Below, one piece after another: positions 1 to 64,000 of a stretch of 64,000 bases of DNA (position 1 is its first letter; the number at the start of each line of letters is the position of its first letter). The DNA is taken from the NCBI RefSeq assembly GCF_000744775.1, contig NZ_JQMP01000003.1:434001-498000 (forward strand), read 5' to 3'. This stretch comes from Thermorudis peleae. Its GTDB lineage: Bacteria > Chloroflexota > Chloroflexia > Thermomicrobiales > Thermomicrobiaceae. The notes below the pieces were generated by a model. That model was not told the origin of the DNA. It made no database searches and saw only the letters and a program-made list of their open reading frames with translations. The position numbers were made by a program, and so were the translations under genes.

Positions 1-588
1 CTCGTCCTTGCCTGGCGCGTGCGCCGCCGGCCGCAGTCCCAGCTCGACCTCCGCGCGACGCTGCTGCTCCAGCGCCTTCGCTCTCCTCTCATTGCGCGCA
101 TTTTCCACAGTGCGAGTTGGTTCGGCTTTCGGCCGCAAAGTCTCATCTTACCCAGCCTGACCATCGTTGGCTTCGCGGTGACCGGTAATCGACGCGAAAG
201 CCTCTATCTCGTCCTCGCTTGGCTTGCAAGCCTTGGGAGTTTCTTCACAAAGCTCGTCGTGCGGCGACCTCGCCCACAGGATCCATTAATCCGTATTGTT
301 CCCGCCGCGTTACGCGATACCAGCTTCCCCAGTGGACATACCATCCATTACACAGCATTCTGGGGTCTCACCGCCTACTTCCTGCGCCGCTGCTCGTCTG
401 TGCCGGTCGCACTCCGGCGCTTACTCATCAGCTGCCTTGGCGCGCTCATCGCACTCGTCGGGCCCTCCCGCGTCTACCTCGGTCATCACTGGACGAGTGA
501 CGTTATCGGATCCTATCTCTTCGGCGGTGGCTGGCTGGGCCTGTTGATTACGGCGTACCAGTGCGGTCGGCAGACGCAACGGGAGTGA
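1..588 (+). CDS. PAP2-family membrane phosphatase (5' end may lie outside window)
   Basis: Membrane-bound type 2 phosphatidic acid phosphatase family, probably dephosphorylating lipid phosphates or isoprenyl pyrophosphates. The three family motifs are visible in order: KLVVRRPRP, then PSGH, then SRVYLGHHWTSD, which carries the catalytic His. Hydrophobic segments lie around and between them. The frame is open to base 1. A GTG at 19 is a possible start but has no ribosome binding site, so the true start may be upstream. The stop is 4 nt before the next gene, a glycerophosphodiesterase, so the two probably form a lipid-turnover pair. The exact substrate cannot be told. Confidence 0.85.
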   Translation, partial: LVLAWRVRRRPQSQLDLRATLLLQRLRSPLIARIFHSASWFGFRPQSLILPSLTIVGFAVTGNRRESLYLVLAWLASLGSFFTKLVVRRPRPQDPLIRIVPAALRDTSFPSGHTIHYTAFWGLTAYFLRRCSSVPVALRRLLISCLGALIALVGPSRVYLGHHWTSDVIGSYLFGGGWLGLLITAYQCGRQTQRE

Positions 589-592
589 CGTC

Positions 593-1480
593 ATGGCAGG
601 CACGACGCTGCTCATCGCCCACCGTGGTGGTGCCGTTCGCCCCGACGAAGAACACACCTTGACGGCCTGCAGCCGTGCGCTGGCCTACGGTGCCCATGCG
701 CTCGAAGTCGACGTGCGGCGCACTGCCGACGGCGCACTCGTGCTCTGGCATGATGGCGCACTGGTCGACTCCACCGGCCGTTCCTGGCCAGTTCGAACTA
801 CCACGCTCGCCCAGTTGCGCCAGCTCTGGCCTCCGCTGCTTCAGCTTGAAACCGTCCTTGAGCGGTTTGGCTCCCGAACCCTCCTCGTCCTCGACCTGAA
901 AGATCCAGCCGCCGTGCCTGCCCTTGCTGAGACACTCACCCGTTGGCCCTATCCTGACCGCGTCCTTGTGACTTCGCAGCAGTCGGCCGCCCTGCGCCGC
1001 TTGTCGACCATGGTTCCCCAGATCCATTGTGGCTTGTCTCGCGGTCACGCTATCCAGCATATGACGCGTATCGGCGCGGCCGGCGGCCGCGTGGGCCAAT
1101 GGGCACTGACCCTTCAGCTCTGGTTTGGCCTTCGCCAGGCTGGTTGTCGCATCCTTGCCATTCAACATCGCCTCATCCAGCCACCGCTGATTCGCATGGC
1201 CCAGCGATCCGGCATCGCAATCCTGGCCTGGACAGTCGATTACCCCGCTGAAGCCCAACGGTTAACCAGCCTCGGCGTCTGTGGTATCACCACGAACGCT
1301 GTCCAGCGACTCGCCGCCCTCGACATCTGGCGATACGACCAACCAGTGAGTTGGCGTGACGTTCTTAGTCATCCTGCTCCTCGGGAATGTTCCGCTGCGC
1401 TTGCATGTTGTTCAGAGCGAGGAATGCGTGACCAGGCGGAAGGGGGACACCAACATGGGGTGGCCGCGGATTGGGATTGA
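593..1480 (+). CDS. Glycerophosphodiester phosphodiesterase family protein
   Basis: Likely hydrolyses glycerophosphodiesters to glycerol-3-phosphate and an alcohol. The N-terminus shows the GDPD signature: AHRGG followed by an E-rich stretch, then EVDVRRTADG and LWHD, which supply the catalytic His pair and metal-binding Glu/Asp. A TIM-barrel protein of 295 residues is somewhat longer than the usual ~240; the last 40 residues look unconserved. The start ATG follows GGGAG by 7 nt. The 3' end overlaps the next gene's start by 26 nt, suggesting co-transcription. No signal peptide is seen, so a cytoplasmic location is inferred. Confidence 0.86.
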   Translation: MAGTTLLIAHRGGAVRPDEEHTLTACSRALAYGAHALEVDVRRTADGALVLWHDGALVDSTGRSWPVRTTTLAQLRQLWPPLLQLETVLERFGSRTLLVLDLKDPAAVPALAETLTRWPYPDRVLVTSQQSAALRRLSTMVPQIHCGLSRGHAIQHMTRIGAAGGRVGQWALTLQLWFGLRQAGCRILAIQHRLIQPPLIRMAQRSGIAILAWTVDYPAEAQRLTSLGVCGITTNAVQRLAALDIWRYDQPVSWRDVLSHPAPRECSAALACCSERGMRDQAEGGHQHGVAADWD

Positions 1481-2417
1481 CCAACCAGACCGGCGTAGCG
1501 CCGTTGGCATGATTGAAGCCATCGTTCGCGCTGAGCAGCACGGCGTGCCAATGGTCTGGTCGATCACCGGCGCGCGAAGCCCTGATGCGCTCACGGCCTT
1601 TGCTGCAGCTGCCGTTCGCACAACGACTATCCAGTTCGGGACAGCAATCGTGCCGACCTATCCCCGTCATCCAGTCGTCATGGCCCAGCAAACCCTCGTT
1701 GTGCATGAGCTCGCACCTGGGCGCTTCCGCCTCGGCATCGGCCCAAGCCACCGCCCGACCATCGAAGGTGCCTATGGCATCCCTATGGAAAAGCCCCTCG
1801 CCCACCTGCGTGAGTACCTCACCGTGCTCCGTGCTCTGCTCTGGGAGGGACGAGTCGAGTTCCATGGCCAATACTTCCACGTGAACACGGAACTCGTTGG
1901 CAAAGCCCCTGTACCGATCTACACCTCTGCCTTGCGCGAAAACGCCTTCCGCTTGGCCGGCGAACTTGCTGACGGTGCAATCTCGTGGATGTGTCCTGCC
2001 CACTACGTACTGACCAAGGCGCTGCCAGCCCTCGAAGCCGGCGCAACGCGGGCCGGACGAACCGAGCGCCCACGGCTCGTTGCCCATGTTCCCGTCGTCC
2101 TCACCGATGACCCAACGCAAATGCACCAACGGGCGCGGAATGTCGTTGGCTCGTATGCCCGAATGCCGTTCTACGCTGCAATGTTTGCCGACGCTGGGTT
2201 CCCGCTTCCTGCCGACGGTACCCCCACGGATGAACTGCTTGATCATCTGGTTGTGTGGGGTGCTCCACAACGCGTAACCGAACGTCTCGTGTCCTTGCTC
2301 GATCAGGGAATCGATGAGCTCTTGCTCATGCTCATCTACGGCCCAGACCGCGAAGGCGATGAGGCGCAGTTCTATGACATCGTCCGCACCGTGCACCAGC
2401 ACGTCGGTGAACGCTAG
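1455..2417 (+). CDS. LLM-class (F420-dependent type) oxidoreductase
   Basis: Luciferase-like monooxygenase fold, 320 residues. I choose ATG 1455 (MGWPRIGID) because AGGCGGAAGGGGG sits just upstream; the longer frame from 1356 has no homology-like sequence. Visible family features are an early strand, a strand with SITGARSPDA, the TTTIQFGTAIVPTYPRHP segment, LAPGRFRLGIGPSH, and the HLREYLTVLRALL helix. These are typical of F420-linked LLM members in actinobacteria and Chloroflexota rather than FMN-linked alkanal monooxygenases. The substrate is unknown. It follows the GDPD gene with overlap and probably shares its transcript. Confidence 0.85.
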   Translation: MGWPRIGIDQPDRRSAVGMIEAIVRAEQHGVPMVWSITGARSPDALTAFAAAAVRTTTIQFGTAIVPTYPRHPVVMAQQTLVVHELAPGRFRLGIGPSHRPTIEGAYGIPMEKPLAHLREYLTVLRALLWEGRVEFHGQYFHVNTELVGKAPVPIYTSALRENAFRLAGELADGAISWMCPAHYVLTKALPALEAGATRAGRTERPRLVAHVPVVLTDDPTQMHQRARNVVGSYARMPFYAAMFADAGFPLPADGTPTDELLDHLVVWGAPQRVTERLVSLLDQGIDELLLMLIYGPDREGDEAQFYDIVRTVHQHVGER

Positions 2418-2479
2418 CGGATTCGCCGTTGCTGCTGCTAAGATAGGGACGAGGTGGCGGCTTTGTCGGGGAGGACGAC

Positions 2480-2671
2480 ATGACGGTCTATAATCCGGCA
2501 ATGATTGCGCTCGGCATCCTCGGGTTCTGGGGATCAGTCTGGAGTCTACCCATCATCATCCGAGCGCGCCGGTTCGGCTATCGCACGCTGTCAACCATCG
2601 GCTGGGTTGCCTTTGCCATCAGCGTCATCATGACCCTCGTGCTCTTCGTCGTCGGTATCTTCGGACGCTAA
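2480..2671 (+). CDS. Small two-helix membrane protein, function unknown
   Basis: A 63-residue protein with two hydrophobic helices (about residues 5-26 and 39-60) separated by a basic loop, RARRFGYR. The ATG follows a GGGGAGG Shine-Dalgarno by about 5 nt, which supports it as real despite its size. I recognise no family. It ends 27 nt before a strong hairpin, so it closes the transcription unit of the preceding genes. Confidence 0.6.
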   Translation: MTVYNPAMIALGILGFWGSVWSLPIIIRARRFGYRTLSTIGWVAFAISVIMTLVLFVVGIFGR

Positions 2672-2698
2672 CGTCTGCCAAGCACGTATTACCTGTCC

Positions 2699-2728
2699 AA
2701 TGCCCAGGATAATGCTATCCTGGGCATT
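2699..2728 (+). terminator. Hairpin terminator after small membrane protein
   Basis: A perfect 13-bp inverted repeat (AATGCCCAGGATA / TATCCTGGGCATT) with an ATGC loop, 27 nt after the stop at 2671. There is no strong T-tract, so intrinsic termination is likely but not certain. Confidence 0.6.
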
Positions 2729-2850
2729 CCGTGTTTGCCATGCCGCTGACGCTTCCCCTCCTCGTTCAGCGAACCCGAAGTGGTAGACTGGGGCGCGGCA
2801 ACGCCGAGGAGAGCAGCGTTGCCGAAAACGGAATGGGGAAGACTCGCGCC

Positions 2851-3381
2851 ATGGGCCAAGTCGTGCCCTTTGCATCATTAGTAGACCTTGGCCAACACCT
2901 TCACGCGCGCGGCCAGCGGATTGTTTTTACCAACGGCCACTTTGATCTCTTACATCCTGGGCACGTTCGCCTCTTGCAAACTGCTCGAACACTCGGCGAC
3001 GTCCTCATCGTCGGGATCAACACCGACCAAACTGCTCAGCAGCGCAAGGGGCCTGGCCGCCCAATCTTGCCGGAGTCAGCGCGCGCCGAGTTGCTCGCTG
3101 CCCTCGCCTGTGTCGACTATGTCACCATCTTCCCACACCCCACAGCCGAGGAAGCGATCCGTATCCTCCGTCCCGATGTCTATGTTAAAGGCGGCGATTA
3201 TGCCGCAACCCCTGATGAAGAAGCTGCCGGGAAGACTCCGCTCCCCGAAGCAGCAATCGTTCGCAGCTATGGCGGCCAAGTCGTGATTCTCCCGCTGGTG
3301 CCCGGCTGGTCAACGACCGCTATTGTTCGCCGCATTCTCGATGCCTATTGTCCAGGTCAGTCCAGGGATGCGCAACCATGA
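2851..3381 (+). CDS. RfaE domain II-like cytidylyl/adenylyltransferase (HldE C-terminal type)
   Basis: Nucleotidyltransferase of the RfaE domain II family, which in known members makes ADP-D-glycero-D-manno-heptose from heptose-1-phosphate and ATP. The core is visible: FTNGHFDLLHPGH (the HxGH nucleotide-binding motif), GINTD, GPGRP and LRPDVYVKGGDYA, with a late W/STTAI segment for phosphate contact. Start chosen at ATG 2851; ATG 2833 in frame is an alternative. There is no kinase domain, so it is the stand-alone form. It overlaps the following MurJ-type flippase gene by ATGA, suggesting a role in cell-surface glycan assembly. Confidence 0.85.
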   Translation: MGQVVPFASLVDLGQHLHARGQRIVFTNGHFDLLHPGHVRLLQTARTLGDVLIVGINTDQTAQQRKGPGRPILPESARAELLAALACVDYVTIFPHPTAEEAIRILRPDVYVKGGDYAATPDEEAAGKTPLPEAAIVRSYGGQVVILPLVPGWSTTAIVRRILDAYCPGQSRDAQP

Positions 3382-4979
3382 GCATGACAGCGCAGGCGAC
3401 CCGCAGTGAGCGCCGCCAGATGGTGCGCGCCGCAGCGCTCCTCATGGTTGGCACCCTGCTCAGCCGTCTCCTCGGCCTTGCCCGCGAGCAAGTCAACGCC
3501 ACACTCTTCGGCACCGGAGACGCCATTGCTGCCTTCACCATCGCCGATAATGTCCAAACGCTCCTCTTCGACTTGCTCATCAGTGGTATGTTGCAGGCTG
3601 CACTGGTTCCTGTCTTGAGCGCATACACCGCCCCCGAGCAACGAGCTGAGTTACGTCGCATCGTCGGTGCGCTCCTCACACTGGCATTCTTCGTCGTTGG
3701 TGCCGCAGTGCTCGTGCTCGAAGCCGGTGCCCCGCTCGTTGTCGCCGTCATGACCGGCCTCGGCGGTGGCGCTGCTGCGCGGGGTGCGCAGACCGTTGCC
3801 TTGACCGTCCAGCTAGTCCGCTGGATCCTGCCAGCCACGCTCCTCCTTGCCTGGGCTACCATCTTGATGGGAACGCTCTACGCGCTCGATCGATTCGCGC
3901 GCCCCGCCCTGGCGCTCGCCACACGCAATGCCGCCATCGTCGTCGCTGCGCTCCTCCTCGGCCACACGCTTGGCGTGCGCAGCCTTGTGCTCGGCACGCT
4001 CGCCGGCGCCCTGCTCTTAACGCTGGTCCAGCTTGGCGGACTCCGCGATCTCCTGCCTCGACCAAACCTGGGATTCGGCCACCCGGCGATTCGGCGCGTC
4101 TTGCGGCTTTACGTACCAATCTTCCTTGGCCTGATCGCCAATACCGCTGCCGTGATCCTGGACCGTAACCTTGCCTGGGGCGTGAGTGAAGACGCGCTCG
4201 GGGCAATGCGCTATGCCACGGCGCTCAACCAGATGGTGCTAGGCCTGGTTGCTGCTGCAACGTCACTTGCTGCCCTGCCCCAACTCGCTCGTCACTTTGC
4301 CGCTGGCGACGAGCTGGCCTACCAGCGCACGCTCGGCCTCGGCCTCAAACTGGTTGGCTTATTGATCTTTCCAGCAACGCTCGGCCTTGCCGCGATCGGC
4401 TGGCCTGCCGTAACGCTCATCTACTTCCATGGTGCCACTGACCTTGCTGGCGCACATGCTATCTGGGTAGCGCTCCTTGGCTATCTGCCGGGAACCCTCT
4501 GTGCGGCCTTTGACCAGGTCGTAATCTTCGCCTTCTATGCCCGCCAGAATACCCGCACCCCTGTCATCGTCGGCGTCCTCGCCGTTGGAATCTATCTTGT
4601 AACCGCGCTACTCCTCGTCCATCCCTTGGGGATGCTTGGGCTCGTGCTGGCAAACTCCGCCCAGTTCATCGGCCACCTCATCATCATCGGCTGGCTCTTG
4701 CACCGCGAACTTGGTAGCATCGGTGATCCCACGACTTGGCCGGCGATCGGACGAGCCGCGCTCGCCGCCGTCATCATGGCTGCCGTCGTCTTCGTGGTGA
4801 CGATTGGTCTGCGCCTCGTGCGTGCCCCCGAGTCGGCTGGCCTCAGCTGGCGGCTCCTCACTGTCGGAGTCCCGGTCGTCATTGGTGCCCTCGTCTACTG
4901 GATCGGCCTGCGACTGCTCCAGGTCGAAGAGGCGCAATTACTCGTCGCCGCACTCCGGGCTCGCCTGCTCAACCGCTGA
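3378..4979 (+). CDS. murJ: MurJ/MviN-family lipid II flippase
   Basis: Polytopic membrane protein of 533 residues in the MATE/MOP flippase superfamily. The N-terminus has the MurJ hallmark: a basic start, then an S-R-hydrophobic-G-x-R segment (TLLSRLLGLARE) followed by FGTGDAIAAFTIAD. About 14 hydrophobic helices follow, as expected. The start at 3378 gives an ATGA overlap with the upstream nucleotidyltransferase; the frame upstream of it is only an extension. The family exports lipid-linked peptidoglycan precursor. Because its partner gene is RfaE-like, export of another lipid-linked glycan is also possible. Confidence 0.85.
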   Translation: MSMTAQATRSERRQMVRAAALLMVGTLLSRLLGLAREQVNATLFGTGDAIAAFTIADNVQTLLFDLLISGMLQAALVPVLSAYTAPEQRAELRRIVGALLTLAFFVVGAAVLVLEAGAPLVVAVMTGLGGGAAARGAQTVALTVQLVRWILPATLLLAWATILMGTLYALDRFARPALALATRNAAIVVAALLLGHTLGVRSLVLGTLAGALLLTLVQLGGLRDLLPRPNLGFGHPAIRRVLRLYVPIFLGLIANTAAVILDRNLAWGVSEDALGAMRYATALNQMVLGLVAAATSLAALPQLARHFAAGDELAYQRTLGLGLKLVGLLIFPATLGLAAIGWPAVTLIYFHGATDLAGAHAIWVALLGYLPGTLCAAFDQVVIFAFYARQNTRTPVIVGVLAVGIYLVTALLLVHPLGMLGLVLANSAQFIGHLIIIGWLLHRELGSIGDPTTWPAIGRAALAAVIMAAVVFVVTIGLRLVRAPESAGLSWRLLTVGVPVVIGALVYWIGLRLLQVEEAQLLVAALRARLLNR

Positions 4980-5201
4980 CTCCCCTGTGCTGTTCGGCGA
5001 GAACGTCGTGTCGTCCTCCGGGCAGGTAATGCAGAGTGCCTGGCGCACATCGGCCAGGGCATGCTGCCAATAGCGCAGCCGTAGCCGGATCACTGTCCCG
5101 TCGCTGTTGTCCGGCTGGAGGTTCTGCACAGCAACAAGGCAACTCTCAAGGGCACAAGCGAACGTCTCAAGTGCGCGGCTCACCTGTGGGTCGATAACCA
5201 T
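4938..5201 (-). CDS. Small conserved-looking hypothetical protein
   Basis: An 87-residue acidic protein on the opposite strand, convergent with murJ and overlapping its last 42 nt. Support comes from a clear Shine-Dalgarno (GAAAGG) 9 nt before the ATG at 5201. The composition is protein-like, with helical stretches rich in Leu and Ala and a CP-containing C-terminal half. I recognise no domain. The size and helical pattern suggest a soluble helical protein. Confidence 0.55.
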   Translation of the reverse strand: MVIDPQVSRALETFACALESCLVAVQNLQPDNSDGTVIRLRLRYWQHALADVRQALCITCPEDDTTFSPNSTGESAVEQASPECGDE

Positions 5202-5561
5202 TCGGGCATACCTTTCACGTCAGGACGGCTTCGTCTCCTACGCTTCAATTTTGTTCGGTGCAAGAGAAGAGTGGGGTTCCCGTACATGCTCGCTGCGCAC
5301 TGCCAACCAGCGAACTGGTCGCCTACGCGAGGCTAACAGCAGCACAGGCTCCGGTACGACAGTGCCGTGCCAGCCTGAACCGAGAAGCATGATGTGTCGG
5401 ATCCCTGTCCATGCCATGCATGCCCCGTGGCGATCTCTCCACTCGCCCTGCTCGTCGGCAGGCTGACTGGCATCTCCCCTGGTGTACCGCGCCCTCGATC
5501 GCCGTTGTGCAATAGCCCAACCCCTTGTGTGCTGTCGTACGCAGGTGGCTGAACACGCGCC
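5202..5561. other. Intergenic stretch before repeat array
   Basis: No convincing gene, promoter or RNA was found here. Overlapping short frames on both strands have no ribosome binding sites and read into the repeat array. It presumably holds the promoter of the minus-strand small gene (start 5201). Confidence 0.4.
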
Positions 5562-5710
5562 TACGCCTTTTATCGTATGTACGTACATGCGGCATACGAC
5601 AAAAGGCGTATGTACGTACAAGCGGTATACGACAAAAGGCGTATGTACGTACACATGGCATACGACAAAATGCGTATGCCCAAAAGTGGTCGACTACGCC
5701 TTTTGTCGTA
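5562..5710. repeat. Array of five 16-nt units at 33-34 nt spacing, outer two inverted
   Basis: The unit TACGACAAAAGGCGTA occurs at 5595, 5628 and 5661 (last copy with one change), exactly 33 nt apart. Its reverse complement TACGCCTTTTGTCGTA lies at 5695-5710, and a one-mismatch version at 5562-5577, again at 33-34 nt spacing. After the first three units comes the palindrome TGTACGTACA (5578, 5611, 5644) plus a variable 7-mer. The outer inverted units can pair with the inner ones to form hairpins. A relative is at 21246-21295. It is non-coding, and I know of no named family it matches. Confidence 0.85.
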
Positions 5711-5814
5711 TTCCCTCCGCGCGCCTTTTCCACTTGACTGGCCAGTGGATGGTGTTCGGCGAGTCCCGTCGCCTGCTATCCCCGCCTGTAGGCGACTGGG
5801 AGATTGGAGGGGTG

Positions 5815-6780
5815 ATGGCTGGATTAACCGCAATTGTGGTCGGTTTCCTTGTCAGCCTGGTGCTCGCGCTGCTCTCGCTGGTCATCCTCTGGTATGCCGA
5901 CCGCTACGAGAAGGAGCCGGTGCGGCTCGTGACCCTCGCGTTCGGCGGTGGCCTCATCGTGGCGCCACTGCTCGCCTGGCTCATCGAGTTGGCTTTTGGT
6001 GTACCAAGGACGCTCGCGCCGTTGCTCCTCGATCGCTTTCCGCTAACCGGACCGAATTACACCGGTGCCGCGATCGACGAGCTTGCCAAATGGGTCGTCC
6101 TGCTAGCTGTGACCTGGCGGTGGCGCGACGAGCTCGACGATGCGCTCGATGGCCTGGTTTACGGAGGCGTGATCGGCGCTGGGTATGCCCTGGCCCAGGC
6201 CAGCGTCTACTACGTCCAGTTGCTCGGGATCGCCTCGGTGGTTCGCCTGGACATCGGCACGATTTGGGCGCTTGCCCTGTCTGGGATGCTCAACTGTGTC
6301 TTCACTGGAGTCGCTGGTGCACTCATCGGCTATGGCGCTGGGTTGCTCAGTGGGCGGGGCGGGCAACTCGGGGGTGCGCTCGTCGGTTTGGTTGTCGCCG
6401 TGCTCTATCACCTCGGTTGGGTAGCTGTCGTGCGGCAAGGCGTCCCGGGGCCTGCTGCCCTCAGTGCTGCCCTGATCACGCTGCTGACCTGGGCGGGGCT
6501 GCTGTTTTTGGTGGGCGTGGTGATCTGGGCGCTCCAGCACGAGCGGGCTGTAATCCGGTGGGCACTAACCGAGGAAGTGCAACGCGGCGTGTTGACGGAG
6601 GCAGAGCTACGCCAGTTGCTCACTGGCGGCCATCGTCTTGGCGGTGGCGAGCGGGCGAAGCTCGCGGTCGAGTTGGCGTTTGCGAAGTGGCGGCTGGCTC
6701 AGGGGCGAGCAACGCCCGAGACAGTCACGGTATTGCGCGAAGAGCTCCAGACACGTAAAGCAGAAGGGGGAGCAGCATGA
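5815..6780 (+). CDS. PrsW-family membrane protein with substituted active site
   Basis: PrsW (M82) family intramembrane metalloprotease fold, 321 residues with about 8 hydrophobic helices and a cytoplasmic C-terminal tail. The family landmark ADRYEKEP is present. In the conserved motifs, EExxK reads DELAK (88-92), the next motif GFAxxE reads GYALAQ (Glu to Gln128), and the HPxFT motif reads NCVFT (His to Asn160). The last His (199) remains, but its partner Asp is lost. This suggests a catalytically inactive paralogue of the gene at 7567. Both share a C-terminal LAFxKW...AQG tail. ATG 5815 is preceded by GGAGG. It overlaps the next gene by ATGA. Confidence 0.78.
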   Translation: MAGLTAIVVGFLVSLVLALLSLVILWYADRYEKEPVRLVTLAFGGGLIVAPLLAWLIELAFGVPRTLAPLLLDRFPLTGPNYTGAAIDELAKWVVLLAVTWRWRDELDDALDGLVYGGVIGAGYALAQASVYYVQLLGIASVVRLDIGTIWALALSGMLNCVFTGVAGALIGYGAGLLSGRGGQLGGALVGLVVAVLYHLGWVAVVRQGVPGPAALSAALITLLTWAGLLFLVGVVIWALQHERAVIRWALTEEVQRGVLTEAELRQLLTGGHRLGGGERAKLAVELAFAKWRLAQGRATPETVTVLREELQTRKAEGGAA

Positions 6781-7556
6781 GTGAACAACCAATTGGCGCT
6801 TCAACGCAGCCATCCGGCACACCACCGTCAACTCCCCCGCCGCCCTCTCGCGGAGGGGGCGGCGTTGGTAAGGGGCTGCTGCTTGGGCTCGGTGGCGGCT
6901 GTGGCTGCCTGACGTTGCTCGGTATCGTGCTCCTGCTTCTCATCTTTCTGCTGGTGTTGCTCGGAAGTGGGGGCTCTAAGCAGGCGACGCCGACACCAGC
7001 GTCACCACCGCGTCCGACGGCGGTTGCTGCTGCAACGCCGGGTACCTCGACCGGTGGGCAGTCAGGAAGCCAGCAAGGCCAGCAGGGTCAACCAGGTAAT
7101 CAGGGCGGGAGTCAGGGGAGCGGTAGCACCAGCGGACAGACGGGAACGAGCAGCCAGCAACCACGCAGCCTCTGTGATGTGTCACAACCACAGGGTGATG
7201 CCGACATCCAGGTCTGCCTTGCGCTCGGTCGAGTACAGAATGGAAAGGCTGTCGGCCTCTTCCCGGGCAACACGCTGACGTCCGCTGAGACGAGCCAGGC
7301 GGGGCTCCTGATCCAGGTCCGACAGGCACGGGCAACGGTATCGGTTGGCGTTGGGCTCTTCCGGCGAGGTGGTGAAAAACCCGAGCTGATTGGTGAGCCG
7401 GTTACCGGCCAACTCGGGCCCCAGGATCAGGATACGCTGATCGTCCTGCCGATTGGCGGGCAACTACCGGTCGGCGAATACATCTTTGGGCTCTTCCGTG
7501 AACAGCCCGATGGCACAATGCGGCTGATTGCCGCTCTGCCGTTTACGGTACGGTAG
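6777..7556 (+). CDS. Single-span membrane protein with Gly/Ser/Gln/Thr linker and extracytoplasmic domain
   Basis: A 259-residue protein. Residues 1-35 are Pro/Gly-rich and cytoplasmic-like, one hydrophobic helix spans about 36-64, and a low-complexity linker (Thr/Pro then Gln/Gly/Ser) spans 68-128. A compact C-terminal domain of about 125 residues with two cysteines (CDVSQP, IQVCLAL) follows. The start overlaps the stop of the PrsW-like gene (ATGA) and the next PrsW gene follows after 10 nt, so the three are translationally linked. Being sandwiched between two PrsW genes makes it a candidate substrate or partner of the protease; that is inference. No family recognised. Confidence 0.75.
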   Translation: MSEQPIGASTQPSGTPPSTPPPPSRGGGGVGKGLLLGLGGGCGCLTLLGIVLLLLIFLLVLLGSGGSKQATPTPASPPRPTAVAAATPGTSTGGQSGSQQGQQGQPGNQGGSQGSGSTSGQTGTSSQQPRSLCDVSQPQGDADIQVCLALGRVQNGKAVGLFPGNTLTSAETSQAGLLIQVRQARATVSVGVGLFRRGGEKPELIGEPVTGQLGPQDQDTLIVLPIGGQLPVGEYIFGLFREQPDGTMRLIAALPFTVR

Positions 7557-7566
7557 GAGGGTGAGG

Positions 7567-8721
7567 ATGAGTACGCGTATTGGCCTCCACCGCAGTACGC
7601 AGTGGCTCGGGCTTGGCTGTGTGACCATCGTCATCTTCTTTGCGGGTTTGCTCTCGCTCCTGGCCAGCTTCCTGGAAGCCCGTGGCCATCTTGGGGTCTT
7701 CCTCTTAGCTAGCCTCCTGGCCATTCTCGAACCCCTGCTTTACGGCTGGCTTTTCCTCGCCATCGACTCGCGTGAACCTGAACCACTCCCCCTGATCCTC
7801 GCCACTTTCTTCTGGGGAGCAACGGTTGCGAACCTCATCGCACTCGTGCTCAATACCACCTGGTTCGTTCTTCTCCGTGCCATCTTCGGTTCTACCAGCC
7901 CCTTACCACTGCTCGGAGCGCTTTCCGGTGCTGGTCCGGTCGAGGAGACGGCCAAAGGGCTCGCCCTGCTCCTGGTCTACCTGACTGGCAACATCGACGG
8001 CCCGCTCGATGGCCTGGTCTACGCGGGAATGGTCGCCCTCGGCTTTGCTGCGGGTGAGGACATCGATTACTTTGCTCGTGCCTACCTGGGTGGAGGATTT
8101 GGTGGGCTCACGATCACCTTTTTCCTCCGGGTGCTGCTGACTGGACTCGCCCACCCGGTGTTCACCAGCTTCATCGGCTTGGGGCTGGGCTTTGCTCGCC
8201 AGAGCTCGAGCCGGGTGCGCAAGCTCGCCTTGCCCGTGCTGGGCTGGGTCGTGGCCGTAGCATTCCACTCCGCCTGGGATGTCTTGCTCGGCCTTGTTGA
8301 CCTGCTTGGAAAGGCCGGTGTGGTGCTTGGCCTGATCCAAATTTTCCTCATTTACCCAGCACTCTGCCTGCTGGTCATCGGAGTGGAAGTGGCACTGGTG
8401 CTTCGGTTCGCCGGACGGAAAGAAGCGGCAGTCGTGCGCGAGCAGCTCGGCGCCGAAGTCAGTGCCGGTATAGCGACGGCCGAGGACGTGGCGGTGCTGA
8501 GCAGCGGGCTGGGACGGCGCAAGCGCGAACTCCAGGCGTTGCTGCGGGGCGGGCTGCGGCGCTGGCTGCTGCAGCGGCAGTTAGACGAGTACCTGTTGGA
8601 CCTGGCGTTCGTGAAGTGGCACCGGGCGCAGGGAGATCGGCTGCCGCGCTGGTTGCGGGGGAGTAGCGAGGAGGAATGCCGGGCCAAGATTCTGGCCTTG
8701 CGCCAGGAATTGGGGCAATAG
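7567..8721 (+). CDS. PrsW-family intramembrane metalloprotease (intact motifs)
   Basis: A 384-residue polytopic protein with the full PrsW motif set: EETAK (126-130), GFAAGE (Glu164), HPVFT (His196) and FHSAWD (His234, Asp238), plus the early DSREPEP loop. Known PrsW proteins cleave membrane anti-sigma factors or other single-span proteins within or near the membrane. The start ATG 7567 follows GGAGGGTGAGG; the longer frame from 7528 overlaps the upstream gene and is not used. The cytoplasmic tail ends with the same LAFVKWHRAQG segment as the upstream paralogue. It forms part of a four-gene operon. Confidence 0.85.
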   Translation: MSTRIGLHRSTQWLGLGCVTIVIFFAGLLSLLASFLEARGHLGVFLLASLLAILEPLLYGWLFLAIDSREPEPLPLILATFFWGATVANLIALVLNTTWFVLLRAIFGSTSPLPLLGALSGAGPVEETAKGLALLLVYLTGNIDGPLDGLVYAGMVALGFAAGEDIDYFARAYLGGGFGGLTITFFLRVLLTGLAHPVFTSFIGLGLGFARQSSSRVRKLALPVLGWVVAVAFHSAWDVLLGLVDLLGKAGVVLGLIQIFLIYPALCLLVIGVEVALVLRFAGRKEAAVVREQLGAEVSAGIATAEDVAVLSSGLGRRKRELQALLRGGLRRWLLQRQLDEYLLDLAFVKWHRAQGDRLPRWLRGSSEEECRAKILALRQELGQ

Positions 8722-10550
8722 AAAGCAGTAACGTCACGCCAGCGTCTCTGGCTGCCCTTGACCCGCGCCCAAAGATCGTGCGCCTGAGCAGGTTGCCGGT
8801 TCTCGCGCAGGTCTGGGTTGTTATGGGGCTTGTCCTTGTGGTGGGCAGCGTCGTGGTGTCGGCGCTGCCCGACTGGCTAGCTCCCTCGCTGCCCGTCCCG
8901 TTGCCAGATGGCTCGGTGGTTGCATTCAGTTGGCCAGCCCTTGTGGTTGGCCTGGCGACGTTGCTCCTCGCCTGGACAAGTGCGCTGACTGCAGCGGCGC
9001 TCATGCGCTGGCCAGCCGGTATCATAACGGCTGGCGCTGTCCTCGTCTTCATGTATCCAGCGCTGCTCTGGCCACTAGATCTCCTGAGCGGCTTGCCCAT
9101 AGGCGTAGCCGTTGTTGGCCTGCTCGGCGCCTATCTTGTCGTCCGCTGGAGTCTCGCTCGTGACCCACTCCTGCTTGTCCTGGACGGTCTGGTCTTCGGC
9201 GGCGTAGGGATTGCCCTGCTCGTTACCCTGGTCATGGCTAGCGCCCGTGGTGGCCTCACGGAAGCAGCTTCGTTCCTTGTCCTGGTCGCTGCCACCGCTA
9301 GTGTGCGACTGTTCCCCGTCCAGGCAACCTTGCTGTTCTTAACCGGTGTCGACCTTGCCGAGGTCAGTCAGTTCGTCGGTTACCGCCTCAGTGAACGACT
9401 GGCAGGTCGCTCGCGTCAGCTCGGCATCGGAATCAGCCTCGTGCTGCCGTTCGCCTGGGCAGCGATTTGGCTCTTCCAGACCGGCGGACGACCACGCCTG
9501 ATCGAGCTTATCGGTGCGGGCGGCCTTGTCGCATACCTCATGCTTCTTTCTCTCTTGGCCCGTGGGCATCCCGGGCCGCCACTCGAGCCACGGCTCGGCG
9601 CCCTCCTTGTGCTTGCTGTACCCTATGCGGTCGGCACGGCAGTATCCGGACTAACGGTCGGAAGCCGGTGGTACGGCGCGGTTCAGTGGCTCGTCAACCC
9701 CGCCGTGCTCGCGCCGGCACTTGCGCTCTTCCTTGCGCCGTTCATGGCTTGGCGTGCCCGTGACCATCGCTGGCGTTGGTTGGCGGTCCTGGGTGCAGTT
9801 GGCCTGCTCTGGCCACTGACGGAACGAGGCTGGCTCTCCGTTGCGCCACTGAGCCTCGTGATGAGTGGCGTGATCGCAGCCGTTCTCCTCTGGCGCACCT
9901 GGCGCCGTTCATCTCCACTAGCGTCCCTTGCTCTTGGCCTCGGTGCAGCAGTAAGCCTTAGTGCTGCAATTGGAGCCGAAGGCTTGTACTACCAGCTCTT
10001 TCGTGGCCATCTTCCTGTGGCAGTGTCTGATCTGCTCTTTTTGTTCCAGTTCGGTTGGGTTGGCATCGGAAGACTCAGCCGGTGGCGACCGAGCGTTCCG
10101 GTGGCACGCTCTGGCCGGTTAGCCTATTGGGGCAGTCAATTGCTGGAGCGTGCCACCCTGTTTGGCGCGTTGCTTCTCGTACTCCTGATCCCTGCACTGA
10201 CACTGCCGCGCGGACGCGCCGATGGCACTGGTGCGCCTGGGAGTTCAATGCTGGGGAATCTTACCCTCGTCCTGGCCATCATGCTGCTCTGGGATTTTGC
10301 CCTTTCTGGCGAACGATTTACCAATGGCGAGAGCGCAACCCTCCCACAGGTGAGCCGGGTGCTGCTCTACCTGGCCTACACCTGCAGTGTTCCACTCGGT
10401 CTCCTGTTTGGTGGAGTCGGTGAGGTAGGCCCAGGCATCTTCGCCGATGTCATTCCCGCCTGGGGATTACTCTATCTCGGTGTGCCACTGTTACTCGCAG
10501 ACATCCTGAGTCTCTGGCACGCCCAAACGGATGCCCCAGAAGCCGAGTAA
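8676..10550 (+). CDS. Large polytopic membrane protein, function unknown
   Basis: A 624-residue integral membrane protein with roughly 14-16 hydrophobic helices and short loops. There are no recognisable catalytic motifs. The ATG at 8676 overlaps the preceding PrsW gene by 46 nt; AGGAGG lies only 1 nt before it, so a start further in (for example GTG 8778) is possible. It is the last gene of the PrsW cluster. Its helix-rich middle contains a segment resembling the PrsW 'LDGLVFGGVGIALL' helix, which may indicate distant kinship with the protease family, but no metal-binding motif follows. I cannot assign a function. Confidence 0.65.
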   Translation: MPGQDSGLAPGIGAIESSNVTPASLAALDPRPKIVRLSRLPVLAQVWVVMGLVLVVGSVVVSALPDWLAPSLPVPLPDGSVVAFSWPALVVGLATLLLAWTSALTAAALMRWPAGIITAGAVLVFMYPALLWPLDLLSGLPIGVAVVGLLGAYLVVRWSLARDPLLLVLDGLVFGGVGIALLVTLVMASARGGLTEAASFLVLVAATASVRLFPVQATLLFLTGVDLAEVSQFVGYRLSERLAGRSRQLGIGISLVLPFAWAAIWLFQTGGRPRLIELIGAGGLVAYLMLLSLLARGHPGPPLEPRLGALLVLAVPYAVGTAVSGLTVGSRWYGAVQWLVNPAVLAPALALFLAPFMAWRARDHRWRWLAVLGAVGLLWPLTERGWLSVAPLSLVMSGVIAAVLLWRTWRRSSPLASLALGLGAAVSLSAAIGAEGLYYQLFRGHLPVAVSDLLFLFQFGWVGIGRLSRWRPSVPVARSGRLAYWGSQLLERATLFGALLLVLLIPALTLPRGRADGTGAPGSSMLGNLTLVLAIMLLWDFALSGERFTNGESATLPQVSRVLLYLAYTCSVPLGLLFGGVGEVGPGIFADVIPAWGLLYLGVPLLLADILSLWHAQTDAPEAE

Positions 10551-10626
10551 TCGAGTTCGCTCTCATCGCCTGGAAATCATCGTGCGCAGCCGGCGTGTTC
10601 CGTCGCTCGCGTGGCCAAGAGCGTTT

Positions 10627-10738
10627 GCCGGGAGAGCAAAACCAGTTATTCCTCTGTACTCCTCGCGATGCTCTCCCGGCGTGGGAGCGACGGCCGGGGG
10701 CTACTGCACCACACGCCGCGACCGGGAGAGCATCGCGA
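10627..10738. repeat. Three-armed inverted repeat with alternative pairing
   Basis: Arm 1 GCCGGGAGAGCA (10627-10638) and arm 3 CCGGGAGAGCATCGCGA (10722-10738) are both complementary to arm 2 (10663-10680), with 12 and 17 perfect base pairs. Only one of the two hairpins can form at a time. This follows the PrsW operon by about 75 nt and may act in termination or attenuation. Confidence 0.6.
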
Positions 10739-10824
10739 ACAGGCAGGATGCACCTGCGCCCCACATTGCCGCATGTGACAAGACAGTTGTCAAGACTTCG
10801 GACTCAGCATGAAGCGCTCCGCCT

Positions 10825-10864
10825 CAAGGGGCGCGCGGCCCTCGCAATACTGCGCGCCCCCTTG
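10825..10864 (+). terminator. GC-rich hairpin, possible terminator
   Basis: CAAGGGGCGCGC (10825-10836) pairs with GCGCGCCCCCTTG (10852-10864) with one bulged C. No T-tract follows, so terminator function is uncertain. Confidence 0.4.
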
Positions 10865-11081
10865 TGCTACCAGTCATCCCCCAGATCGTGTCCCACGCTG
10901 CTAGATTCCTGGTATCACCGCCACGGTCGGCTGAGGCAAGCGCTAGCGTACGCTGCAAAGATTTGTCTGCCGCCCCCTTTCACGGCTCCGTTTTGTCTCC
11001 TTTACCCTACCACCCATGCCTTCTGTTTCCCTTCCGATCCCATTCTCCTTCCATTCCGCGGCTCAAAACACAGCCTGGGAG

Positions 11082-11101
11082 ATACCGACAGGGGGTATAC
11101 T
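11082..11101 (+). promoter_or_regulatory. Candidate operator overlapping a -10 element
   Basis: ATACC (11082-11086) and GGTAT (11094-11098) form an inverted repeat overlapping TATACT (11096-11101), a good -10 hexamer 55 nt before the SHOCT gene. The TACC...GGGTA layout resembles CsoR-type copper-sensor operators, but it is one short match only, and no good -35 is visible. Confidence 0.35.
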
Positions 11102-11155
11102 GATAGTGGGTGGGGAACAAGGAGCGAACATTGAGCGTTGACAGGAGGGACCGAG

Positions 11156-11407
11156 ATGTGGATGTGGCCAATGATGGGTGGTTGGGGCGCGATGCCGTGG
11201 TGGGGTGCACTCATCATGACGCTATTCTGGGCTGTGATCGTCGCTGGGATTGTCGTATTCATCGTCTGGATCGTGCGCAATATCAGTGCCCACGCTCCCA
11301 CCCAGGCTGGCCAAAACCGGGCGCTCGAGCTCCTCAACGAGCGGTATGCGCGCGGTGAACTCACACGTGATGAGTACCTGCAGATGCGCCACGACCTCGA
11401 AGGCTAA
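11156..11407 (+). CDS. SHOCT-domain small membrane protein
   Basis: An 83-residue protein: a Met/Trp-rich N-terminus (MWMWPMMGGWG), one hydrophobic helix at about 20-40, then a C-terminal SHOCT-type segment with ALELLNERYARGEL and DEYLQMRHDLEG. SHOCT modules are short C-terminal helical tails found on many small membrane proteins; function is generally unknown. ATG 11156 follows AGGAGGG by 6 nt. The Met-rich N-terminus could bind copper, in keeping with the CsoR-like site upstream, but this is inference. Confidence 0.8.
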   Translation: MWMWPMMGGWGAMPWWGALIMTLFWAVIVAGIVVFIVWIVRNISAHAPTQAGQNRALELLNERYARGELTRDEYLQMRHDLEG

Positions 11408-11425
11408 GAACAAGATACAGGCAGT

Positions 11426-11543
11426 GGGCCCTCTGCTCGCGAGCGTACCGTACTGTACCCAGTCCGCGTGCTTCCATCTCCCCGCAACGCCGCACATCAA
11501 GAACAAGCAGAGGGCCTGGTTTACTTACCTCAGGCCCTCTGCT
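11426..11543. terminator. Strong hairpin between convergent genes, with extra upstream arm
   Basis: AGCAGAGGGCCTG (11506-11518) and CAGGCCCTCTGCT (11531-11543) form a perfect 13-bp stem with a 12-nt loop, placed between the ends of the SHOCT gene and the minus-strand molybdopterin gene. A further copy of GGGCCCTCTGCT at 11426-11437 can compete for the same middle arm. Probable bidirectional terminator. Confidence 0.65.
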
Positions 11544-11571
11544 ACAGCGAACGTCGCGTACCAAGCAGGCT

Positions 11572-13893
11572 CTAGCGCCCTTGCTTCGCGTGCTGAATCG
11601 CCTTCCAGACCTTCTGCGGCGTCAGCGGAATATCGATATGGCGGATGCCAAACGGCTCCAGGGCATCCATTACCGCGTTCACGACCGTCGGCGTTGAGCC
11701 AATGGTCGCGGCCTCGCCGATCCCCTTGACCCCAAGCGGGTTTAGGTTCGTCGGCGTCACGGTGTAATCCGTAATATACGCCGGGAGCATGGTCGCGCGT
11801 GGTACGGCATAGTCCATCAGCGTCCCGGTGAGCAACTGCCCTCGCTCATCGTACTTGACTTCTTCGTAGAGCGCTTGCGCAATGCCCTGGGCCAGCCCAC
11901 CATGTACCTGCCCTTCCACAAGCAAGGGGCTGACCCGTGGCCCGCAGTCGTCGACCGAGACGTACTTGAGGATCTTGACCTCGCCAGTATCTGGCATGAC
12001 CTCGACCAGGCAGACGTGCGTACCGAACGGGAAAACCTCGTCAGGCGGCGCGAAGAAGTCGCTCGCCTCAAGCCCTGGCTCAATATCGGCGGGCAGTCCG
12101 CCTCCATAGGCCGCCGCAGCAATCTCCCGGAGCGTCAGCGCGCGGTCTGGCGCGCCCTTCACCCGGAATTTCCCATCGGCATACTCAATATCTTCGACAG
12201 CCGCCTCAAGCAAGTGCGCCGCAATCCGCCGCGCCTTCTCCCGCACCTTCTGAATCGCCCCAAGTAACGCCGATCCGCCAGTCACCAGGCTGCGGCTGCC
12301 CATCGTGCCGTTGCCCTGCGGCGTATTCGCCGTGTCCCCGTGATAGACAACGACTTCATCAAAATCCGCCCCAAGCTCATCAGCAACGATCTGGGCAAAG
12401 GTCGTCTCCTCGCCCTGGCCATGCGGCGAAATGCCGGTGAAGACACTCACCGCGCCGCTCGGCTCGACGCGCACCATCGCGCTCTCCCACGGCCCAAAGC
12501 CGCAGATCTCGACGTAGCTCGCAAGTCCAACCCCGAGATAGCGCCCTTGTTGCCGCGCCTCTGCCTGCTGGCGCCGCAGCCCCGCGTAATCAGCAACCTC
12601 AAGCGCCTTGTTCAGCGCCTTCTCATAGTCCCCCGTGTCATACCGCTCACCGGTTGCCGTCGTGTAGGGGAACTGTTCCGGCCGAATGAAGTTCTTGCGC
12701 CGAATCTCGGCTGGGTCCATCCCAATCTCGTCAGCGATGATATCCATCAACCGCTCAATGTAGTACGCCGCCTCTGGCCGCCCAGCCCCACGATAAGCTC
12801 CAACCGCCATCGTGTTCGTGTAGACACCATAGGCGTGAATCTCAACTGCCGGAATATCGTAGCAGCCAACCAGCATCGAGCCCGTTGTCGCCGGCAGGAA
12901 CAGCCCACGTGGGTGCGATCCAAGGTTCTGGATAATCGTGGCACGAATCGCTAACACCTTGCCGTCTCGCCGCACCGCCGCCTCATAGTCAACCACCTGC
13001 TCCCGCCCATGGTGCGTATTCTGCAGGTGCTCGGAGCGACTCTCGACCCACTTCACCGGCCGGTTAAGCGCTCGGGCAAGCGCGGCCAGCACAAAGTCTT
13101 CTTGATACGTGCCAATCTTAATCCCAAACCCGCCGCCAACTTCCGGCGCAATCACTCGAACCAGGCTCTGCGGCAGACCCAACGCTGCCGCCAGGGCGTT
13201 CCGATTCCAGTGTGGGGCCTGCGTCGAACTCCACACCGTCACCCCACGCGTCAGCGGATCAGGCGCAGCCGCAATAGCCCGCGGCTCCATCGAAATGCCT
13301 GAAACACGCTGGCTGCGAAAACGCTGCTTAACCACAACAACATCTGGTTGACTGAACGCCCCCTCGACATCACCGTGCGTATGGTCCCACCGCGTGCCAA
13401 TGTTGTTCTTGACACCGGGATACAGCTGCGGTGCCCCGTCACGCATCGCTTCTTCCGGGTCGACGACCGACGGCAGCGGCTCATAGTCAACCTGGACGGC
13501 GCCAGCGGCATCCTCAGCCACATAGCGGCTTTCAGCCACAACCGCAGCAATCGGCTCCCCAACGTAGCGTACGACCGTGCTTGCCAACGGCTCAGCCGCT
13601 GGCCCTGCCGATCCTTCGCCTCCACCTTCTCCTTCACCTTCGGGAGCTGTCACCGGCCCTTTGAGCCACTGCCGCAATTCCTTGGCCGTAATGACTGCAA
13701 TCACGCCGGGCATCGCAAGCGCTGCCGACGCATCAATCCCGCGGATGCGCGCGTGCGGATACACACTCCGGACAAATGCGACGTGTGCCATGCGCGGCAA
13801 CTGCAAGTCGTCGACATACATCGACGTCCCAGTAATCAGCCGGGGGTCTTCCTTCCGGCGGACACGCGCGCCGACATAATGACTGATGACCAT
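11572..13893 (-). CDS. Xanthine/CO dehydrogenase-family molybdopterin-binding (large) subunit
   Basis: 773-residue catalytic subunit of the molybdenum hydroxylase family. Domains in order: a substrate-channel/'a/b hammerhead' domain (about 15-150), then the Mo-cofactor domains with GGGFGIKIG, AYRGAGRPE, HGQGEETTF and the C-terminal KGIGEAATIG, which holds the base Glu. The AYRGAGRPE loop is not the AYxCSFR loop of true form I CO dehydrogenase, so CO oxidation should not be assumed. The 2Fe-2S and FAD subunits normally beside it are absent here. ATG 13893 follows GGGGGAAG. Substrate unknown. Confidence 0.88.
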   Translation of the reverse strand: MVISHYVGARVRRKEDPRLITGTSMYVDDLQLPRMAHVAFVRSVYPHARIRGIDASAALAMPGVIAVITAKELRQWLKGPVTAPEGEGEGGGEGSAGPAAEPLASTVVRYVGEPIAAVVAESRYVAEDAAGAVQVDYEPLPSVVDPEEAMRDGAPQLYPGVKNNIGTRWDHTHGDVEGAFSQPDVVVVKQRFRSQRVSGISMEPRAIAAAPDPLTRGVTVWSSTQAPHWNRNALAAALGLPQSLVRVIAPEVGGGFGIKIGTYQEDFVLAALARALNRPVKWVESRSEHLQNTHHGREQVVDYEAAVRRDGKVLAIRATIIQNLGSHPRGLFLPATTGSMLVGCYDIPAVEIHAYGVYTNTMAVGAYRGAGRPEAAYYIERLMDIIADEIGMDPAEIRRKNFIRPEQFPYTTATGERYDTGDYEKALNKALEVADYAGLRRQQAEARQQGRYLGVGLASYVEICGFGPWESAMVRVEPSGAVSVFTGISPHGQGEETTFAQIVADELGADFDEVVVYHGDTANTPQGNGTMGSRSLVTGGSALLGAIQKVREKARRIAAHLLEAAVEDIEYADGKFRVKGAPDRALTLREIAAAAYGGGLPADIEPGLEASDFFAPPDEVFPFGTHVCLVEVMPDTGEVKILKYVSVDDCGPRVSPLLVEGQVHGGLAQGIAQALYEEVKYDERGQLLTGTLMDYAVPRATMLPAYITDYTVTPTNLNPLGVKGIGEAATIGSTPTVVNAVMDALEPFGIRHIDIPLTPQKVWKAIQHAKQGR

Positions 13894-14042
13894 ATGGTCA
13901 CTTCCCCCTTCCCTGTGCGCTCAGGGCGCCAGCTGTCCAACCCGACTCCGCATCATGCGTCTCCTTTGGCCATTCTACGGCCAACATCCCTCTCCTGTCG
14001 AGATGTTTCCCAACCCCCGCACGTGCACGTTGCCCCCATCTC

Positions 14043-14071
14043 TTGACAACCTCACGGAACAAGACTAGAAT
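14043..14071 (+). promoter_or_regulatory. Sigma-70-type promoter for sugar ABC operon
   Basis: TTGACA (14043-14048), a 17-nt spacer and TAGAAT (14066-14071), 40 nt before the binding-protein gene. Very close to the housekeeping consensus. Confidence 0.8.
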
Positions 14072-14111
14072 GCCGGTGACCAGACAACTTCCATGAGAGA
14101 GGAGATGCGGT

Positions 14112-15617
14112 ATGGGGATGAGCGGCCACGATCAAGAATTTGTTAATCCTAGCATTCAACTAACCCGTCGTGCCGTGTTGAAAGGCTTGTTCGGTCTCGC
14201 AGGAGCCAGTGCTGTCTCTGGGTTGCTCGCTGCCTGCGGTGGAGGTGGCGGTGCTACCCCAACCGCAGCTCCGCAGACCGGTGGCGGCGTAACCCCAACG
14301 ACTGCTGCCACGACTGCTGGCACGACTACGAGTGCGACCGCAGGTACCACGGGCGGGGCGACGCCGACAACTGCTGCAGCCAGCGGCTCGTGGATTGCTC
14401 GGGTGAAGGGTAAGGGTGGGCAGGTCTCTGTCGGCAGTAACCAGTCTGACCCACAACCCAAAGCTGGCATGGAGCAAGTCAATGCCGCATTCACCAAAGA
14501 AACTGGCGTCAATGTTAAGATGAACACCGTCGACCACGGTACCTTCCAGGATCAGATCACGTCGTACTTGCAAGGTACGCCGGAAGACGTCTTCACTTGG
14601 TTCTCCGGCCATCGTATGCGCTTCTTTGCAAATAAGGGCCTCATTGCTCCAATTGATGATGTCTGGAATGTCGTCAAATCGAATTTCACCGATGCCTTTG
14701 CCGTCGCCGTCACTGGTGACGACGGCCATATCTACGGCATTCCCGTCGACTACTATCCATGGGCCATTTTCTATCGGAAGAGCGTCTTCCAGGAACGTGG
14801 GTATAAGATCCCCAATACCTGGGATGAATTCAAAGCCCTCTGTGCACAGATGCAGAAAGATGGCCTTATCCCAATTGCCATGGCGGATAAAGACGGCTGG
14901 CCGGCCCAGGGGACTTTCGACTTCCTCAACCTTCGGCTCAATGGCTACGACTTCCACGTTGAGTTGCTCACCGGAAAGCAGAAGTGGACCGATCCTCGGG
15001 TGACCAAGGTCTTCCAGACCTGGAAGGAAATTATCCCCTACTACAATTCCGGCTTTGCCGGCATGACCTGGCAGCAAGGAGCCCAGTTACTCATTCAGAA
15101 GAAAGCCGGAATGTACGTCATCGGCCTTTTCGTGTCCCAAGAATTCTTCTCCGCTGGGCAGTCCGAGTTAGCTGACCTCGATTTCTTCCCCTTCCCGTAT
15201 TTCGGTAACCAATATGATGCCGAGAAAGCCCTCGATGCCCCAATCGATACGATGAACATGAGTGCAAAGTCACCAACTCTCAAGCAAGATATGGATCAGG
15301 CGAAGGCGTACTTAGAGTTCTGGGCAAAGGGCTCGACGCAGCTCATCATGTTCAAAGCCACCGGTGGTGCAACGATTCCTACGGCAAACGATACCGATAC
15401 CAGTAGCTATACGCCCCTCGTTCAGAAAGCCGCGGAAATCATCAAGCAGGCCAAGCGCATTACGCAGTACTTCGATCGTGACTCTCGCCCGGACTTCGCC
15501 GGCCCGAACGGGATGCAGAGCTTCTTGCTCACGTTCCTCCAAAATCCCAATGGCGATATCCAGGCGCTGCAAGCCAAGATGCAGAATTTCTGGGATTCGT
15601 TGCCGCCTGAGCAGTAA
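14112..15617 (+). CDS. ABC sugar transporter substrate-binding lipoprotein (family 1)
   Basis: 501-residue extracellular solute-binding protein. The N-terminus has a twin-arginine-like signal (LTRRAVLKGLFGLAG) and lipobox LAAC, followed by a Gly run and a Thr/Ala/Pro linker to about residue 95. The mature part shows the family-1 pattern (QVSVGSNQSDPQPKAGMEQVNAAFTKETG split over the first lobe, then YGIPVDYYPWAIFYRK). ATG 14112 follows GAGAGGAG; ATG 14118 is a possible alternative. Two permease genes follow at once, so it delivers a sugar or sugar oligomer to them. The exact sugar is not evident; the next-door GH4 enzyme suggests an alpha-galactoside or related glycoside. Confidence 0.9.
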   Translation: MGMSGHDQEFVNPSIQLTRRAVLKGLFGLAGASAVSGLLAACGGGGGATPTAAPQTGGGVTPTTAATTAGTTTSATAGTTGGATPTTAAASGSWIARVKGKGGQVSVGSNQSDPQPKAGMEQVNAAFTKETGVNVKMNTVDHGTFQDQITSYLQGTPEDVFTWFSGHRMRFFANKGLIAPIDDVWNVVKSNFTDAFAVAVTGDDGHIYGIPVDYYPWAIFYRKSVFQERGYKIPNTWDEFKALCAQMQKDGLIPIAMADKDGWPAQGTFDFLNLRLNGYDFHVELLTGKQKWTDPRVTKVFQTWKEIIPYYNSGFAGMTWQQGAQLLIQKKAGMYVIGLFVSQEFFSAGQSELADLDFFPFPYFGNQYDAEKALDAPIDTMNMSAKSPTLKQDMDQAKAYLEFWAKGSTQLIMFKATGGATIPTANDTDTSSYTPLVQKAAEIIKQAKRITQYFDRDSRPDFAGPNGMQSFLLTFLQNPNGDIQALQAKMQNFWDSLPPEQ

Positions 15618-15628
15618 GAAGGTCTGCC

Positions 15629-16522
15629 ATGGTCCGCTTTGGCTTATTGACCAAGCGCGATAAGGTGCTCCTCGCACTCATCGTCGCCTTTCTCGTCCTG
15701 CTTGATCTCGCCTTCATCTGGGGACCAACAATCGCGTCGTTTATCCTCTCCCTCACGAACTGGAACGGAATTGGCGCAATCACCGCGCGTTCTTTCGTTG
15801 GGTTGAAGAACTACGTTACCCTGTTCACCTCCTATCTCTTCTTTAAACCGGCGCTGCTCCATAACCTCATCTATCTCGGCGTTCTCGCCTTCGTTGCTAC
15901 GCCGCTCGGCATCTTCTTTGCTGTCCTGCTCGATCGCGAGCTAGCCGGCACGCGCATTTACCAGACAATCTTCTATCTCCCCGTTGTGTTACCCCTGGTC
16001 GTCGTCGGCTTTATTTGGGAACTGCAGTACGCGCCAACCGATGGGTTTATCAATAATGCGCTCGGCCTTGTTAAGAGCAACCATATTATCGATTGGCTCG
16101 GCGACCCCCGTATTAACCTCTTCGCTGTGCTCATCGCAGCCAGCTGGCGCCACGTGGGATACATCATGGTCCTCTACCTCGCTGGCCTCAAAAGCGTTGA
16201 TCCCACGCTCCGTGAAGCCGCTCGGCTCGATGGCGCCAACGCCTGGCAGACGTTTTTCCGCGTCGTCTTCCCTGTCATGATGCCAATCAACGTGGTCATT
16301 GCTGTCATCACGACCATTGAATCGCTCCGGGCATTTGACATTGCCTACATTATCAACCGCGGGAAAAACGGCCTTGAGTTGCTCTCAACGCTGATTGTCA
16401 ACAACAGCATCAGTGAGGCCAACTTGATCGGTTTCGGCTCGGCAATCGCTGTCGTGTTGCTTGTTATCTCACTCGTGCCAATTGTGACCTTCCTCGTCAC
16501 CATGGATCGGAGGATCGAATAA
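15629..16522 (+). CDS. Sugar ABC transporter permease (MalF/UgpA type)
   Basis: 297-residue inner membrane permease with 6 hydrophobic helices. The permease coupling loop is visible in the EAARLDGANAWQTFFRVVFPVM region (EAAxxDGA...F..I.lP). ATG 15629 follows AGAAGG. It lies 11 nt after the binding protein and directly abuts the next permease, so the three form one operon. No ATPase is encoded beside it; a shared multifunctional sugar ATPase elsewhere in the genome is expected. Confidence 0.9.
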   Translation: MVRFGLLTKRDKVLLALIVAFLVLLDLAFIWGPTIASFILSLTNWNGIGAITARSFVGLKNYVTLFTSYLFFKPALLHNLIYLGVLAFVATPLGIFFAVLLDRELAGTRIYQTIFYLPVVLPLVVVGFIWELQYAPTDGFINNALGLVKSNHIIDWLGDPRINLFAVLIAASWRHVGYIMVLYLAGLKSVDPTLREAARLDGANAWQTFFRVVFPVMMPINVVIAVITTIESLRAFDIAYIINRGKNGLELLSTLIVNNSISEANLIGFGSAIAVVLLVISLVPIVTFLVTMDRRIE

Positions 16523-17437
16523 ATGACGGTTGTCACGACTCCCCGAGTTCGGGCCCGCACGACACCAGCGCTGCTCCAGCATGTCAATCTTGCGCGCCTG
16601 CTGCTCCAAACATTCTTGGTCGTCATGGCAGCGGTTTGGCTGTTTCCGTTGCTCTGGGCGCTCTATGAAGCCCTTCGTCCCATCAGTGACACCACCAAGC
16701 GCGGCTACTTCTCCTTGCCCGGTCAGCCGCTCACCCTCGCGAATTTCGTCACCGCGTGGGACCAGGCAAATTTGCCCCACTATTACCTCAATACGCTCCT
16801 CGTCGCGATCCCAGGCGTCGTTGTCACGTTGCTCTTGGCGTCTCTCTTGGCATTTACCATTACAAAATTCAGCTGGAAGCTGAATCTCGCTGTCCTCATG
16901 CTGTTCACTGCCGGTAATCTTTTGCCGCCGCAAGTCATCATCATTCCGCTGTACTGGGTCTATCTCAAGACGCCGATGCCACATTTCCTCAGTGACAATG
17001 GCCTCTTGTATGACCAGTACATCGGCATTATCTTCATCCACATTGTGTTCCAGCTTGGATTCGCGACCTTCGTCCTCAGTAACTATATGAAAACACTCCC
17101 CAAAGAACTGACGGAATCGGCCTTGGTCGATGGCGCGGGCCTGCTCCGTATCTGGGCGAACGTGATCATGCCGCTTTGTCGACCAGCCTTAGCCGCGATG
17201 GCCACGTTGCTCTTTACCTTTATCTACAACGATTTCTTCTGGGCCTTGCTCTTGATGAAGTCCGGCAGCAAGCGCCCGATCGTCTCTGCGTTAAACAACT
17301 TGCAGGGTGAGTACTTTACGAACTACAACCTCTTAGCAGCTGGGGCCCTCCTCGCTGCGATCCCGTCAATCCTCATCTTCTTGGCCTTCCAGAAGCACTT
17401 TGTCCGTGGCCTCACCCTCGGGGCGACGAAAGGCTAG
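16523..17437 (+). CDS. Sugar ABC transporter permease (MalG/UgpE type)
   Basis: 304-residue permease, partner of the preceding gene, with 6 hydrophobic helices and the EAA loop at ESALVDGAGLLRIWANVIMPL. The ATG directly follows the TAA of the upstream permease, with GGAGG 10 nt before, so translation is coupled. It forms the second half of the membrane channel. The operon ends at the hairpin that follows. Confidence 0.9.
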   Translation: MTVVTTPRVRARTTPALLQHVNLARLLLQTFLVVMAAVWLFPLLWALYEALRPISDTTKRGYFSLPGQPLTLANFVTAWDQANLPHYYLNTLLVAIPGVVVTLLLASLLAFTITKFSWKLNLAVLMLFTAGNLLPPQVIIIPLYWVYLKTPMPHFLSDNGLLYDQYIGIIFIHIVFQLGFATFVLSNYMKTLPKELTESALVDGAGLLRIWANVIMPLCRPALAAMATLLFTFIYNDFFWALLLMKSGSKRPIVSALNNLQGEYFTNYNLLAAGALLAAIPSILIFLAFQKHFVRGLTLGATKG

Positions 17438-17486
17438 ATCGCGATCGTGCCGTTCGTCGCCCGGTATCATCAGAACCAACACCGCT

Positions 17487-17518
17487 CCCGAGGCGTCAGC
17501 CTACTGAAACGCCTCGGG
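17487..17518. terminator. Bidirectional hairpin between permease and GH4 gene
   Basis: CCCGAGGCGT (17487-17496) and ACGCCTCGGG (17509-17518) form a 10-bp stem with a 12-nt loop. The right arm lies inside the last codons of the convergent GH4 gene. Confidence 0.6.
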
Positions 17519-18919
17519 TAGCCACGCACGGTGCGCGGCCAAGAGCTCGTCGACCAACGCCGTAATTTGGTCAGGATCCAGCTCTGCCGCAGTGTGCGGA
17601 TCAAGCATTGCCGCCTGGTAGACCAGCTCCCGCTTCCCGGTCAGCGCCGCTTCAACAGTCAACGCTTGCACATTGATGTTCGTCTGTATCAATGCCGCAA
17701 GCTGCGGCGGCAGCGCCCCAACATGCACTGGCTGCACCCCATTGCGATCAACCAGACACGGCACTTCCACACAGCAACCCGCTGGCAAGTTGTCAATCAG
17801 CCCCGTATTCATCACGTTGCCGTTGATCACCCGTGGTTGCCCTGTCTCGATCGAGTGAATAATGAGCGCCGCATATTCCTCCGAACGCGTAAGCTGCCCG
17901 CTCTGGGCCTCTTCCGCCCACTGCGCGCGAAGTCGGGCTGCTCGCTCATACTCGCCAGCTGCTTCCAGTTTGGCAAGTTGCCGGGCACGCCGCGCTTCCT
18001 CATAGCGGTCGAATGCCGCCGGATCCGGATCAAGCAAGGCAGCGCGCATCTCCATCCAATCAGCAATCTGCGCCTCACAACGCCGCGGGTACTCGTCAAG
18101 CGGAATATTGAAGCGTTCGATCAGATCAGGTCGATCTCGTTTGATGTACCACGGCACATACTCCGCAAAATGCTCGCTCGATTCCGTGACGAAGTAACCA
18201 AAGCGCCGAAACACATCGAAGCGCACGCGGTCGTGATCTGGCACCTTGCCCTCCACGAGCAGCCGGCGGAGTTCCGGATAGAGGTCTCGCCCCTGATGCT
18301 CGAAGCGCAGATAGAACGCCAGATGGTTGATCCCAGCACAGACATAACTGACTTCATCCGCCGGAATACCGAGCAAGCCCGCCAGGTAAGCAGCTGTGCC
18401 CTGCACGCTGTGACACAGCCCAACCGTCTGAATCCGGCTTCCCCGACTGACCGCCCACACCAGCATCGCCATCGGGTTCACATAATTGAGTAGCCATGCC
18501 TCCGGGCATACTGCTTCCATCTCATGTGCCACGTCCAGCATGACGGGAATCGTCCGCAACGCTCGCATAATGCCGCCAATGCCCAGCGTGTCGCCGATCG
18601 TTTGCCGCAGCCCGTATTTCTTCGGAATCTCGAAGTCGACCACCGTCGCCGGACGGTAGCCGCCAATCTGAAACATCGTCAGGACATAATCCGCACCGTC
18701 GAGCGCGCGGCGCCGGTCAGTCGTCGCTTCAATCCGCGCGTGTGCGCCCGCTTGCTCGGCAACGCGGTGTGCCACGCGCTCTGTGTCGCGCAACCGCTCT
18801 GGATCAATGTCCATGAGCGCAATCGTTGCCTCGCGTAACTCTGGAAAACTAAAAATATCCCGCAGTAACGTGCGGGCAAACACCGTGCTCCCTGCGCCGA
18901 GAAAGGCGATCTTCACCAT
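17501..18919 (-). CDS. GH4-family glycosidase (alpha-galactosidase/6-phospho-glycosidase type)
   Basis: 472-residue NAD- and Mn-dependent glycoside hydrolase of family 4. Visible: the Rossmann start KIAFLGAGS, LMDIDPER, NYVNPM (about 145-149), GLCHS with the metal Cys169, and GINHLAF with the metal His199. The length fits the MelA-like branch. GH4 enzymes oxidise C3 transiently to cleave alpha- or beta-glycosides. ATG 18919 follows GGAGGAATTGGGCG. It is convergent with the sugar ABC operon, whose imported sugar is a plausible substrate. Whether it acts on alpha-galactosides or galacturonides cannot be told by eye. Confidence 0.88.
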   Translation of the reverse strand: MVKIAFLGAGSTVFARTLLRDIFSFPELREATIALMDIDPERLRDTERVAHRVAEQAGAHARIEATTDRRRALDGADYVLTMFQIGGYRPATVVDFEIPKKYGLRQTIGDTLGIGGIMRALRTIPVMLDVAHEMEAVCPEAWLLNYVNPMAMLVWAVSRGSRIQTVGLCHSVQGTAAYLAGLLGIPADEVSYVCAGINHLAFYLRFEHQGRDLYPELRRLLVEGKVPDHDRVRFDVFRRFGYFVTESSEHFAEYVPWYIKRDRPDLIERFNIPLDEYPRRCEAQIADWMEMRAALLDPDPAAFDRYEEARRARQLAKLEAAGEYERAARLRAQWAEEAQSGQLTRSEEYAALIIHSIETGQPRVINGNVMNTGLIDNLPAGCCVEVPCLVDRNGVQPVHVGALPPQLAALIQTNINVQALTVEAALTGKRELVYQAAMLDPHTAAELDPDQITALVDELLAAHRAWLPEAFQ

Positions 18920-18961
18920 CGCCCAATTCCTCCGCTCATCCGGTCATCGCTCTTCAGCGGC

Positions 18962-19004
18962 ATTATACCCAGGCGTTGACAACGCGCAGCAGAACTGGTT
19001 CACT
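18962..19004. promoter_or_regulatory. Divergent promoter region with palindromic operator candidate
   Basis: On the plus strand, TTGACA (18976-18981), 17 nt, TTCACT (18999-19004). On the minus strand a perfect TATAAT (18967-18962). The palindrome GCGTTG-A-CAACGC (18973-18985) overlaps both and could bind a regulator of the GH4 and FAD-oxidoreductase genes. Confidence 0.5.
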
Positions 19005-19056
19005 GCCACACAATAGCTGGTGCGCAGAATGGTTCGAGAGCACGAGAGGACAACCG

Positions 19057-20238
19057 ATGGCTGAGCGAGCGGACGTGGTCATCGTTGGGGCAGGGGTCAA
19101 CGGAGCCAGCCTGGCCTTCCATCTCACTGCCCTTGGGGTGCGTAATGTGCTCGTAATTGAGCAGCGCTACATCGCAGCCGGCGCAACAGGCAAATCCGGC
19201 GCGCTGGTGCGCATGCACTACACGAATCCCCACGAAACCGCGCTCGCGCTCGCCAGCCTCCGCCAGTTCCAGGCTTGGCCCGACCTCGTTGGCACGCCGT
19301 CCCCGCTGGTGCGCACCGGCTTTGTCCAGCTCGTTCCGCGCTCCTACGCCGACGACCTTCGCTCCACCGTAGCCATGTTGCGAGATGTTGGTGTCGACAC
19401 CGTGCTGCTCACCGCCGACGAACTCCGTGAACTCGAGCCCGCCATCGCCCTCGACGACGACCCCGCGATCGCCTACGAGCCCGAAAGTGGCTACGCTGAT
19501 CCCTATGCCACTGCGTGGGGCTTCCTCACCCGCGCGCAGGAGCGCGGTGCGCGCCTGTGGGAAGGGGTCACCGTCCTTGGTGTCCGTCACCACGGCGATC
19601 GCGTTCTCGGCGTCGAGACAACCCGCGGCCCTGTCGATGCTCCGATCGTCGTGCTCGCGCCTGGTGCGTGGGCAAATCGCCTGCTCCAGCCGCTTGGCAT
19701 CGATCTCGGCCTCGAGCCGCATCGCGTCCAGGTCGTCCTCTTCCGCTGGCCTGGCACGTTCCACCAGCGCCTGACCTACATCGATGCCGGACTCAACCTC
19801 TGGTTCCGTCCCGAAGGCACGAACCTCACCCTGAGCGGTGTCGAAGTCGCCGTGCGGAATGCCGACCCCGACACCTATCAGGAAACGGGTGATGCCGAAT
19901 TTGTCAACCCAACCCGGCAAACCCTTGCTCGGCGGTTCCCTGCACTCGCAGCAGCGCCGCTCCGTGGCTCTTGGGCCGGCATCATCATGATGAGCCCCGA
20001 TGGCCATCCCATCATCGATCAACTGCCTGGCTACCAGGGGCTCTTTGCTATCCTTGGCGATAGCGGTACGTCCTTCAAGACTGCGCCTGCCATCGGCCGC
20101 TGCCTCGCCGAATGGATCGTCGAAGGGCAACCACGCACCGTCGACCTCACGCCATTCTCCGCTCGCCGTCTCCTCGAAGGCCGCCCCTGGCGTGATCCCA
20201 CAAACTACGGCCGCGTTCGCCCAACAATTAGCCGCTAG
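19057..20238 (+). CDS. FAD-dependent oxidoreductase, sarcosine oxidase/DAO type
   Basis: 393-residue D-amino-acid-oxidase-superfamily flavoprotein. The N-terminus has the dinucleotide motif VVIVGAGVNGASLAFHL followed by VIEQ, and later GKSGALVRMHYTNPHE. The C-terminal FAD-closing motif is present near IMMSPDGHPIIDQLPGYQGLFAILGDSGTSFK (family pattern P-D-G-x-P-x-I-G...G.GHG). The start at ATG 19057 is preferred over the longer frame because of GAGAGGAC upstream. Family members oxidise secondary or N-methyl amines and amino acids; the substrate here is unknown. Confidence 0.85.
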   Translation: MAERADVVIVGAGVNGASLAFHLTALGVRNVLVIEQRYIAAGATGKSGALVRMHYTNPHETALALASLRQFQAWPDLVGTPSPLVRTGFVQLVPRSYADDLRSTVAMLRDVGVDTVLLTADELRELEPAIALDDDPAIAYEPESGYADPYATAWGFLTRAQERGARLWEGVTVLGVRHHGDRVLGVETTRGPVDAPIVVLAPGAWANRLLQPLGIDLGLEPHRVQVVLFRWPGTFHQRLTYIDAGLNLWFRPEGTNLTLSGVEVAVRNADPDTYQETGDAEFVNPTRQTLARRFPALAAAPLRGSWAGIIMMSPDGHPIIDQLPGYQGLFAILGDSGTSFKTAPAIGRCLAEWIVEGQPRTVDLTPFSARRLLEGRPWRDPTNYGRVRPTISR

Positions 20239-20271
20239 CAGGCAGTGCCCAACGACCGCATCCCCTCTCGC

Positions 20272-21171
20272 TTATGGAAAGGCTCCCTCAGGCGTCATAT
20301 CTTCGTATTCCTCACCGGGTGCTTGCCAGATCGCGCGTACAGCCCAGTCGAAGTGATCGGGGAGGAAGTCAAGCTGGCTCCAGGGAATCCAAACCGTAAA
20401 GGCAAGCCCGTCCCACGACCCATTCACCCCACTCAGGCCACGCCGTTCCCCATTTGCAACGCCCCAGATCTTCCAACCCGCCTCGGTGCCAATAAGGTCA
20501 ATCGATGCTGCTTGCCCATTGATCAGGACGTGGTACTCAAGTCGCTCATCCGGTCCCAAGTTTTCAGGAATTGGCCCGGCGGCTTCAAAGACAATCCGTA
20601 AAGTTTGTCCATCGCTTTCAAGCGTCACGGCCGTCAGGTCGACTGGCAAGTCAATCGGCGGCGTGTGCTGACAGGTGTAGTCGCAGGCATCGCCAAGCTC
20701 ATCACTCACCCGGCTATACGTGCTCGGCCGCTCCGGAGGCCGCGGCTTTGGTGTTGGTGTTGGCGGCGGTGGTGGCGGTGGGGTTGGCGTCGGCGGTGGC
20801 GGTGGCTTGGGAGTCGGTGTTGGTGTCGCCGTTGGCGGCGGAGGCGGTGGCGTTGGCCTCGCTGTCGGTGGTGGTGGGGGAGTCGGCTGCGACGTCGGTG
20901 ACGCCGGAGCCGTCGGCATAGCGGTCGCCGCTGGACTCGAGCGTCCGGTCGCCGTTGGCGTTGCCAGCTGAAGTGTGCCGAAGAATTGGGGCGTTGCTGT
21001 GGCTGTTGGTTGGGCAGCGGCTGTCGCCAGCGCCTGGGCTGTCGCAACAACAGCCGGTGGTAAGGTCGGGCTTGGCACAGGCGGCGGCGTGCTTGGCCCT
21101 GAGACAGCGCAGCCGCTTGCCAGCCAGCTCGCAATCCACAGCCAGCACCATGTCGTGCGTGTGATGCGCAT
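20272..21171 (-). CDS. Lipoprotein with long Pro/Thr linker and extracytoplasmic domain
   Basis: 299 residues. A short signal with lipobox (WLASGC, Cys about 21) anchors it outside the membrane. Residues about 25-150 are a low-complexity Pro/Thr/Ala linker, and the C-terminal ~145 residues form a globular domain with a Cys pair (DACDYTCQH), probable beta-sandwich content and WKIWGVANGE. ATG 21171 follows GGAGAAGGGA. No family recognised; the layout fits a surface-displayed binding domain on a stalk. The linker DNA is strongly repetitive. Confidence 0.75.
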   Translation of the reverse strand: MRITRTTWCWLWIASWLASGCAVSGPSTPPPVPSPTLPPAVVATAQALATAAAQPTATATPQFFGTLQLATPTATGRSSPAATAMPTAPASPTSQPTPPPPPTARPTPPPPPPTATPTPTPKPPPPPTPTPPPPPPPTPTPKPRPPERPSTYSRVSDELGDACDYTCQHTPPIDLPVDLTAVTLESDGQTLRIVFEAAGPIPENLGPDERLEYHVLINGQAASIDLIGTEAGWKIWGVANGERRGLSGVNGSWDGLAFTVWIPWSQLDFLPDHFDWAVRAIWQAPGEEYEDMTPEGAFP

Positions 21172-21245
21172 ACGTCGATTCCCTTCTCCAGCAGAAGTGC
21201 GGTACTTCCCCCTGCCACTCTATTCCGCACGTGCGACCAAGGGAA

Positions 21246-21295
21246 TACGACAAAGCGCGTAGTTGCCGGGTGTACGTACTACGACAAAGCGCGTA
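21246..21295. repeat. Pair of 16-nt units related to the 5.6-kb array
   Basis: TACGACAAAGCGCGTA occurs at 21246-21261 and 21280-21295, 34 nt apart, with TGTACGTAC between them. The unit differs from that at 5595 only in its centre (AAAGCGCG for AAAAGGCG), and the spacing and the GTACGTAC spacer are the same. Confidence 0.8.
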
Positions 21296-21456
21296 TTTTA
21301 TGTTGGCATCCTTTATATTTCGTTCTTGTCTCTCCCCAGAATGCCGATGGAACGCGCGAGGAACCCTCGGAGAAGGCGTGGCTGCTAGTTTCCAGAGAGC
21401 AGTTGAGGCCAGCACGAAAGGGGGTACCGTGAAATGGCGCTGAAATGACCGCCTCG

Positions 21457-21472
21457 AGCCTCTTCTGAGGCT
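21457..21472. other. Small hairpin upstream of FAD oxidase
   Basis: AGCCTC-TTCT-GAGGCT, a 6-bp stem in the leader of the FAD oxidase gene. The rest of the 21172-21538 gap holds the repeat pair and nothing else I can assign. Confidence 0.3.
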
Positions 21473-21538
21473 ACTCCAGACGACACTGATGTATAGCGAA
21501 CGGGGCAAGGATCTTGTCTACGCAAAGGAGCACACACA

Positions 21539-22930
21539 ATGCAGTCACTCGACCAGACACAGCTTGCAACCCTGCGCGAGCGACTCCGCGGCCCAAGCGT
21601 TCTGCCCAATGAGTCAGGCTATGATCTCGCCCGGAGTGTCCACAACGCGATGATTGACAAGCGTCCAGCGCTCATTATTCAGGCGGCCAATGTTGCCGAT
21701 GTCCGCGCGACTGTCCAGTTTGCCCGTGAACAGGAACTCCCCCTCGCGATCCGCGGGGGCGGCCATAACGTTGCCGGGCTTGGCACCTGTGATGATGGTA
21801 TCGTCCTTGACCTTGGCCATATGCGCGGGGTGCGAGTTGATCCACAAGCCCGGCGTGCCTGGGTTGAAGGAGGTGCAACCTGGGGCGATGTCGATCACGC
21901 CACCCATGCCTTTGGCTTGGCGACAACAGGCGGCATTATCTCGACGACTGGCGTTGGCGGGTTAACGCTTGGCGGCGGAATTGGCCATCTCTCCCGGCGT
22001 TTCGGCTTGTCGATTGACAACCTCGTCGCGGCCGATGTCGTTACTGCCGATGGGCAGTTCATCCACGCGAGTGAACATGAGCACCCGGAACTCTTCTGGG
22101 CCCTGCGCGGTGGTGGAGGAAACTTCGGCGTCGTTACCGCCTTCACCTTCCAGCTCCATCCAGTCGACACGGTCTTCGGCGGCTTCATCGCCTATCCGAT
22201 TGAGCGAGCAGCTGAAGTCTTGGCCAGCTATCGCGCGTTTATTGCCGATGCGCCGCGCGAGGTCAATGCCTTCTTCGGCTTCCACCTCGCACCACCAGCC
22301 GATTTTATCCCCGAGTCCGCACGACTGAAGCCAGTGGTGCTGATCGTTGTCTGCGCGATTGGTCCACTGGACGCTGCTGAGCAGGCCGTCCGCCCACTGC
22401 GGGAATTCGGTCCCCCCTTGCTCGATATGCTTCATCCCCTACCCTATCCGGTGCTAAATAGCCTGTTTGACGCATTCCTGCCCCATGGGCTCTTCCAGTA
22501 CATGAAAGCCGGCTTTGATGCTGCATTGACCGACGCAGCCATCGCCGTGCATGAAACCTATGGGCCGGAGGTGCCGTCGGTCCCATCCATAGTGCACCTC
22601 TATCCGATCGGCGGGGCAGTTGCCGAAAAGCAGCCAGCCGACACCGCCTTTAGCTACCGTGATGCTGCGTTTATCCATACCATCCTTGCTGCCGAAACTG
22701 ATCCAGTTGCTCTGCCTGCTGCAATGCAATGGGTGCGCGACTACTGGTCAGCCCTGCAGCCCCATGCGATGAAGGCCACCTACGTCAATTTCCTGATGCA
22801 GGATGAGGGAGACGATCAGGTTCGCCAGACTTATCGCGACAACTTTACGCGACTGCGCCAGATCAAGGCACAGTACGATCCGACCAATCTCTTCCGCGTC
22901 AATCACAACATTCCACCGGCAGCCTCGTGA
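21539..22930 (+). CDS. FAD-binding oxidoreductase, berberine bridge enzyme-like
   Basis: 463-residue FAD-linked oxidase (PCMH-type FAD domain plus BBE C-terminal segment). The N-terminal region has AIRGGGHNVAGLG, with the His that normally links covalently to FAD, then VRVDPQARRAWVEGGATWGDVD and TTGVGGLTLGGGIGHLSRRFGL. The Cys needed for bicovalent attachment is not present in that segment (GGIISTTG), so single attachment is expected. The C-terminal BBE motif YVNF...YDPTNLFRVNHNI is clear. ATG 21539 follows AAAGGAG. Substrate (sugar, alkaloid or phenolic) unknown. Confidence 0.88.
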   Translation: MQSLDQTQLATLRERLRGPSVLPNESGYDLARSVHNAMIDKRPALIIQAANVADVRATVQFAREQELPLAIRGGGHNVAGLGTCDDGIVLDLGHMRGVRVDPQARRAWVEGGATWGDVDHATHAFGLATTGGIISTTGVGGLTLGGGIGHLSRRFGLSIDNLVAADVVTADGQFIHASEHEHPELFWALRGGGGNFGVVTAFTFQLHPVDTVFGGFIAYPIERAAEVLASYRAFIADAPREVNAFFGFHLAPPADFIPESARLKPVVLIVVCAIGPLDAAEQAVRPLREFGPPLLDMLHPLPYPVLNSLFDAFLPHGLFQYMKAGFDAALTDAAIAVHETYGPEVPSVPSIVHLYPIGGAVAEKQPADTAFSYRDAAFIHTILAAETDPVALPAAMQWVRDYWSALQPHAMKATYVNFLMQDEGDDQVRQTYRDNFTRLRQIKAQYDPTNLFRVNHNIPPAAS

Positions 22931-22950
22931 CTGGTCGCAAGGAGGATACC

Positions 22951-23247
22951 ATGTTTGGGACTGTTGCCCAATTGCATCCAAAACCCGGACAAGAACAAAC
23001 CCTGCTCCAGCTGAGTCAGACTTGGCGGCGTGAGCGTGGGGCAAAGCTCCCGGGCTTCGTCGCTGAGTACCTGTTTCGCTCCGTTTCCCATCCTGGAGAA
23101 TACACCCTCGTCGTGCTCTTCACTGACCGTGCCAGCTATCAGGCGAACGCGGCCGATCCGGAGCAAGACCGCTGGTATCAGCAGATCCGTGCCTGCTTAG
23201 TTGCCGATCCGGAATGGAACGACGGGGAAGTCGTCCCACTGGCCTAA
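22951..23247 (+). CDS. Antibiotic biosynthesis monooxygenase (ABM) domain protein
   Basis: A 98-residue single ABM-domain protein (ferredoxin-like alpha+beta barrel): FGTVAQLHPKPGQEQTLLQL, then GFVAEYLFRSVSHPGEYTLVVLFTDRASYQAN. ATG 22951 follows AAGGAGG by 6 nt; the upstream in-frame extension is not needed. It lies 20 nt after the FAD oxidase and is likely co-transcribed. Family members are small monooxygenases or quinone-handling enzymes, and often only dimeric binding proteins. Confidence 0.8.
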   Translation: MFGTVAQLHPKPGQEQTLLQLSQTWRRERGAKLPGFVAEYLFRSVSHPGEYTLVVLFTDRASYQANAADPEQDRWYQQIRACLVADPEWNDGEVVPLA

Positions 23248-23285
23248 CCCCTCGCTGCTGCAGGAAAGCTCCCCTACCCGCCCTC

Positions 23286-23317
23286 ACTCCATCCTAGTCA
23301 AACGACGAGGATGGAGT
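23286..23317 (+). terminator. Hairpin terminator after ABM gene
   Basis: ACTCCATCCT (23286-23295) pairs with AGGATGGAGT (23308-23317), a 10-bp stem with a 12-nt loop, 39 nt after the stop. No T-tract. Confidence 0.6.
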
Positions 23318-23420
23318 GTCGTTCTCGCACACCAGAAAAGGGAAGAATGACCTATTCCACTTGTTGCCCCATAATGCTACACTCATCGTACTAACAGCAT
23401 GACGGTGAGAGGAATGCACG

Positions 23421-24314
23421 ATGGACGAGTCGGTTGCTCGCCTGCCTGATGCAACCACACTCGGCTGGGTGCGTCTCCGGGTGCCGAACCGTGAGCGTGC
23501 TTTAGCCTTCTACCGTGACATGCTCGGTTATCTCGTTACGGAGGAGACCTCGGGTGTCCTCGCGCTGCGCCCCGAAGGCGGCGGCCGCCCCCATTTCCTC
23601 CTCCACGAACAGCTCGGCATCCGCCCGCGTGTGCAGTCGGCCGCCGGCCTCTACCACACCGCCATCTTGTTACCCGATCGTCGCTCCCTTGCCCGCCTCA
23701 TCCGTCACCTGCTCGACCGACAATGGCCGCTTACCGGTGGAGCTGATCACGGCGTGAGTGAAGCCTTCTATCTCGATGACCCCGATCATAACGGCCTCGA
23801 ACTGTATGCTGATCGCCCCCGGGATCTCTGGCCTCGGGCCGCTGACGGCAGTATTGCCATGTATACTGACCCGATCGACCTTCCGAGCTTGTTCGCTGAA
23901 CTCGGTGACCACCCAGCTCCCTGGACGACAATGCCGGCAGACGCGCGCGTCGGCCATGTTCACCTCCAGGTCACCGATCTCCGCAAGGCCGAGCACTTCT
24001 ATTGCGACATCCTCGGCTTCACCGTCATGCAGCGCAGTTATCCCGGCGCCCTTTTCGTCTCCGTCGGCGGCTATCACCATCATCTCGGCCTCAATATCTG
24101 GCACAGCCGTCATGGCGATCCACTCCCGGCGGATACTGCTGGCTTGATCAGCTTTGCGCTCGTCCTGCCGGATCGCACCTCCTGGGATGCTGCGCTCGCG
24201 CGACTCCAGCAGGCCAAGCGACCAATTGAAGACAACTTGCGCAGCGAATTAGGCTACGGCGCGCGTACCCGCGACTTTGACAACATCGCCGTCGAACTCT
24301 GGTATCCTGCCTAG
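23421..24314 (+). CDS. Two-domain VOC-family protein (CatE-like extradiol dioxygenase)
   Basis: 297 residues with two vicinal-oxygen-chelate units (about 14-135 and 170-297). Candidate metal ligands: His in AAGLYHTAI or VGHVHLQV, and Glu in NGLELYAD and NIAVELWY. The layout resembles Bacillus CatE-type catechol-2,3-dioxygenases. ATG 23421 follows GAGAGGAATGCACG. It stands alone between hairpins, not in the aromatic cluster at 53-64 kb. The substrate is uncertain; glyoxalase-like use is possible. Confidence 0.78.
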   Translation: MDESVARLPDATTLGWVRLRVPNRERALAFYRDMLGYLVTEETSGVLALRPEGGGRPHFLLHEQLGIRPRVQSAAGLYHTAILLPDRRSLARLIRHLLDRQWPLTGGADHGVSEAFYLDDPDHNGLELYADRPRDLWPRAADGSIAMYTDPIDLPSLFAELGDHPAPWTTMPADARVGHVHLQVTDLRKAEHFYCDILGFTVMQRSYPGALFVSVGGYHHHLGLNIWHSRHGDPLPADTAGLISFALVLPDRTSWDAALARLQQAKRPIEDNLRSELGYGARTRDFDNIAVELWYPA

Positions 24315-24329
24315 TCGTCGCAAAATCGA

Positions 24330-24350
24330 TTGGCGGTTTTTGCCGCCCAA
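24330..24350. terminator. Possible terminator hairpin between convergent genes
   Basis: TTGGCGG-TTTTTG-CCGCC(C)AA, a short stem with one bulge between the VOC gene end and the end of the minus-strand esterase. It could serve both. Confidence 0.4.
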
Positions 24351-24480
24351 AGTGCATTGATAAGAATAGAAGGGGAAGACAAGAGGCAGTCTCCCCCGTG
24401 CCCGCATGCCGCCAGCTGTCCCGATCCTGCTCGGTTGATGCCTTCCCGAGTGTACCCCGCCTGCGTTCGTTCACGCGCCA

Positions 24481-25458
24481 CTACGCTGTGCGCACGCCGC
24501 CCTGGAACGCACGCTGGAGCGCCGCCGCGATCTCTGCCCGCGCCCGCTGGCTCACTGACGCCTGCGGCGCAAACCCGTCAAACCCGTGAAACGCGCCTGG
24601 GTAGACATGGAGTTCCGTCGCAACGCCGGCCTGCAGCAGTCGCTGGGCATACGCAATGTCTTCATCCCGGAAGAGGTCGCATTCGCCGACCATGACATAG
24701 GCTGGCGGGAGCCCCGTCAGATCCTCAGCTCTGGCCGGTGCAGCATACGCCGGAACGTCAGCGCTGCCCGGCTCTCGCCCAAGATAGGCCCGCCAGCCAA
24801 TCAGGTTCAGCTCCCGCGTCCAGATCAATCGCCGATCCGTCACCTCGTAACTCGATGGCGTTTGGTTCCGGTCATCCAGCATCGGGTAGATCAGCAGTTG
24901 AAAGGCCACGGATACCTCGCCGCGGTCGCGCGCCAACAGCGCCAACGCAGCCGTTAACCCGCCGCCAGCGCTTGCCCCGCCGATCGCAATCCGCTGTGGA
25001 TCGATTCCCAACGCCGTTGCTTCATCCCACACCCAGCGTAAGGCGGCATAGCAGTCCTCAAGTGGTGTCGGATACGGATGCTCCGGCGCCAGCCGGTAAT
25101 CGACCGAGACGATCACACACGGCACCTGCAGCGCAAGCGGCACAAGCCGGTAGTCCTCTTGCGCAACGGTGCCCATGACGTAGCCGCCGCCGTGAATCCA
25201 CAGCAATGCAGGCGCTGGGCGCGCAACGCCCTCCGGCTGATACAGTCGAACGGGTATCGCTGGCCGGTCGCCCTGCGCAGGCACCTGCGCGTCGCTGATC
25301 GTCACCCCTGCTGGCAGTGGTGGCGCCTGAGCTGCCAGCCGACGCGAACGTTCGAGCGCCGTAATCCGTGCAGCTGGAATATCGTGTAAGTCGACCAGCC
25401 ATTCTTCCGGTAGTGCTGCCAGGGCTGCGGCGAGTTCAGGGTCAAGCCGGTTCAGCAT
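24481..25458 (-). CDS. Alpha/beta hydrolase, hormone-sensitive lipase-like esterase
   Basis: 325-residue serine esterase. HGGGYVMG (oxyanion hole), VDYRLAPEHPYP, the nucleophile in GGASAGG, Asp in MVGECDLFRDED and His in YPGAFHGFDGF give the complete catalytic set of the HSL (GDSAG-like) family. The start at 25458 has GGAGAAGGG upstream; the longer frame is rejected. It is the last gene of the amino-sugar operon, 56 nt after the GH20 gene. It may remove O-acyl groups from imported sugars; that role is inferred from position only. Confidence 0.86.
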   Translation of the reverse strand: MLNRLDPELAAALAALPEEWLVDLHDIPAARITALERSRRLAAQAPPLPAGVTISDAQVPAQGDRPAIPVRLYQPEGVARPAPALLWIHGGGYVMGTVAQEDYRLVPLALQVPCVIVSVDYRLAPEHPYPTPLEDCYAALRWVWDEATALGIDPQRIAIGGASAGGGLTAALALLARDRGEVSVAFQLLIYPMLDDRNQTPSSYEVTDRRLIWTRELNLIGWRAYLGREPGSADVPAYAAPARAEDLTGLPPAYVMVGECDLFRDEDIAYAQRLLQAGVATELHVYPGAFHGFDGFAPQASVSQRARAEIAAALQRAFQGGVRTA

Positions 25459-25514
25459 CGCTATCCCTTCTCCTCTCTTCCGGCACAAGGCGATCCAGAG
25501 CGTACGCTCAGCGC

Positions 25515-27632
25515 CTAACTGCCGCTGCTCAACCCGCCAACTAATCCTGTCTGGAGCACGATCTCTCGTGCCCAGTCGGGGACTGCCTCGATGCCGGCCA
25601 GCTTCGCCAGTTCCACAATGTTCCAGAACCCTTCTTCCCACAGCACCGCGTAGGGCCCTGGCTGATAGCTTGTTGCCTCAGCGTCGAGCGCGTTGCCTTG
25701 CGCATAGCGCGCACGCTGGTCAGCCAGCCACTGGAGTGCTGCAGCATAGCGCCCATCAAGCGCACGGAAACGCTGCAGCGTCTGCTCAATCTCACTGCGC
25801 CGCGCATGACGCAGCCAGCACTGCTCGAACTCCTGCCGGTATGCCAGAAGCGCAGACCGCTCTGCCTGCAACTCGTCAAGCATCTGGTCGAGCACGGCCA
25901 GCCCCCGGGCGCGTCCCTCCTCCGGCTGCGGATCAGGCAGCGTCCGCAGTTGCTCACGCCGCCGTTGCGCTTGTCGCGCCTTGCGGGCTGCAAATGCCGT
26001 CAATCGCGCAATGAAGCCATAATCGTACCGTAGCCAGGGGTCAGGAAGCGTTGCCCACGCCTGCGCCGCGTCGGTCGCCGCTGCCTCCAGCGCCTCGAGC
26101 GCAGTTGGGTCAGCTTCCGCAATGAGCCGCCCCGTCAGCGGGTCATCAAAGAGAGCATAGGCACTGTTCGAGCGGTTCGATGATCCGAGCGTCGATGCGG
26201 TAACAGCTCGCCCAAGTTGCCGAATCGCGACCATGGCCGCGTCGCCAGCCGGACGGCGCAGGACCAGCGGTGCAAACGCTGCATCGATGTCCGCGTCAGT
26301 CGTTTCTGGTCCATGCCAGGCCACGGCCGCTCCAACGGCGTAGGGATACCAGGAGAGAGACAATGGCTGATAATGCCCGTAGTCGCCCCAGTCGGTCAGC
26401 AACATACCCTCGGCGCCAGCCGCCAACCCGTCACGCACGAAGTTCCGAATATTCCCGATCGCGTTCTCGATCCGTGGGAAAAGCGTGTTCCAGCTCGAGG
26501 TGCCCGGGCAAACCCAGAAGCGCCGCCCGCTCTGGCCAAGCAATGTCGTCGTCGGATAGCTGTCTTGCGCCTCATACCACCAGTCCAGCAGCACAATATC
26601 CTCGGGTAATTCCCCGAGCAGATCGGGATAATGCACGAGGATATCTGCCCAGACCATCAACTGCTTGCCGTAGCGCGCAGCAAGCTCACGGATGCGCACA
26701 AGATGGCGCAAGTAGAGACGGCCACGACCGAGTTGCTCCGCCAATGCACGCGCCTGCCCAGTACCCAGATCCCACGTCTCATCGCAGTCAGCGTTGAACC
26801 AGGGCGCGCGGAAATTGGGTAGAAACTCGCGGTAGAGCGTGTCGAGCAACGTATACGTCTCTTCACGTGCTGGCGTCAGACTCCAGCGCCAGCCGACCTC
26901 ATCAAGATGCGAAAAGCGGGGCAGAGAAAGCAGCCGCCGCTGATGACCAAATGACTGCAGGTTGGGCACAAAGGCAATGTGTCGCGCGGCGCAGTACGCA
27001 TCAAGCGCGAGGATATCGTCAGCCGTCAGCGGATCAGTGCCGTCTTGCAGTTCCGGTACGCTCGGGAAGGCAAACGTGTGCTCGATATAGAGCTGGAAAT
27101 GGTTGTACTTCAAGCTCGCCAGGTAGTCGATCAGCCGATAGAGGGTTTCTCTCGTCGGCACTTTGCCCCGGGAGACATCCAGCATGACCCCACGGTTCGC
27201 CAGCCGCGGCCAATCCCGAATCGTCAGTGCGGGCAACCGGCCGCCTTTGGTTTGGATCAATTGACAGAGCGTCTGGACGCCGTAAAACAGCCCAGCCTCG
27301 TCAACCCCGGTGACCGTGACCCGGTCAGCCGTGATGCGCAAGCTGTACCCTTCGGCTGGCAGCGTCGCCAGCGTCCCGGCTGCTTCGTCGCGCCCAGCGA
27401 CGGCAAGCACTATCGCGCCCGCCTCATCAAGCGAGAGCGCGCGCCGAATAGTCAGCGTCAGCCCCGTGGCCTCGCGCACCGCTGCTTGGAGCCAGCGTGC
27501 TGCAAAGAACGTTTCCTCACTCGCTGCCGCGCTCAGCACGATTGCCGTGTGTGCCGTGAGCGTGAACGCCTCATCCGCTGGCCCACGCGTGACCTCGCGT
27601 GGCATCGGAAGCAACGGCAATTCTGTGGTCAT
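25515..27632 (-). CDS. GH20 beta-N-acetylhexosaminidase
   Basis: 705 residues. An N-terminal GH20b domain (about 1-120) is followed by the catalytic TIM barrel, beginning NRGVMLDVSRGKVPT. The catalytic Asp-Glu pair is in NADCDETWD. A C-terminal helical extension of about 200 residues, rich in Arg and Gln, follows. No signal peptide is seen, so it should act inside the cell on imported oligosaccharides, releasing GlcNAc. GAGGAGG sits 6 nt before ATG 27632, which I prefer to ATG 27638. Placement with nagA and anmK supports a role in chitooligosaccharide or muropeptide breakdown. Confidence 0.88.
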   Translation of the reverse strand: MTTELPLLPMPREVTRGPADEAFTLTAHTAIVLSAAASEETFFAARWLQAAVREATGLTLTIRRALSLDEAGAIVLAVAGRDEAAGTLATLPAEGYSLRITADRVTVTGVDEAGLFYGVQTLCQLIQTKGGRLPALTIRDWPRLANRGVMLDVSRGKVPTRETLYRLIDYLASLKYNHFQLYIEHTFAFPSVPELQDGTDPLTADDILALDAYCAARHIAFVPNLQSFGHQRRLLSLPRFSHLDEVGWRWSLTPAREETYTLLDTLYREFLPNFRAPWFNADCDETWDLGTGQARALAEQLGRGRLYLRHLVRIRELAARYGKQLMVWADILVHYPDLLGELPEDIVLLDWWYEAQDSYPTTTLLGQSGRRFWVCPGTSSWNTLFPRIENAIGNIRNFVRDGLAAGAEGMLLTDWGDYGHYQPLSLSWYPYAVGAAVAWHGPETTDADIDAAFAPLVLRRPAGDAAMVAIRQLGRAVTASTLGSSNRSNSAYALFDDPLTGRLIAEADPTALEALEAAATDAAQAWATLPDPWLRYDYGFIARLTAFAARKARQAQRRREQLRTLPDPQPEEGRARGLAVLDQMLDELQAERSALLAYRQEFEQCWLRHARRSEIEQTLQRFRALDGRYAAALQWLADQRARYAQGNALDAEATSYQPGPYAVLWEEGFWNIVELAKLAGIEAVPDWAREIVLQTGLVGGLSSGS

Positions 27633-27698
27633 TGCCATCCTCCTCGAGAGTCGACCCGAACACGAGTTCCTGCGCCGATCCATGCAAACTGCACGCAG

Positions 27699-28922
27699 CT
27701 ACGGCGGTGCTCCCAACCGTGGCGGCGTCAGTGACCCTAACGTGACTGCCTGGCGAGCACCGGTTGCCCGTGGCATATTCGTTGGCAGCCCAAGCAGCGC
27801 ATCGTGGGCGAGCAACGCAAACGCCATCGCCTCTTTTGCCTTGCTGTCAATGCCATACGCCTCGTGGGGAACGACGCGGGCCGGTGCCAGCGCTCGCGCA
27901 AGCGCAGCCATCAGCACTGGATTGCGCGTTCCGCCGCCGCCGACGATGACCTCATCGACCGGCCCCAACCAACGTCGGTATGCCTCGGCAATGCTCTCAG
28001 CCGTCAAGGCGACCAGCGTTGCCAGAAGATCACAGGCGCGCTGAAACTCGACCGTTTTGGGTTCTGCCCCTAGCCGGAGCGCACCCGGCCGCAAGCCGAC
28101 ATGCTCGAGAATCGCGCGGCAGCGTTCCCGTCCATAGGCTTCGCGGCCGGTTGTCTTCGGCGGTGGGAGCTGGAAATACGGATCGTCAAGAAGAAAGGCC
28201 AGCAGTTCTGGCAAAACCCGGCCACGCGCTGCAAGCTGCCCATCACGGTCATACGCCTGTGCATCATCCGTAAGCAGTTGGACAACGCCGTCGATGAGCA
28301 TATTGCCCGGCCCGGTATCGAACGCCAGCACGTCATCGCGCCCAGCGCCAGCTGGCACATACGTGACATTCGCAATGCCGCCAAGGTTCTGAACAGCCCG
28401 GTGCACCGTTGGATGACGGAAGACGACCCAGTCGAAATACGGCACCAGTGGAGCGCCTTGTCCGCCCGCCGCAATATCGGCCGATCGGAAGTCTGCAATG
28501 ACCGGCACGCCAGTCCGCTGAGCGATCACCGCAGGTGAGCCAATCTGAAGCGTGCCCGATGCCGCAAGTGGCAGTGATGGGTCAGGAGCCGGCTGATGCC
28601 AAACTGTCTGCCCATGCGAGCCAATAACCATGAGTGCCTGCAGAGGCACGCCTGCCGCGTCACAAAGGTGCTGTGCAGCGGTGACGAATGCTTCGCCAAT
28701 CAATGTGTCCAGGACGCAGAGTCGCGGTAACACTGGTGCGGTTTGGGCGAAGAGCGCAAACAATTCCTGTCGCAGCGCTGCTGGATACGGATAGGTCGCG
28801 AAAGCCGTGAGCGTGAGGCGAGCATGCTCGCCTGCCCCGCTGATCGTAACCAGGGCTGCGTCAACCCCATCTGCCGATGTCCCCGACAACAGCCCGAGGC
28901 AACGCTGCGGTGTCGCGCTCAT
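27699..28922 (-). CDS. anmK: Anhydro-N-acetylmuramic acid kinase
   Basis: 407-residue AnmK: phosphorylates and opens 1,6-anhydro-MurNAc to MurNAc-6-phosphate during murein recycling. Motifs: GLLSGTSADGVDAAL at the N-terminus (ATP/phosphate loop), IGSHGQTVWH, ADFRSADIAAGGQGAPLVPYFD and AFDTGPGNMLID. ATG 28922 is preferred over GTG 28925; GAGGGGATA lies upstream. It begins 4 nt after the stop of the beta-lactamase-like gene. The downstream etherase (MurQ) that would make GlcNAc-6-P is not in the window. Confidence 0.92.
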   Translation of the reverse strand: MSATPQRCLGLLSGTSADGVDAALVTISGAGEHARLTLTAFATYPYPAALRQELFALFAQTAPVLPRLCVLDTLIGEAFVTAAQHLCDAAGVPLQALMVIGSHGQTVWHQPAPDPSLPLAASGTLQIGSPAVIAQRTGVPVIADFRSADIAAGGQGAPLVPYFDWVVFRHPTVHRAVQNLGGIANVTYVPAGAGRDDVLAFDTGPGNMLIDGVVQLLTDDAQAYDRDGQLAARGRVLPELLAFLLDDPYFQLPPPKTTGREAYGRERCRAILEHVGLRPGALRLGAEPKTVEFQRACDLLATLVALTAESIAEAYRRWLGPVDEVIVGGGGTRNPVLMAALARALAPARVVPHEAYGIDSKAKEAMAFALLAHDALLGLPTNMPRATGARQAVTLGSLTPPRLGAPP

Positions 28923-28925
28923 CAC

Positions 28926-30056
28926 CTATCCCCTCGCTGGGAAGGCAGCAGCCAATTCCCTCAGCACCGCTGCTCGCACCGCTTGTATCCCTTCGCGCAC
29001 AACCGGATGCACGCGGTTGGTCAGGAGTACGACGATCAGGTCCCGTAGCGGATCGACCCAGAGCATGGTGCCCGTAAAGCCAGTGTGACCAAAAGCTCGC
29101 ATGCTCAAGGGGGCGGAGAGCGGCGAAGACGTGTCAGCACAAACCCAGCCTAAGCCGCGCCCGGGTGCCTGCTGAGTCGTTGCTTCAGCAACGAGCGCGC
29201 CAGGGAGCAGTTCATCACCGTGTAACCATGCGGCAGCGTAGCGTGCGAGGTCCTCGGCTGTGCCGAAGAGTCCAGCATGCCCGGCAATCCCGTCCAGCCC
29301 GTAGTACGCATTGCCGTCGTGTACCTCGCCCCAGATCAGCGAGGTTCGCCAGGGAAACCCGTGCCCTCGCGCTCCAACGTTGTTGGCTTCGTAGCTGTTG
29401 CCGCGTTCTGTTGCGGCGATCTGCCGCCGCAACGACCGGGGCGGACAAAACTGAAGGCTGGCCAGTCCAAGCGGCGCAAAGACACGCTGGCGTGCAGCCG
29501 TTGCCAGATCCGCGCCAGTCAGTTGCTGGACGAGTATGCCTAGGAGGATGAAGCCTAAGTCGCTGTAGACCACCTGTGCTCCTGGCTCTCCAATGGGCAT
29601 TGTCTCGGCAATTGCCGTTGCATACGCTGCCTCGCCGTGAGCGTCAAGATAAAGCGGCAGCCAGGCTGGAAGCCCAGCCGTGTGCGTAAGCAGGTGACGG
29701 ATCGTTGCGCTGGCGTATGGTGAGGTGGCGAGTGAAGGAAGAAGTTGTCCCAATGGCGTCTCGAGCTGAAACAGTCCTTCAGCGACGAGTTGCAGCACGA
29801 TCGGCGTGGTTGCCACGACCTTCGTTAATGAGGCCAGGTCGAAGAGCGTGTGCCGCGTCATTGCAATGGGCTCAGTCACCTCTGGCGGTGTCGCAGGATC
29901 GCCGATGCACGATGGATGAAGTGCCCAGCCGGTCGCTTCCCACCAAACGATTGCATCGCGATGCTGAACAAGCAGCACCGCTCCCGCATAGGCCTGCTCT
30001 CCTCCAGCCACGACCTGTTGCCAGGCGGCCGCCAGTGCAGCGCTAGTGCGTGGCAT
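28926..30056 (-). CDS. Serine hydrolase, beta-lactamase (class C)-like
   Basis: 376 residues of the penicillin-binding/beta-lactamase fold. SLTK (SxxK) is near residue 76, YSD stands for the YxN element, and HTG (in FGHTGFTGT) for the KTG element. There is no signal peptide, so a cytoplasmic place is likely. Similar proteins occur in murein salvage clusters such as the YbbE/AmlC gene of Bacillus, where they may act on peptide parts of muropeptides. The gene overlaps nagA by 14 nt and lies directly before anmK, supporting that role. A true antibiotic-resistance role is unlikely. Confidence 0.84.
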   Translation of the reverse strand: MPRTSAALAAAWQQVVAGGEQAYAGAVLLVQHRDAIVWWEATGWALHPSCIGDPATPPEVTEPIAMTRHTLFDLASLTKVVATTPIVLQLVAEGLFQLETPLGQLLPSLATSPYASATIRHLLTHTAGLPAWLPLYLDAHGEAAYATAIAETMPIGEPGAQVVYSDLGFILLGILVQQLTGADLATAARQRVFAPLGLASLQFCPPRSLRRQIAATERGNSYEANNVGARGHGFPWRTSLIWGEVHDGNAYYGLDGIAGHAGLFGTAEDLARYAAAWLHGDELLPGALVAEATTQQAPGRGLGWVCADTSSPLSAPLSMRAFGHTGFTGTMLWVDPLRDLIVVLLTNRVHPVVREGIQAVRAAVLRELAAAFPARG

Positions 30057-31242
30057 ATGCGGCCTCCGCCGGGAACCGCTCCCGCCATTCCTCGCTCACG
30101 TACGCCAGCCGGCCACGGCAGAACGTTGCCTGCACGCAAAGGCCCTTGTCGAGGAGCACGATGTCAGCGTCATACCCAGCAGCGATGATGCCTTTGCGTT
30201 CTGCTGCCCCTGCAACCCGTGCCGGGTTGAGGCTCAGCAAGCGACTTGCTGTCGGCAGGTCAAGTTCCAGCGTCTGGACAAGGTTGCGCAGCGCTTGGTC
30301 CATCGTGAGGATGCTGCCAGCGATGGTTCCGTCGGCCAGCCGGGCTGCTCCGTCGCGCACTTCGGCTGGCTGGCCAGCGAATGTAAAACCGCGAAGTTCA
30401 GCTACACCCGCAATCGGTTGGGCGTCTGTGATCGCCACGGTGCGCTCGGCGCCAAGCGCGTAGAGTAACGCTCGTGCTGCCGCCGGATGAACGTGGACGC
30501 CATCGACGATCAGTTCGCCTGTCACATGCTTGGCTTCGATGATCGCGCCGAGTGGTCCCGGAGCACGGTGAAGCAGCGGTGGCATCGCGTTGAAGCAGTG
30601 CGTCGCATGCGAAATGCCGTGGGCGATCGCGTCACGGGCCTGCTCATAACTTGCGTCCGTGTGGCCAATACTGACAGTTACCCCCGCGTCTCGGAACTGC
30701 GTAATTGCGGCAGCTGCCCCAGGCAGTTCTGGCGCAAGTGTAACGAGGCGGAGTTGCCCTTGGGCGGCAGCGAGGAGGGCGCGGACATCGTCGGGGTCAG
30801 GAAGTCGCAGCCACGAGGGATGATGAGCGCCTCGCCGCGTTGGATTGAGGTATGGTCCTTCGAGGTGAATGCCTAACGGCTCAGCTCCCTGGCTTGTCTG
30901 GGCTATCGCGCTCGCCGCAGCGTGCAACTGGACGATTGGTAGTGCCTGCGGCACCCCCACAACGGTGATCAGAAAAGCCGTTGTACCGGTTGATGCGACC
31001 CACCGTGCGTACGCGAGGATTTCGTTAGGATCAGTTGTGTGAAGGGCAAAACCACCTCCGCCGTGGGTGTGCAGCTCAATGAATCCAGGCAGCGCGAGCA
31101 TGCCGTCGAGTGCGACACGGTGGCCAGCCGGTGTCACGTCTGGCCCGACAGCGAAAATGTGCCCGTTGTCAAGGACAATCCGACTTGCCGGTTGCTCGCC
31201 TCTTGCATCAATGATGTGGACGTCCTCGAGTGTCAGCGCCAT
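30043..31242 (-). CDS. nagA: N-acetylglucosamine-6-phosphate deacetylase
   Basis: 399-residue amidohydrolase making glucosamine-6-phosphate and acetate. Metal and active-site elements are in order: HTHG (His58, His60), LEGPYLNP with the metal Glu, SIGHTDASY, THCFNAMPPL, VDGVHVHP and the catalytic Asp in AITDAQPIAG. ATG 31242 has GGGGTGGGGGA upstream. It follows the SIS-domain gene by 15 nt, so the deacetylation and deamination steps are encoded side by side. Confidence 0.92.
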   Translation of the reverse strand: MALTLEDVHIIDARGEQPASRIVLDNGHIFAVGPDVTPAGHRVALDGMLALPGFIELHTHGGGGFALHTTDPNEILAYARWVASTGTTAFLITVVGVPQALPIVQLHAAASAIAQTSQGAEPLGIHLEGPYLNPTRRGAHHPSWLRLPDPDDVRALLAAAQGQLRLVTLAPELPGAAAAITQFRDAGVTVSIGHTDASYEQARDAIAHGISHATHCFNAMPPLLHRAPGPLGAIIEAKHVTGELIVDGVHVHPAAARALLYALGAERTVAITDAQPIAGVAELRGFTFAGQPAEVRDGAARLADGTIAGSILTMDQALRNLVQTLELDLPTASRLLSLNPARVAGAAERKGIIAAGYDADIVLLDKGLCVQATFCRGRLAYVSEEWRERFPAEAAYATH

Positions 31243-31257
31243 TCCCCCACCCCTTAA

Positions 31258-32295
31258 CTACCGCGTTTCCGTCACTTTGCGCAGCCCTCGAGGCTGATCG
31301 GGGTCAAGGCCGCGGAGCAGTGCAAGATGGAGCGCGAAGAGCTGGCCGGGGATGACCGCAACCAGCGGCGAGAGCCATTCTGGCACGCCAGGTGGCAATG
31401 GTAACGGCGTTCCGGCGCGTTCGAGCAGCGCGGCATCATCCGAAATCACGATAAGCTCCGCCCGGAGTGCCGCAAGCTCATGCGCAAGAGCAGCCATATC
31501 CGCGAAGACGAGTCCACTTGGGGCAACTAGCACAACTGGGAAGCCTGGTTCAATGAGCGCGATTGGCCCATGGCGGAAGTCTGCTGATGAATATGGCTCG
31601 GCGATGGCGTAACTTGTCTCTTTCACTTTGAGCGCGATTTCGAACGCGGTCGCGTAGTTAAAGCCGCGCCCGATGACCGCAAAGCGATCGGCATAGCGAA
31701 AGCGCTCAACCCGTTGCGCAATGATCGTGTTGCGCATCAGCGTTTCCTGCACCAAGGCCGGGACCTGGCGCAGCGCATTCCATCGGGTTTGATCACCGCT
31801 GAGCGCTGCACTCAGCATTGCCAACACGAGTAACTGCGCCGTATAGGTCTTGGTTGCTGGTAGCGCGCGTTCCGGTCCTGCGTAGAGGGGAAGCACGTGG
31901 GCTGCACTGGCGGCGAGTGGCGAGGAAGGGTCATTCGTAATCGCAAGGGTGAGCGCGCCTTGTTGCCGTGCTTCGGCAATGACTCCAACAATGTCGGGCG
32001 ATCGTCCGGATTGGCTAATGCCGATCACGAGCTTGCCAGCAAAGTTCGGTGGCTGGTGGTAGAGCGTCACCAGTGATGGCGTGGCCAGTGCGACAACGAG
32101 CCGGTTAAGTGCGCCGAAGAGGTACTGGGCATAGCGCGCTGCGTTGTCAGAGCTGCCTCGTGCCGCAATGACGACGCTGTCAGGGGCAAAGGTCACGACT
32201 GCGTTCGCCGCGGCTTCGACGGCTGGCTGCGCCTGGATGAGCGCCCGGGCCAGCACCTCTGGCTGTTCGGCGATTTCCTCAGCTAACACACTCAT
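31258..32295 (-). CDS. SIS-domain aminosugar isomerase/deaminase (GlmS C-terminal/NagB-II type)
   Basis: 345 residues with two SIS domains. ARGSSDNAA and GISQSGRSPDIVGV are the first sugar-phosphate loops, and TKTYTAQL and YSSADFRHGPIAL are features of the GlmS isomerase half. It lacks the glutaminase domain, so it is expected to deaminate glucosamine-6-phosphate to fructose-6-phosphate (NagB-II), next to nagA. The first codons overlap the end of the Gfo/Idh gene by ATGA. It could alternatively act on galactosamine-6-phosphate, as AgaS does. Confidence 0.88.
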   Translation of the reverse strand: MSVLAEEIAEQPEVLARALIQAQPAVEAAANAVVTFAPDSVVIAARGSSDNAARYAQYLFGALNRLVVALATPSLVTLYHQPPNFAGKLVIGISQSGRSPDIVGVIAEARQQGALTLAITNDPSSPLAASAAHVLPLYAGPERALPATKTYTAQLLVLAMLSAALSGDQTRWNALRQVPALVQETLMRNTIIAQRVERFRYADRFAVIGRGFNYATAFEIALKVKETSYAIAEPYSSADFRHGPIALIEPGFPVVLVAPSGLVFADMAALAHELAALRAELIVISDDAALLERAGTPLPLPPGVPEWLSPLVAVIPGQLFALHLALLRGLDPDQPRGLRKVTETR

Positions 32296-33599
32296 CGCGT
32301 TACGGCCCCGCCGACTGCTTCAGGTAAGTGTGCTGCTGCCTCCGTCACCTTTTGGCGAAACTCCTCCATGTTGACGACTGCGCCACCTAATCGCGCGCTT
32401 TCGGCCGCAAAGGCGAGCAAATGGCTTTCAACCGACTGCTGGGCCGAGGTCAAGATCGGCCGCCCTTCACGCACAGCGGCGACGAATGCCCGCATCAGCC
32501 CTTCATCGCCGCCACCATGCCCACCAGGCGGCGTTGCCAGACGAAGCGTTTCTGCTGTGCCAGTGAGATGGTCAAAGAGCTGGATTTCGCGGCGTGACTC
32601 GTTGGCCAACAGCGTTGCGCGCGTGCCGTCAATGCGCACCGTTCGTCCCTCGACGTGTGAGCAGCCTTGCATCGTTAACGACACAGCGAGTTGGCCATCG
32701 AATTCCATGAGGACAACCTGGTGGTCGACGGCTGTGTTGTCGCAGTGATAGACGCAGCGGCCATATGGGCCTGTGCGCAAGGCTGCGAGCATGCCTTCGC
32801 GGCTCTGGTCGAGCGAGACTGCTTGGCGGAAGGGGCTCGTTGGCGGCACAAGGTCGAGGTAGATCCGTGGCGCGTAGTATGGGCAGTTGTCGGCGATTGG
32901 GCAGCCATCAGTGCACCGCTCGGGGATCTCTGGGCCAACGCGCTGTGGCGTGAAATGGGTGAGTGAGCCAAAGGAGGAGAGACGGACGCAGTGCCGGCCA
33001 ATGATCCAGACCAGAAGGTCGAGGTCGTGACAGCACTTGGTCAGGATCATGGGGCTTGCACGTTCGGTATTCGACCAGTTGCCACGGATGAAGCTATGGG
33101 CGAAGTGGAGGAAGCTCAAGTTCTCGCGCCAGTCGAGAGAGACGATCTCGCCGAGCCGTCCGCTGGTGACGATCTCGTAGATCGTGCGGAAGAAGGGAGC
33201 ATAGCGCAAGACGTGCGCGATCTGCAGGATCCGCCCGTGGCGCTCGGCGAGTTGCGCCAGGAGGACCGCGTGTTCGGGTGTCGTCGTCATCGGCTTTTCA
33301 AGAAGGACGTGGTAGCCGAGGGCCAGGAACTGGACAGTGCTAGGGAAATGCTGGCGATCCATGGTGGCGTTCACCAGCCCCTCAGCAAGCTGTGGGCGCT
33401 CGGCAAGCTCTTCCCACGAGCGAAACTGGCGCTCGGGCGGGATATGGTGGGCCTGCGCGAAGCGCGCACGACGCCCTTCATCAGGCTCGGCGACGGCAAC
33501 GAACCGCACATCTTCTGGATGGCGTTCGGCGTAGCCGCCGTAGGCAAGATACCCGCGGTTTCCCGCGCCGACCATGACGAGCTCGACTGGCTTTGCCAT
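32292..33599 (-). CDS. Gfo/Idh/MocA-family oxidoreductase
   Basis: 435-residue NAD(P)-dependent sugar dehydrogenase-type protein. The Rossmann start VELVMVGAGNRGYLAYG is followed by EKPMT and a Gfo C-terminal domain. A four-Cys patch (CTDGCPIADNCPYY plus an earlier CCHD) marks a large-Gfo subgroup. In this operon it may act on a derivative of the imported amino sugar, or belong to the retaining GH109-like glycosidases of this fold; sequence alone does not decide. ATG 33599 is preceded by AGGAGGAGG. Confidence 0.85.
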   Translation of the reverse strand: MAKPVELVMVGAGNRGYLAYGGYAERHPEDVRFVAVAEPDEGRRARFAQAHHIPPERQFRSWEELAERPQLAEGLVNATMDRQHFPSTVQFLALGYHVLLEKPMTTTPEHAVLLAQLAERHGRILQIAHVLRYAPFFRTIYEIVTSGRLGEIVSLDWRENLSFLHFAHSFIRGNWSNTERASPMILTKCCHDLDLLVWIIGRHCVRLSSFGSLTHFTPQRVGPEIPERCTDGCPIADNCPYYAPRIYLDLVPPTSPFRQAVSLDQSREGMLAALRTGPYGRCVYHCDNTAVDHQVVLMEFDGQLAVSLTMQGCSHVEGRTVRIDGTRATLLANESRREIQLFDHLTGTAETLRLATPPGGHGGGDEGLMRAFVAAVREGRPILTSAQQSVESHLLAFAAESARLGGAVVNMEEFRQKVTEAAAHLPEAVGGAVTR

Positions 33600-33626
33600 T
33601 GCTGCGTATCCCTCCTCCTCTGCGGA

Positions 33627-35525
33627 TTAGACGGGTTGGAGCGTGCCATCCATGAGCATCATGATCCCGAAGTTGTCGCCGTAGGGTGAGTTCAGGTAGA
33701 TCGGGTTGCTATCCGGCGGCCATGGCTTGACGCGAACGTTTTCAAGCACTGGATTGTTCCCGTAGCGCTCCCAGAGTGGAATGATAGGTAAGAGTTCGTT
33801 GAAGGCGAGCGCTAAAGTCGTGACGGTCTGCCGTTGCTTGGCCTGATCAAGTCCAGCCGCGGCTTGGACGACGAGTTGCTCAAGGTCGACCGGGCCCACG
33901 ACATCGGTCTGCTGCTTGAGTTCGAACGCCATACCGCGGCCGCCGAAATTCGCGGCGATCGGAATGTTGTTGGTGAAAAGGTCTTGGACAAAGGAGAAGT
34001 GTGGATGTGGGCTGCTGCTCGATCCCCAGGCGAGAATTGCCCATTGGAAATTTCCTTTAGCGATCTCGTTGGTGTATTGGGGCGTGTCGATGCTGCGTAA
34101 GGTGATCTGGAACGCTGGCTTGAGCTGGTCAGCGATATTTTGGGCAGAGGCTGACCAGTCGGGATAGCCAGAGGGGAAGACTAGTTCGTACTTGGCCGGC
34201 TTGCCGTCCGGCGTCTGCCAGCCGTCTCCCGTTTGCTTCCAGCCGGCAGCGGTCAGGAGTTGCGCGGCTTTATTCGGGTCGCGTTGATAGGTGTTGAGTT
34301 TGCCCATTGCATCAGCATCAAGCCAGCTTGGCAAGAGGACGTCGGAGAAGCCAGCCATGTACTTGACGCCTTTACCAGAATCGCCCAACGAGACTGCCCC
34401 GCTCTGGTTGCGATCGATCAGGTAGGCCAGTGCCTGGCGGACGCGCTTGTCCTTGAACTCCGGTACCTTGTCCAAGTTAAAGCCGAGAGCGGGGCCAGAG
34501 TAAATCGGCGGACGGATAATGCGAAAGCCTTGCTGGATTAGCGCTTTCTCCGTTGGCGGAGGGAATGCGCCGGTGTGATAGTCGATTTGCTTGGAGAGAA
34601 CCAGGGTCGTTAGATCGGGAAGGCCGGTGTAGTTATAGAGGACAACGCGATCGAAGTGTGTGGTGCTGGCCATGACGCCGTTGGGATTTTTGACCAGCAC
34701 GAGCTGGGCGTTGGTAATGCTCTTATAGTCGAACTGGAAGGGCCCACTTGCGAGGATCTGGTCGGGGCGGAAACGGGTGATCTGATCGAGCAGTGCTTTG
34801 GCCTCGGGATCGTCCTGGGTCTTGCCAGCTTGCGCGAGTTGCTGTGCTTGCTGGCCGTATTGACCGTAGAGCTTTGCTGGCACGATGTGCAACTTCAGCG
34901 CGTAGCGTTCAACCACGCTTGAAACGTCGCTCAAGCGCAAGATAATCGTTGTGTCGTTCGGAGCTTCGACGGTTTTGACATATTTCCAGAGTACGTTGCG
35001 CAAGACCCATTCGCACCAGAAGGTTGCGAGGTAATCTTGCGATGTTAGTGGTGAGCCATCACTCCACTTCAACCCGCTCTTGAGGTTGATGGTAAAGGTC
35101 CCGGCGTTGGCATCGAACCCCCATTTCTCGGCGAGCAGTGGCATCCACTTCTGTTCTTTCCAGTAGTACATTGCGCTTGGAGCGAGCACGAGATCGTAGT
35201 AGATTGTGGGCGCGAGGATGCCTTGGGTCACGCCCTCGAGGAGATTGAAGTGGCCGTTCGGTGGCAGCTGGTACGAGGCTGCACCGTGAATTTCTTTCGT
35301 TCCCCCAGTTGTCGTGCGTGCGGGTGTCGCAGTAGCCGGTGCGGACGTCGTGGCCGGTGTTGTCGTGCTGGTCGTGTTGCCAGCGGTGGGCGTACTGCCG
35401 CCCTGGCTTGTCTGCTTGCCGCCGCAGGCAGCGAGCAGTGCGCTTGCGGCAATGCCACCAGTAAGGGTCAAGAACCGACGGCGGCTATAGCGGGGTGTCG
35501 TCTCAGGGCTATGCAACTGGACCAT
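33627..35525 (-). CDS. ABC transporter substrate-binding lipoprotein (family 5), copy 2
   Basis: About 632 residues. Twin-arginine-like signal (SRRRFLTLTGG) and lipobox LAAC, a Thr/Ala linker to about residue 80, then a family-5 (Opp/Dpp-type) binding domain with SGLKWSDGSPLTSQDY and DFRPDQ-like segments. ATG 35525 lies directly after AAGGAGG, a short spacing; TTG 35516 at 9-nt spacing is a possible true start. It is clearly a paralogue of the gene at 35641-37533 and shares the C-terminus NPIYLNSPYGDNFGIMML. Family-5 proteins bind oligopeptides or oligosaccharides. Confidence 0.9.
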   Translation of the reverse strand: MVQLHSPETTPRYSRRRFLTLTGGIAASALLAACGGKQTSQGGSTPTAGNTTSTTTPATTSAPATATPARTTTGGTKEIHGAASYQLPPNGHFNLLEGVTQGILAPTIYYDLVLAPSAMYYWKEQKWMPLLAEKWGFDANAGTFTINLKSGLKWSDGSPLTSQDYLATFWCEWVLRNVLWKYVKTVEAPNDTTIILRLSDVSSVVERYALKLHIVPAKLYGQYGQQAQQLAQAGKTQDDPEAKALLDQITRFRPDQILASGPFQFDYKSITNAQLVLVKNPNGVMASTTHFDRVVLYNYTGLPDLTTLVLSKQIDYHTGAFPPPTEKALIQQGFRIIRPPIYSGPALGFNLDKVPEFKDKRVRQALAYLIDRNQSGAVSLGDSGKGVKYMAGFSDVLLPSWLDADAMGKLNTYQRDPNKAAQLLTAAGWKQTGDGWQTPDGKPAKYELVFPSGYPDWSASAQNIADQLKPAFQITLRSIDTPQYTNEIAKGNFQWAILAWGSSSSPHPHFSFVQDLFTNNIPIAANFGGRGMAFELKQQTDVVGPVDLEQLVVQAAAGLDQAKQRQTVTTLALAFNELLPIIPLWERYGNNPVLENVRVKPWPPDSNPIYLNSPYGDNFGIMMLMDGTLQPV

Positions 35526-35640
35526 CCTCCTTACTTTTTCTCTTACTGCTCCCTGTTCTCCAGCCGCTGTGTGCTCCCCCAGAGGGGGCGCGCGAAGCGC
35601 AACCATGCGCTTCGCGCGCCTGCTCAGTGCGAGGCTGACA

Positions 35641-37533
35641 CTAGACTGGTTTGAGCGTGCCCGTGAGCAGCATCATGACGCAGAAGTTGTCCCCATAGGG
35701 CGCGTTGAGATAGATCGGATCGCTATCAGCAGGCCACGGTTGAACACGCACGCCTTCGATCACCGGATTGTTGCCGTAACGCTCCCAGAGTGGGACCATC
35801 GGCACCAGTTCGTTGAAGGCGAGCGCGACCTTGGCGACTGCGTCTTTCTGTTTCGCTTCATCAAGACCTTGGCCAGCTTGGACGACGAGCTGTTCGAGGT
35901 CAACTTGACCGAGCACATCGGTCTGCTGCTTGAGCTCGAACGCCATGCCCTTGCCGCCTTGGTTGGCGGCAATCGGGATGTTGTGGGTGAAGAGGTCTTG
36001 CACGAAGGAGAAGTGGGGATGCGGGTTGGTGCTCGAGCCCCATGCCTGAATTGCCAGCTGGAAGTTACCTTTGTCAACCTCAATCGGCTGTTGGCTATAG
36101 GTGATTGAGCGTGGCGTGACCTTGATGCCGAACTTGGTCAGCTGTTCGGCAGCGTTCTGCGCTGCGGCCGACCAGTCAGCGTATTCGGCGGGGAAGAGCA
36201 ATTCATACTCGGCGTTCTTGCCATCTGGTGTCTGCCAGGTGTTGCCGTTCTTCTTCCAGCCAGCAGCGGTAAGCAATTGTTCAGCCTTGCTGGTGTCATA
36301 CGGATAGGTGTTGAGTTTGCTCAGGGTATCCTGCCCAAGCCAGTCCGGCACCATGATGTCGGAGAAGCCTGCCATATACTTCACGGCTTTGCCTGAGTCG
36401 CCGAGGGCGACTGTGCCGTTCTGGTTGCGGTCAATGGCATGGGCGATGGCCTGCCGAGCCCGCTTGTCCTTGAACTCTGGCAGCTTGTCCAGGTTGAAGA
36501 GCAAGGCCGGGCCGGAGTAGACCGGCGGGCGAATGATCCGGATGCCAGCCTGCTGGAAGGCCTTTTCGGTCGCGGGCGGGAAGCCGTGTGTTGCGTAATC
36601 GACTTGCTTGGAGAGCACAACCGGCGTGACGTCAGGTGTCTCGCCATTGAAGATCACGAGCTTATCAAAGAGCACCTTGTCGGCGTTGACACCGTTCGGG
36701 TTCTTGACGAGCGTGAGCTGGGCGTTGGTGATGCTCTTGTAATCGAACTGGAATGGGCCGCTCGCCAGGATCTGGTCGGGGCGGAAGTTGGTAATAGCAT
36801 TGAGCACTTGCTGGCCTTCGGGCGCGTCCATGTTCTTGCCGCTATTGAAGAGGTCTTGGACTTGCTTGGCGAGGCTGCCGTACTGTTTGTCGGCGACGAT
36901 GTGGAGCTTGAGCATGTAGCGTTCGACGACGGTGGAAGGATTGTTCATGTGGACGCGCACCGTGCGCTCGTCTGGTGTTTCGACCGTGTCGATGTACTTC
37001 CAGACGACGTTTCGCAGGGCGCGGACACACCAGAGGGTTGTGGCCACGTCCTTGGACGTCAAGGACGAGCCATCGCTCCACTTGAGCCCGGTCTTGAGCG
37101 TGACGGTGAAGGTGTTGGCGCTTGGGTCGAAGCTCCACTTCTCGGCCAAGAGCGGCAGCCACTGCTTCTGTTTCCAGTAGTACATGGCCATGGGGGAGAG
37201 GACGACGTCGTGGTAAATGCCGCCGGCGAGGATTCCTTTGGTCACGCCATCGAGCAGGTTGAAATGGCCGTTCGGTGGCACAAGGTACGGCCACGCACCA
37301 TGGAATTCTTTGCCGGTCGTCGCAACGGCGGCCTTGGTCGGCGTTGCCGCAGCAGTCGGTGTTTGGCCAGCTGCCGCAGCGGTTGGTGATGCGCTGGTTT
37401 GTGCGGGGGCGGTGGTTGGCGTGGCCTTGCTCCCGCCGCCGCAGGCCGCGAGCATCGCACTTGCGGTGGCACCACCGACGAACGCCAGGAACCGGCGTCG
37501 GCTCAGTCGTGGCATGTGGCGCTCTTGCGTCAT
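35641..37533 (-). CDS. ABC transporter substrate-binding lipoprotein (family 5), copy 1
   Basis: 630 residues: SRRRFLAFVGG twin-arginine-like signal, lipobox LAAC, Thr/Pro/Ala linker, then the family-5 domain with TGLKWSDGSSLTSKDVA and PYDTSKAEQLLTAAGW. It shares most landmarks with the downstream copy, so they arose by tandem duplication. ATG 37533 follows GAGGAGGAGCAACC. Two binding proteins feeding one permease/ATPase set suggests two related ligands, for example different chain lengths of amino-sugar oligomers or muropeptides. Confidence 0.9.
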   Translation of the reverse strand: MTQERHMPRLSRRRFLAFVGGATASAMLAACGGGSKATPTTAPAQTSASPTAAAAGQTPTAAATPTKAAVATTGKEFHGAWPYLVPPNGHFNLLDGVTKGILAGGIYHDVVLSPMAMYYWKQKQWLPLLAEKWSFDPSANTFTVTLKTGLKWSDGSSLTSKDVATTLWCVRALRNVVWKYIDTVETPDERTVRVHMNNPSTVVERYMLKLHIVADKQYGSLAKQVQDLFNSGKNMDAPEGQQVLNAITNFRPDQILASGPFQFDYKSITNAQLTLVKNPNGVNADKVLFDKLVIFNGETPDVTPVVLSKQVDYATHGFPPATEKAFQQAGIRIIRPPVYSGPALLFNLDKLPEFKDKRARQAIAHAIDRNQNGTVALGDSGKAVKYMAGFSDIMVPDWLGQDTLSKLNTYPYDTSKAEQLLTAAGWKKNGNTWQTPDGKNAEYELLFPAEYADWSAAAQNAAEQLTKFGIKVTPRSITYSQQPIEVDKGNFQLAIQAWGSSTNPHPHFSFVQDLFTHNIPIAANQGGKGMAFELKQQTDVLGQVDLEQLVVQAGQGLDEAKQKDAVAKVALAFNELVPMVPLWERYGNNPVIEGVRVQPWPADSDPIYLNAPYGDNFCVMMLLTGTLKPV

Positions 37534-37599
37534 GGTTGCTCCTCCTCTCGGCTTGGTGTTGCTCTGACCGTTCACGACAATGTGTCCACGCTGTGCTGT

Positions 37600-37785
37600 T
37601 CATTCATGTCGCTGTCGCCGAACAAGCGCGATGACAAGCCCGAGAAAGCAGAGGCTGATGAACAGGCTCACGAGGCTGATGGGGAAGGCAGGCGTGCCAC
37701 GCGGGGCGAGGGCGACCGCGAACAGGCTAAGGATGAGAAAGAACAGCACGAGTGTGAAGGCTGCGCGCCCGAGTTCTGGTGACAT
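37600..37785 (-). CDS. Small two-helix membrane protein within transporter operon
   Basis: 61 residues, two hydrophobic helices (about 8-29 and 35-54) and a basic C-terminus (RRQRHE). It sits between the OppF-type ATPase gene and the first binding-protein gene on the same strand. A Shine-Dalgarno is not strong (GGCAGG close to the ATG). No family recognised. It may be a small accessory of the transporter, or not expressed. Confidence 0.5.
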   Translation of the reverse strand: MSPELGRAAFTLVLFFLILSLFAVALAPRGTPAFPISLVSLFISLCFLGLVIALVRRQRHE

Positions 37786-37805
37786 CCTGCCGTCCCGCTC
37801 TGCCG

Positions 37806-38876
37806 TTACCCGGATGGATTCAGACCGCTTGACGGCGACAGCGCTGTGCTCTCACCCCCTGTTCCCGCTGCTGCCGGTGGCAGCGCATGACCGTTCGCGT
37901 GCTCACGAGCGACGATGTGGCAGGCGACCCGTCGTCCATCCAGTGGCGTCAGTTCCGGCACGATCGTGTCGCACAAGCCGGCTTCAAAGAGTGGACAACG
38001 TGGGTGGAAGCTACAGCCCGGTGGAATGTTGAGGAGGCTGGGAATATCAAGACTGCGGAGCTGCAGCTTCTGCTTGCTGCGGGTCAGATCTGGATCGGGC
38101 TCCGGGATCGCAGCGAGCAAGGCACGGGTGTATGGGTGCTGCGGGGTGTTGATTAAGGCTGGAGTCGGGCCGATTTCGACGACGCGGCCAAGGTACATGA
38201 CGGCGATCGAGCCTTCCCAGCCGAAATATTTGGCGATTGCAAGGTCGTGCGTGATGAACAAGAACCCGACGCCCAAGTCGTCGCGCAGGCGGCGAAGGGT
38301 GTTCAGCAGGCTGACCCGAATGGAGACGTCGACCATCGAGGTTGCCTCATCGGCCACGATGAACTGGGGTTGGACGGTCAGGGCTCGCGCGATGGCGACA
38401 CGCTGGCGCTGGCCACCAGAGAGTTGATGCGGGTATTTCCAGAGGAAGTTTTCGGGAGGCGTGAGATCAACGAGGGTAAGCAGCTCGTGGACACGCCGGA
38501 GTGTGGCGGCCTGGCCGCGCGTGAAGCCGTGATGCTGGAGGGGCGCGGCAAGGGTATCGTAGACGGTATGGACCGGATTGAGCGATGCGTAGGGATCCTG
38601 GTGGATGATCTGGACGGCACGGCGGAAACGGCGGAATGCGTCATGGTCGAGTTGCCAGATGTCCTGACCGCCGAAGCGCACGCTGCCGGCCGTAGGTTTG
38701 AGCAATCCTGCAGCAATTTTGCCGGTTGTTGTCTTGCCAGAGCCGCTTTCGCCAACGAGACAGATGACCTGGCCCGGGGCGATGGTGAGCGAGACATGAT
38801 CGACTGCGCGAACCGAACGCCGACCAACGCGGAATTCCTGGGTGACCTGGTCAAGGGCAAGCTGAAGCTCAGGCAT
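37806..38876 (-). CDS. ABC transporter ATPase, OppF/DppF type
   Basis: 356 residues. Walker A GESGSGKTTTG, Q-loop IIHQDPYASLNP, signature LSGGQRQRV, Walker B FIVADEAT and H-loop ITHDLA are all intact. The C-terminal oligopeptide-type domain with PPGCSFHPRCP supplies Cys residues of the Opp-type tail (Fe-S in some members). The start at 38876 overlaps the OppD-type gene by 8 nt; the long upstream frame extension is not real. It works with the OppD-type ATPase as a heterodimer. Confidence 0.92.
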   Translation of the reverse strand: MPELQLALDQVTQEFRVGRRSVRAVDHVSLTIAPGQVICLVGESGSGKTTTGKIAAGLLKPTAGSVRFGGQDIWQLDHDAFRRFRRAVQIIHQDPYASLNPVHTVYDTLAAPLQHHGFTRGQAATLRRVHELLTLVDLTPPENFLWKYPHQLSGGQRQRVAIARALTVQPQFIVADEATSMVDVSIRVSLLNTLRRLRDDLGVGFLFITHDLAIAKYFGWEGSIAVMYLGRVVEIGPTPALINTPQHPYTRALLAAIPEPDPDLTRSKQKLQLRSLDIPSLLNIPPGCSFHPRCPLFEAGLCDTIVPELTPLDGRRVACHIVAREHANGHALPPAAAGTGGESTALSPSSGLNPSG

Positions 38877-39897
38877 GCTCGACCACCTGTCGTTCGAGGG
38901 TGACGCGCTGCCAGTAGTGGCAGGCGCTGGTATGACCGTCGGCGACGTGATACAGGGGCGGCTCTTCCTGGCTGCAGCGTGGTTGGGCATAGGGGCAGCG
39001 TGGATGGAAGCTACAGCCGGAAGGCGGTGTGATGAGTCCAGGCGGGCTACCCGGAATTGAGGCGATCTCGTAGAGGTCGCCAGTGATTGGCGGGACCGCT
39101 TTGAGCAAGCCGACGGTATATGGATGCCGTGATCGATAGAAGATCTCGCGGACGTTGCCGAGTTCGACGATTTTGCCAGCGTACATTGTCGCGACACGGT
39201 CGGCTAGCTCAGCGGCGAGGGCGAGGTCGTGCGAGATGAAAATCATGGCGAAGCCGAGTTGGTCGCGAAGCTGACGCAGCATGTCGATGATGGCGCGTTG
39301 CGTGAGGATGTCGAGGGCAGTGGTCGGCTCGTCGTAGATGATCACCTGGGGGTCGAGCAGCAGGCTAAGTGCGATCATGACCCGCTGGCGCATGCCGCCG
39401 GAGAGTTCATGCGGGTAGGCGCGCAGCACCCGGCCCGGCTCGAGCTGGACGAGGCGGAGCAAGTGCTCAGCGCGATCATAGACTTCGGCTTTCGAGAGGC
39501 GGGCATGGGCACGCGCGGTGTCCCAGAACTGCTCGGCGATGCGGAGCACGGGATTGAGGGCGTTGAGGGCACCCTGGAAGACCATGGCGCACTCTTTCCA
39601 GCGGTACGCGCGGGTCGCGTCGTCGTCGAGTGTCAGGATGTCGGTGGTCTGTCCATCGCGGAAACGGTAGTGGACGGTGCCGCGTGTCTCGGCGCTTTTC
39701 GGCAGCAGACGGAGGAGGGCAAGGCCAAGCGTCGATTTGCCACAGCCGCTTTCACCGATCAGCGCGAGGCTTTCGTTGGGATAGAGGTCGAAGCTAATGC
39801 CGCGCACAGCGTGGACCCATCCGGCACGGGTTTGGTAGTCGACGATCAAGTCGCGTACAGCGAGCACGGGCTGCGTGTGAGGTGTTTGTGCCGTCAT
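38869..39897 (-). CDS. ABC transporter ATPase, OppD/DppD type
   Basis: 342 residues. Walker A GESGCGKSTLG, Q-loop VFQGALNALNP, signature LSGGMRQRV, Walker B VIIYDEPT, H-loop ISHDLA, and the C-terminal CSFHPRCPYAQPRC tail typical of the oligopeptide family. ATG 39897 has GAAGGGTAATG upstream; the extra N-terminal frame overlaps the permease gene and is dropped. Together with the following gene it powers the importer. Confidence 0.92.
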   Translation of the reverse strand: MTAQTPHTQPVLAVRDLIVDYQTRAGWVHAVRGISFDLYPNESLALIGESGCGKSTLGLALLRLLPKSAETRGTVHYRFRDGQTTDILTLDDDATRAYRWKECAMVFQGALNALNPVLRIAEQFWDTARAHARLSKAEVYDRAEHLLRLVQLEPGRVLRAYPHELSGGMRQRVMIALSLLLDPQVIIYDEPTTALDILTQRAIIDMLRQLRDQLGFAMIFISHDLALAAELADRVATMYAGKIVELGNVREIFYRSRHPYTVGLLKAVPPITGDLYEIASIPGSPPGLITPPSGCSFHPRCPYAQPRCSQEEPPLYHVADGHTSACHYWQRVTLERQVVEHA

Positions 39898-39904
39898 CGT
39901 GTCA

Positions 39905-40813
39905 TTACCCTTCACGCAATCGTGGGTTAAACACCTGCTCAAGCGATCGTGTCATGGTGACCATCGAGAGCTGAAGCAGTGAGATTGCGATGACTGGCGC
40001 GAGGATATACGGCATGCTGTCGCGGTAGAAGATGGCGCCGCGTGTCCAGGCAAGGTTGAGCATGATGCCCCAGTTGTCGCCGGCAAGCGGGGCAAGACCG
40101 AGGAAGTAGAGCACGACTTGACCGTAGATGGCGCCAGTCATGCCGATGGTAAAGCTCATCAAGATGTAGCTGGCCATGTTGGGCAGGATTTCGCGGAAGA
40201 GGATATGGAACAGGCCAAGGTCAAGTGCGCGGGCCGCTTCGACATACTCACGCGCTTTGAGGGAGAGGACCTGGGCACGGACGGCCCGGAGCAGTGTTGG
40301 CCAGTTGAGCAGTGCCAGGATGAGGGCGAGGAGCCAGGGGCGATTCAGCCGGACGAATGCGGCAAGGACAACGAGCAATGGCAACTGCGGGATCGTCAGC
40401 ACGACGTCGGTGATGAGCATGACAATGCTGTCGAGCACCCCTTCAACGTAGGCGACGAGGGCGCCGAGCGTGATGGCGATGAGCGTGGAGAGGATTGCGG
40501 CGAGCGCGCCCACGAGGATGATTGGACGGCCGCCGCGCACGACTTGCGTCAGCACATCGCGGCCTTCGTAATCGGTGCCAAGGGGGTGAGACCAGCTTGG
40601 CGGCTGATAGATTTGGGCCATGTTCGGCTCGCCGGATGAGGGGGCGATGAGCGGGCCAAAGAGGGCGAGCGCAATGAAGAACAGCACGCCGAGAAAGCCG
40701 AGGAAGCCGACCTTGTTCTGCCAGAGCACACTCAGGCCAAGGCGGAGGCTCCGTGCGAGGCGGTGCGCGAGGCTGGGCGGCTTCATCGCCAGGAGCTCAG
40801 GCTGGGCGGTCAT
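39905..40813 (-). CDS. ABC transporter permease, OppC/DppC type
   Basis: 302-residue inner membrane permease with six helices. HPLGTDYEGRDVLTQVVRGGR is the hallmark N-terminal loop of the OppC family. The EAA region reads EAARALDLGLFHILFREILPNM. It overlaps the OppB-type gene by ATGA and is followed by the ATPase genes. Confidence 0.92.
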   Translation of the reverse strand: MTAQPELLAMKPPSLAHRLARSLRLGLSVLWQNKVGFLGFLGVLFFIALALFGPLIAPSSGEPNMAQIYQPPSWSHPLGTDYEGRDVLTQVVRGGRPIILVGALAAILSTLIAITLGALVAYVEGVLDSIVMLITDVVLTIPQLPLLVVLAAFVRLNRPWLLALILALLNWPTLLRAVRAQVLSLKAREYVEAARALDLGLFHILFREILPNMASYILMSFTIGMTGAIYGQVVLYFLGLAPLAGDNWGIMLNLAWTRGAIFYRDSMPYILAPVIAISLLQLSMVTMTRSLEQVFNPRLREG

Positions 40814-41913
40814 CGCTGGCTCCCTCCCATGGCGCGAATCCGGGGGTCGAGGCGGCTGTAGAGCAAGTCGGCAAGCACGTTTGCGAGCACGACTGCGAAG
40901 GTGATGATGAGGAAGATGCCCTGCATGATTGGGTAGTCTCGTTGGTTAATGGCTTGGAGGAGGATGTAGCCGATGCCTTGATATTGGAAGATTTGCTCGA
41001 TCACGACTGCACCACCGACGACGAAACCCGCGGCGATCGCTGCCTGGGTGAAGAGCGGCAGGATCGCGTTGCGACCGACATAGGCGCTCATGATGCGGCC
41101 ATCTTTGAGTCCGCGGGCGCGTGCGACAGTGACGAAGTCTTCGCCGAGGGTGGCGATTGTTGACGATTTCATGAGGAGGAGCCAGGAGCCGATGGTCGTC
41201 AAGACGTAGGTCGCGATGGGCAGGGAGGCATGGTAGAGCGCGTCTTTGATGAAACTAATACTGAGTGACGGCTGGACACCGGGCGAGTACGCGCCGCGCA
41301 TTTCGGCGATGGGGAACCAGCCAAGCCGGACGCCGAAGAAGACGACGATCACGATGGCGACGAGGTAGTTGGGTACGGACTGGAAGAAGGAGCCGAGCGC
41401 GGTGAGAAGGTGGTCAATTGGGCGTTCGCGGCGATAGGCAGTCAGCATGCCGAGGAGGACCCCGAGCGCGAAGCTGAGGAGGAGGCCAAGACCGGTGCTA
41501 AAGAGGGTCCAGGGGAGATACGTTGCAATGATGCTCGTCACGGTCGTACCGGGCGAGGTAATGGACTTGCCGAAATCACCGTGCGCGAGTGCCTGGAGGT
41601 AGTCGCGGTACTGAGCGAGCAGCGGCTCGTTGGGATTGAACGCGAAGAGCGCTGCGGCTTGGTTGGCCGCGTCCTGGTAGGAGAAACCGTACTGCGAGAT
41701 CAGGGTGTTGATGTAGACGTCGACCGGGTTGCCGGGCATGAGCCGGATCAGGAAGAACGTCAGGGTCGAGACGAGATAAATGGTGAGGGCGGCTTTCAGT
41801 AGACGGCGGACGATGTAGCTTCGCCAGAGGATGAGAGCGAAGCGTCCGAGTGTTGCCGCTGCACTGGCAGCTGATTGAGCTGACGTTGTCTCAACAGTGG
41901 CAGGCCGTGCCAC
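40810..41913 (-). CDS. ABC transporter permease, OppB/DppB type
   Basis: 367 residues with six helices. RRLLKAALTIYLVSTLTFFLIRLMPGNP is the typical first helix (shown here only as motif), and the EAA loop region is ARARGLKDGRIMSAYVGRNAILP. GTG 41913 is the start, 5 nt after GAGGAG. It is 17 nt downstream of the GntR gene, so the regulator and transporter share a transcript. Confidence 0.9.
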   Translation of the reverse strand: MARPATVETTSAQSAASAAATLGRFALILWRSYIVRRLLKAALTIYLVSTLTFFLIRLMPGNPVDVYINTLISQYGFSYQDAANQAAALFAFNPNEPLLAQYRDYLQALAHGDFGKSITSPGTTVTSIIATYLPWTLFSTGLGLLLSFALGVLLGMLTAYRRERPIDHLLTALGSFFQSVPNYLVAIVIVVFFGVRLGWFPIAEMRGAYSPGVQPSLSISFIKDALYHASLPIATYVLTTIGSWLLLMKSSTIATLGEDFVTVARARGLKDGRIMSAYVGRNAILPLFTQAAIAAGFVVGGAVVIEQIFQYQGIGYILLQAINQRDYPIMQGIFLIITFAVVLANVLADLLYSRLDPRIRAMGGSQR

Positions 41914-41930
41914 AGGTACTCCTCTCTGCG

Positions 41931-42743
41931 CTAGGTACCGATCGATTGATGCGTGTCCGCTGCGACATTGAGCTGTTCGGGGAAGGTCCAGTCGGGTTCA
42001 GTCAGGACGAGTTGTGGCGGTCGAGTCAGCGGTGTGAAGAGCTTATAGCGGTCGCCACGATAGAGGCTACGGACGAGTTCGACAGGGCGATCGAATTGGT
42101 CGTAACTTAAGCGCACCTGGCGGAAGGCCGGCAAGCCGGGTGGCAAGCCGAACAGCCGAGCTTCTTGTGGGGTGAGTACGACCGCTTCAATGGTCTGCTC
42201 ACCGTGGGTGAGTTCGATGCCGTAGTGCTCAGCCAGCCAAGCGTAGAGCGAGCGGTCGGTGAGGTCGGCTTCGGCGAGCAAGGGAAAGCGTTCGGCAGAG
42301 ATGTAGACCGTTTCGAGTGCCATGGGTTCGCCGTTGGCCAGGCGTAGTCGGGTGAGCATGATGACGGGCGCGCCTTCGGCGATCGCCAGTCGAGCGGCGA
42401 GTTCGGCATCGGCGGGAATGTGCTGGTTGGCGAGCGTGCGGCTGCCTGGTGTGAGGCCACGGCGGCGCATCTCTTCGGAAAACGAGGTGAGGACGAGTCC
42501 CTGCTCGACCTTCGGGCGCGCGACGAAGGTGCCGCGGCCCTGGATGCGTTCGAGTTTGCCGGCGAGGACGAGTTGCTGCAGGGCCTGACGCACCGTAATG
42601 CGGCTGACGCCGTACTCTTGCTCGAGTTCGCGCTCTGAGGGGAAGCGATCGCCGGGATGAAGTTGCGCGATGCGCGCTTCGAGTGCCTGTTGTAGCAGCC
42701 GGTATTTTGGCAGCGACGGGCGCTGCGCGTTCCACGTCTGCAC
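41931..42743 (-). CDS. GntR-family (HutC/UTRA) transcriptional regulator
   Basis: 270 residues. N-terminal winged helix-turn-helix with the GntR signature FPSERELEQEYGVSRITVRQAL, GKLERIQGRGTFVA, then a C-terminal UTRA ligand domain (TSFSEEMRRRG to the end). Members such as NagR/YvoA and DasR sense GlcNAc-6-P or GlcN-6-P, which fits the nag genes in the same operon. The start GTG 42743 follows GAAGGA; the longer frame runs into the operator-like palindrome and promoter. It probably represses its own operon. Confidence 0.88.
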   Translation of the reverse strand: MQTWNAQRPSLPKYRLLQQALEARIAQLHPGDRFPSERELEQEYGVSRITVRQALQQLVLAGKLERIQGRGTFVARPKVEQGLVLTSFSEEMRRRGLTPGSRTLANQHIPADAELAARLAIAEGAPVIMLTRLRLANGEPMALETVYISAERFPLLAEADLTDRSLYAWLAEHYGIELTHGEQTIEAVVLTPQEARLFGLPPGLPAFRQVRLSYDQFDRPVELVRSLYRGDRYKLFTPLTRPPQLVLTEPDWTFPEQLNVAADTHQSIGT

Positions 42744-42783
42744 GTGGGCTATCCTTCGCTTCAATTGGTCAAGACGTTCGGAT

Positions 42784-42834
42784 GTTATAACCACCTCTTG
42801 TTGGCAGTATACCGATGTAACCCTGCGTTGTCAA
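42784..42834 (-). promoter_or_regulatory. Promoter and candidate operator of the amino-sugar operon
   Basis: On the minus strand TTGACA (42834-42829), 17 nt, TATACT (42811-42806), an almost perfect housekeeping promoter. Between the -10 and the GntR start lies GTTATAAC (42784-42791), a perfect 8-bp palindrome in a TGGTTATAACA context, vaguely like NagR/DasR sites, and a candidate site for autoregulation. Confidence 0.75.
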
Positions 42835-43036
42835 CTCCCAGGTGTGGAAGGGGCGCGGGAGTGGATTGTTTGGCAAAAAGGGCGAAGGGGTGCAGGACAG
42901 CGCGTGAGATAGGCAACAGTGCGGTGGGTTACGGGAGAGCAGGACGCGAGGGCAGTGGGGCACGAGGGCGGTGGGGCTTGGTGTGGTGCGGCCGTGTCTT
43001 GGGGATACGGCACGGCGTGAGAGGGTTGCGCAGAGG

Positions 43037-44209
43037 CTAGGCGTGCTGATCGGTCGAGGATGTGGCAGCGATGGCTGCTTCCGCGTCGGCTTGGGCGCGG
43101 AGTTGTCCGCAGGCGGCAGCAATGTCGACGCCGCGGGAGTAGCGGACAGTGGCGGGGATGCCGTGGCGGTGCAGGATTGCGGCGAAGCGTGCGATGCGGT
43201 CTGGCGTTGGGCGAGCAAGGTGCGGGGCGGCAGGCGTTGGATTGAGTGGAATCAGGTTCACGTGGCAAAGCAGGCCATGGAGCAAGCGCGCGAGGGCTTC
43301 GGCATGATGATCCTGGTCGTTGACGTCGCGAATGAGGACGTATTCAAAGGAGATGCGCCGTCCAGTCTTGGCGACGTAGCGCCGGCAGGCAGCGAGGAGT
43401 TCGGCGATGGGATAGCGCCGGTTGATTGGCACGAGTTGTGAGCGGAGTGCGTCGTCCGGCGCGTGGAGCGAGATGGCCAGCTTCACCTGGTAGGGCTCCT
43501 CAGCGAGACGGTCGATGAAGGGGACGAGGCCGGACGTTGACAGGGTGATCCGCCGGGCGCCGAGGCCAAAGCCAGCGGGATCATGCAGGATGGCGATCGC
43601 CTTCATCGTAGCATCGTAGTTTTGGAAGGGCTCGCCCATTCCCATGACGACGATGTTAGTGAGTGTACGGCCGCGCTCGCGGGCAAGCCGGGCGGCATAG
43701 ACAACCTGGGAGACGATTTCACCGGCGCTGAGGTTGCGGATGAGACCAGTCATGCCGGTGGCGCAGAAGGCGCAACCGACCGCACAGCCGACCTGGCAGG
43801 ACACACAGACAGTGGTTCGGTCAGGATAGCACATGAGGACGGTTTCGACATGCTCACCGTCGACGGTACGGAAGAGGAGCTTTTCGGTTTCGCCGTCGTC
43901 GCTGGTGACGGTGCGCGTCAGCTGGAGCGTTGTGAGCGGCAGGGTTTCGGCAAGTTGCTGGCGCAGCGCTTTGGGGAGCACCGTCATGGCATGATAGTCA
44001 AGAGCGAGTTGTTGGTATGCCCAGTGGAAGAGTTGCCGGGCTCGGTAGGGTTGGTGGCCCTGCGCAACCAGCCGCTGCTCCAGTTCGGCAAGCGTGAGGT
44101 CATGGAGCGTGGTTGGGCGTTGCTGGCGTGGTCGGCGCGGGCGTATGGTGCGTAGCGGTGTCGGCGTCGTCATCGTTTGTGATGCTTGTGTCACATCGAT
44201 CTTGCTCAT
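43037..44209 (-). CDS. rlmN: 23S rRNA (adenine2503-C2)-methyltransferase
   Basis: 390-residue radical SAM methyltransferase. The cluster motif [11 protein letters not shown] (CxxxCxxC) is intact, with [29 protein letters not shown], and a Cys in [13 protein letters not shown] matching the catalytic methyl-transfer Cys. The first catalytic Cys region reads CVSCQVGC. It modifies A2503 of 23S rRNA and A37 of some tRNAs. The N-terminus is extended by about 25 Arg/Thr-rich residues. It stands alone on the minus strand, with its 5' end facing the fluoride riboswitch. Confidence 0.93.
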
Positions 44210-44282
44210 GACAGCAAGTGTAGCATGGGAAGGGCAAGGCCGTAGGTGAGGGCTGCGTGGCTGAGAGCACGGTGCTGGTGGC

Positions 44283-44291
44283 TGCTATACT
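44283..44291 (+). promoter_or_regulatory. Extended -10 promoter for the riboswitch transcript
   Basis: TGC-TATACT (44283-44291) is an extended -10 element about 19 nt before the aptamer. The -35 region is weak, as expected for extended -10 promoters. It does not overlap rlmN, whose 5' end is at 44209. Confidence 0.55.
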
Positions 44292-44309
44292 GTGATGCCG
44301 AATGATCAT

Positions 44310-44367
44310 GGCGATGGAGCCCGCCAGTGGCGCGGTGCGCCCGAACTGCGGATCAGCTGATGGCTCC
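44310..44367 (+). promoter_or_regulatory. Fluoride (crcB-type) riboswitch aptamer
   Basis: The core matches the fluoride riboswitch: GGCG (44310-44313) pairs with CGCC (44322-44325), enclosing ATGGAGCC. GGAGCC (44316-44321) pairs with GGCTCC (44362-44367) as the long-range helix. AACTG is followed by a CTG...CAG stem and the conserved TGATGG. This is the same layout as the Bacillus cereus and Thermotoga petrophila crcB aptamers I know. An 18-nt insert with its own small hairpin (GGCGC-ggt-GCGCC) separates the second helix from AAC. The 3' arm is shared with a terminator, giving an ON switch when fluoride is bound. Gene controlled: dynamin-like GTPase. Confidence 0.85.
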
Positions 44368-44398
44368 TGGCCGTACGGCCAGGAGCTTTTCTTGTTGT
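44363..44398 (+). terminator. Riboswitch expression-platform terminator
   Basis: GCTCCTGGCC-GTAC-GGCCAGGAGC (44363-44386) is a perfect stem, followed by TTTTCTTG. Its 5' arm is the 3' arm of the aptamer's long-range helix, so the two structures exclude each other. Confidence 0.85.
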
Positions 44399-44417
44399 GG
44401 TGAAGTGGAGGACTGGC

Positions 44418-46016
44418 ATGGATACGACACTGACGATGCTTGGTTCGCTGCTTCAACAACTGGAGCCGCTTCTAACGACGACGGCAGCTGCTCAGCGTGT
44501 TCATGCCCTGGCCGATCGTCTGATGCGTACAACGCTGAACGTGGCAGTGCTGGGACATTTTAAACGCGGCAAGTCGACGCTGGTAAACGCGCTCGTTGGC
44601 TATCCAGTCCTTCCGATGGGCATGGTGCCATTGACAGCGATCGTCACGTATGTCGAAGCTGGTCCGGCATTCTCGGCGACCATCACGTTTCAGGATGGGC
44701 GCACAGCGGAGGTCCCGATTGCGCAGCTTCGGGAGTACATTACCGAAACGGAAAACCCGGCAAACGCGAAGCGGGTCGCTGCGGCAGTGGTCCAGGTGCC
44801 AACAGCACGGCTTCCTCACGGGATTCGTCTCGTTGATACGCCGGGGATAGGGTCGACCTATGTCCACAATACCGCGATTGCGCGTGAATTTGTGGCCGAT
44901 GCAGATGTGGCACTCTTTGTGTTGTCGGTGGATCCGCCAATGAGTGCTGAGGAACGAGCGTTCCTCGAGGAGGTCGCACGCTTCGCTCGCCGCCTGCTGA
45001 TCGTGCTGAACAAGATTGATCGCTATAGCCCTGCGGATGTTGCCGACGTCATAACGTTTACGCGGAAGGTGGTGGCAGATCGTGTGCCAGCGTGTCCAAT
45101 TCTTCCCGTTTCCGCGTTGCTTGCGTTAGAAGGACGGATAGCAGGAGATGCGGCACGAATCGAGCAGAGTGGCATCCAGGCGATCGAGCAGTTTTTGGTG
45201 CAGGAGGTCTATCAGGCACGTGAAGCACTGCTCGTTTCGGCTGCGGTGAATCAGCTGCACATGCTCATCAGCGAGGCGGAACAGCAGCGACAAGCGACGC
45301 TTGCTGGGTTGGCGACCTCGCGCGAGGAGCTTACGCGCCGGCTCGATATGTTTCGACAGCGGGTAGCAGAACTCGACGTCCTTCGTGAAGAGCGCGATGC
45401 CTTGTTGCGCGTGGCACAGGCTCGACTGGTGGATCAGCATCTTGGATCAGCGTTACCGACCTTGCGCGCTGAACTGCTTGCACTGGCGAACCAATTGCCT
45501 GCGCTGATCATGGAAGGGAGCGAGCGCTCGCTGAGGGCGCAGGTGCGGGCAGGAGGCCACTGGATTGTTGAGACGCTGCGTTCGACGACCGTGGCGTGGA
45601 TGCAACGCGAGGAGCCGGCGCTGCTTGACGTGCTTGGAGCGATAACAGAGCGGTATCGTGCAGCGCTGCAGCGTGCGCTGGACGCCTTGCAGGCGCTTGC
45701 CCAGGACGTGCTTGCTGTCCCTGCGTTGCAGGTGCAGGTACCGGAGCCAGTGCCCGTGACTGCACATGCGCGGCTGCAGGTTGTTGATGAACCGGTCATG
45801 CTCGAATTATTGTCGATGTGGTTGATGAGCCATTTGCCCGGGCGGATTGGACGTTGGCTCATCCTCTGGCGAGCACAGCGCCGGCTCGAGGACTATGCTG
45901 ATCGGATGGTCGGTTCAGCGCGATATGCGCTGCGGCAGTGGATTGCCGAGCAGCTTGAAGAGCGACGGGCGGTGCTTGAGTCAGCGGTCTCAGCGGTTCT
46001 TGAGGCGTTGACGTAA
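44418..46016 (+). CDS. Dynamin-like GTPase under fluoride riboswitch control
   Basis: 532 residues of a bacterial dynamin-family GTPase. G1 is GHFKRGKST (46-54), G2 the Thr in PLTAIVTY (Thr73), G3 DTPG (140-143) and G4 NKID (198-201), followed by a long helical bundle/stalk region. Near residues 470-490 an amphipathic, Trp-rich stretch (SMWLMSHLPGRIGRWLILW) looks like a membrane-binding paddle. ATG 44418 follows GGAGG by 6 nt. Such GTPases remodel or repair membranes. The frame ends at an in-frame TAA with coding-like sequence beyond it. Direct fluoride control of a dynamin gene is not something I know of. Confidence 0.85.
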   Translation: MDTTLTMLGSLLQQLEPLLTTTAAAQRVHALADRLMRTTLNVAVLGHFKRGKSTLVNALVGYPVLPMGMVPLTAIVTYVEAGPAFSATITFQDGRTAEVPIAQLREYITETENPANAKRVAAAVVQVPTARLPHGIRLVDTPGIGSTYVHNTAIAREFVADADVALFVLSVDPPMSAEERAFLEEVARFARRLLIVLNKIDRYSPADVADVITFTRKVVADRVPACPILPVSALLALEGRIAGDAARIEQSGIQAIEQFLVQEVYQAREALLVSAAVNQLHMLISEAEQQRQATLAGLATSREELTRRLDMFRQRVAELDVLREERDALLRVAQARLVDQHLGSALPTLRAELLALANQLPALIMEGSERSLRAQVRAGGHWIVETLRSTTVAWMQREEPALLDVLGAITERYRAALQRALDALQALAQDVLAVPALQVQVPEPVPVTAHARLQVVDEPVMLELLSMWLMSHLPGRIGRWLILWRAQRRLEDYADRMVGSARYALRQWIAEQLEERRAVLESAVSAVLEALT

Positions 46017-46178
46017 GGCGTTGAGGCCGTACAGGCTGCGATGTTGGACGGTGAGGATGCCGTTGCGGCGTTGCGTGTGCGGCTGCAGGCGGAGCTGGCT
46101 CAGCTGGAGCAGATTCGTGCGGCACTGGAGGGCGTGGTCTCTGGGGGGCAGCAGGCAACGGTGGCGGAGAAACGATGA
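46017..46178 (+). pseudogene. Coding-like tail beyond an in-frame stop of the GTPase gene
   Basis: After TAA (46014-46016) the same frame continues for 54 more codons with helical, protein-like composition (VEAVQAAMLDGEDAV ... LRVRLQAELAQLEQI) to TGA at 46176-46178. Sense codon before TAA is ACG; a TAA to CAA change would join them into a 586-residue protein. A stop mutation, a sequencing error, or readthrough are possible. Confidence 0.6.
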
Positions 46179-46204
46179 GCGGGAAGGGGAAATCCCTTCC
46201 CGCT
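46178..46204. terminator. Perfect 11-bp hairpin terminator between convergent genes
   Basis: AGCGGGAAGGG (46178-46188), loop GAAAT, CCCTTCCCGCT (46194-46204). It starts at the last base of the extended dynamin frame and lies 25 nt beyond the end of the minus-strand beta-helix gene, so it can serve both. Confidence 0.65.
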
Positions 46205-46229
46205 CACGTGCTGGGCCGCAGGGATCGCC

Positions 46230-49049
46230 TTATGGATACGGCGTGCCGTAGCGGTTGTGCAGGACTTGGGCGCCGAGGCGTCCGAGCAGCACGTCATACC
46301 GCTGCGGGAATTCGCCGGGGTGCCATTCGAAACGCTCGCGCTCGAAGTACTGCACGGTATAGACCTTGCCAGTATCGGGGTTGACTTCCTGGAATTCCTC
46401 GGAGATTGGATAGCCGAAGGTTGCCAGGCCGCCGAACTGCTCCCAATACGCGCGGAAGCCCGAGCAGAGGTTATGGCGCGTCTGTGGGAAGTAGATGCAG
46501 GCCGGGCTGGAGTTGGGCTGAGCCGGCTGGAAGGCTGGATCCGTGCGGCCAGCAGTCACTTCGTCACCGAGCAGGCCGAGCAGCACGTCGTAGCGCTGCG
46601 GGAACTGGCCTGGGTGCCACTCGAAGCGGGCCCGCTCAAAGTACTGCACCGTCAGGCCGTTCTCCTGGAACTCCTCGGTGATCGGGTAGCCGAAGATGGC
46701 CAGGCCGCCGAACTGCTGCCAGTAAGCTCGGAAGCCAAAGCAGAGGTTATGGCGCGTCTGCGGGAAGTAGATGCAGGCTGGGCTGGGATTCGGGGCAGCC
46801 GGCTGCGCTGGGCCAAAGCCTGGTGAGGGTGGCGGTGGCGGAGGCGCGGCGGCCGTCCAGTTAACTGTGGCGGTGGCGGTCGGGTTGCCTGCGACCTGCG
46901 CCGTTGCGGTCACGGTGTCGGTGCCCGCGTTGCTGCCGCTATAGGTGATAGTCGCCTGGCCGTTCGCGTTCGTGACCACGGAAAATGTGCGCGGGTTCGC
47001 GCCGGTGACGGTAACGGTAATGGTAATGTTGCTCACTGGACCGCTTGGATTAACGAGTGTTGCGGTGAGCTGGGCTTGATTGCCGACCGTCACGTTCTGA
47101 GTCGCTGGGACAAGAGTAAGCGTTGGCGCCGCGGCAGGGGTGATCGTGACTGGCACCGAGATCGTCTGGTTATCAACCGTTGCTGACACCGAGACGACGC
47201 CGCTCTGCAGTGCGGTGAGGGTCGCCGTTGCCTGGCCGTTGGAGAAGGTGGCATTGACTGGCGCGATTGTGGCAATGGCGAGGTTTGTGCCGAAGCTGAC
47301 CGGTGTGCCGTTTGGCACGTTGTAGCCCCCGCCAGCGATGGTCGCGATGACCTGCGCTTGACCGTTGGGTGGCAACGTCAAGGGGTTGACGGACAGGACG
47401 AGCTGGAGGGTCGGCTGGTAGAGGACGTTACCGTTGAAGGAGTTCGCTGGCGGGATGTTTTGGCCCCACCAGTTGTAGCGGGCGTCAAAGGTTGCGGAGG
47501 TTCCGCCGACGCTCTTGGCGTTGAACCCGTTGTTGATCACGATGCGGTTGCCATGGGCGTTGAAGATGGTACCGGTCGCGTTGTTCGTGGCATCGCGGCT
47601 AAGGGCGGCGCTCGTCGTGCCCGTGATGACGTTGCTGTTTGCCGTCACGTTGGCGCTACCGCTGGCTGTCGCAACGGCGATGCCGATCGCGCCGTTCTGA
47701 ATGGTGTTGCCCTGGATGGTTGCCGTGCTGTCAGTGGCAGCGATGCCCGTGCCGCTAGCTGGCGAGGTGATGGTGTTGCCGTTGACGGTGACGTTCGTCA
47801 CGCCGGTCAGGCTGATGCCCGTGGCGTTGCCAGCCAGCGTGTTGTTGGTGACAGAGACAGGGCCATTTGTATTGGCAATCGCGATGGCGTTGCCCTGGCT
47901 AACGTTCTTGATGGTGTTCCCTTGCAGCGTGCCGGTGGCTGAGGTGAGCGCAATGCCCGACTGGTTGGCGTTGTTGCCGCCATTGACGGTGCTGTTGCTC
48001 ACGTTGAATGTCAGGTTGCCATTGTTGCCGACGCCCTTCATTGCTGCGCCGACATTATTGCCGAGTGTCACGGTCAGCCCGTTTAGGGCGACAGTGTGGG
48101 CAGTGTTGCTGCCGGAATTGTCGGCGAGCACGCCGGTGTCGGCTTTGATGGTCAGGTTACTGGCATTGCCGTTCACGCCGCAGAAGAGGACCCCAACTGC
48201 GCCGTTCTGGCTGCTGTAGTCGATGGCGAGATTCTGCAACGTGGCGGTGCTTGCTGGTCCAACGACGCCAACGGCGGCGGTCACCGGGCCGTTGCAGGAC
48301 GTTGGCGAGAGTGAGGATGGCGGGGTGAGTACGGTGGCCCCAGAGCCAGACTGGCTACTGCCCTGGATTGTCAGGTTCTTGTTGACCGTAACCTGTTCCT
48401 GGTAGGTGCCTGGTGCGACGCGGATCGTGCTGTTTGCACTGGCGGCGTTGACCGCGGCGCTAATTCCCGCGTTGAGTGTGTAGGACAGTGAGTTTGCTGA
48501 AGCTCCGATAAGATTTATGGTTATTTGATATGTTTTGTTCGACTGTGTATTGAGGAAACCGATCCTAAGTTGGAAGGTTTTGGTCTGATTGGCAGGTACT
48601 GAAAAGCCAGGTGCTGCTGGGAAGGTGTAAAAGAAGGTGTTTGGATTTTGTTGATTGGATGGATTAACAGATTGCCAGTTGTTTCCGTCCCAATACGAGA
48701 GGTCTAAGGGAGACCCCTGGGCAATGTTTACTTGGACGGCGACCTGAACTTGCAAGCCACTAAGGTCCTGGGATCCGGCAGTGATGCTTAGTCCAACTCG
48801 ATAAAACTGATTGCCGTTTCCCCAGTCTTTCAGGGCGAAGGCGTCCTGGGGGGTCGGCGTGCTGATCACGAGCGGACCGGGATCGCCTTGTTGGACGCTT
48901 GAGGGTGTGACTAAGGCAATGGTGGCGTTATTGGCTGCTGCAACAGGCAGCAGGCCGAGGGGGAGGAGAAGATTGGCAATGGTGAGTGCAAAAGCAAGGG
49001 TGAGTCGGTGCAGCCATCGTGGCCGATAAAGCGCTCTGCGATTGCGCAT
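46230..49049 (-). CDS. Secreted beta-helix protein with Ig-like domains and two C-terminal Chloroflexota-type repeats
   Basis: 939 residues. Signal peptide about 1-38 (LTLAFALTIANLLLPLGLLPVAAA region). Residues 40-195 form a beta-rich domain. About 195-560 is a right-handed parallel beta-helix (NosD/pectate-lyase-like) with recurrent GNTI, VTNN and NGNT turns. Two bacterial Ig-like domains follow (about 575-770). The C-terminus has two copies of a ~75-residue unit with CIYFPQTRHNLC, FGGLAIFGYP and FEWHPGQFPQRYDVLLG. ATG 49049 follows AAAGGACTGGAGCA. No catalytic residues recognised; likely a surface or binding protein. Confidence 0.82.
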   Translation of the reverse strand: MRNRRALYRPRWLHRLTLAFALTIANLLLPLGLLPVAAANNATIALVTPSSVQQGDPGPLVISTPTPQDAFALKDWGNGNQFYRVGLSITAGSQDLSGLQVQVAVQVNIAQGSPLDLSYWDGNNWQSVNPSNQQNPNTFFYTFPAAPGFSVPANQTKTFQLRIGFLNTQSNKTYQITINLIGASANSLSYTLNAGISAAVNAASANSTIRVAPGTYQEQVTVNKNLTIQGSSQSGSGATVLTPPSSLSPTSCNGPVTAAVGVVGPASTATLQNLAIDYSSQNGAVGVLFCGVNGNASNLTIKADTGVLADNSGSNTAHTVALNGLTVTLGNNVGAAMKGVGNNGNLTFNVSNSTVNGGNNANQSGIALTSATGTLQGNTIKNVSQGNAIAIANTNGPVSVTNNTLAGNATGISLTGVTNVTVNGNTITSPASGTGIAATDSTATIQGNTIQNGAIGIAVATASGSANVTANSNVITGTTSAALSRDATNNATGTIFNAHGNRIVINNGFNAKSVGGTSATFDARYNWWGQNIPPANSFNGNVLYQPTLQLVLSVNPLTLPPNGQAQVIATIAGGGYNVPNGTPVSFGTNLAIATIAPVNATFSNGQATATLTALQSGVVSVSATVDNQTISVPVTITPAAAPTLTLVPATQNVTVGNQAQLTATLVNPSGPVSNITITVTVTGANPRTFSVVTNANGQATITYSGSNAGTDTVTATAQVAGNPTATATVNWTAAAPPPPPPSPGFGPAQPAAPNPSPACIYFPQTRHNLCFGFRAYWQQFGGLAIFGYPITEEFQENGLTVQYFERARFEWHPGQFPQRYDVLLGLLGDEVTAGRTDPAFQPAQPNSSPACIYFPQTRHNLCSGFRAYWEQFGGLATFGYPISEEFQEVNPDTGKVYTVQYFERERFEWHPGEFPQRYDVLLGRLGAQVLHNRYGTPYP

Positions 49050-49356
49050 TGCTCCAGTCCTTTCTCTCCGCGCTGTGGTCACTGATCGTTGCCTCAGCTT
49101 CTCTGGATTGGCTGGTGGTCCGCGCGCGCCGTCGTGCCATCGATGATCAACTGGATTGTCGTGCCGTATCATGGTTCTCTCTCACTGCTGATGGGTTGGT
49201 TCTCTTCTGCTCTCCTAATACAATAGAACGATGCTGGAGTGCAAAAGTTACGCGGTGGCTGAGGGGCGACGTGGGGCAGTGGGGGATGGTATGCCTACGG
49301 TAGCATACACGCGTGCACGCGTGAGGACGATGACTCAGGAAGGGTGAAGGGTTGCG
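49050..49356. other. Intergenic region with a 16-bp palindrome
   Basis: It holds CACGCGTGCACGCGTG (49308-49323), a perfect 16-bp palindrome made of two CACGCGTG units, 34 nt before the OsmC gene; a possible operator. Promoters of the flanking divergent genes must lie here but none is convincing. Confidence 0.5.
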
Positions 49357-49917
49357 ATGGCGACAGTCGATTTGCGGGCGTTGCAGCAGCCGCTGAAGGA
49401 CCAATATCGAGCTGATCCGGCGTCGGCAAAGCTCATCTTGCGCGCGACGGCTTCACAGACAGATTCGCCGCTTCGCTGCACTGTCGATTTGGGGCGTGGG
49501 CAGATTACCGCTGAGGCACATCCGATGGCGGGTGGTCCTGGGCAGGCGCCGTGCTCAGGCGACTTGCTCTTGGGGGCACTGGCAGCGTGCGCACAGCTGA
49601 CGTGCCAGATGGTTGCGGCGGCGACAGGTGTGCCGGTCGAGCGGATTACTGTGACCGCTGAGGGCGAGCTTGACATGCGTGGTTCGATGGGCGTTGCGCG
49701 CGAGGTGCCGGTTGGGTTTGAGGCGATCCGGCTGCGGGTGGCGATTGACGCGCCGGATGCGCCTCCTGATCGACTCGCCCGGCTCCGTGCGCGGACGGAG
49801 CAGTTCTGTGTTGTGTTACAGACCCTCCTTGCTCCGCCGCCGATTACCGTTGAGGCCGTGGGTGACGGCGCGGAGCAAGCAGAGAGCGCGAACAGCGATG
49901 CTGCGGGGAATGCCTAG
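49357..49917 (+). CDS. OsmC/Ohr-family protein
   Basis: 186-residue protein of the OsmC family, which reduces organic hydroperoxides through a Cys pair. The two Cys are in LAACAQLT and EQFCVVL, at the expected spacing. The N-terminus is extended by about 25 residues. It lies upstream of, and convergent with, the RraA-like gene, overlapping its last bases by 4 nt. SOD is 2.6 kb away, so an oxidative stress context is plausible. Confidence 0.85.
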   Translation: MATVDLRALQQPLKDQYRADPASAKLILRATASQTDSPLRCTVDLGRGQITAEAHPMAGGPGQAPCSGDLLLGALAACAQLTCQMVAAATGVPVERITVTAEGELDMRGSMGVAREVPVGFEAIRLRVAIDAPDAPPDRLARLRARTEQFCVVLQTLLAPPPITVEAVGDGAEQAESANSDAAGNA

Positions 49918-50594
49918 CCGTACAGTTCGGCCAACTTTTCAATGCTGAATTCTGGCGAGTGGCAGAGGTCGATGATTCGGCGTTCACGCGCTTCGACCTC
50001 CTTAGCGGCACGGAAGACGTCGGGAGCGATGTCGATTGGGATCTGGATGACGCCGTGCTTGTCGCCATGGAGGAGATCGCCAGGGTGAACAGTCAGCCCG
50101 CCAACGGTGACCGGGGTGCCAAATTCGACGACGTGGACGTAGGCGTGCGAGACCTGAACCTGGTTAGCGAAGAAGTGGAAGCCGAGGCGCTCAACCTCGT
50201 CGAGGTCTCGCACGCCGCCGTTGGTGACGGTGCCGATGCAGCCGAGCGCGCGGTGGATGCTGACGTTCACTTCGCCCCAAAATGAGCCGATTGGCGGGTT
50301 GTCAAGGTCTTCGATGACGACGATCCGTGGTTCAGGGATAGTCAGGATGTACTCCCACATTGCCCGGCGTGGGATGGCTTCGCCTGGCCCGGCTGGCTGA
50401 GCCGCGCGGATCTTGGCCGTGACAGCATAGCCGACCATTGGGCCGAAGTGCGGGAACATGCAGCGGATGCTGGCGTCCATAAAGCCGACGTTGCGTGGGC
50501 GCACGTTGAACTGTTCGATTGCGTTGGCGATGGTCGGCGTTGAAAGGGTGGCAAGCGCCTTCAGGACTGCCGGGCTGAGTGGAGCATCAGCCAT
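49914..50594 (-). CDS. RraA-family protein (possible 4-hydroxy-4-methyl-2-oxoglutarate aldolase)
   Basis: 226 residues of the RraA/HMG aldolase family. VIEDLDNPPIGSFWGEV, the GTVTNGGVRDLDEVERL motif with the GGxRD element, and the C-terminal GDKHGVIQIP are visible. Some members are pyruvate aldolases in aromatic catabolism, others bind RNase E. The ring-cleavage locus nearby fits an aldolase, but no neighbour overlaps. ATG 50594 is preceded by GAGAGGAG. Confidence 0.82.
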   Translation of the reverse strand: MADAPLSPAVLKALATLSTPTIANAIEQFNVRPRNVGFMDASIRCMFPHFGPMVGYAVTAKIRAAQPAGPGEAIPRRAMWEYILTIPEPRIVVIEDLDNPPIGSFWGEVNVSIHRALGCIGTVTNGGVRDLDEVERLGFHFFANQVQVSHAYVHVVEFGTPVTVGGLTVHPGDLLHGDKHGVIQIPIDIAPDVFRAAKEVEARERRIIDLCHSPEFSIEKLAELYG

Positions 50595-50747
50595 TGTTTA
50601 TCTCTCCTCTCTCATTTCTGCATCTCGCTCCTGCATCGTTCCTTGTTGCCCGCTTATCTTCGCATATGCTCGCTCGGTTGTCGCCTTGCGCGGAGGGGAG
50701 AGCTATGCGACAACCCAGGGTGACGACTAGTGGGAAGGAGGAACGCG

Positions 50748-52367
50748 GTGGTGGACGAGGGGACGATGCAGCGGCGAGTGCTTACGAATGCCGCGCAGCT
50801 TGGGATCGAGGTTAGCGAGGACGACCTGCAGGTGATGATGGAACAGGGCTTTCTTGCGATGCCCCAGGCGTTTGCTGCGTGGCTTGCGCATGCGCCACTG
50901 CCTGATACGTTGCCTGACTTCTTGTGGGAACCGATGGCAGCGCCAGTGGAACAGACGGCTCCAGCGGAGCCGATCACAATGCCGGCAGTGCACCCGCGGG
51001 GGCAATTGCCGACGCTGGCCGAATTGGCGGTACGCTTGCGCCGCCGTGAGGTCTCCGCGGCCGAACTCGTTGAGCAGGCGCTTGAGCAGATTGCTCGGTT
51101 GGATCCGCATCTCAATGCGTTCCAGTGTGTGCTGGAGGATGAAGCGCGGGCTGCTGCCCGGGAGGCTGACGCCGCATTAGCCCGGGGCGAAGACCACGGG
51201 CCGTTGCATGGGATTCCGGTTGCCGTCAAGGATTTGCTTGACCTTGCTGGTACGCCAACGACGGCCGGCGGGCGGCTGTTGGCTGACCGCCTTGCTGAAC
51301 GAGATGCGTCAGTCGTGAACAGGCTGCGGCAGGCCGGCGCGATTGTCCTTGGGAAGACGCGGTTGACAGAGTTTGCGTATAGTCCGGCTTCGGATAACCC
51401 GCACTATGGCCCGACGCGTAATCCATGGGATCGGACGCGCGACGCCGGTGGGTCGTCGAGCGGGTCGGGGGCAGCGGTTGCAGCTGGGATGGTGGTGGCA
51501 GCGCTTGGCTCAGATACGGGAGGGTCAATCCGGATTCCGGCGACGTTTTGTGGGATTGTTGGGTTAAAACCGACGTTTGGTCGGGTGAGTTTGGCCGGGG
51601 CAGTGCCGCTCTCGTGGTCGCTTGACCATCTTGGCCCGATGACGCGGAGTGTGGCCGACGCTGCGCTGGTGCTGGCAGCGATTGCTGGGCCTGATCCAGC
51701 TGACCCACGGACAAGCCGGACATCGTCGTGGGGGATGCCGGCGTTCTCAGCCGACGTGCGCGGACTGCACGTTGGTGTGGTTCGTGGCGATGGTGGCACA
51801 GAGCCGCTGGGTGAGCCGGAGGTGATGGCAGCGTGCGAGCGGGCCGCAGCAGCACTGGCAGATGCTGGTGCGCTGATTGAGGACGTAACGGTGCCGGAGC
51901 TGAGCGCGCTCCGCGTCATCAACAGCGTGCTGATTGGGCTTGAGGCGCAGGTGGTGCACCTGCCCTGGTTGCGTACGCAGCGGGAGGCGTATGGGGCGTT
52001 TCTCCGGGCTCGGCTACTGGCGACACTGGCGTATCCGCCGGGTTCGTACTTGCTCGCGCAGCGTTGGCGGGCACAACTTCGCCAGCAGATGGTCGAGCGG
52101 ATGCGTGTGCTTGACCTCCTGCTCTTGCCGACCGTACCGCATCCCGCGCCGCCGCTTGGTGTGATTGTGCGGAATACGTGGCATACAAGCCCGTTCAATG
52201 CGCTGGGGTGGCCGGCGCTGTCGCTGCCCGGTGGTCTGGCGGAGACAGGGCTGCCGGTTGGTGTGCAGCTGGTCGGACGGCCATGGGAGGAGGCGACGGT
52301 GCTGCGCGCTGGGGCGGTGGTTGAAGCGGCGGGACTCGGCCCCGGCGATCCTCCACTGGTTGCTTGA
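50748..52367 (+). CDS. Amidase (amidase signature family)
   Basis: 539 residues. The Ser-Ser-Lys triad is visible: Lys in VAVKDLLDLAG, Ser in GGSSSGSGAAVA and Ser in GSDTGGSIR. An N-terminal domain of about 85 residues with a helical start precedes it, an addition seen in some amidases. GTG 50748 follows AAGGAGG by 6 nt and is preferred to the upstream codon. Substrate unknown; it is not adjacent to Asn/Gln-tRNA transamidase partners, so GatA is unlikely. Confidence 0.86.
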   Translation: MVDEGTMQRRVLTNAAQLGIEVSEDDLQVMMEQGFLAMPQAFAAWLAHAPLPDTLPDFLWEPMAAPVEQTAPAEPITMPAVHPRGQLPTLAELAVRLRRREVSAAELVEQALEQIARLDPHLNAFQCVLEDEARAAAREADAALARGEDHGPLHGIPVAVKDLLDLAGTPTTAGGRLLADRLAERDASVVNRLRQAGAIVLGKTRLTEFAYSPASDNPHYGPTRNPWDRTRDAGGSSSGSGAAVAAGMVVAALGSDTGGSIRIPATFCGIVGLKPTFGRVSLAGAVPLSWSLDHLGPMTRSVADAALVLAAIAGPDPADPRTSRTSSWGMPAFSADVRGLHVGVVRGDGGTEPLGEPEVMAACERAAAALADAGALIEDVTVPELSALRVINSVLIGLEAQVVHLPWLRTQREAYGAFLRARLLATLAYPPGSYLLAQRWRAQLRQQMVERMRVLDLLLLPTVPHPAPPLGVIVRNTWHTSPFNALGWPALSLPGGLAETGLPVGVQLVGRPWEEATVLRAGAVVEAAGLGPGDPPLVA

Positions 52368-52394
52368 CGACGAACGGGCTGTCTGTGCCATAAT
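52364..52394 (+). promoter_or_regulatory. Possible promoter of the superoxide dismutase gene
   Basis: TTGACG (52364-52369), 19 nt, CATAAT (52389-52394), 90 nt before the SOD start. Spacing is longer than ideal. Confidence 0.35.
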
Positions 52395-52483
52395 GCGGCT
52401 GGACGGTTCGCGTGGCAGCTCGGTGGGCGCACGAGATTGGGAAAGCTCACGGAGCTGGTGATGAAGTGAAAGGGAGGGAAGCG

Positions 52484-53095
52484 ATGCCGTTCGAGCTTCC
52501 GCCGTTGCCGTATCCGTATGACGCACTCGAGCCGTACATTGATGCCAAGACCATGGACGTGCACTACAACGGGCACCATGGCACCTATGTCCGCAACCTC
52601 AACGCGGCGATTGAAAAGCACCCAGAGCTCGAGGGGCGGAGCGTTGAGGACTTGCTGCGGAACATTCAGCAGATTCCGGAAGATATTCGCACTGCTGTGC
52701 GCAACAACGGTGGCGGGCATGCCAACCACAGCATCTTCTGGACGATTATGGGGCCGAATGCTGGCGGCGAGCCGAAGGGTGAGCTGGCTGAGGCGATCAA
52801 TCAGACGTTTGGCAGCTTCCAGGCGTTTAAAGATCAGTTCTCAGCTGCGGCAGCTGGGGTGTTCGGCAGTGGCTGGGCATGGCTTGTCTTGAACAATGGC
52901 AAGCTGGAGATTGTGACCCGGCCGAATCAGGACAGCCCCTACATGGACAACCTCTACCCGGTGATGGGGTTGGACGTGTGGGAGCATGCCTACTACCTGA
53001 AGTATCAGAACCGCCGTGCAGAGTACATCGCGAACTGGTGGAATGTTGTCAACTGGGACGCGGTGGCTGAGCGGTATCGGGCTGGGCTGAAGTAG
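52484..53095 (+). CDS. sodA: Superoxide dismutase (Mn/Fe)
   Basis: 203-residue SOD. Metal-binding segments: His in [11 protein letters not shown], the [10 protein letters not shown] motif, and the [12 protein letters not shown] motif with Asp and His. GSGWAWLVL is typical of Mn/Fe family members. ATG 52484 follows GGGAGGGAAGCG; the longer frame from 52412 is a non-conserved extension. Mn versus Fe cannot be decided. A strong hairpin follows. Confidence 0.93.
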
Positions 53096-53116
53096 TCCTG
53101 CAGGAATGTGCAACGA

Positions 53117-53157
53117 CGAACCGTCCCTCCGGCCTGATACACCGGAGGGACGGTTCG
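53117..53157. terminator. Strong bidirectional terminator
   Basis: CGAACCGTCCCTCCGG (53117-53132) pairs perfectly with CCGGAGGGACGGTTCG (53142-53157) over 16 bp with a 9-nt loop; TTTCC follows. It separates the SOD gene from the convergent MhqO-like gene. Confidence 0.8.
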
Positions 53158-53179
53158 TTTCCTGTGGTGCAGGTACGCG

Positions 53180-54166
53180 CTAGCGGACGGTGATGTCGAT
53201 AGGGCGGAGGTTGGCTTCGATTTGGGCGCGGTAGGGCTCGAGGAACGGCGGTAAGGACAAGCGCTCGCCGAGATGTTCGGGGTCTTCGTCGGTTGCGAAG
53301 CCAGGACCATCGGTGGCGATTTCAAAGAGGATGCCGCCTGGCTCACGGAAGTAGAGAGAACGGAAGTAGAAGCGGTCGATTTGCGGGGTGACGGAGAAGC
53401 CCGCGGCTGCGATACGCTCACGCCAACGGCGGTGTGTCGCATCGTCCGGGGTGCGGAAGGCAACGTGATGGACGCCGCCGGTGCCAAGGTCTGCGAGCGG
53501 CAGGCCTGGGTGTACTTCAACGACAACTTGCGCCCCAGGGCCGCCAGGGCCAGTCTCAAAGAGAACCTGTTCGATGCCGTTATCCTGACGATGCAGGGTG
53601 CGGCGGAAGCCGAGCAACTCCTCGAGCACGTGTTGCGTGCGGGCAAGCTGCCTGACAGTTAGGGTGACAAAGGCTAAACCGCGGATAGCGACCTCGGGGG
53701 GCACGGGGCTGTGCTCCCAGGGAATGCCGCCGCCGGGTGCGCCCTGGTCATCGACGAGGGCGAGGCGCTGTCCTTCGGGGTCGGTAAAGGCTAGGAGGCG
53801 GCGGCCATCGAGGCTTTCTCGCTCTTCGACGGGGCGGCCAACGTTGGCCAGGCGCTCACGCCAATAGGCAAGGGCGTCTTCGCTCGGGACGCGGAGTGCG
53901 ATGAGGGAGATATCGCCAGCGCCTGGGCGATGGGGCGGCAGCTTGGGCCAGTCGAAGAAGGTGACATCGGTGCCGGGTGAGCCGATGCGGTCGGCGTAGA
54001 AGAGGTGGTAGGCTGAGACATCGTCTTGATTGACTGTCTTTTTGACGAGTCGCAGCCCGAGCACCTGGGTATAAAACCAGACGTTCTCGCTCGCTCGCCC
54101 CGTGACTGCGGTCACGTGGTGCAGGCCAGTAAGGGTAAGCTCGGTCTCGGTTTGGGATGTGGTCAT
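53180..54166 (-). CDS. Ring-cleaving dioxygenase, MhqO/VOC type
   Basis: 328 residues with two VOC units (about 14-150 and 160-310). LTGLHHVTAVTG, GGVHHVAFRT and GILFEIATDGPGF provide His, His and Glu for the iron site. The IGSPGTDVTFFDWP stretch is characteristic of MhqO-like hydroquinone dioxygenases. ATG 54166 follows AAAGGAAGGAG. It is the last gene of the minus-strand run; a 78-nt gap separates it from the hydratase gene. Confidence 0.84.
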   Translation of the reverse strand: MTTSQTETELTLTGLHHVTAVTGRASENVWFYTQVLGLRLVKKTVNQDDVSAYHLFYADRIGSPGTDVTFFDWPKLPPHRPGAGDISLIALRVPSEDALAYWRERLANVGRPVEERESLDGRRLLAFTDPEGQRLALVDDQGAPGGGIPWEHSPVPPEVAIRGLAFVTLTVRQLARTQHVLEELLGFRRTLHRQDNGIEQVLFETGPGGPGAQVVVEVHPGLPLADLGTGGVHHVAFRTPDDATHRRWRERIAAAGFSVTPQIDRFYFRSLYFREPGGILFEIATDGPGFATDEDPEHLGERLSLPPFLEPYRAQIEANLRPIDITVR

Positions 54167-54244
54167 CGTCTGTGGCTCCTTCCTTTCGGTGTTTACGTTC
54201 CAAGGATGCCACAGACGATGACGCTCTTGCTCTGCGGATGCTAC

Positions 54245-55057
54245 TTACTCGGTAAAACGGAGTAGAAGTGGGGGTTGCCCGTGCATTTCGACGGTAAAGA
54301 CGTCGCCGGCACGGGCGGGCAGTGCGCGGGCGAGGGAGCCGGAGAGCACGATATCGCCGGGCTCAAGGGCGATGCCGAACTCGGCGAGCTTGTTGGCCAG
54401 CCAGGCAACACAGCGGGCCGGGTGGCCGAGGGCGGCTGCGCCGATACCCTCGACAGCTGGGCGGCCGTTCTGGCTCAGCACCATGCCGATGGTGCGCAGG
54501 TCAGCGGTGCGGAGTGCCCGACTCCAGGGGCCGAGAGTAAACCCACCATAGGAGGCGTTATCAGCCACAGTATCGACGAGTTTAATGCGCCAGTCTTCGA
54601 TCCGGCTATCGACGATTTCGATCGCGACGGCGATGGCTTCGGTAGCGGCGAGGACGTGTTGGAGCGTGACGCCTGGGCCAGCGAGGCGGCGGCCGATGAG
54701 GAAGGCGAGTTCGCCTTCGACGCGTGGCTGAATAAACCAGCTGGCGGGGGCGACGGCAAGCCCGCGTTCGGCGGGGACATACCGCGACGCCCAGAGGCTG
54801 CCGTAGTCGGGTTCATGTACGCCGAGTTGTTGCTGCATGGCGAGGCTGGTCAGTCCGATTTTGCGACCGAGGATCCGCTCGCCGTTGGCAAGGCGCATTG
54901 CGGTCCATTGGGTCTGAATGGCGTAGGCGGCCGCGGGATCAGCGAGGCCGAGTGTCTCCGAGAGGGGCGGGATGGTTGTGCGAGTGCTCCATGCGTGTTC
55001 GAACTGGGCAGCGAGGTCGGCAACGCGCTGGTCATCGAGTACGTGTGTTTCAACCAT
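54245..55057 (-). CDS. 2-oxopent-4-dienoate hydratase (MhpD/XylJ family)
   Basis: 270 residues of the 2-keto-4-pentenoate hydratase family, which hydrates 2-hydroxypenta-2,4-dienoate to 4-hydroxy-2-oxovalerate. GRKIGLTS, EGELAFLIG and VDSRIEDWRIKLVDTVADNASYGG, the metal-binding region, are visible. The start at 55057 (MVETHVL) has GAGGAGAAGAGCA upstream; the longer frame crosses the neighbouring gene. It overlaps the decarboxylase by 8 nt. Its product is the substrate of the aldolase at 57429. Confidence 0.88.
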   Translation of the reverse strand: MVETHVLDDQRVADLAAQFEHAWSTRTTIPPLSETLGLADPAAAYAIQTQWTAMRLANGERILGRKIGLTSLAMQQQLGVHEPDYGSLWASRYVPAERGLAVAPASWFIQPRVEGELAFLIGRRLAGPGVTLQHVLAATEAIAVAIEIVDSRIEDWRIKLVDTVADNASYGGFTLGPWSRALRTADLRTIGMVLSQNGRPAVEGIGAAALGHPARCVAWLANKLAEFGIALEPGDIVLSGSLARALPARAGDVFTVEMHGQPPLLLRFTE

Positions 55058-55802
55058 TGCTCTTCTCCTCGTGCTGGGTGACAGCAAAGACGAGGGTCGC
55101 GCTTGCTGGCCCGAGCAAGGCGACGGTGCCGGGGTGAAGCGGCACGGCTGGCGCTGGGGAGCCGAACATGATGACCTGGCCAGTATGCAGGCCGCCGACT
55201 TGCTGGGCAAGCCAGCAGAGCTGCGCTGGCAAGTCGCCAAGGGCTGCGATTGGGCCGGCGGCAACGTCTTGGCCGTTGATCGTGAGGCGAAGTTCTCCAT
55301 CGAAGGGCCAGTCGAGTGCGCGCTCACCGAGCAGGATTGCGCCGCCGGAAGCGTTGTCGGCGACGACTTCGGGGGCAGTGAAATGGTAGCCTTCCCAGAT
55401 GCTATCGAGGATTTCAACGGCAAGAAGCCACGCGCCGACTGCGAGGAGTGCACGTCCGGGGGTAGCGTCGGGAGGGATGTCTGCCTGAAGCACGGCGGCG
55501 ACTTCCGGTTCGATGCGGGGTTGAAGGAAATGGTTGAGCACAACGGATGATTGGTGGAGCATGTCGGCGCTCAGCCAGCCGGTGATCGGTGCGGTGAGGC
55601 CCATTTGCGCTTGTTTGCTGGGGCTGACGAGGCCGAGCTTGTAGCCGATGAGCTGTCGGTCACCGCGGAGCGCGGCCTGGACGCGGTAGGCGCCTGTGAG
55701 GTCGAGGGGAGGCGGAAGACTCCCGCTCGGGAGCGTCCGGCGCTCGGCGCGTGCTCGTTGAATCGCCTCGAGCCAGTGCTGTTCATGGGTGGAGAGGGTC
55801 AT
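55050..55802 (-). CDS. 2-oxo-3-hexenedioate (4-oxalocrotonate) decarboxylase-like protein
   Basis: 250 residues of the same fold as the hydratase (fumarylacetoacetate hydrolase superfamily). GYKLGLVS, EPEVAAVL and EILDSIWEG...VADNAS match the DmpH/XylI branch, which decarboxylates 2-oxohex-3-enedioate to oxopentadienoate. It normally pairs physically with the hydratase, and here the two genes overlap. It overlaps the tautomerase gene by ATGA. Whether it acts as decarboxylase or as a second hydratase cannot be told. Confidence 0.85.
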   Translation of the reverse strand: MTLSTHEQHWLEAIQRARAERRTLPSGSLPPPLDLTGAYRVQAALRGDRQLIGYKLGLVSPSKQAQMGLTAPITGWLSADMLHQSSVVLNHFLQPRIEPEVAAVLQADIPPDATPGRALLAVGAWLLAVEILDSIWEGYHFTAPEVVADNASGGAILLGERALDWPFDGELRLTINGQDVAAGPIAALGDLPAQLCWLAQQVGGLHTGQVIMFGSPAPAVPLHPGTVALLGPASATLVFAVTQHEEKSNG

Positions 55803-55996
55803 GCGCGTTCCTCTCGCTCAGCCATGGATTGCCCGCCGCTGCCCCAGTTGTCTTTGCTGACTTCGACGATGATGACGCGAATGGCTTCGAGCGGCCAGCC
55901 GAGATGTTGGGCAGCAGCTTCGGAGAGCCGGCGAATAAGCGCACGTTTTTGCTCGCGGGTGCGACCTTCTAGCATGGTGACACGCAGGACGAGCAT
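55799..55996 (-). CDS. 4-oxalocrotonate tautomerase-like protein lacking Pro-1
   Basis: 65-residue small tautomerase-fold protein with LRVTMLEGRTREQK and an R-rich HLGWPLEAIRVIIVEV stretch matching 4-OT. In the family, the catalytic base is the N-terminal Pro exposed after Met removal. Here the second codon is CTC (Leu, 55991-55993), not CCN. The rest, including Arg-11 and the later Arg, is retained. ATG 55996 has no alternative start. So it is probably inactive as a classic tautomerase, or moonlights. Confidence 0.85.
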   Translation of the reverse strand: MLVLRVTMLEGRTREQKRALIRRLSEAAAQHLGWPLEAIRVIIVEVSKDNWGSGGQSMAEREERA

Positions 55997-55999
55997 CGT

Positions 56000-56863
56000 T
56001 CAGCGCTCCACAGTGAGGAACCAACGGACCAGGGCGTTGAAGGCGTCACGCTGTTCGATCTGCACCCAGTGGCTGCACTGGCCGAAGACGTGCAACTGAA
56101 CCCGTGGCAGCTGGCGCAGGAGCGTGAGGCTTGTGTCGAGCGGGACGATGACGTCATCGCGGCCGTGGACGAGGAGGACTGGTTGTTCGATGTGCGCAAT
56201 GGCGTCTTCGGGCACGACGAGGGCGTCGACGTGCTGCTGGCGGGGCGGAGGGAACATGGCGGCAAAGCTGCGGGCAGCTTCCGGGGCAGTTGCCGCGCCG
56301 TAGCGTTGGCGGGCAATGGCTTCGAGATCGCCACCAACGTGCTGGGGGTCGAAGACGAACCAACGGAAGATCTGGGTCAGTCGTTCAAGGGTTGGGTCGT
56401 CATAGAAGCCCCAAACGCCATCGAGTCCTTCGGTAATGGGGAAGGGCACGCCGATGGGGCCCATGAGGATGGCGCGGTCGAAGCGCTGTGGTGCGTGGGT
56501 GAGCAGGTGAAGGGCAAGTGCGCCGCCGAGCGAGTTGCCGACCAGGTGTGCATGGGAGATGTTGAGCGCGTCGAGGAGGCCGAGCGACTGCTCGATCCAG
56601 AGCGGGAGCCAGGCGGCAGCGCCCTGGGGCGCAGGGTCGGGGTGGGCACTGCGGCCAAAGCCGACGAGATCGAAGGCGATGCAGTCGAAGGTGTCGCCGA
56701 GCGCTGGGAGAGCATACTGCCAGTTGGCCCAGCCATTTGCGCCGGGGCCGGAGCCATGGATAAAGAGCACGGCCTCGCGGTTCCCGGCTCCGCTGCGATA
56801 GATGTGGGTACGATAGGAGCCGACTGTCAGGTCGTGTTCCGTGACCGGAGTCTGTGTTGTCAT
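56000..56863 (-). CDS. Alpha/beta-hydrolase, meta-cleavage product (C-C) hydrolase type
   Basis: 287 residues. HGSGPGANGWANW is the oxyanion-hole segment of the XylF/BphD/HsaD group, the nucleophile is in GNSLGG, Asp in HGRDDVIVP and His in CSHWVQIEQRDAFN. It hydrolyses ring-opened products such as 2-hydroxymuconate semialdehyde to a C5 dienoate. ATG 56863 has GGAAGGGGA upstream; the earlier GTG-side extension is not needed. It ends 4 nt before the tautomerase. Confidence 0.88.
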   Translation of the reverse strand: MTTQTPVTEHDLTVGSYRTHIYRSGAGNREAVLFIHGSGPGANGWANWQYALPALGDTFDCIAFDLVGFGRSAHPDPAPQGAAAWLPLWIEQSLGLLDALNISHAHLVGNSLGGALALHLLTHAPQRFDRAILMGPIGVPFPITEGLDGVWGFYDDPTLERLTQIFRWFVFDPQHVGGDLEAIARQRYGAATAPEAARSFAAMFPPPRQQHVDALVVPEDAIAHIEQPVLLVHGRDDVIVPLDTSLTLLRQLPRVQLHVFGQCSHWVQIEQRDAFNALVRWFLTVER

Positions 56864-56886
56864 TCCCCTTCCCTTCTGATGCGCGG

Positions 56887-57432
56887 TTACCACCACCACA
56901 TGCTCGTATCGTGGAATTGGACTTCAAGACAGCGGAAATCGCCGCCGAAGAAGATGAGTGGCTCACGATCCCAGTAGTTGAGCCAGCGGACATGGCCGAT
57001 GAACAGCGTGTGGTCACCGGCTGGGACGCGCGCCCAGACGTCGCAGGCAAGGTGGGCGACGGCGCCGTCAAGTAACGGGATACCCTCGACCCACTGGAAT
57101 GTTGGGATGTAGCCCGGCTGGGGCTTGCCCGCAAAGTGGCGGGCGGCTGCCTCCTGGTCGCGGGCAAGCACGCTAATGCCATACCGGTCTTGCTGGTCGA
57201 GGAGGGCGTGCATGCGAGCTCGGCGATCGACGGCGATGGCGACCAGTGGTGGGTCGAGGGAGACGGACATGAACGCGTTGGCAGTCATGCCATGGACGCC
57301 TTCGCCTTGAGCAGCCGTAACGACCGTGACACCCGTCGCGAACCGGCCGAGCGTACGGCGAAACCGCTTGGGGTCGAGGGGAACAGGGGCGGTCGGTTCT
57401 GGAGGGTTCGGCTGTCGGGCTGGGAGCGTCAT
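56887..57432 (-). CDS. Flavin reductase, two-component monooxygenase type (HpaC-like)
   Basis: 181 residues of the flavin reductase-like FMN-binding fold. [40 protein letters not shown] contains the family motifs (GVTVVT, TANAF). The C-terminus has [13 protein letters not shown] and ends with a Trp run. It should supply reduced flavin to the HpaB-type oxygenase encoded divergently at 60368. It overlaps the aldolase gene by 4 nt (57429-57432). Confidence 0.9.
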
Positions 57433-58487
57433 GCGGATCCTCCTTCTGGTGCAACGGCTGGTGTTGGTTGAGCAGCGTTCGCCTGGCCCTTGCGCCGTGC
57501 GAGATCGACGGCGACATCCAAGATCCAGTCTTCCTGTCCGGCCACGGCCTGGCGTCGCCCGAGTTCGACGAGCAGTTCACGTGGGTCGAGGCCAAACTCG
57601 GCGGCGATGTGTCGAGCGTGGAGCAGGAACGTGGAGTAGACCCCAGCATAGCCGATCGTGATGGCGTCGCGATCGGGGAAGGGCTGATAGGGCATGATCG
57701 GGGCGACGATGTATTCGGCGGCATCCATGAGCTTGAAGACATCGAGCCCGGGGTTGATACCGAGGCGGTCGAGCACGGCGGCAAGGAGTTCCGTTGCGGC
57801 GTTACCGGCGCCGGCGCCAAAGCCGCGGAGACATCCGTCGATCTGGTCGGCGCCGGCTTCGAGCGCGGCCAGGGTGTTGCCGATGGCTAAGCCGAGGTTG
57901 TTGTGTGCATGGAAGCCGACCTGGATCGTCAGCGCGTCTTTGAGGGCTTTGACCCGCGCAAAGGCATCCTGCGGGAGCATCGCGCCGGCCGAATCGACGA
58001 TGTAGACACAATCGGCGCCATAGGACTCCATGAGTTTGGCCTGCTCGGCGAGGAACTCCGGTGGCCGCATGTGGGCCATCATGAGGAAGCCGACTGTTTC
58101 CAGGCCAAGCTCTTTGGCTAGGCCGAAGTGCTGTTCGGAGATATCGGCTTCGGTGCAGTGGGTGGCGATACGCACGACCTGAACGCCAGCGGCGACGGCT
58201 TCACGCAGCTCCTTGCGGGTGCCGATGCCCGGGATGAGCAGCGCGGCGATCTTGGCACGTGTGGCGTGCTCGCGTGCGGTGGCGATGAGGTCGAGTTCGT
58301 TGGTGCCGGAGAAGCCGTACTGGATGGAGCTGCCAGCGAGTCCGTCGCCGTGGGTAACCTCGATGACGGGAACGCCTGCCTCATCGAGCGCTTGGGTGAT
58401 GGCCGCCACCTGCTCACGGGTGAACTGGTGGCTCATGGCGTGTGAGCCGTCGCGCAGGGTAGTATCCGTCAGGCGTGGAGCCTTCAT
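57429..58487 (-). CDS. 4-hydroxy-2-oxovalerate aldolase
   Basis: 352-residue DRE-TIM aldolase (DmpG/BphI/MhpE type), cleaving 4-hydroxy-2-oxopentanoate to pyruvate and acetaldehyde. [12 protein letters not shown] is the metal/catalytic start motif; [15 protein letters not shown] holds the metal His pair. It overlaps the acetaldehyde dehydrogenase gene by ATGA, in keeping with the channelled complex the two enzymes form. Confidence 0.92.
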
Positions 58488-59407
58488 GCGAGCACCTCCG
58501 CACGAACGCCCAGCAGGTGCTGGGCGAAGAGTTCGCCGACGCGCTTGGCGGCTGAGGTCATGATGTCGAGGTTGCCGGCGTAGGGGGGCAGGAAGTCGCC
58601 AGCGCCTTCGACTTCGAGCAGCATGGCGATGACGGGGCGCTCACCCCATGGGGTGAAGCGACGATCGATGACCGGTTCGGCCTTGAGCCGATAGCCGGGC
58701 ACATAGCGCTGGACTTCTGCCACCATCTGGCTGATGGAAGCGAGGACGGCGCCCTCATCGAAGTCGCCGGCGGGGATGACGTAGATCGTGTTGGTCATGA
58801 TGATCGGTGGCTCAGCTGGGTTGAGGATGATGATCGCCTTGCCCTGCTCGGCGCCGCCGAGGGCTTCGAGCCCGCGGGCAGTGGTGAAGGTAAATTCGTC
58901 GATGTTCTGCCGGGTGCCGGGACCGGCTGATCGGCTGGCCACGGTGGAGACGATTTCGGCGTAGCGCACTGGGGTGACCCGGCTGACGGCATAGACCAGC
59001 GGGATGGTGGCCTGGCCGCCGCAGGTGATGAGGTTGACGTTGTCCTTATCGAGGTGCGCGCCGAGGTTGACTGGCGGCACGACGTAGGGGCCGCGGGCGG
59101 CTGGGGTGAGGTCGATGGCGATTTTGCCGGCTTCGCGGAGCAGCTTGGCGTGGCGCACGTGTGCCTTGGCGCTGGTGGCGTCGAAGACGAGCTTGATCTC
59201 TGGGTCGGCAAGCACGGCCGTAATCCCCTCAGTGCTGGTGGGGATTCCGAGCGCCCGGGCACGCGCGATGCCTTCGGACTGTGGATCGATCCCGGCGAAG
59301 AGCGCTAATTCGAGGTGGCCGGGATCGCGCAGGATCTTGTACATCAGGTCCGTGCCGATGTTGCCCGTGCCGAGGATCGCGACCTTGATCCGTTGTGACT
59401 GTTCCAT
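58484..59407 (-). CDS. Acetaldehyde dehydrogenase (acylating)
   Basis: 307 residues, DmpF/BphJ type: converts acetaldehyde and CoA to acetyl-CoA with NAD. NAD motif [13 protein letters not shown], the catalytic Cys in [12 protein letters not shown], and [20 protein letters not shown] 59407 follows GAGAGGAG; the GTG upstream is not preferred. The first 64 nt lie inside the end of the IclR gene frame, so the regulator and the operon are tightly packed. Confidence 0.92.
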
Positions 59408-60165
59408 GTCCACTCCTCTCCAAAGTAGCCGAGGTGTTCAGAGACACGCCGGGCAGCCTGCACAATTGCCGTCGTGAAGCGGTGCTGGTTCGGATAGAAG
59501 CGATGAGCGGGTACCGAAAGGCTCATGGCTGCGACGACCTGGCCGTGTTCGTCGCGAATCGGAGCGGCGGCACAGCACAGGCCGATCATCGCCTCTTCTT
59601 GGTCATAGGCGTAGCCTTGCTCACGCACGCGTGCGAGTTCCTCACGGAGTCGTGTGAGGCTGGTGATCGTGTGAGGCGTGAGGGCGGGGAGTCCTTGGCG
59701 CTGGACGATGGCCTCGACTTCTTCCCAGGGGCGTGATGCAAGGAGCACTTTGCCGACGCCGCTGCAATGGGCGTAGAGGCGTCCGCCGACGCGGGAGAGG
59801 ATGATCTCGAGTCCGCGGTCGCCACGGAGTTTGTCGACATAGAGGACTTGACCGTCGACGAGGACGGCGAGATGGGCTGTTTCCCCCCAGCCAGCGACAA
59901 GCTCTTCCATGACGCGGTGGGCTTCCGTCCGCAGCTCACTCGTGTTGGCGAGGGTTTGTGCGAGTTCGAAGAGTGTCCAGCCGAGCCGATAACGACCAGC
60001 GCTCGTCCGCTGGAGGAGGCCACTTGCCGCCAGGGAAGACAGGAATTCATGTGCGCCGGACTTGGGCAAGCCGAGAGCCTCGGCGACTTCAGTGACACCC
60101 CATTCCGGGCGTTGGGGGGTGAAGAGTCGTAGGACTTGGGATGCTTTGATGACTGTCTGTAGCAT
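59344..60165 (-). CDS. IclR-family transcriptional regulator
   Basis: 273 residues. N-terminal winged HTH ([22 protein letters not shown]) and the C-terminal IclR effector domain, with [25 protein letters not shown] and [19 protein letters not shown]. The last 20 residues (Ser/Arg/Ala-rich) exceed the usual length and run into the dehydrogenase gene. ATG 60165 is at the divergent promoter region. It probably controls both arms of the aromatic locus in response to an aromatic acid or pathway intermediate. Confidence 0.88.
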
Positions 60166-60223
60166 GGTCAGCCCCTCACTGTTCTCATCCTATGGCAGTG
60201 TGTGGTCGTCATCAACGGTTTTG

Positions 60224-60264
60224 TTCAACTATGCTGAAAACTGACTTCGTTCATCTATATTGGA
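60224..60264. promoter_or_regulatory. Two tandem operator candidates for the IclR regulator
   Basis: TTCAACTATGCTGAA (60224-60238) and TTCATCTATATTGGA (60250-60264) share TTCA-N7-TGRA layout, 26 nt apart centre to centre. They lie between the divergent IclR gene and HpaB-type gene, just upstream of the plus-strand promoter. Confidence 0.45.
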
Positions 60265-60272
60265 AGCATTGC

Positions 60273-60301
60273 TTGACACTGCCGGCGTGTGCCGTTAAGA
60301 A
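60273..60301 (+). promoter_or_regulatory. Promoter of the monooxygenase gene
   Basis: Perfect TTGACA (60273-60278), 17 nt, TAAGAA (60296-60301), a weak -10, consistent with activation by a bound regulator. Confidence 0.5.
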
Positions 60302-60367
60302 GTGGGCAGATTCCGAAGGTGGGCAGTGCTGGCGCGGTTAGCCGTTGCCAGGAGGAGAGGTGCAAGC

Positions 60368-61897
60368 ATGGAACAAGTGGTGGCGACGACTCGTCCATTG
60401 ACGGGGGATGAATACCTTGAGAGTCTCCGCGATGGGCGGCGCGTCTATTTTCGAGGTGAATGGGTCAAGGATGTCACGACGCATCCAGCCTTTCGCAACG
60501 CAGCACGCTCCGTGGCACGTCTCTATGATGCGCTGCATGACTCGGCGACGCGTGATGTGCTTGTGAAGACTGACCGGCAGGGCATTCTGACGCACAAATT
60601 TTTCGCTCCAGCCTATTCACCACAGGATTTAAAGGAAGCAGCTGATGCGATTGCGCTGTGGCAGCGCATGAGCTTTGGGTGGATGGGCCGAACGCCGGAA
60701 TATAAAGCCTCGTTTATGGCGACGCTGGGAGCCGATCCTGATTACTATGCGCCGTTCGGGGATAATGCACGGCGCTGGTATCGAGAGTGTGCTTCTAAGG
60801 TGCTCTTTATGAACCACGTGATCGTTGATCCGCCGATTGACCGCAACCGGCCACCGAGCGAAGTGCGCGATGTGTTCATGCATGTCGTGAAGGAAACAGA
60901 TGGTGGCATTATCGTCAGTGGAGCAAAACAGGTTGCAACTGCGTCGGCACTCACCCATGCCACGTTTGTGGGGGTGAACAGTGGCAGTGCCGCTCGGTTA
61001 CAGGAGGGGCGGGACGAAGATGTTGCCCTGGTTTTCTTTGTGCGCATGGATAACCCACGGCAGTATCTGATTTCCCGCGCCTCTTATGAATTGCGAGCCG
61101 AAAGTCCCTTTGATAATCCGTTGTCAAGCCGATTTGATGAAAACGACGCGTTCCTAGTCTTGGATAATGCATTTATCCCCTGGGAAGATGTGCTGGTCTA
61201 TCGCGATGTGCAAAAGGCAAAGAAATTCTACGCGGATTCTGGGTTTTTCAATCGCTTCAATTTGCAGACGACGATCCGCTTTGCAATCAAAGTTGAGTTC
61301 ATGATCGGCTTGTTGCAAAAGGGGCTCGAGTGCAATGGGACAGCCGACTTTCGGGGGAATCAGGTTCTTGTCGGTGAGTTAATCGCGCTCCGGCACCTTT
61401 TGTGGGCCGTGATCACGGCAATGGTGAGTGATCCGGAGCCGAGCCTTGGTGGCTCAGTGGTGCCACGGCTCGAATATGCTGCGGCAGCGCGCGTCTACAC
61501 CAACTTTGCGTGGGATCGCATCCGCGAGATTTTCGAGCGTATTCTTGGAGGAGCGCCGATCATTAATGTCTCGAGCTACCGTGATTTCCAGGATCCAGAA
61601 GTGCGTCCGCTGCTGGATCGGTATCTGCGTGGAACGGGCATGAGTGCCGAGGAGCGGAGCAAGCTCTACAAGCTCATTTGGGATGCAGTGTATTCAGAAT
61701 TTGGTGGTCGGCATGGGTTGTATGAACTGAATTACGCGGGGAACCATGAGCAGAAATATCTTGATCCGCTTGCCTGGGCGCAGCAGCGCGGGTTGATGGG
61801 TGAGTGGAAGGCGCTGGTTGACGAGTGTCTGTCGCAGTATGACCTTGAGGGGTGGCGAGATCCGCACTGGGTATGGGAGCCAACGGACGCGTCGTAA
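60368..61897 (+). CDS. HpaB-family FADH2-dependent aromatic monooxygenase
   Basis: 509-residue oxygenase component of the 4-hydroxyphenylacetate 3-hydroxylase family, which ortho-hydroxylates phenols using reduced flavin supplied by a reductase. MEQVVATTRPLTGDEYLESL and the acyl-CoA-dehydrogenase-like core with FMNHVIVDPPIDRNR, GAKQVATASALTH and AYEDVLVYRD-type IPWEDVLVYRD are visible. ATG 60368 follows GGAGGAGAGG. The partner reductase is probably at 56887. The product would be a catechol for the dioxygenase that follows. The exact phenol is unknown. Confidence 0.88.
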   Translation: MEQVVATTRPLTGDEYLESLRDGRRVYFRGEWVKDVTTHPAFRNAARSVARLYDALHDSATRDVLVKTDRQGILTHKFFAPAYSPQDLKEAADAIALWQRMSFGWMGRTPEYKASFMATLGADPDYYAPFGDNARRWYRECASKVLFMNHVIVDPPIDRNRPPSEVRDVFMHVVKETDGGIIVSGAKQVATASALTHATFVGVNSGSAARLQEGRDEDVALVFFVRMDNPRQYLISRASYELRAESPFDNPLSSRFDENDAFLVLDNAFIPWEDVLVYRDVQKAKKFYADSGFFNRFNLQTTIRFAIKVEFMIGLLQKGLECNGTADFRGNQVLVGELIALRHLLWAVITAMVSDPEPSLGGSVVPRLEYAAAARVYTNFAWDRIREIFERILGGAPIINVSSYRDFQDPEVRPLLDRYLRGTGMSAEERSKLYKLIWDAVYSEFGGRHGLYELNYAGNHEQKYLDPLAWAQQRGLMGEWKALVDECLSQYDLEGWRDPHWVWEPTDAS

Positions 61898-61986
61898 GCC
61901 GGCAGTGGATAACCTGCCGGCTTTGTGTCTCTGTTTGGGTGTCGTGGGATCTGTTTGGGGGTGTCGTGGGAGAGGAGCGAAAGGCC

Positions 61987-62973
61987 ATGCCAGTAACCGT
62001 CACATTACCGACGGTAGCTCAGCTTGCGCATGTGGAGTTGCTAACGCCAAAGCTTGAAGAGAGTTTGTGGTTTTTTACCGAGATTTTAGGTATGACCGAG
62101 GTTGCGCGTGAGGGGTCCTCGATCTATTTACGGGCCTATGAGGATTTCTATCTTTGGACGTTAAAGCTCACGGCATGGGAGCATGCTGGGTTAGGACATG
62201 TGGGGTGGCGCGTCTCGGCCCCGCAACTGTTGGATGAGGCGGCTGCGCAACTGGCGGCCGCTGGATTGGGTGATGGATGGTTTGAGCACGGGGAACTCGG
62301 TCAAGGTCGTGCCTATCGTTTCCATCTGCCGGATGGCCATCGCATGGAATTACTTTGGGACTTGGAGTACTACCAGGCACCTGCTTCACAGCAGAGCCCG
62401 CTGCGTAACCGGCCCCAGCGCCGTCCGTCGCGCGGGGTGCCAGTGCGACGGATTGACCATGTGAACTGCTTTGTCAGCAGTGTTGAGGAAAACGAGGCGT
62501 TCTTGTGCGAGCAGCTCGGCTTTAAGGTGCGCGAGATCAAGCTTGGCGCTGATGGGCGCAAAGTTGGTTCTTGGCTGAGTGTAAGCCCGTTGGTGCATGA
62601 GATTGCCATCATGCGTGACGGAACTGGCCAGGGCAATCGATTGCACCATGTGGCCTACTGGTATGGCTATCCACAAAACCTCTACGATGTTGCTGACCTC
62701 TGCCGTGACTGGGGAATTCGGATTGAAGCTGGCCCGGGCAAGCATGGGACAACCCAGGGGATGTTCCTCTACCTCTTTGAGCCTGGGGGGAATCGCATTG
62801 AGCTCTTCGGTGACAGTGGCTATTTGATCTTCGACCCCGATTGGCACACAGTCGTCTGGGATGTCTCAAACGAATCAGATTTGTACGCCAGTACCCTGTG
62901 GATTGGTGCATCGACTATGCCTGAATCGTTCTACACCTATGCGACTCCGGAGCGCGTGCTGGTCGAACGCTAG
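61987..62973 (+). CDS. Extradiol catechol 2,3-dioxygenase (VOC family)
   Basis: 328 residues with two VOC domains. The iron ligands of the active domain are visible: His in RRIDHVNCF, His in LHHVAYW and Glu in RIELFGDSG. The N-terminal copy retains QLAHVEL but acts structurally. ATG 61987 follows GAGGAG; the earlier frame overlaps the monooxygenase stop. The gene follows the HpaB-type oxygenase by 89 nt, suggesting sequential hydroxylation and meta-cleavage of the same substrate. Confidence 0.9.
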   Translation: MPVTVTLPTVAQLAHVELLTPKLEESLWFFTEILGMTEVAREGSSIYLRAYEDFYLWTLKLTAWEHAGLGHVGWRVSAPQLLDEAAAQLAAAGLGDGWFEHGELGQGRAYRFHLPDGHRMELLWDLEYYQAPASQQSPLRNRPQRRPSRGVPVRRIDHVNCFVSSVEENEAFLCEQLGFKVREIKLGADGRKVGSWLSVSPLVHEIAIMRDGTGQGNRLHHVAYWYGYPQNLYDVADLCRDWGIRIEAGPGKHGTTQGMFLYLFEPGGNRIELFGDSGYLIFDPDWHTVVWDVSNESDLYASTLWIGASTMPESFYTYATPERVLVER

Positions 62974-63043
62974 CGCGCTGATGCTGAGGTGATGCCTGGA
63001 GTGCCTGGTTGGGCGGTGTTTCGCTGGTGGGTGAGGAGGCGTC

Positions 63044-64000
63044 ATGGACGAGCCCCGCGGAGTGGTGCGATTTTCTCGTCGGCAAGTGTTACGGGGTGTT
63101 GTTGCTCTCTGTGTTCCAGCGCTCTCTGGGTTGCTGAGCGCGTGCAGTGGGAGTGCGACACCGACACCAACGGTAGGTCAATCGGCAGCCTCGGCATCGC
63201 CGACGCCAACAAAAGCAGCGGTGGCGAGTCCTGTGGCGACACCCTCTCCGGCTGGTGGGACAACGCCAACGGCTGCATCGAGTGGAACACCGGGCGGGCA
63301 AGCAGGTGGGGCAGCGATTAAGATCGGCTACGTCGCTTCTCTCTCTGGGGTCTATGCCTCACTGGGGCAAAACATGCTGAATGGTCTGAAGCTGGCGTTG
63401 GATGAAGTCAACAACGTTGTGGCAGGGCACCCGATAACGCTTGTCGTCGAGGACGATGCAACGAATACCGATCAGGGGGTAACCAAAGTCCACCAACTCG
63501 CGGAGCGCGATCAGGTGCAGATTTTGACGGGGATCAATCTGACGCCAGTGGCTGTTGCTGTCCGTGATTATGTGACCCAGCGCAAGTTACCCCTGATTAT
63601 TTCCAATGCTGGTGCGGCGGCGATTACGCGTGATCCCAACCAGCGGAGTCCATACATCTTCCGTGTCTCGTTCGCCAATGGGCAATATGAGTGGCCACTT
63701 GCTCCATATGCCTATCAGAATCTTGGCTATAAACGATTGATCATTACTGCATCGGACTTTCAAGCGGGACATGAGAAGGCTGATGCGGTCAAGGCAGCGT
63801 TTCAAAAGGCAGGCGGGCAAGTCGTTGCGGAGGTGTATCCGCCGCTCAACACCGCCGATTTTGGGCCGTATTTGCAGCGGATTCAGCAAACGAAGGCGGA
63901 TGCGGTGTGGGCGTTCTATGCTGGTGCTGATGCGGTGCGATTTGTTCAGCAATACAACGATTTTGGGTTGAAGGGGCAGCTACCGTTAATCGGCGCTGGC
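63044..64000 (+). CDS. ABC transporter substrate-binding protein, LivJ type (runs off window)
   Basis: At least 319 residues, open at the window edge. The N-terminus has RFSRRQVLRG and lipobox LSAC, then a Thr/Ser/Ala linker and the family-6 (branched amino acid type) binding domain: IKIGYVASLSGVYASLGQNM, VVEDDATNTDQGV, ISNAGAAAITR. ATG 63044 follows GAGGAGG. Such proteins also bring aromatic acids into the cell; position next to the aromatic genes suggests that role here. Confidence 0.88.
   Translation, partial: MDEPRGVVRFSRRQVLRGVVALCVPALSGLLSACSGSATPTPTVGQSAASASPTPTKAAVASPVATPSPAGGTTPTAASSGTPGGQAGGAAIKIGYVASLSGVYASLGQNMLNGLKLALDEVNNVVAGHPITLVVEDDATNTDQGVTKVHQLAERDQVQILTGINLTPVAVAVRDYVTQRKLPLIISNAGAAAITRDPNQRSPYIFRVSFANGQYEWPLAPYAYQNLGYKRLIITASDFQAGHEKADAVKAAFQKAGGQVVAEVYPPLNTADFGPYLQRIQQTKADAVWAFYAGADAVRFVQQYNDFGLKGQLPLIGAG

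Follow-up and report, generated by a model that had tools for sequence, protein, structure and literature searches.

A fluoride riboswitch paired with a dynamin-like GTPase gene in Thermorudis peleae and across bacterial phyla

The toxicity of fluoride is normally attributed to the inhibition of enzymes, and export is the normal countermeasure. In the stretch of Thermorudis peleae DNA analyzed here (64,000 nucleotides, hereafter the window), a first-pass annotation had placed a fluoride riboswitch in front of a gene for a dynamin-like GTPase. This arrangement raises the question as to whether the riboswitch indeed controls this gene and, if so, what a dynamin might contribute to life with fluoride.

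With the RF01734 covariance model, we could establish that the leader contains a significant match to the fluoride riboswitch aptamer (Table 1; E = 4.9e-06 for the 64 kb and 1.9e-08 for the local stretch), which is the only Rfam match above a gathering cut-off within the window. P1, the GATGGAG loop, the AACTG segment, P3, and TGATGGCTCC are all kept in the alignment to this model. A long insert separates P1 from the AACTG segment and may explain the modest score. The crcB-type core that had been read from the letters was thereby recovered by the model, with P1 and the pseudoknot located. Equally, the proposed ON-switch layout, in which a 3' arm is shared with a perfect terminator, was borne out: the 10-pair hairpin GCTCCTGGCC-GTAC-GGCCAGGAGC (44363-44386), followed by TTTTCTTGTT, contains in its 5' arm the 3' pseudoknot strand of the aptamer (44362-44367), so that the expression platform and the aptamer exclude each other. 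This hairpin is the stronger of two terminator-like sites in 44100-44450, where 0.1 would be expected from shuffled sequences, and the leader RNA folds with a z score of -2.46. A simple scan found no sigma-70-like promoter. The better start codon is ATG 44418, which is accompanied by GGAGGA, and not GTG 44397.

Strand exchange between pseudoknot and terminator is the arrangement described for transcriptional fluoride riboswitches (PMC2864571; PMC13273304). The leader thus shares its aptamer core, pseudoknot, terminator overlap, and ON logic with the crcB RNA motif (RF01734; Weinberg 2010, PMC2864571; Baker 2012). We infer that this leader binds fluoride and that binding induces the gene. Without fluoride, the terminator at 44363-44386 would form and transcription would stop. 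With fluoride bound together with Mg2+, the pseudoknot 44316-44321/44362-44367 would hold the strand needed by the terminator, which would then fail, so that the dynamin gene would be transcribed and the protein made.

Table 1. Features of the riboswitch-dynamin locus (window positions) and examples of DUF6062 genes in the surveyed loci (locus positions).
Feature	Position	Strand	Basis or remark
Fluoride riboswitch aptamer (RF01734)	44301..44376	+	cmscan 35.2 bits, gathering cut-off 34
Aptamer P1	GGCG 44310-44313 / CGCC 44322-44325	+	
Aptamer pseudoknot	GGAGCC 44316-44321 can pair with GGCTCC 44362-44367	+	read from sequence
Intrinsic terminator of expression platform	44363..44396	+	10 perfect pairs, GTAC loop, then TTTTCTTGTT T-run
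Shine-Dalgarno-like GGAGGA	44407..44412	+	5 nt before ATG 44418; read from sequence
Dynamin-like GTPase, 532 aa	44418..46016	+	Pfam Dynamin_N (PF00350), E 2.9e-28
G1/P-loop GHFKRGKS, residues 46-53	44553..44576	+	motif read
TETENPAN, residues 109-116	44742..44765	+	clade-diagnostic TExxNPxN before G3
G3 DTPG, residues 140-143	44835..44846	+	motif read
G4 NKID, residues 198-201	45009..45020	+	motif read
Trp-rich hydrophobic stretch W468-W484	45819..45869	+	near predicted stalk tip (AlphaFold2)
In-frame continuation after TAA	46017..46178	+	53 codons, then TGA 46176-46178
DUF6062 examples	L006:6642-7403, L007:4798-5949, L080:4703-5431, L185:7746-8399, L194:10329-10985, L131 C-terminal half		

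The encoded protein is a dynamin-family GTPase, as had been claimed, given its Dynamin_N match and its G1, G3, and G4 motifs; the Trp-rich stretch ascribed to it is also present. K49, R50, G51, and K52 are invariant across 50 aligned family members. An AlphaFold2 model (pLDDT 86.7, pTM 0.63) places long helices at residues 268-432 and 475-531 behind the G domain, and both this model and Foldseek give the protein the large size and the long helical neck and trunk of dynamins. The stretch W468-W484, which may act as a membrane-binding paddle, is a possible membrane contact in this model; residues 431-470 have low pLDDT. Among known structures Foldseek ranked IniA first (8.1e-19) and BDLP next (2.1e-17); the TM-scores are low (0.3-0.4), as might be anticipated for proteins that hinge as dynamins do.

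We compared the protein with its best-known relatives. Mycobacterial IniA (6j72; PMC6715688), the best structural match, shares 18% identity with it in the fold alignment and would resemble it in stress-induced expression, but the inducers in mycobacteria are antibiotics. Bacillus DynA (NF052648; PMC8844932) shares the dynamin G domain, and its protection of membranes under stress may be counted as a likeness, but it consists of two fused dynamin units (model length 1187). The window protein scored 67.2 bits against the DynA equivalog cut-off of 1600, and no NCBIfam model reaches its cut-off for it. Of the solved structures, Nostoc BDLP1 (2j68/2j69) is the closest in sequence (phmmer, 1.6e-19 to 2j68); it shares the G domain and the helical neck and trunk, but is longer (695 aa) and remote. 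The LeoA/LeoBC dynamins (PADLOC) show profile similarity (1.4e-20); since no Leo partner dynamin gene was found among the neighbors, we rejected an assignment to the anti-phage Leo system. We know of no riboswitch in front of IniA or the Leo loci, of no link between BDLP1 and fluoride, and, more generally, of no precedent for a dynamin family under riboswitch control.

The window copy may be damaged, because its ORF is shortened by an in-frame TAA (46014-46016) that the first-pass annotation had not mentioned. The 53 codons that follow align without gaps to the conserved C-terminal helix of relatives, most of which measure about 590-600 aa as compared to the 532 aa of this ORF. The last helix is therefore probably cut off by a nonsense codon, which would be either a nonsense mutation or a sequencing error.

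The host genome (2.93 Mb) carries four RF01734 matches, and the three outside the dynamin locus score higher than the one described above. They precede an MFS transporter gene (L005:4266-5480; C3, RF01734 at 398144), a Na+/H+ exchanger gene followed by Usp-like and DUF6062 genes, and a DUF6062-like gene followed by MoxR. No known fluoride exporter had been noted beside the dynamin gene. This observation holds within the window and, for CrcB, extends to the entire genome, which contains no match to PF02537 at 96.8% completeness. It has two CLC homologues, both of them missing GNN, a motif that a riboswitch-led CLC from a relative does carry. Judged by sequence, the host is thus without CrcB and without a recognizable CLC-F, and its riboswitch-led MFS transporter is a candidate for an uncharacterized fluoride transporter. 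The window dynamin is the only match of its kind in this genome at the threshold used.

The order of riboswitch, DUF6062-like gene, and then a MoxR ATPase operon (L007:4689-8653) is a side observation in its own right. Apparently similar loci occur in related genomes (L071, L073, L075, L077, L079, and L084), and this arrangement is not among the fluoride targets named in the papers cited here.

Within the phylum of the window we surveyed 301 genomes, 95 of which contain RF01734. Strong homologues of the dynamin (E < 1e-39) lie almost exclusively on contigs that also carry the riboswitch. In six genomes (G278, G208, G343, G216, G308, and G190) the aptamer is directly upstream on the same strand, and in G115 it lies about 0.6 kb upstream. 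The dynamin of G224 starts at a contig edge, and kilobases separate the riboswitches from the dynamin in G317, G212, and G273. Weaker homologues from other dynamin groups in the phylum have no RF01734 nearby. Vertical inheritance together with the riboswitch inside the host's own family was considered and not seen: the best match from that family (G003, 31% identity) is unlinked. A class-level relative (G077) does carry the pair. Its dynamin (L066:2715-3527) is shortened, with an apparent frameshift in the P-loop and an end soon after G4, and appears to be a decayed or mis-sequenced copy.

Scanning genome contigs with the window protein alone gave no match. Because this protein is divergent, we used an alignment of its relatives for the wider scan, which covered one genome per species from about 85,000 species. 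The best 80 loci were picked by protein similarity alone, without regard to riboswitches, and a locus was called linked if Rfam coordinates place RF01734 on the same strand and no more than 600 bp upstream of the match. By this measure 47 of the 80 loci are linked. A stricter regex motif filter reduced the number to 25, and the aptamer core is visible in the sequences of the loci defined by Rfam coordinates. RF01734 occurs somewhere in 76 of the 79 genomes that host these loci, as compared to the 95 of 301 in the phylum of the window. From the end of the aptamer to the predicted start there are fewer than 200 nt in nearly all linked loci, and a simple search found a terminator at the aptamer 3' end, nearly always overlapping it, in 36 of 50 dynamin-linked aptamers including that of the window. 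The pair occurs in at least eight bacterial phyla besides that of the window; by the names of mostly metagenome-derived records, the linked loci belong to Nitrospirota, Thermodesulfobacteriota, Myxococcota, Bacillota, Actinomycetota, Planctomycetota, Pseudomonadota, Ignavibacteriota, Chloroflexota, candidate KSB1, and others.

A tree of 126 proteins, built by a quick method, unites all 55 riboswitch-linked rows in one clade of 91 (SH-aLRT 98), and none of the 35 rows outside this clade is linked. The window protein falls inside it on a long branch; deep branching within the clade is poorly resolved. Members are recognizable by TExxNPxN before DTPG, which is present in 89 of the 91 but in only 2 of the 35 other dynamin relatives. 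Switch anatomy, gene order, conservation, clade, and fold class can all be read at the level of sequence. The riboswitch-dynamin pair marks a widespread family rather than the curiosity of one genome as which it had first been treated.

We also considered whether the juxtaposition arose by chance or whether the Rfam match is a near-threshold false positive. The window aptamer scores only 1.2 bits above the cut-off, but its terminator overlaps the aptamer, the host genome has three stronger matches, which precede MFS, Na+/H+ exchanger, and DUF6062-like genes, and at the family level conservation at 47 of 80 loci eliminates this explanation. By our own estimate, which assumes a few aptamers per 3 Mb, a single such placement would have a chance probability of about 1e-4. 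We regard this reading as hardly credible. The proposal that a fluoride riboswitch controls a dynamin-family GTPase gained support from the Rfam match, the overlapping terminator, and, above all, the recurrence of the pair among the nearest homologous loci of many phyla, and we consider it almost certainly correct.

Within 5 kb of the 80 dynamins, with representatives checked by Pfam, the most recurrent neighbors encode MFS transporters (16 loci), Na+/H+ exchangers (14), DUF6062 proteins (14), UspA (10), DUF190 (9), Zn-ribbon/HEAT proteins (8), MutS_V proteins (8), CrcB (7), HAD proteins (7), enolase (6), H+-pyrophosphatase (5), and Nuo/Hyf-like subunits (5), and most of them share the strand of the dynamin. 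One locus (L202) strings together riboswitch, dynamin, two small ORFs, enolase, Na+/H+ exchanger, Usp, and MFS genes. The targets of fluoride riboswitches that the papers cited here name are CrcB, CLC-F, Na+/H+ antiporter, pyrophosphatase, HAD, enolase, formate hydrogenlyase, MutS, and UspA, and many of the neighbor kinds are listed among them (PMC11139923; PMC2864571; PMC5533749). The dynamin-like GTPase is not among the targets named in these papers. The loci resemble known RF01734 systems in that the usual regulon genes lie near the relatives' dynamins as well as behind the other riboswitches of the host. The fluoride-responsive FRM operon of Enterobacter cloacae (PMC5533749) similarly places several genes, with Usp, enolase, pyrophosphatase, and CrcB, under one fluoride riboswitch but, unlike the window and its relatives, contains no dynamin.

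Counting direct riboswitches, same-strand upstream riboswitches, and regulon neighbors, about 70 of the 80 loci are tied to fluoride. Far-upstream riboswitch matches were checked for the motif at that place. L172 and L182 failed this check, so only their regulon neighbors should count, and the riboswitch before L206 was assigned by regex alone. For about 10 of the 80 relatives no tie to fluoride was seen; four of these have less than 1.1 kb of upstream sequence. The dynamin would be a standing component of the fluoride-stress regulon of bacteria. The proteins form a distinct clade of IniA/BDLP-like dynamins from many phyla, usually riboswitch-led or beside regulon genes for CrcB, Na+/H+ antiporter, enolase, pyrophosphatase, UspA, or DUF6062.

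DUF6062 (PF19538) is a Cys/His-rich domain that is frequent in fluoride-riboswitch loci and is itself riboswitch-led (Table 1). We know of no function for it, and no paper on it was found in the searchable literature. In five Chloroflexota (L120 and L128-L131) a single protein carries the G domain and, behind it, a Cys/His domain of the DUF6062 type; this fusion is clear in L131, below the cut-off in L120, and judged from the alignment in the others. In L185 the riboswitch-dynamin unit has a DUF6062 gene immediately behind it. These fusions and this tandem, together with the Nuo/Hyf-like subunits in five loci, would suit a dynamin that helps to build, position, or protect one of the regulon's membrane complexes (a Hyf/Nuo-like complex, an antiporter, or a DUF6062 metal or redox protein) rather than the lipid bilayer as such. 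Most members, however, are not fused, some are lone riboswitch-dynamin units (L196 from Natronincola and L201), and DUF6062 itself is without a known function. We consider this role improbable.

The lack of CrcB in the window genome might suggest yet another task, namely that the dynamin pinches off vesicles to extrude fluoride or fluoro-metal species where CrcB and CLC-F are missing. IniA-type dynamins do mediate membrane fission (PMC6715688). On the other hand, CrcB often adjoins family members (7 loci), and vesicles are a poor means of moving a small anion. Such budding seems very unlikely.

The frequent enolase and H+-pyrophosphatase neighbors point to a further alternative, by which a housekeeping GTPase would be made in quantity or in a fluoride-tolerant form to compensate for inhibition. 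Metal fluorides (AlFx, MgFx, and BeFx) lock P-loop GTPases with GDP. Over-production of enolase is an accepted fluoride response (PMC11139923). Contrary to this idea, the single match in the host genome at the threshold used leaves no close paralogue to replace, and we saw no clade-specific change in the active site: the window protein has canonical G1, G3, and G4 motifs. Moreover, bacterial dynamins are generally dispensable. Replacement of a target is in our view unlikely.

Protection of the membrane appears to be the most economical role, since entering fluoride behaves as a weak acid and upsets both pH and ion balance (PMC11139923), and since dynamins of this kind work at membranes. IniA, which is induced by drugs, mediates membrane fission (PMC6715688), and DynA clusters at the membrane, delays lysis, and helps to keep the membrane intact under stress from phages or antibiotics (PMC8844932). 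The case for a membrane role is built from the fold and these far relatives (about 17-18% identity). We propose that the induced dynamin would assemble on the inner membrane and would protect or remodel this membrane during the entry of fluoride as HF, which acidifies the cell. Taken as a whole, the statement that a fluoride ON-switch turns on a regulon dynamin that acts by protecting or reshaping the inner membrane is one that we somewhat favor. For fluoride-induced membrane protection as the function of the dynamin, we see even chances. Similarly balanced is the broader notion of a dedicated fluoride-induced dynamin family, partly fused to or in tandem with DUF6062, that forms a membrane-protection or remodeling arm separate from export and enzyme replacement.

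Both the riboswitch class and the protein superfamily are known, and we did not find a conserved pairing between them described. The searchable literature yielded no link between fluoride riboswitches and dynamins, and an earlier mention in target lists of subscription papers or supplements is possible. A conserved, riboswitch-led dynamin clade in many phyla would mean that bacteria also spend a membrane GTPase on fluoride. It would point to membrane damage or remodeling as an overlooked side of fluoride stress, and a membrane-remodeling GTPase would look like a standard part of bacterial fluoride survival. Bacterial dynamins, the functions of which are mostly unknown, would gain a defined chemical inducer and a testable phenotype. 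The analysis also names two unstudied companions in the fluoride regulon, DUF6062 and an MFS transporter.

Three minor observations concern other proteins. A small protein with a Zn-ribbon and HEAT repeats stands beside riboswitch-linked dynamins (L198:7663-8166 and seven other loci). A MutS_V-domain protein recurs in fluoride loci (L182:3456-4988 and seven others) and probably corresponds to the "mutS" association in the 2010 paper on the crcB motif. Finally, the dynamin gene of the window has as neighbors RlmN and a large surface-type protein on the other strand (46230-49172) with beta-helix and Ig-like domains, the C-terminus of which carries two repeats (CIYFPQTRHNLC...FGYPI.EEF).
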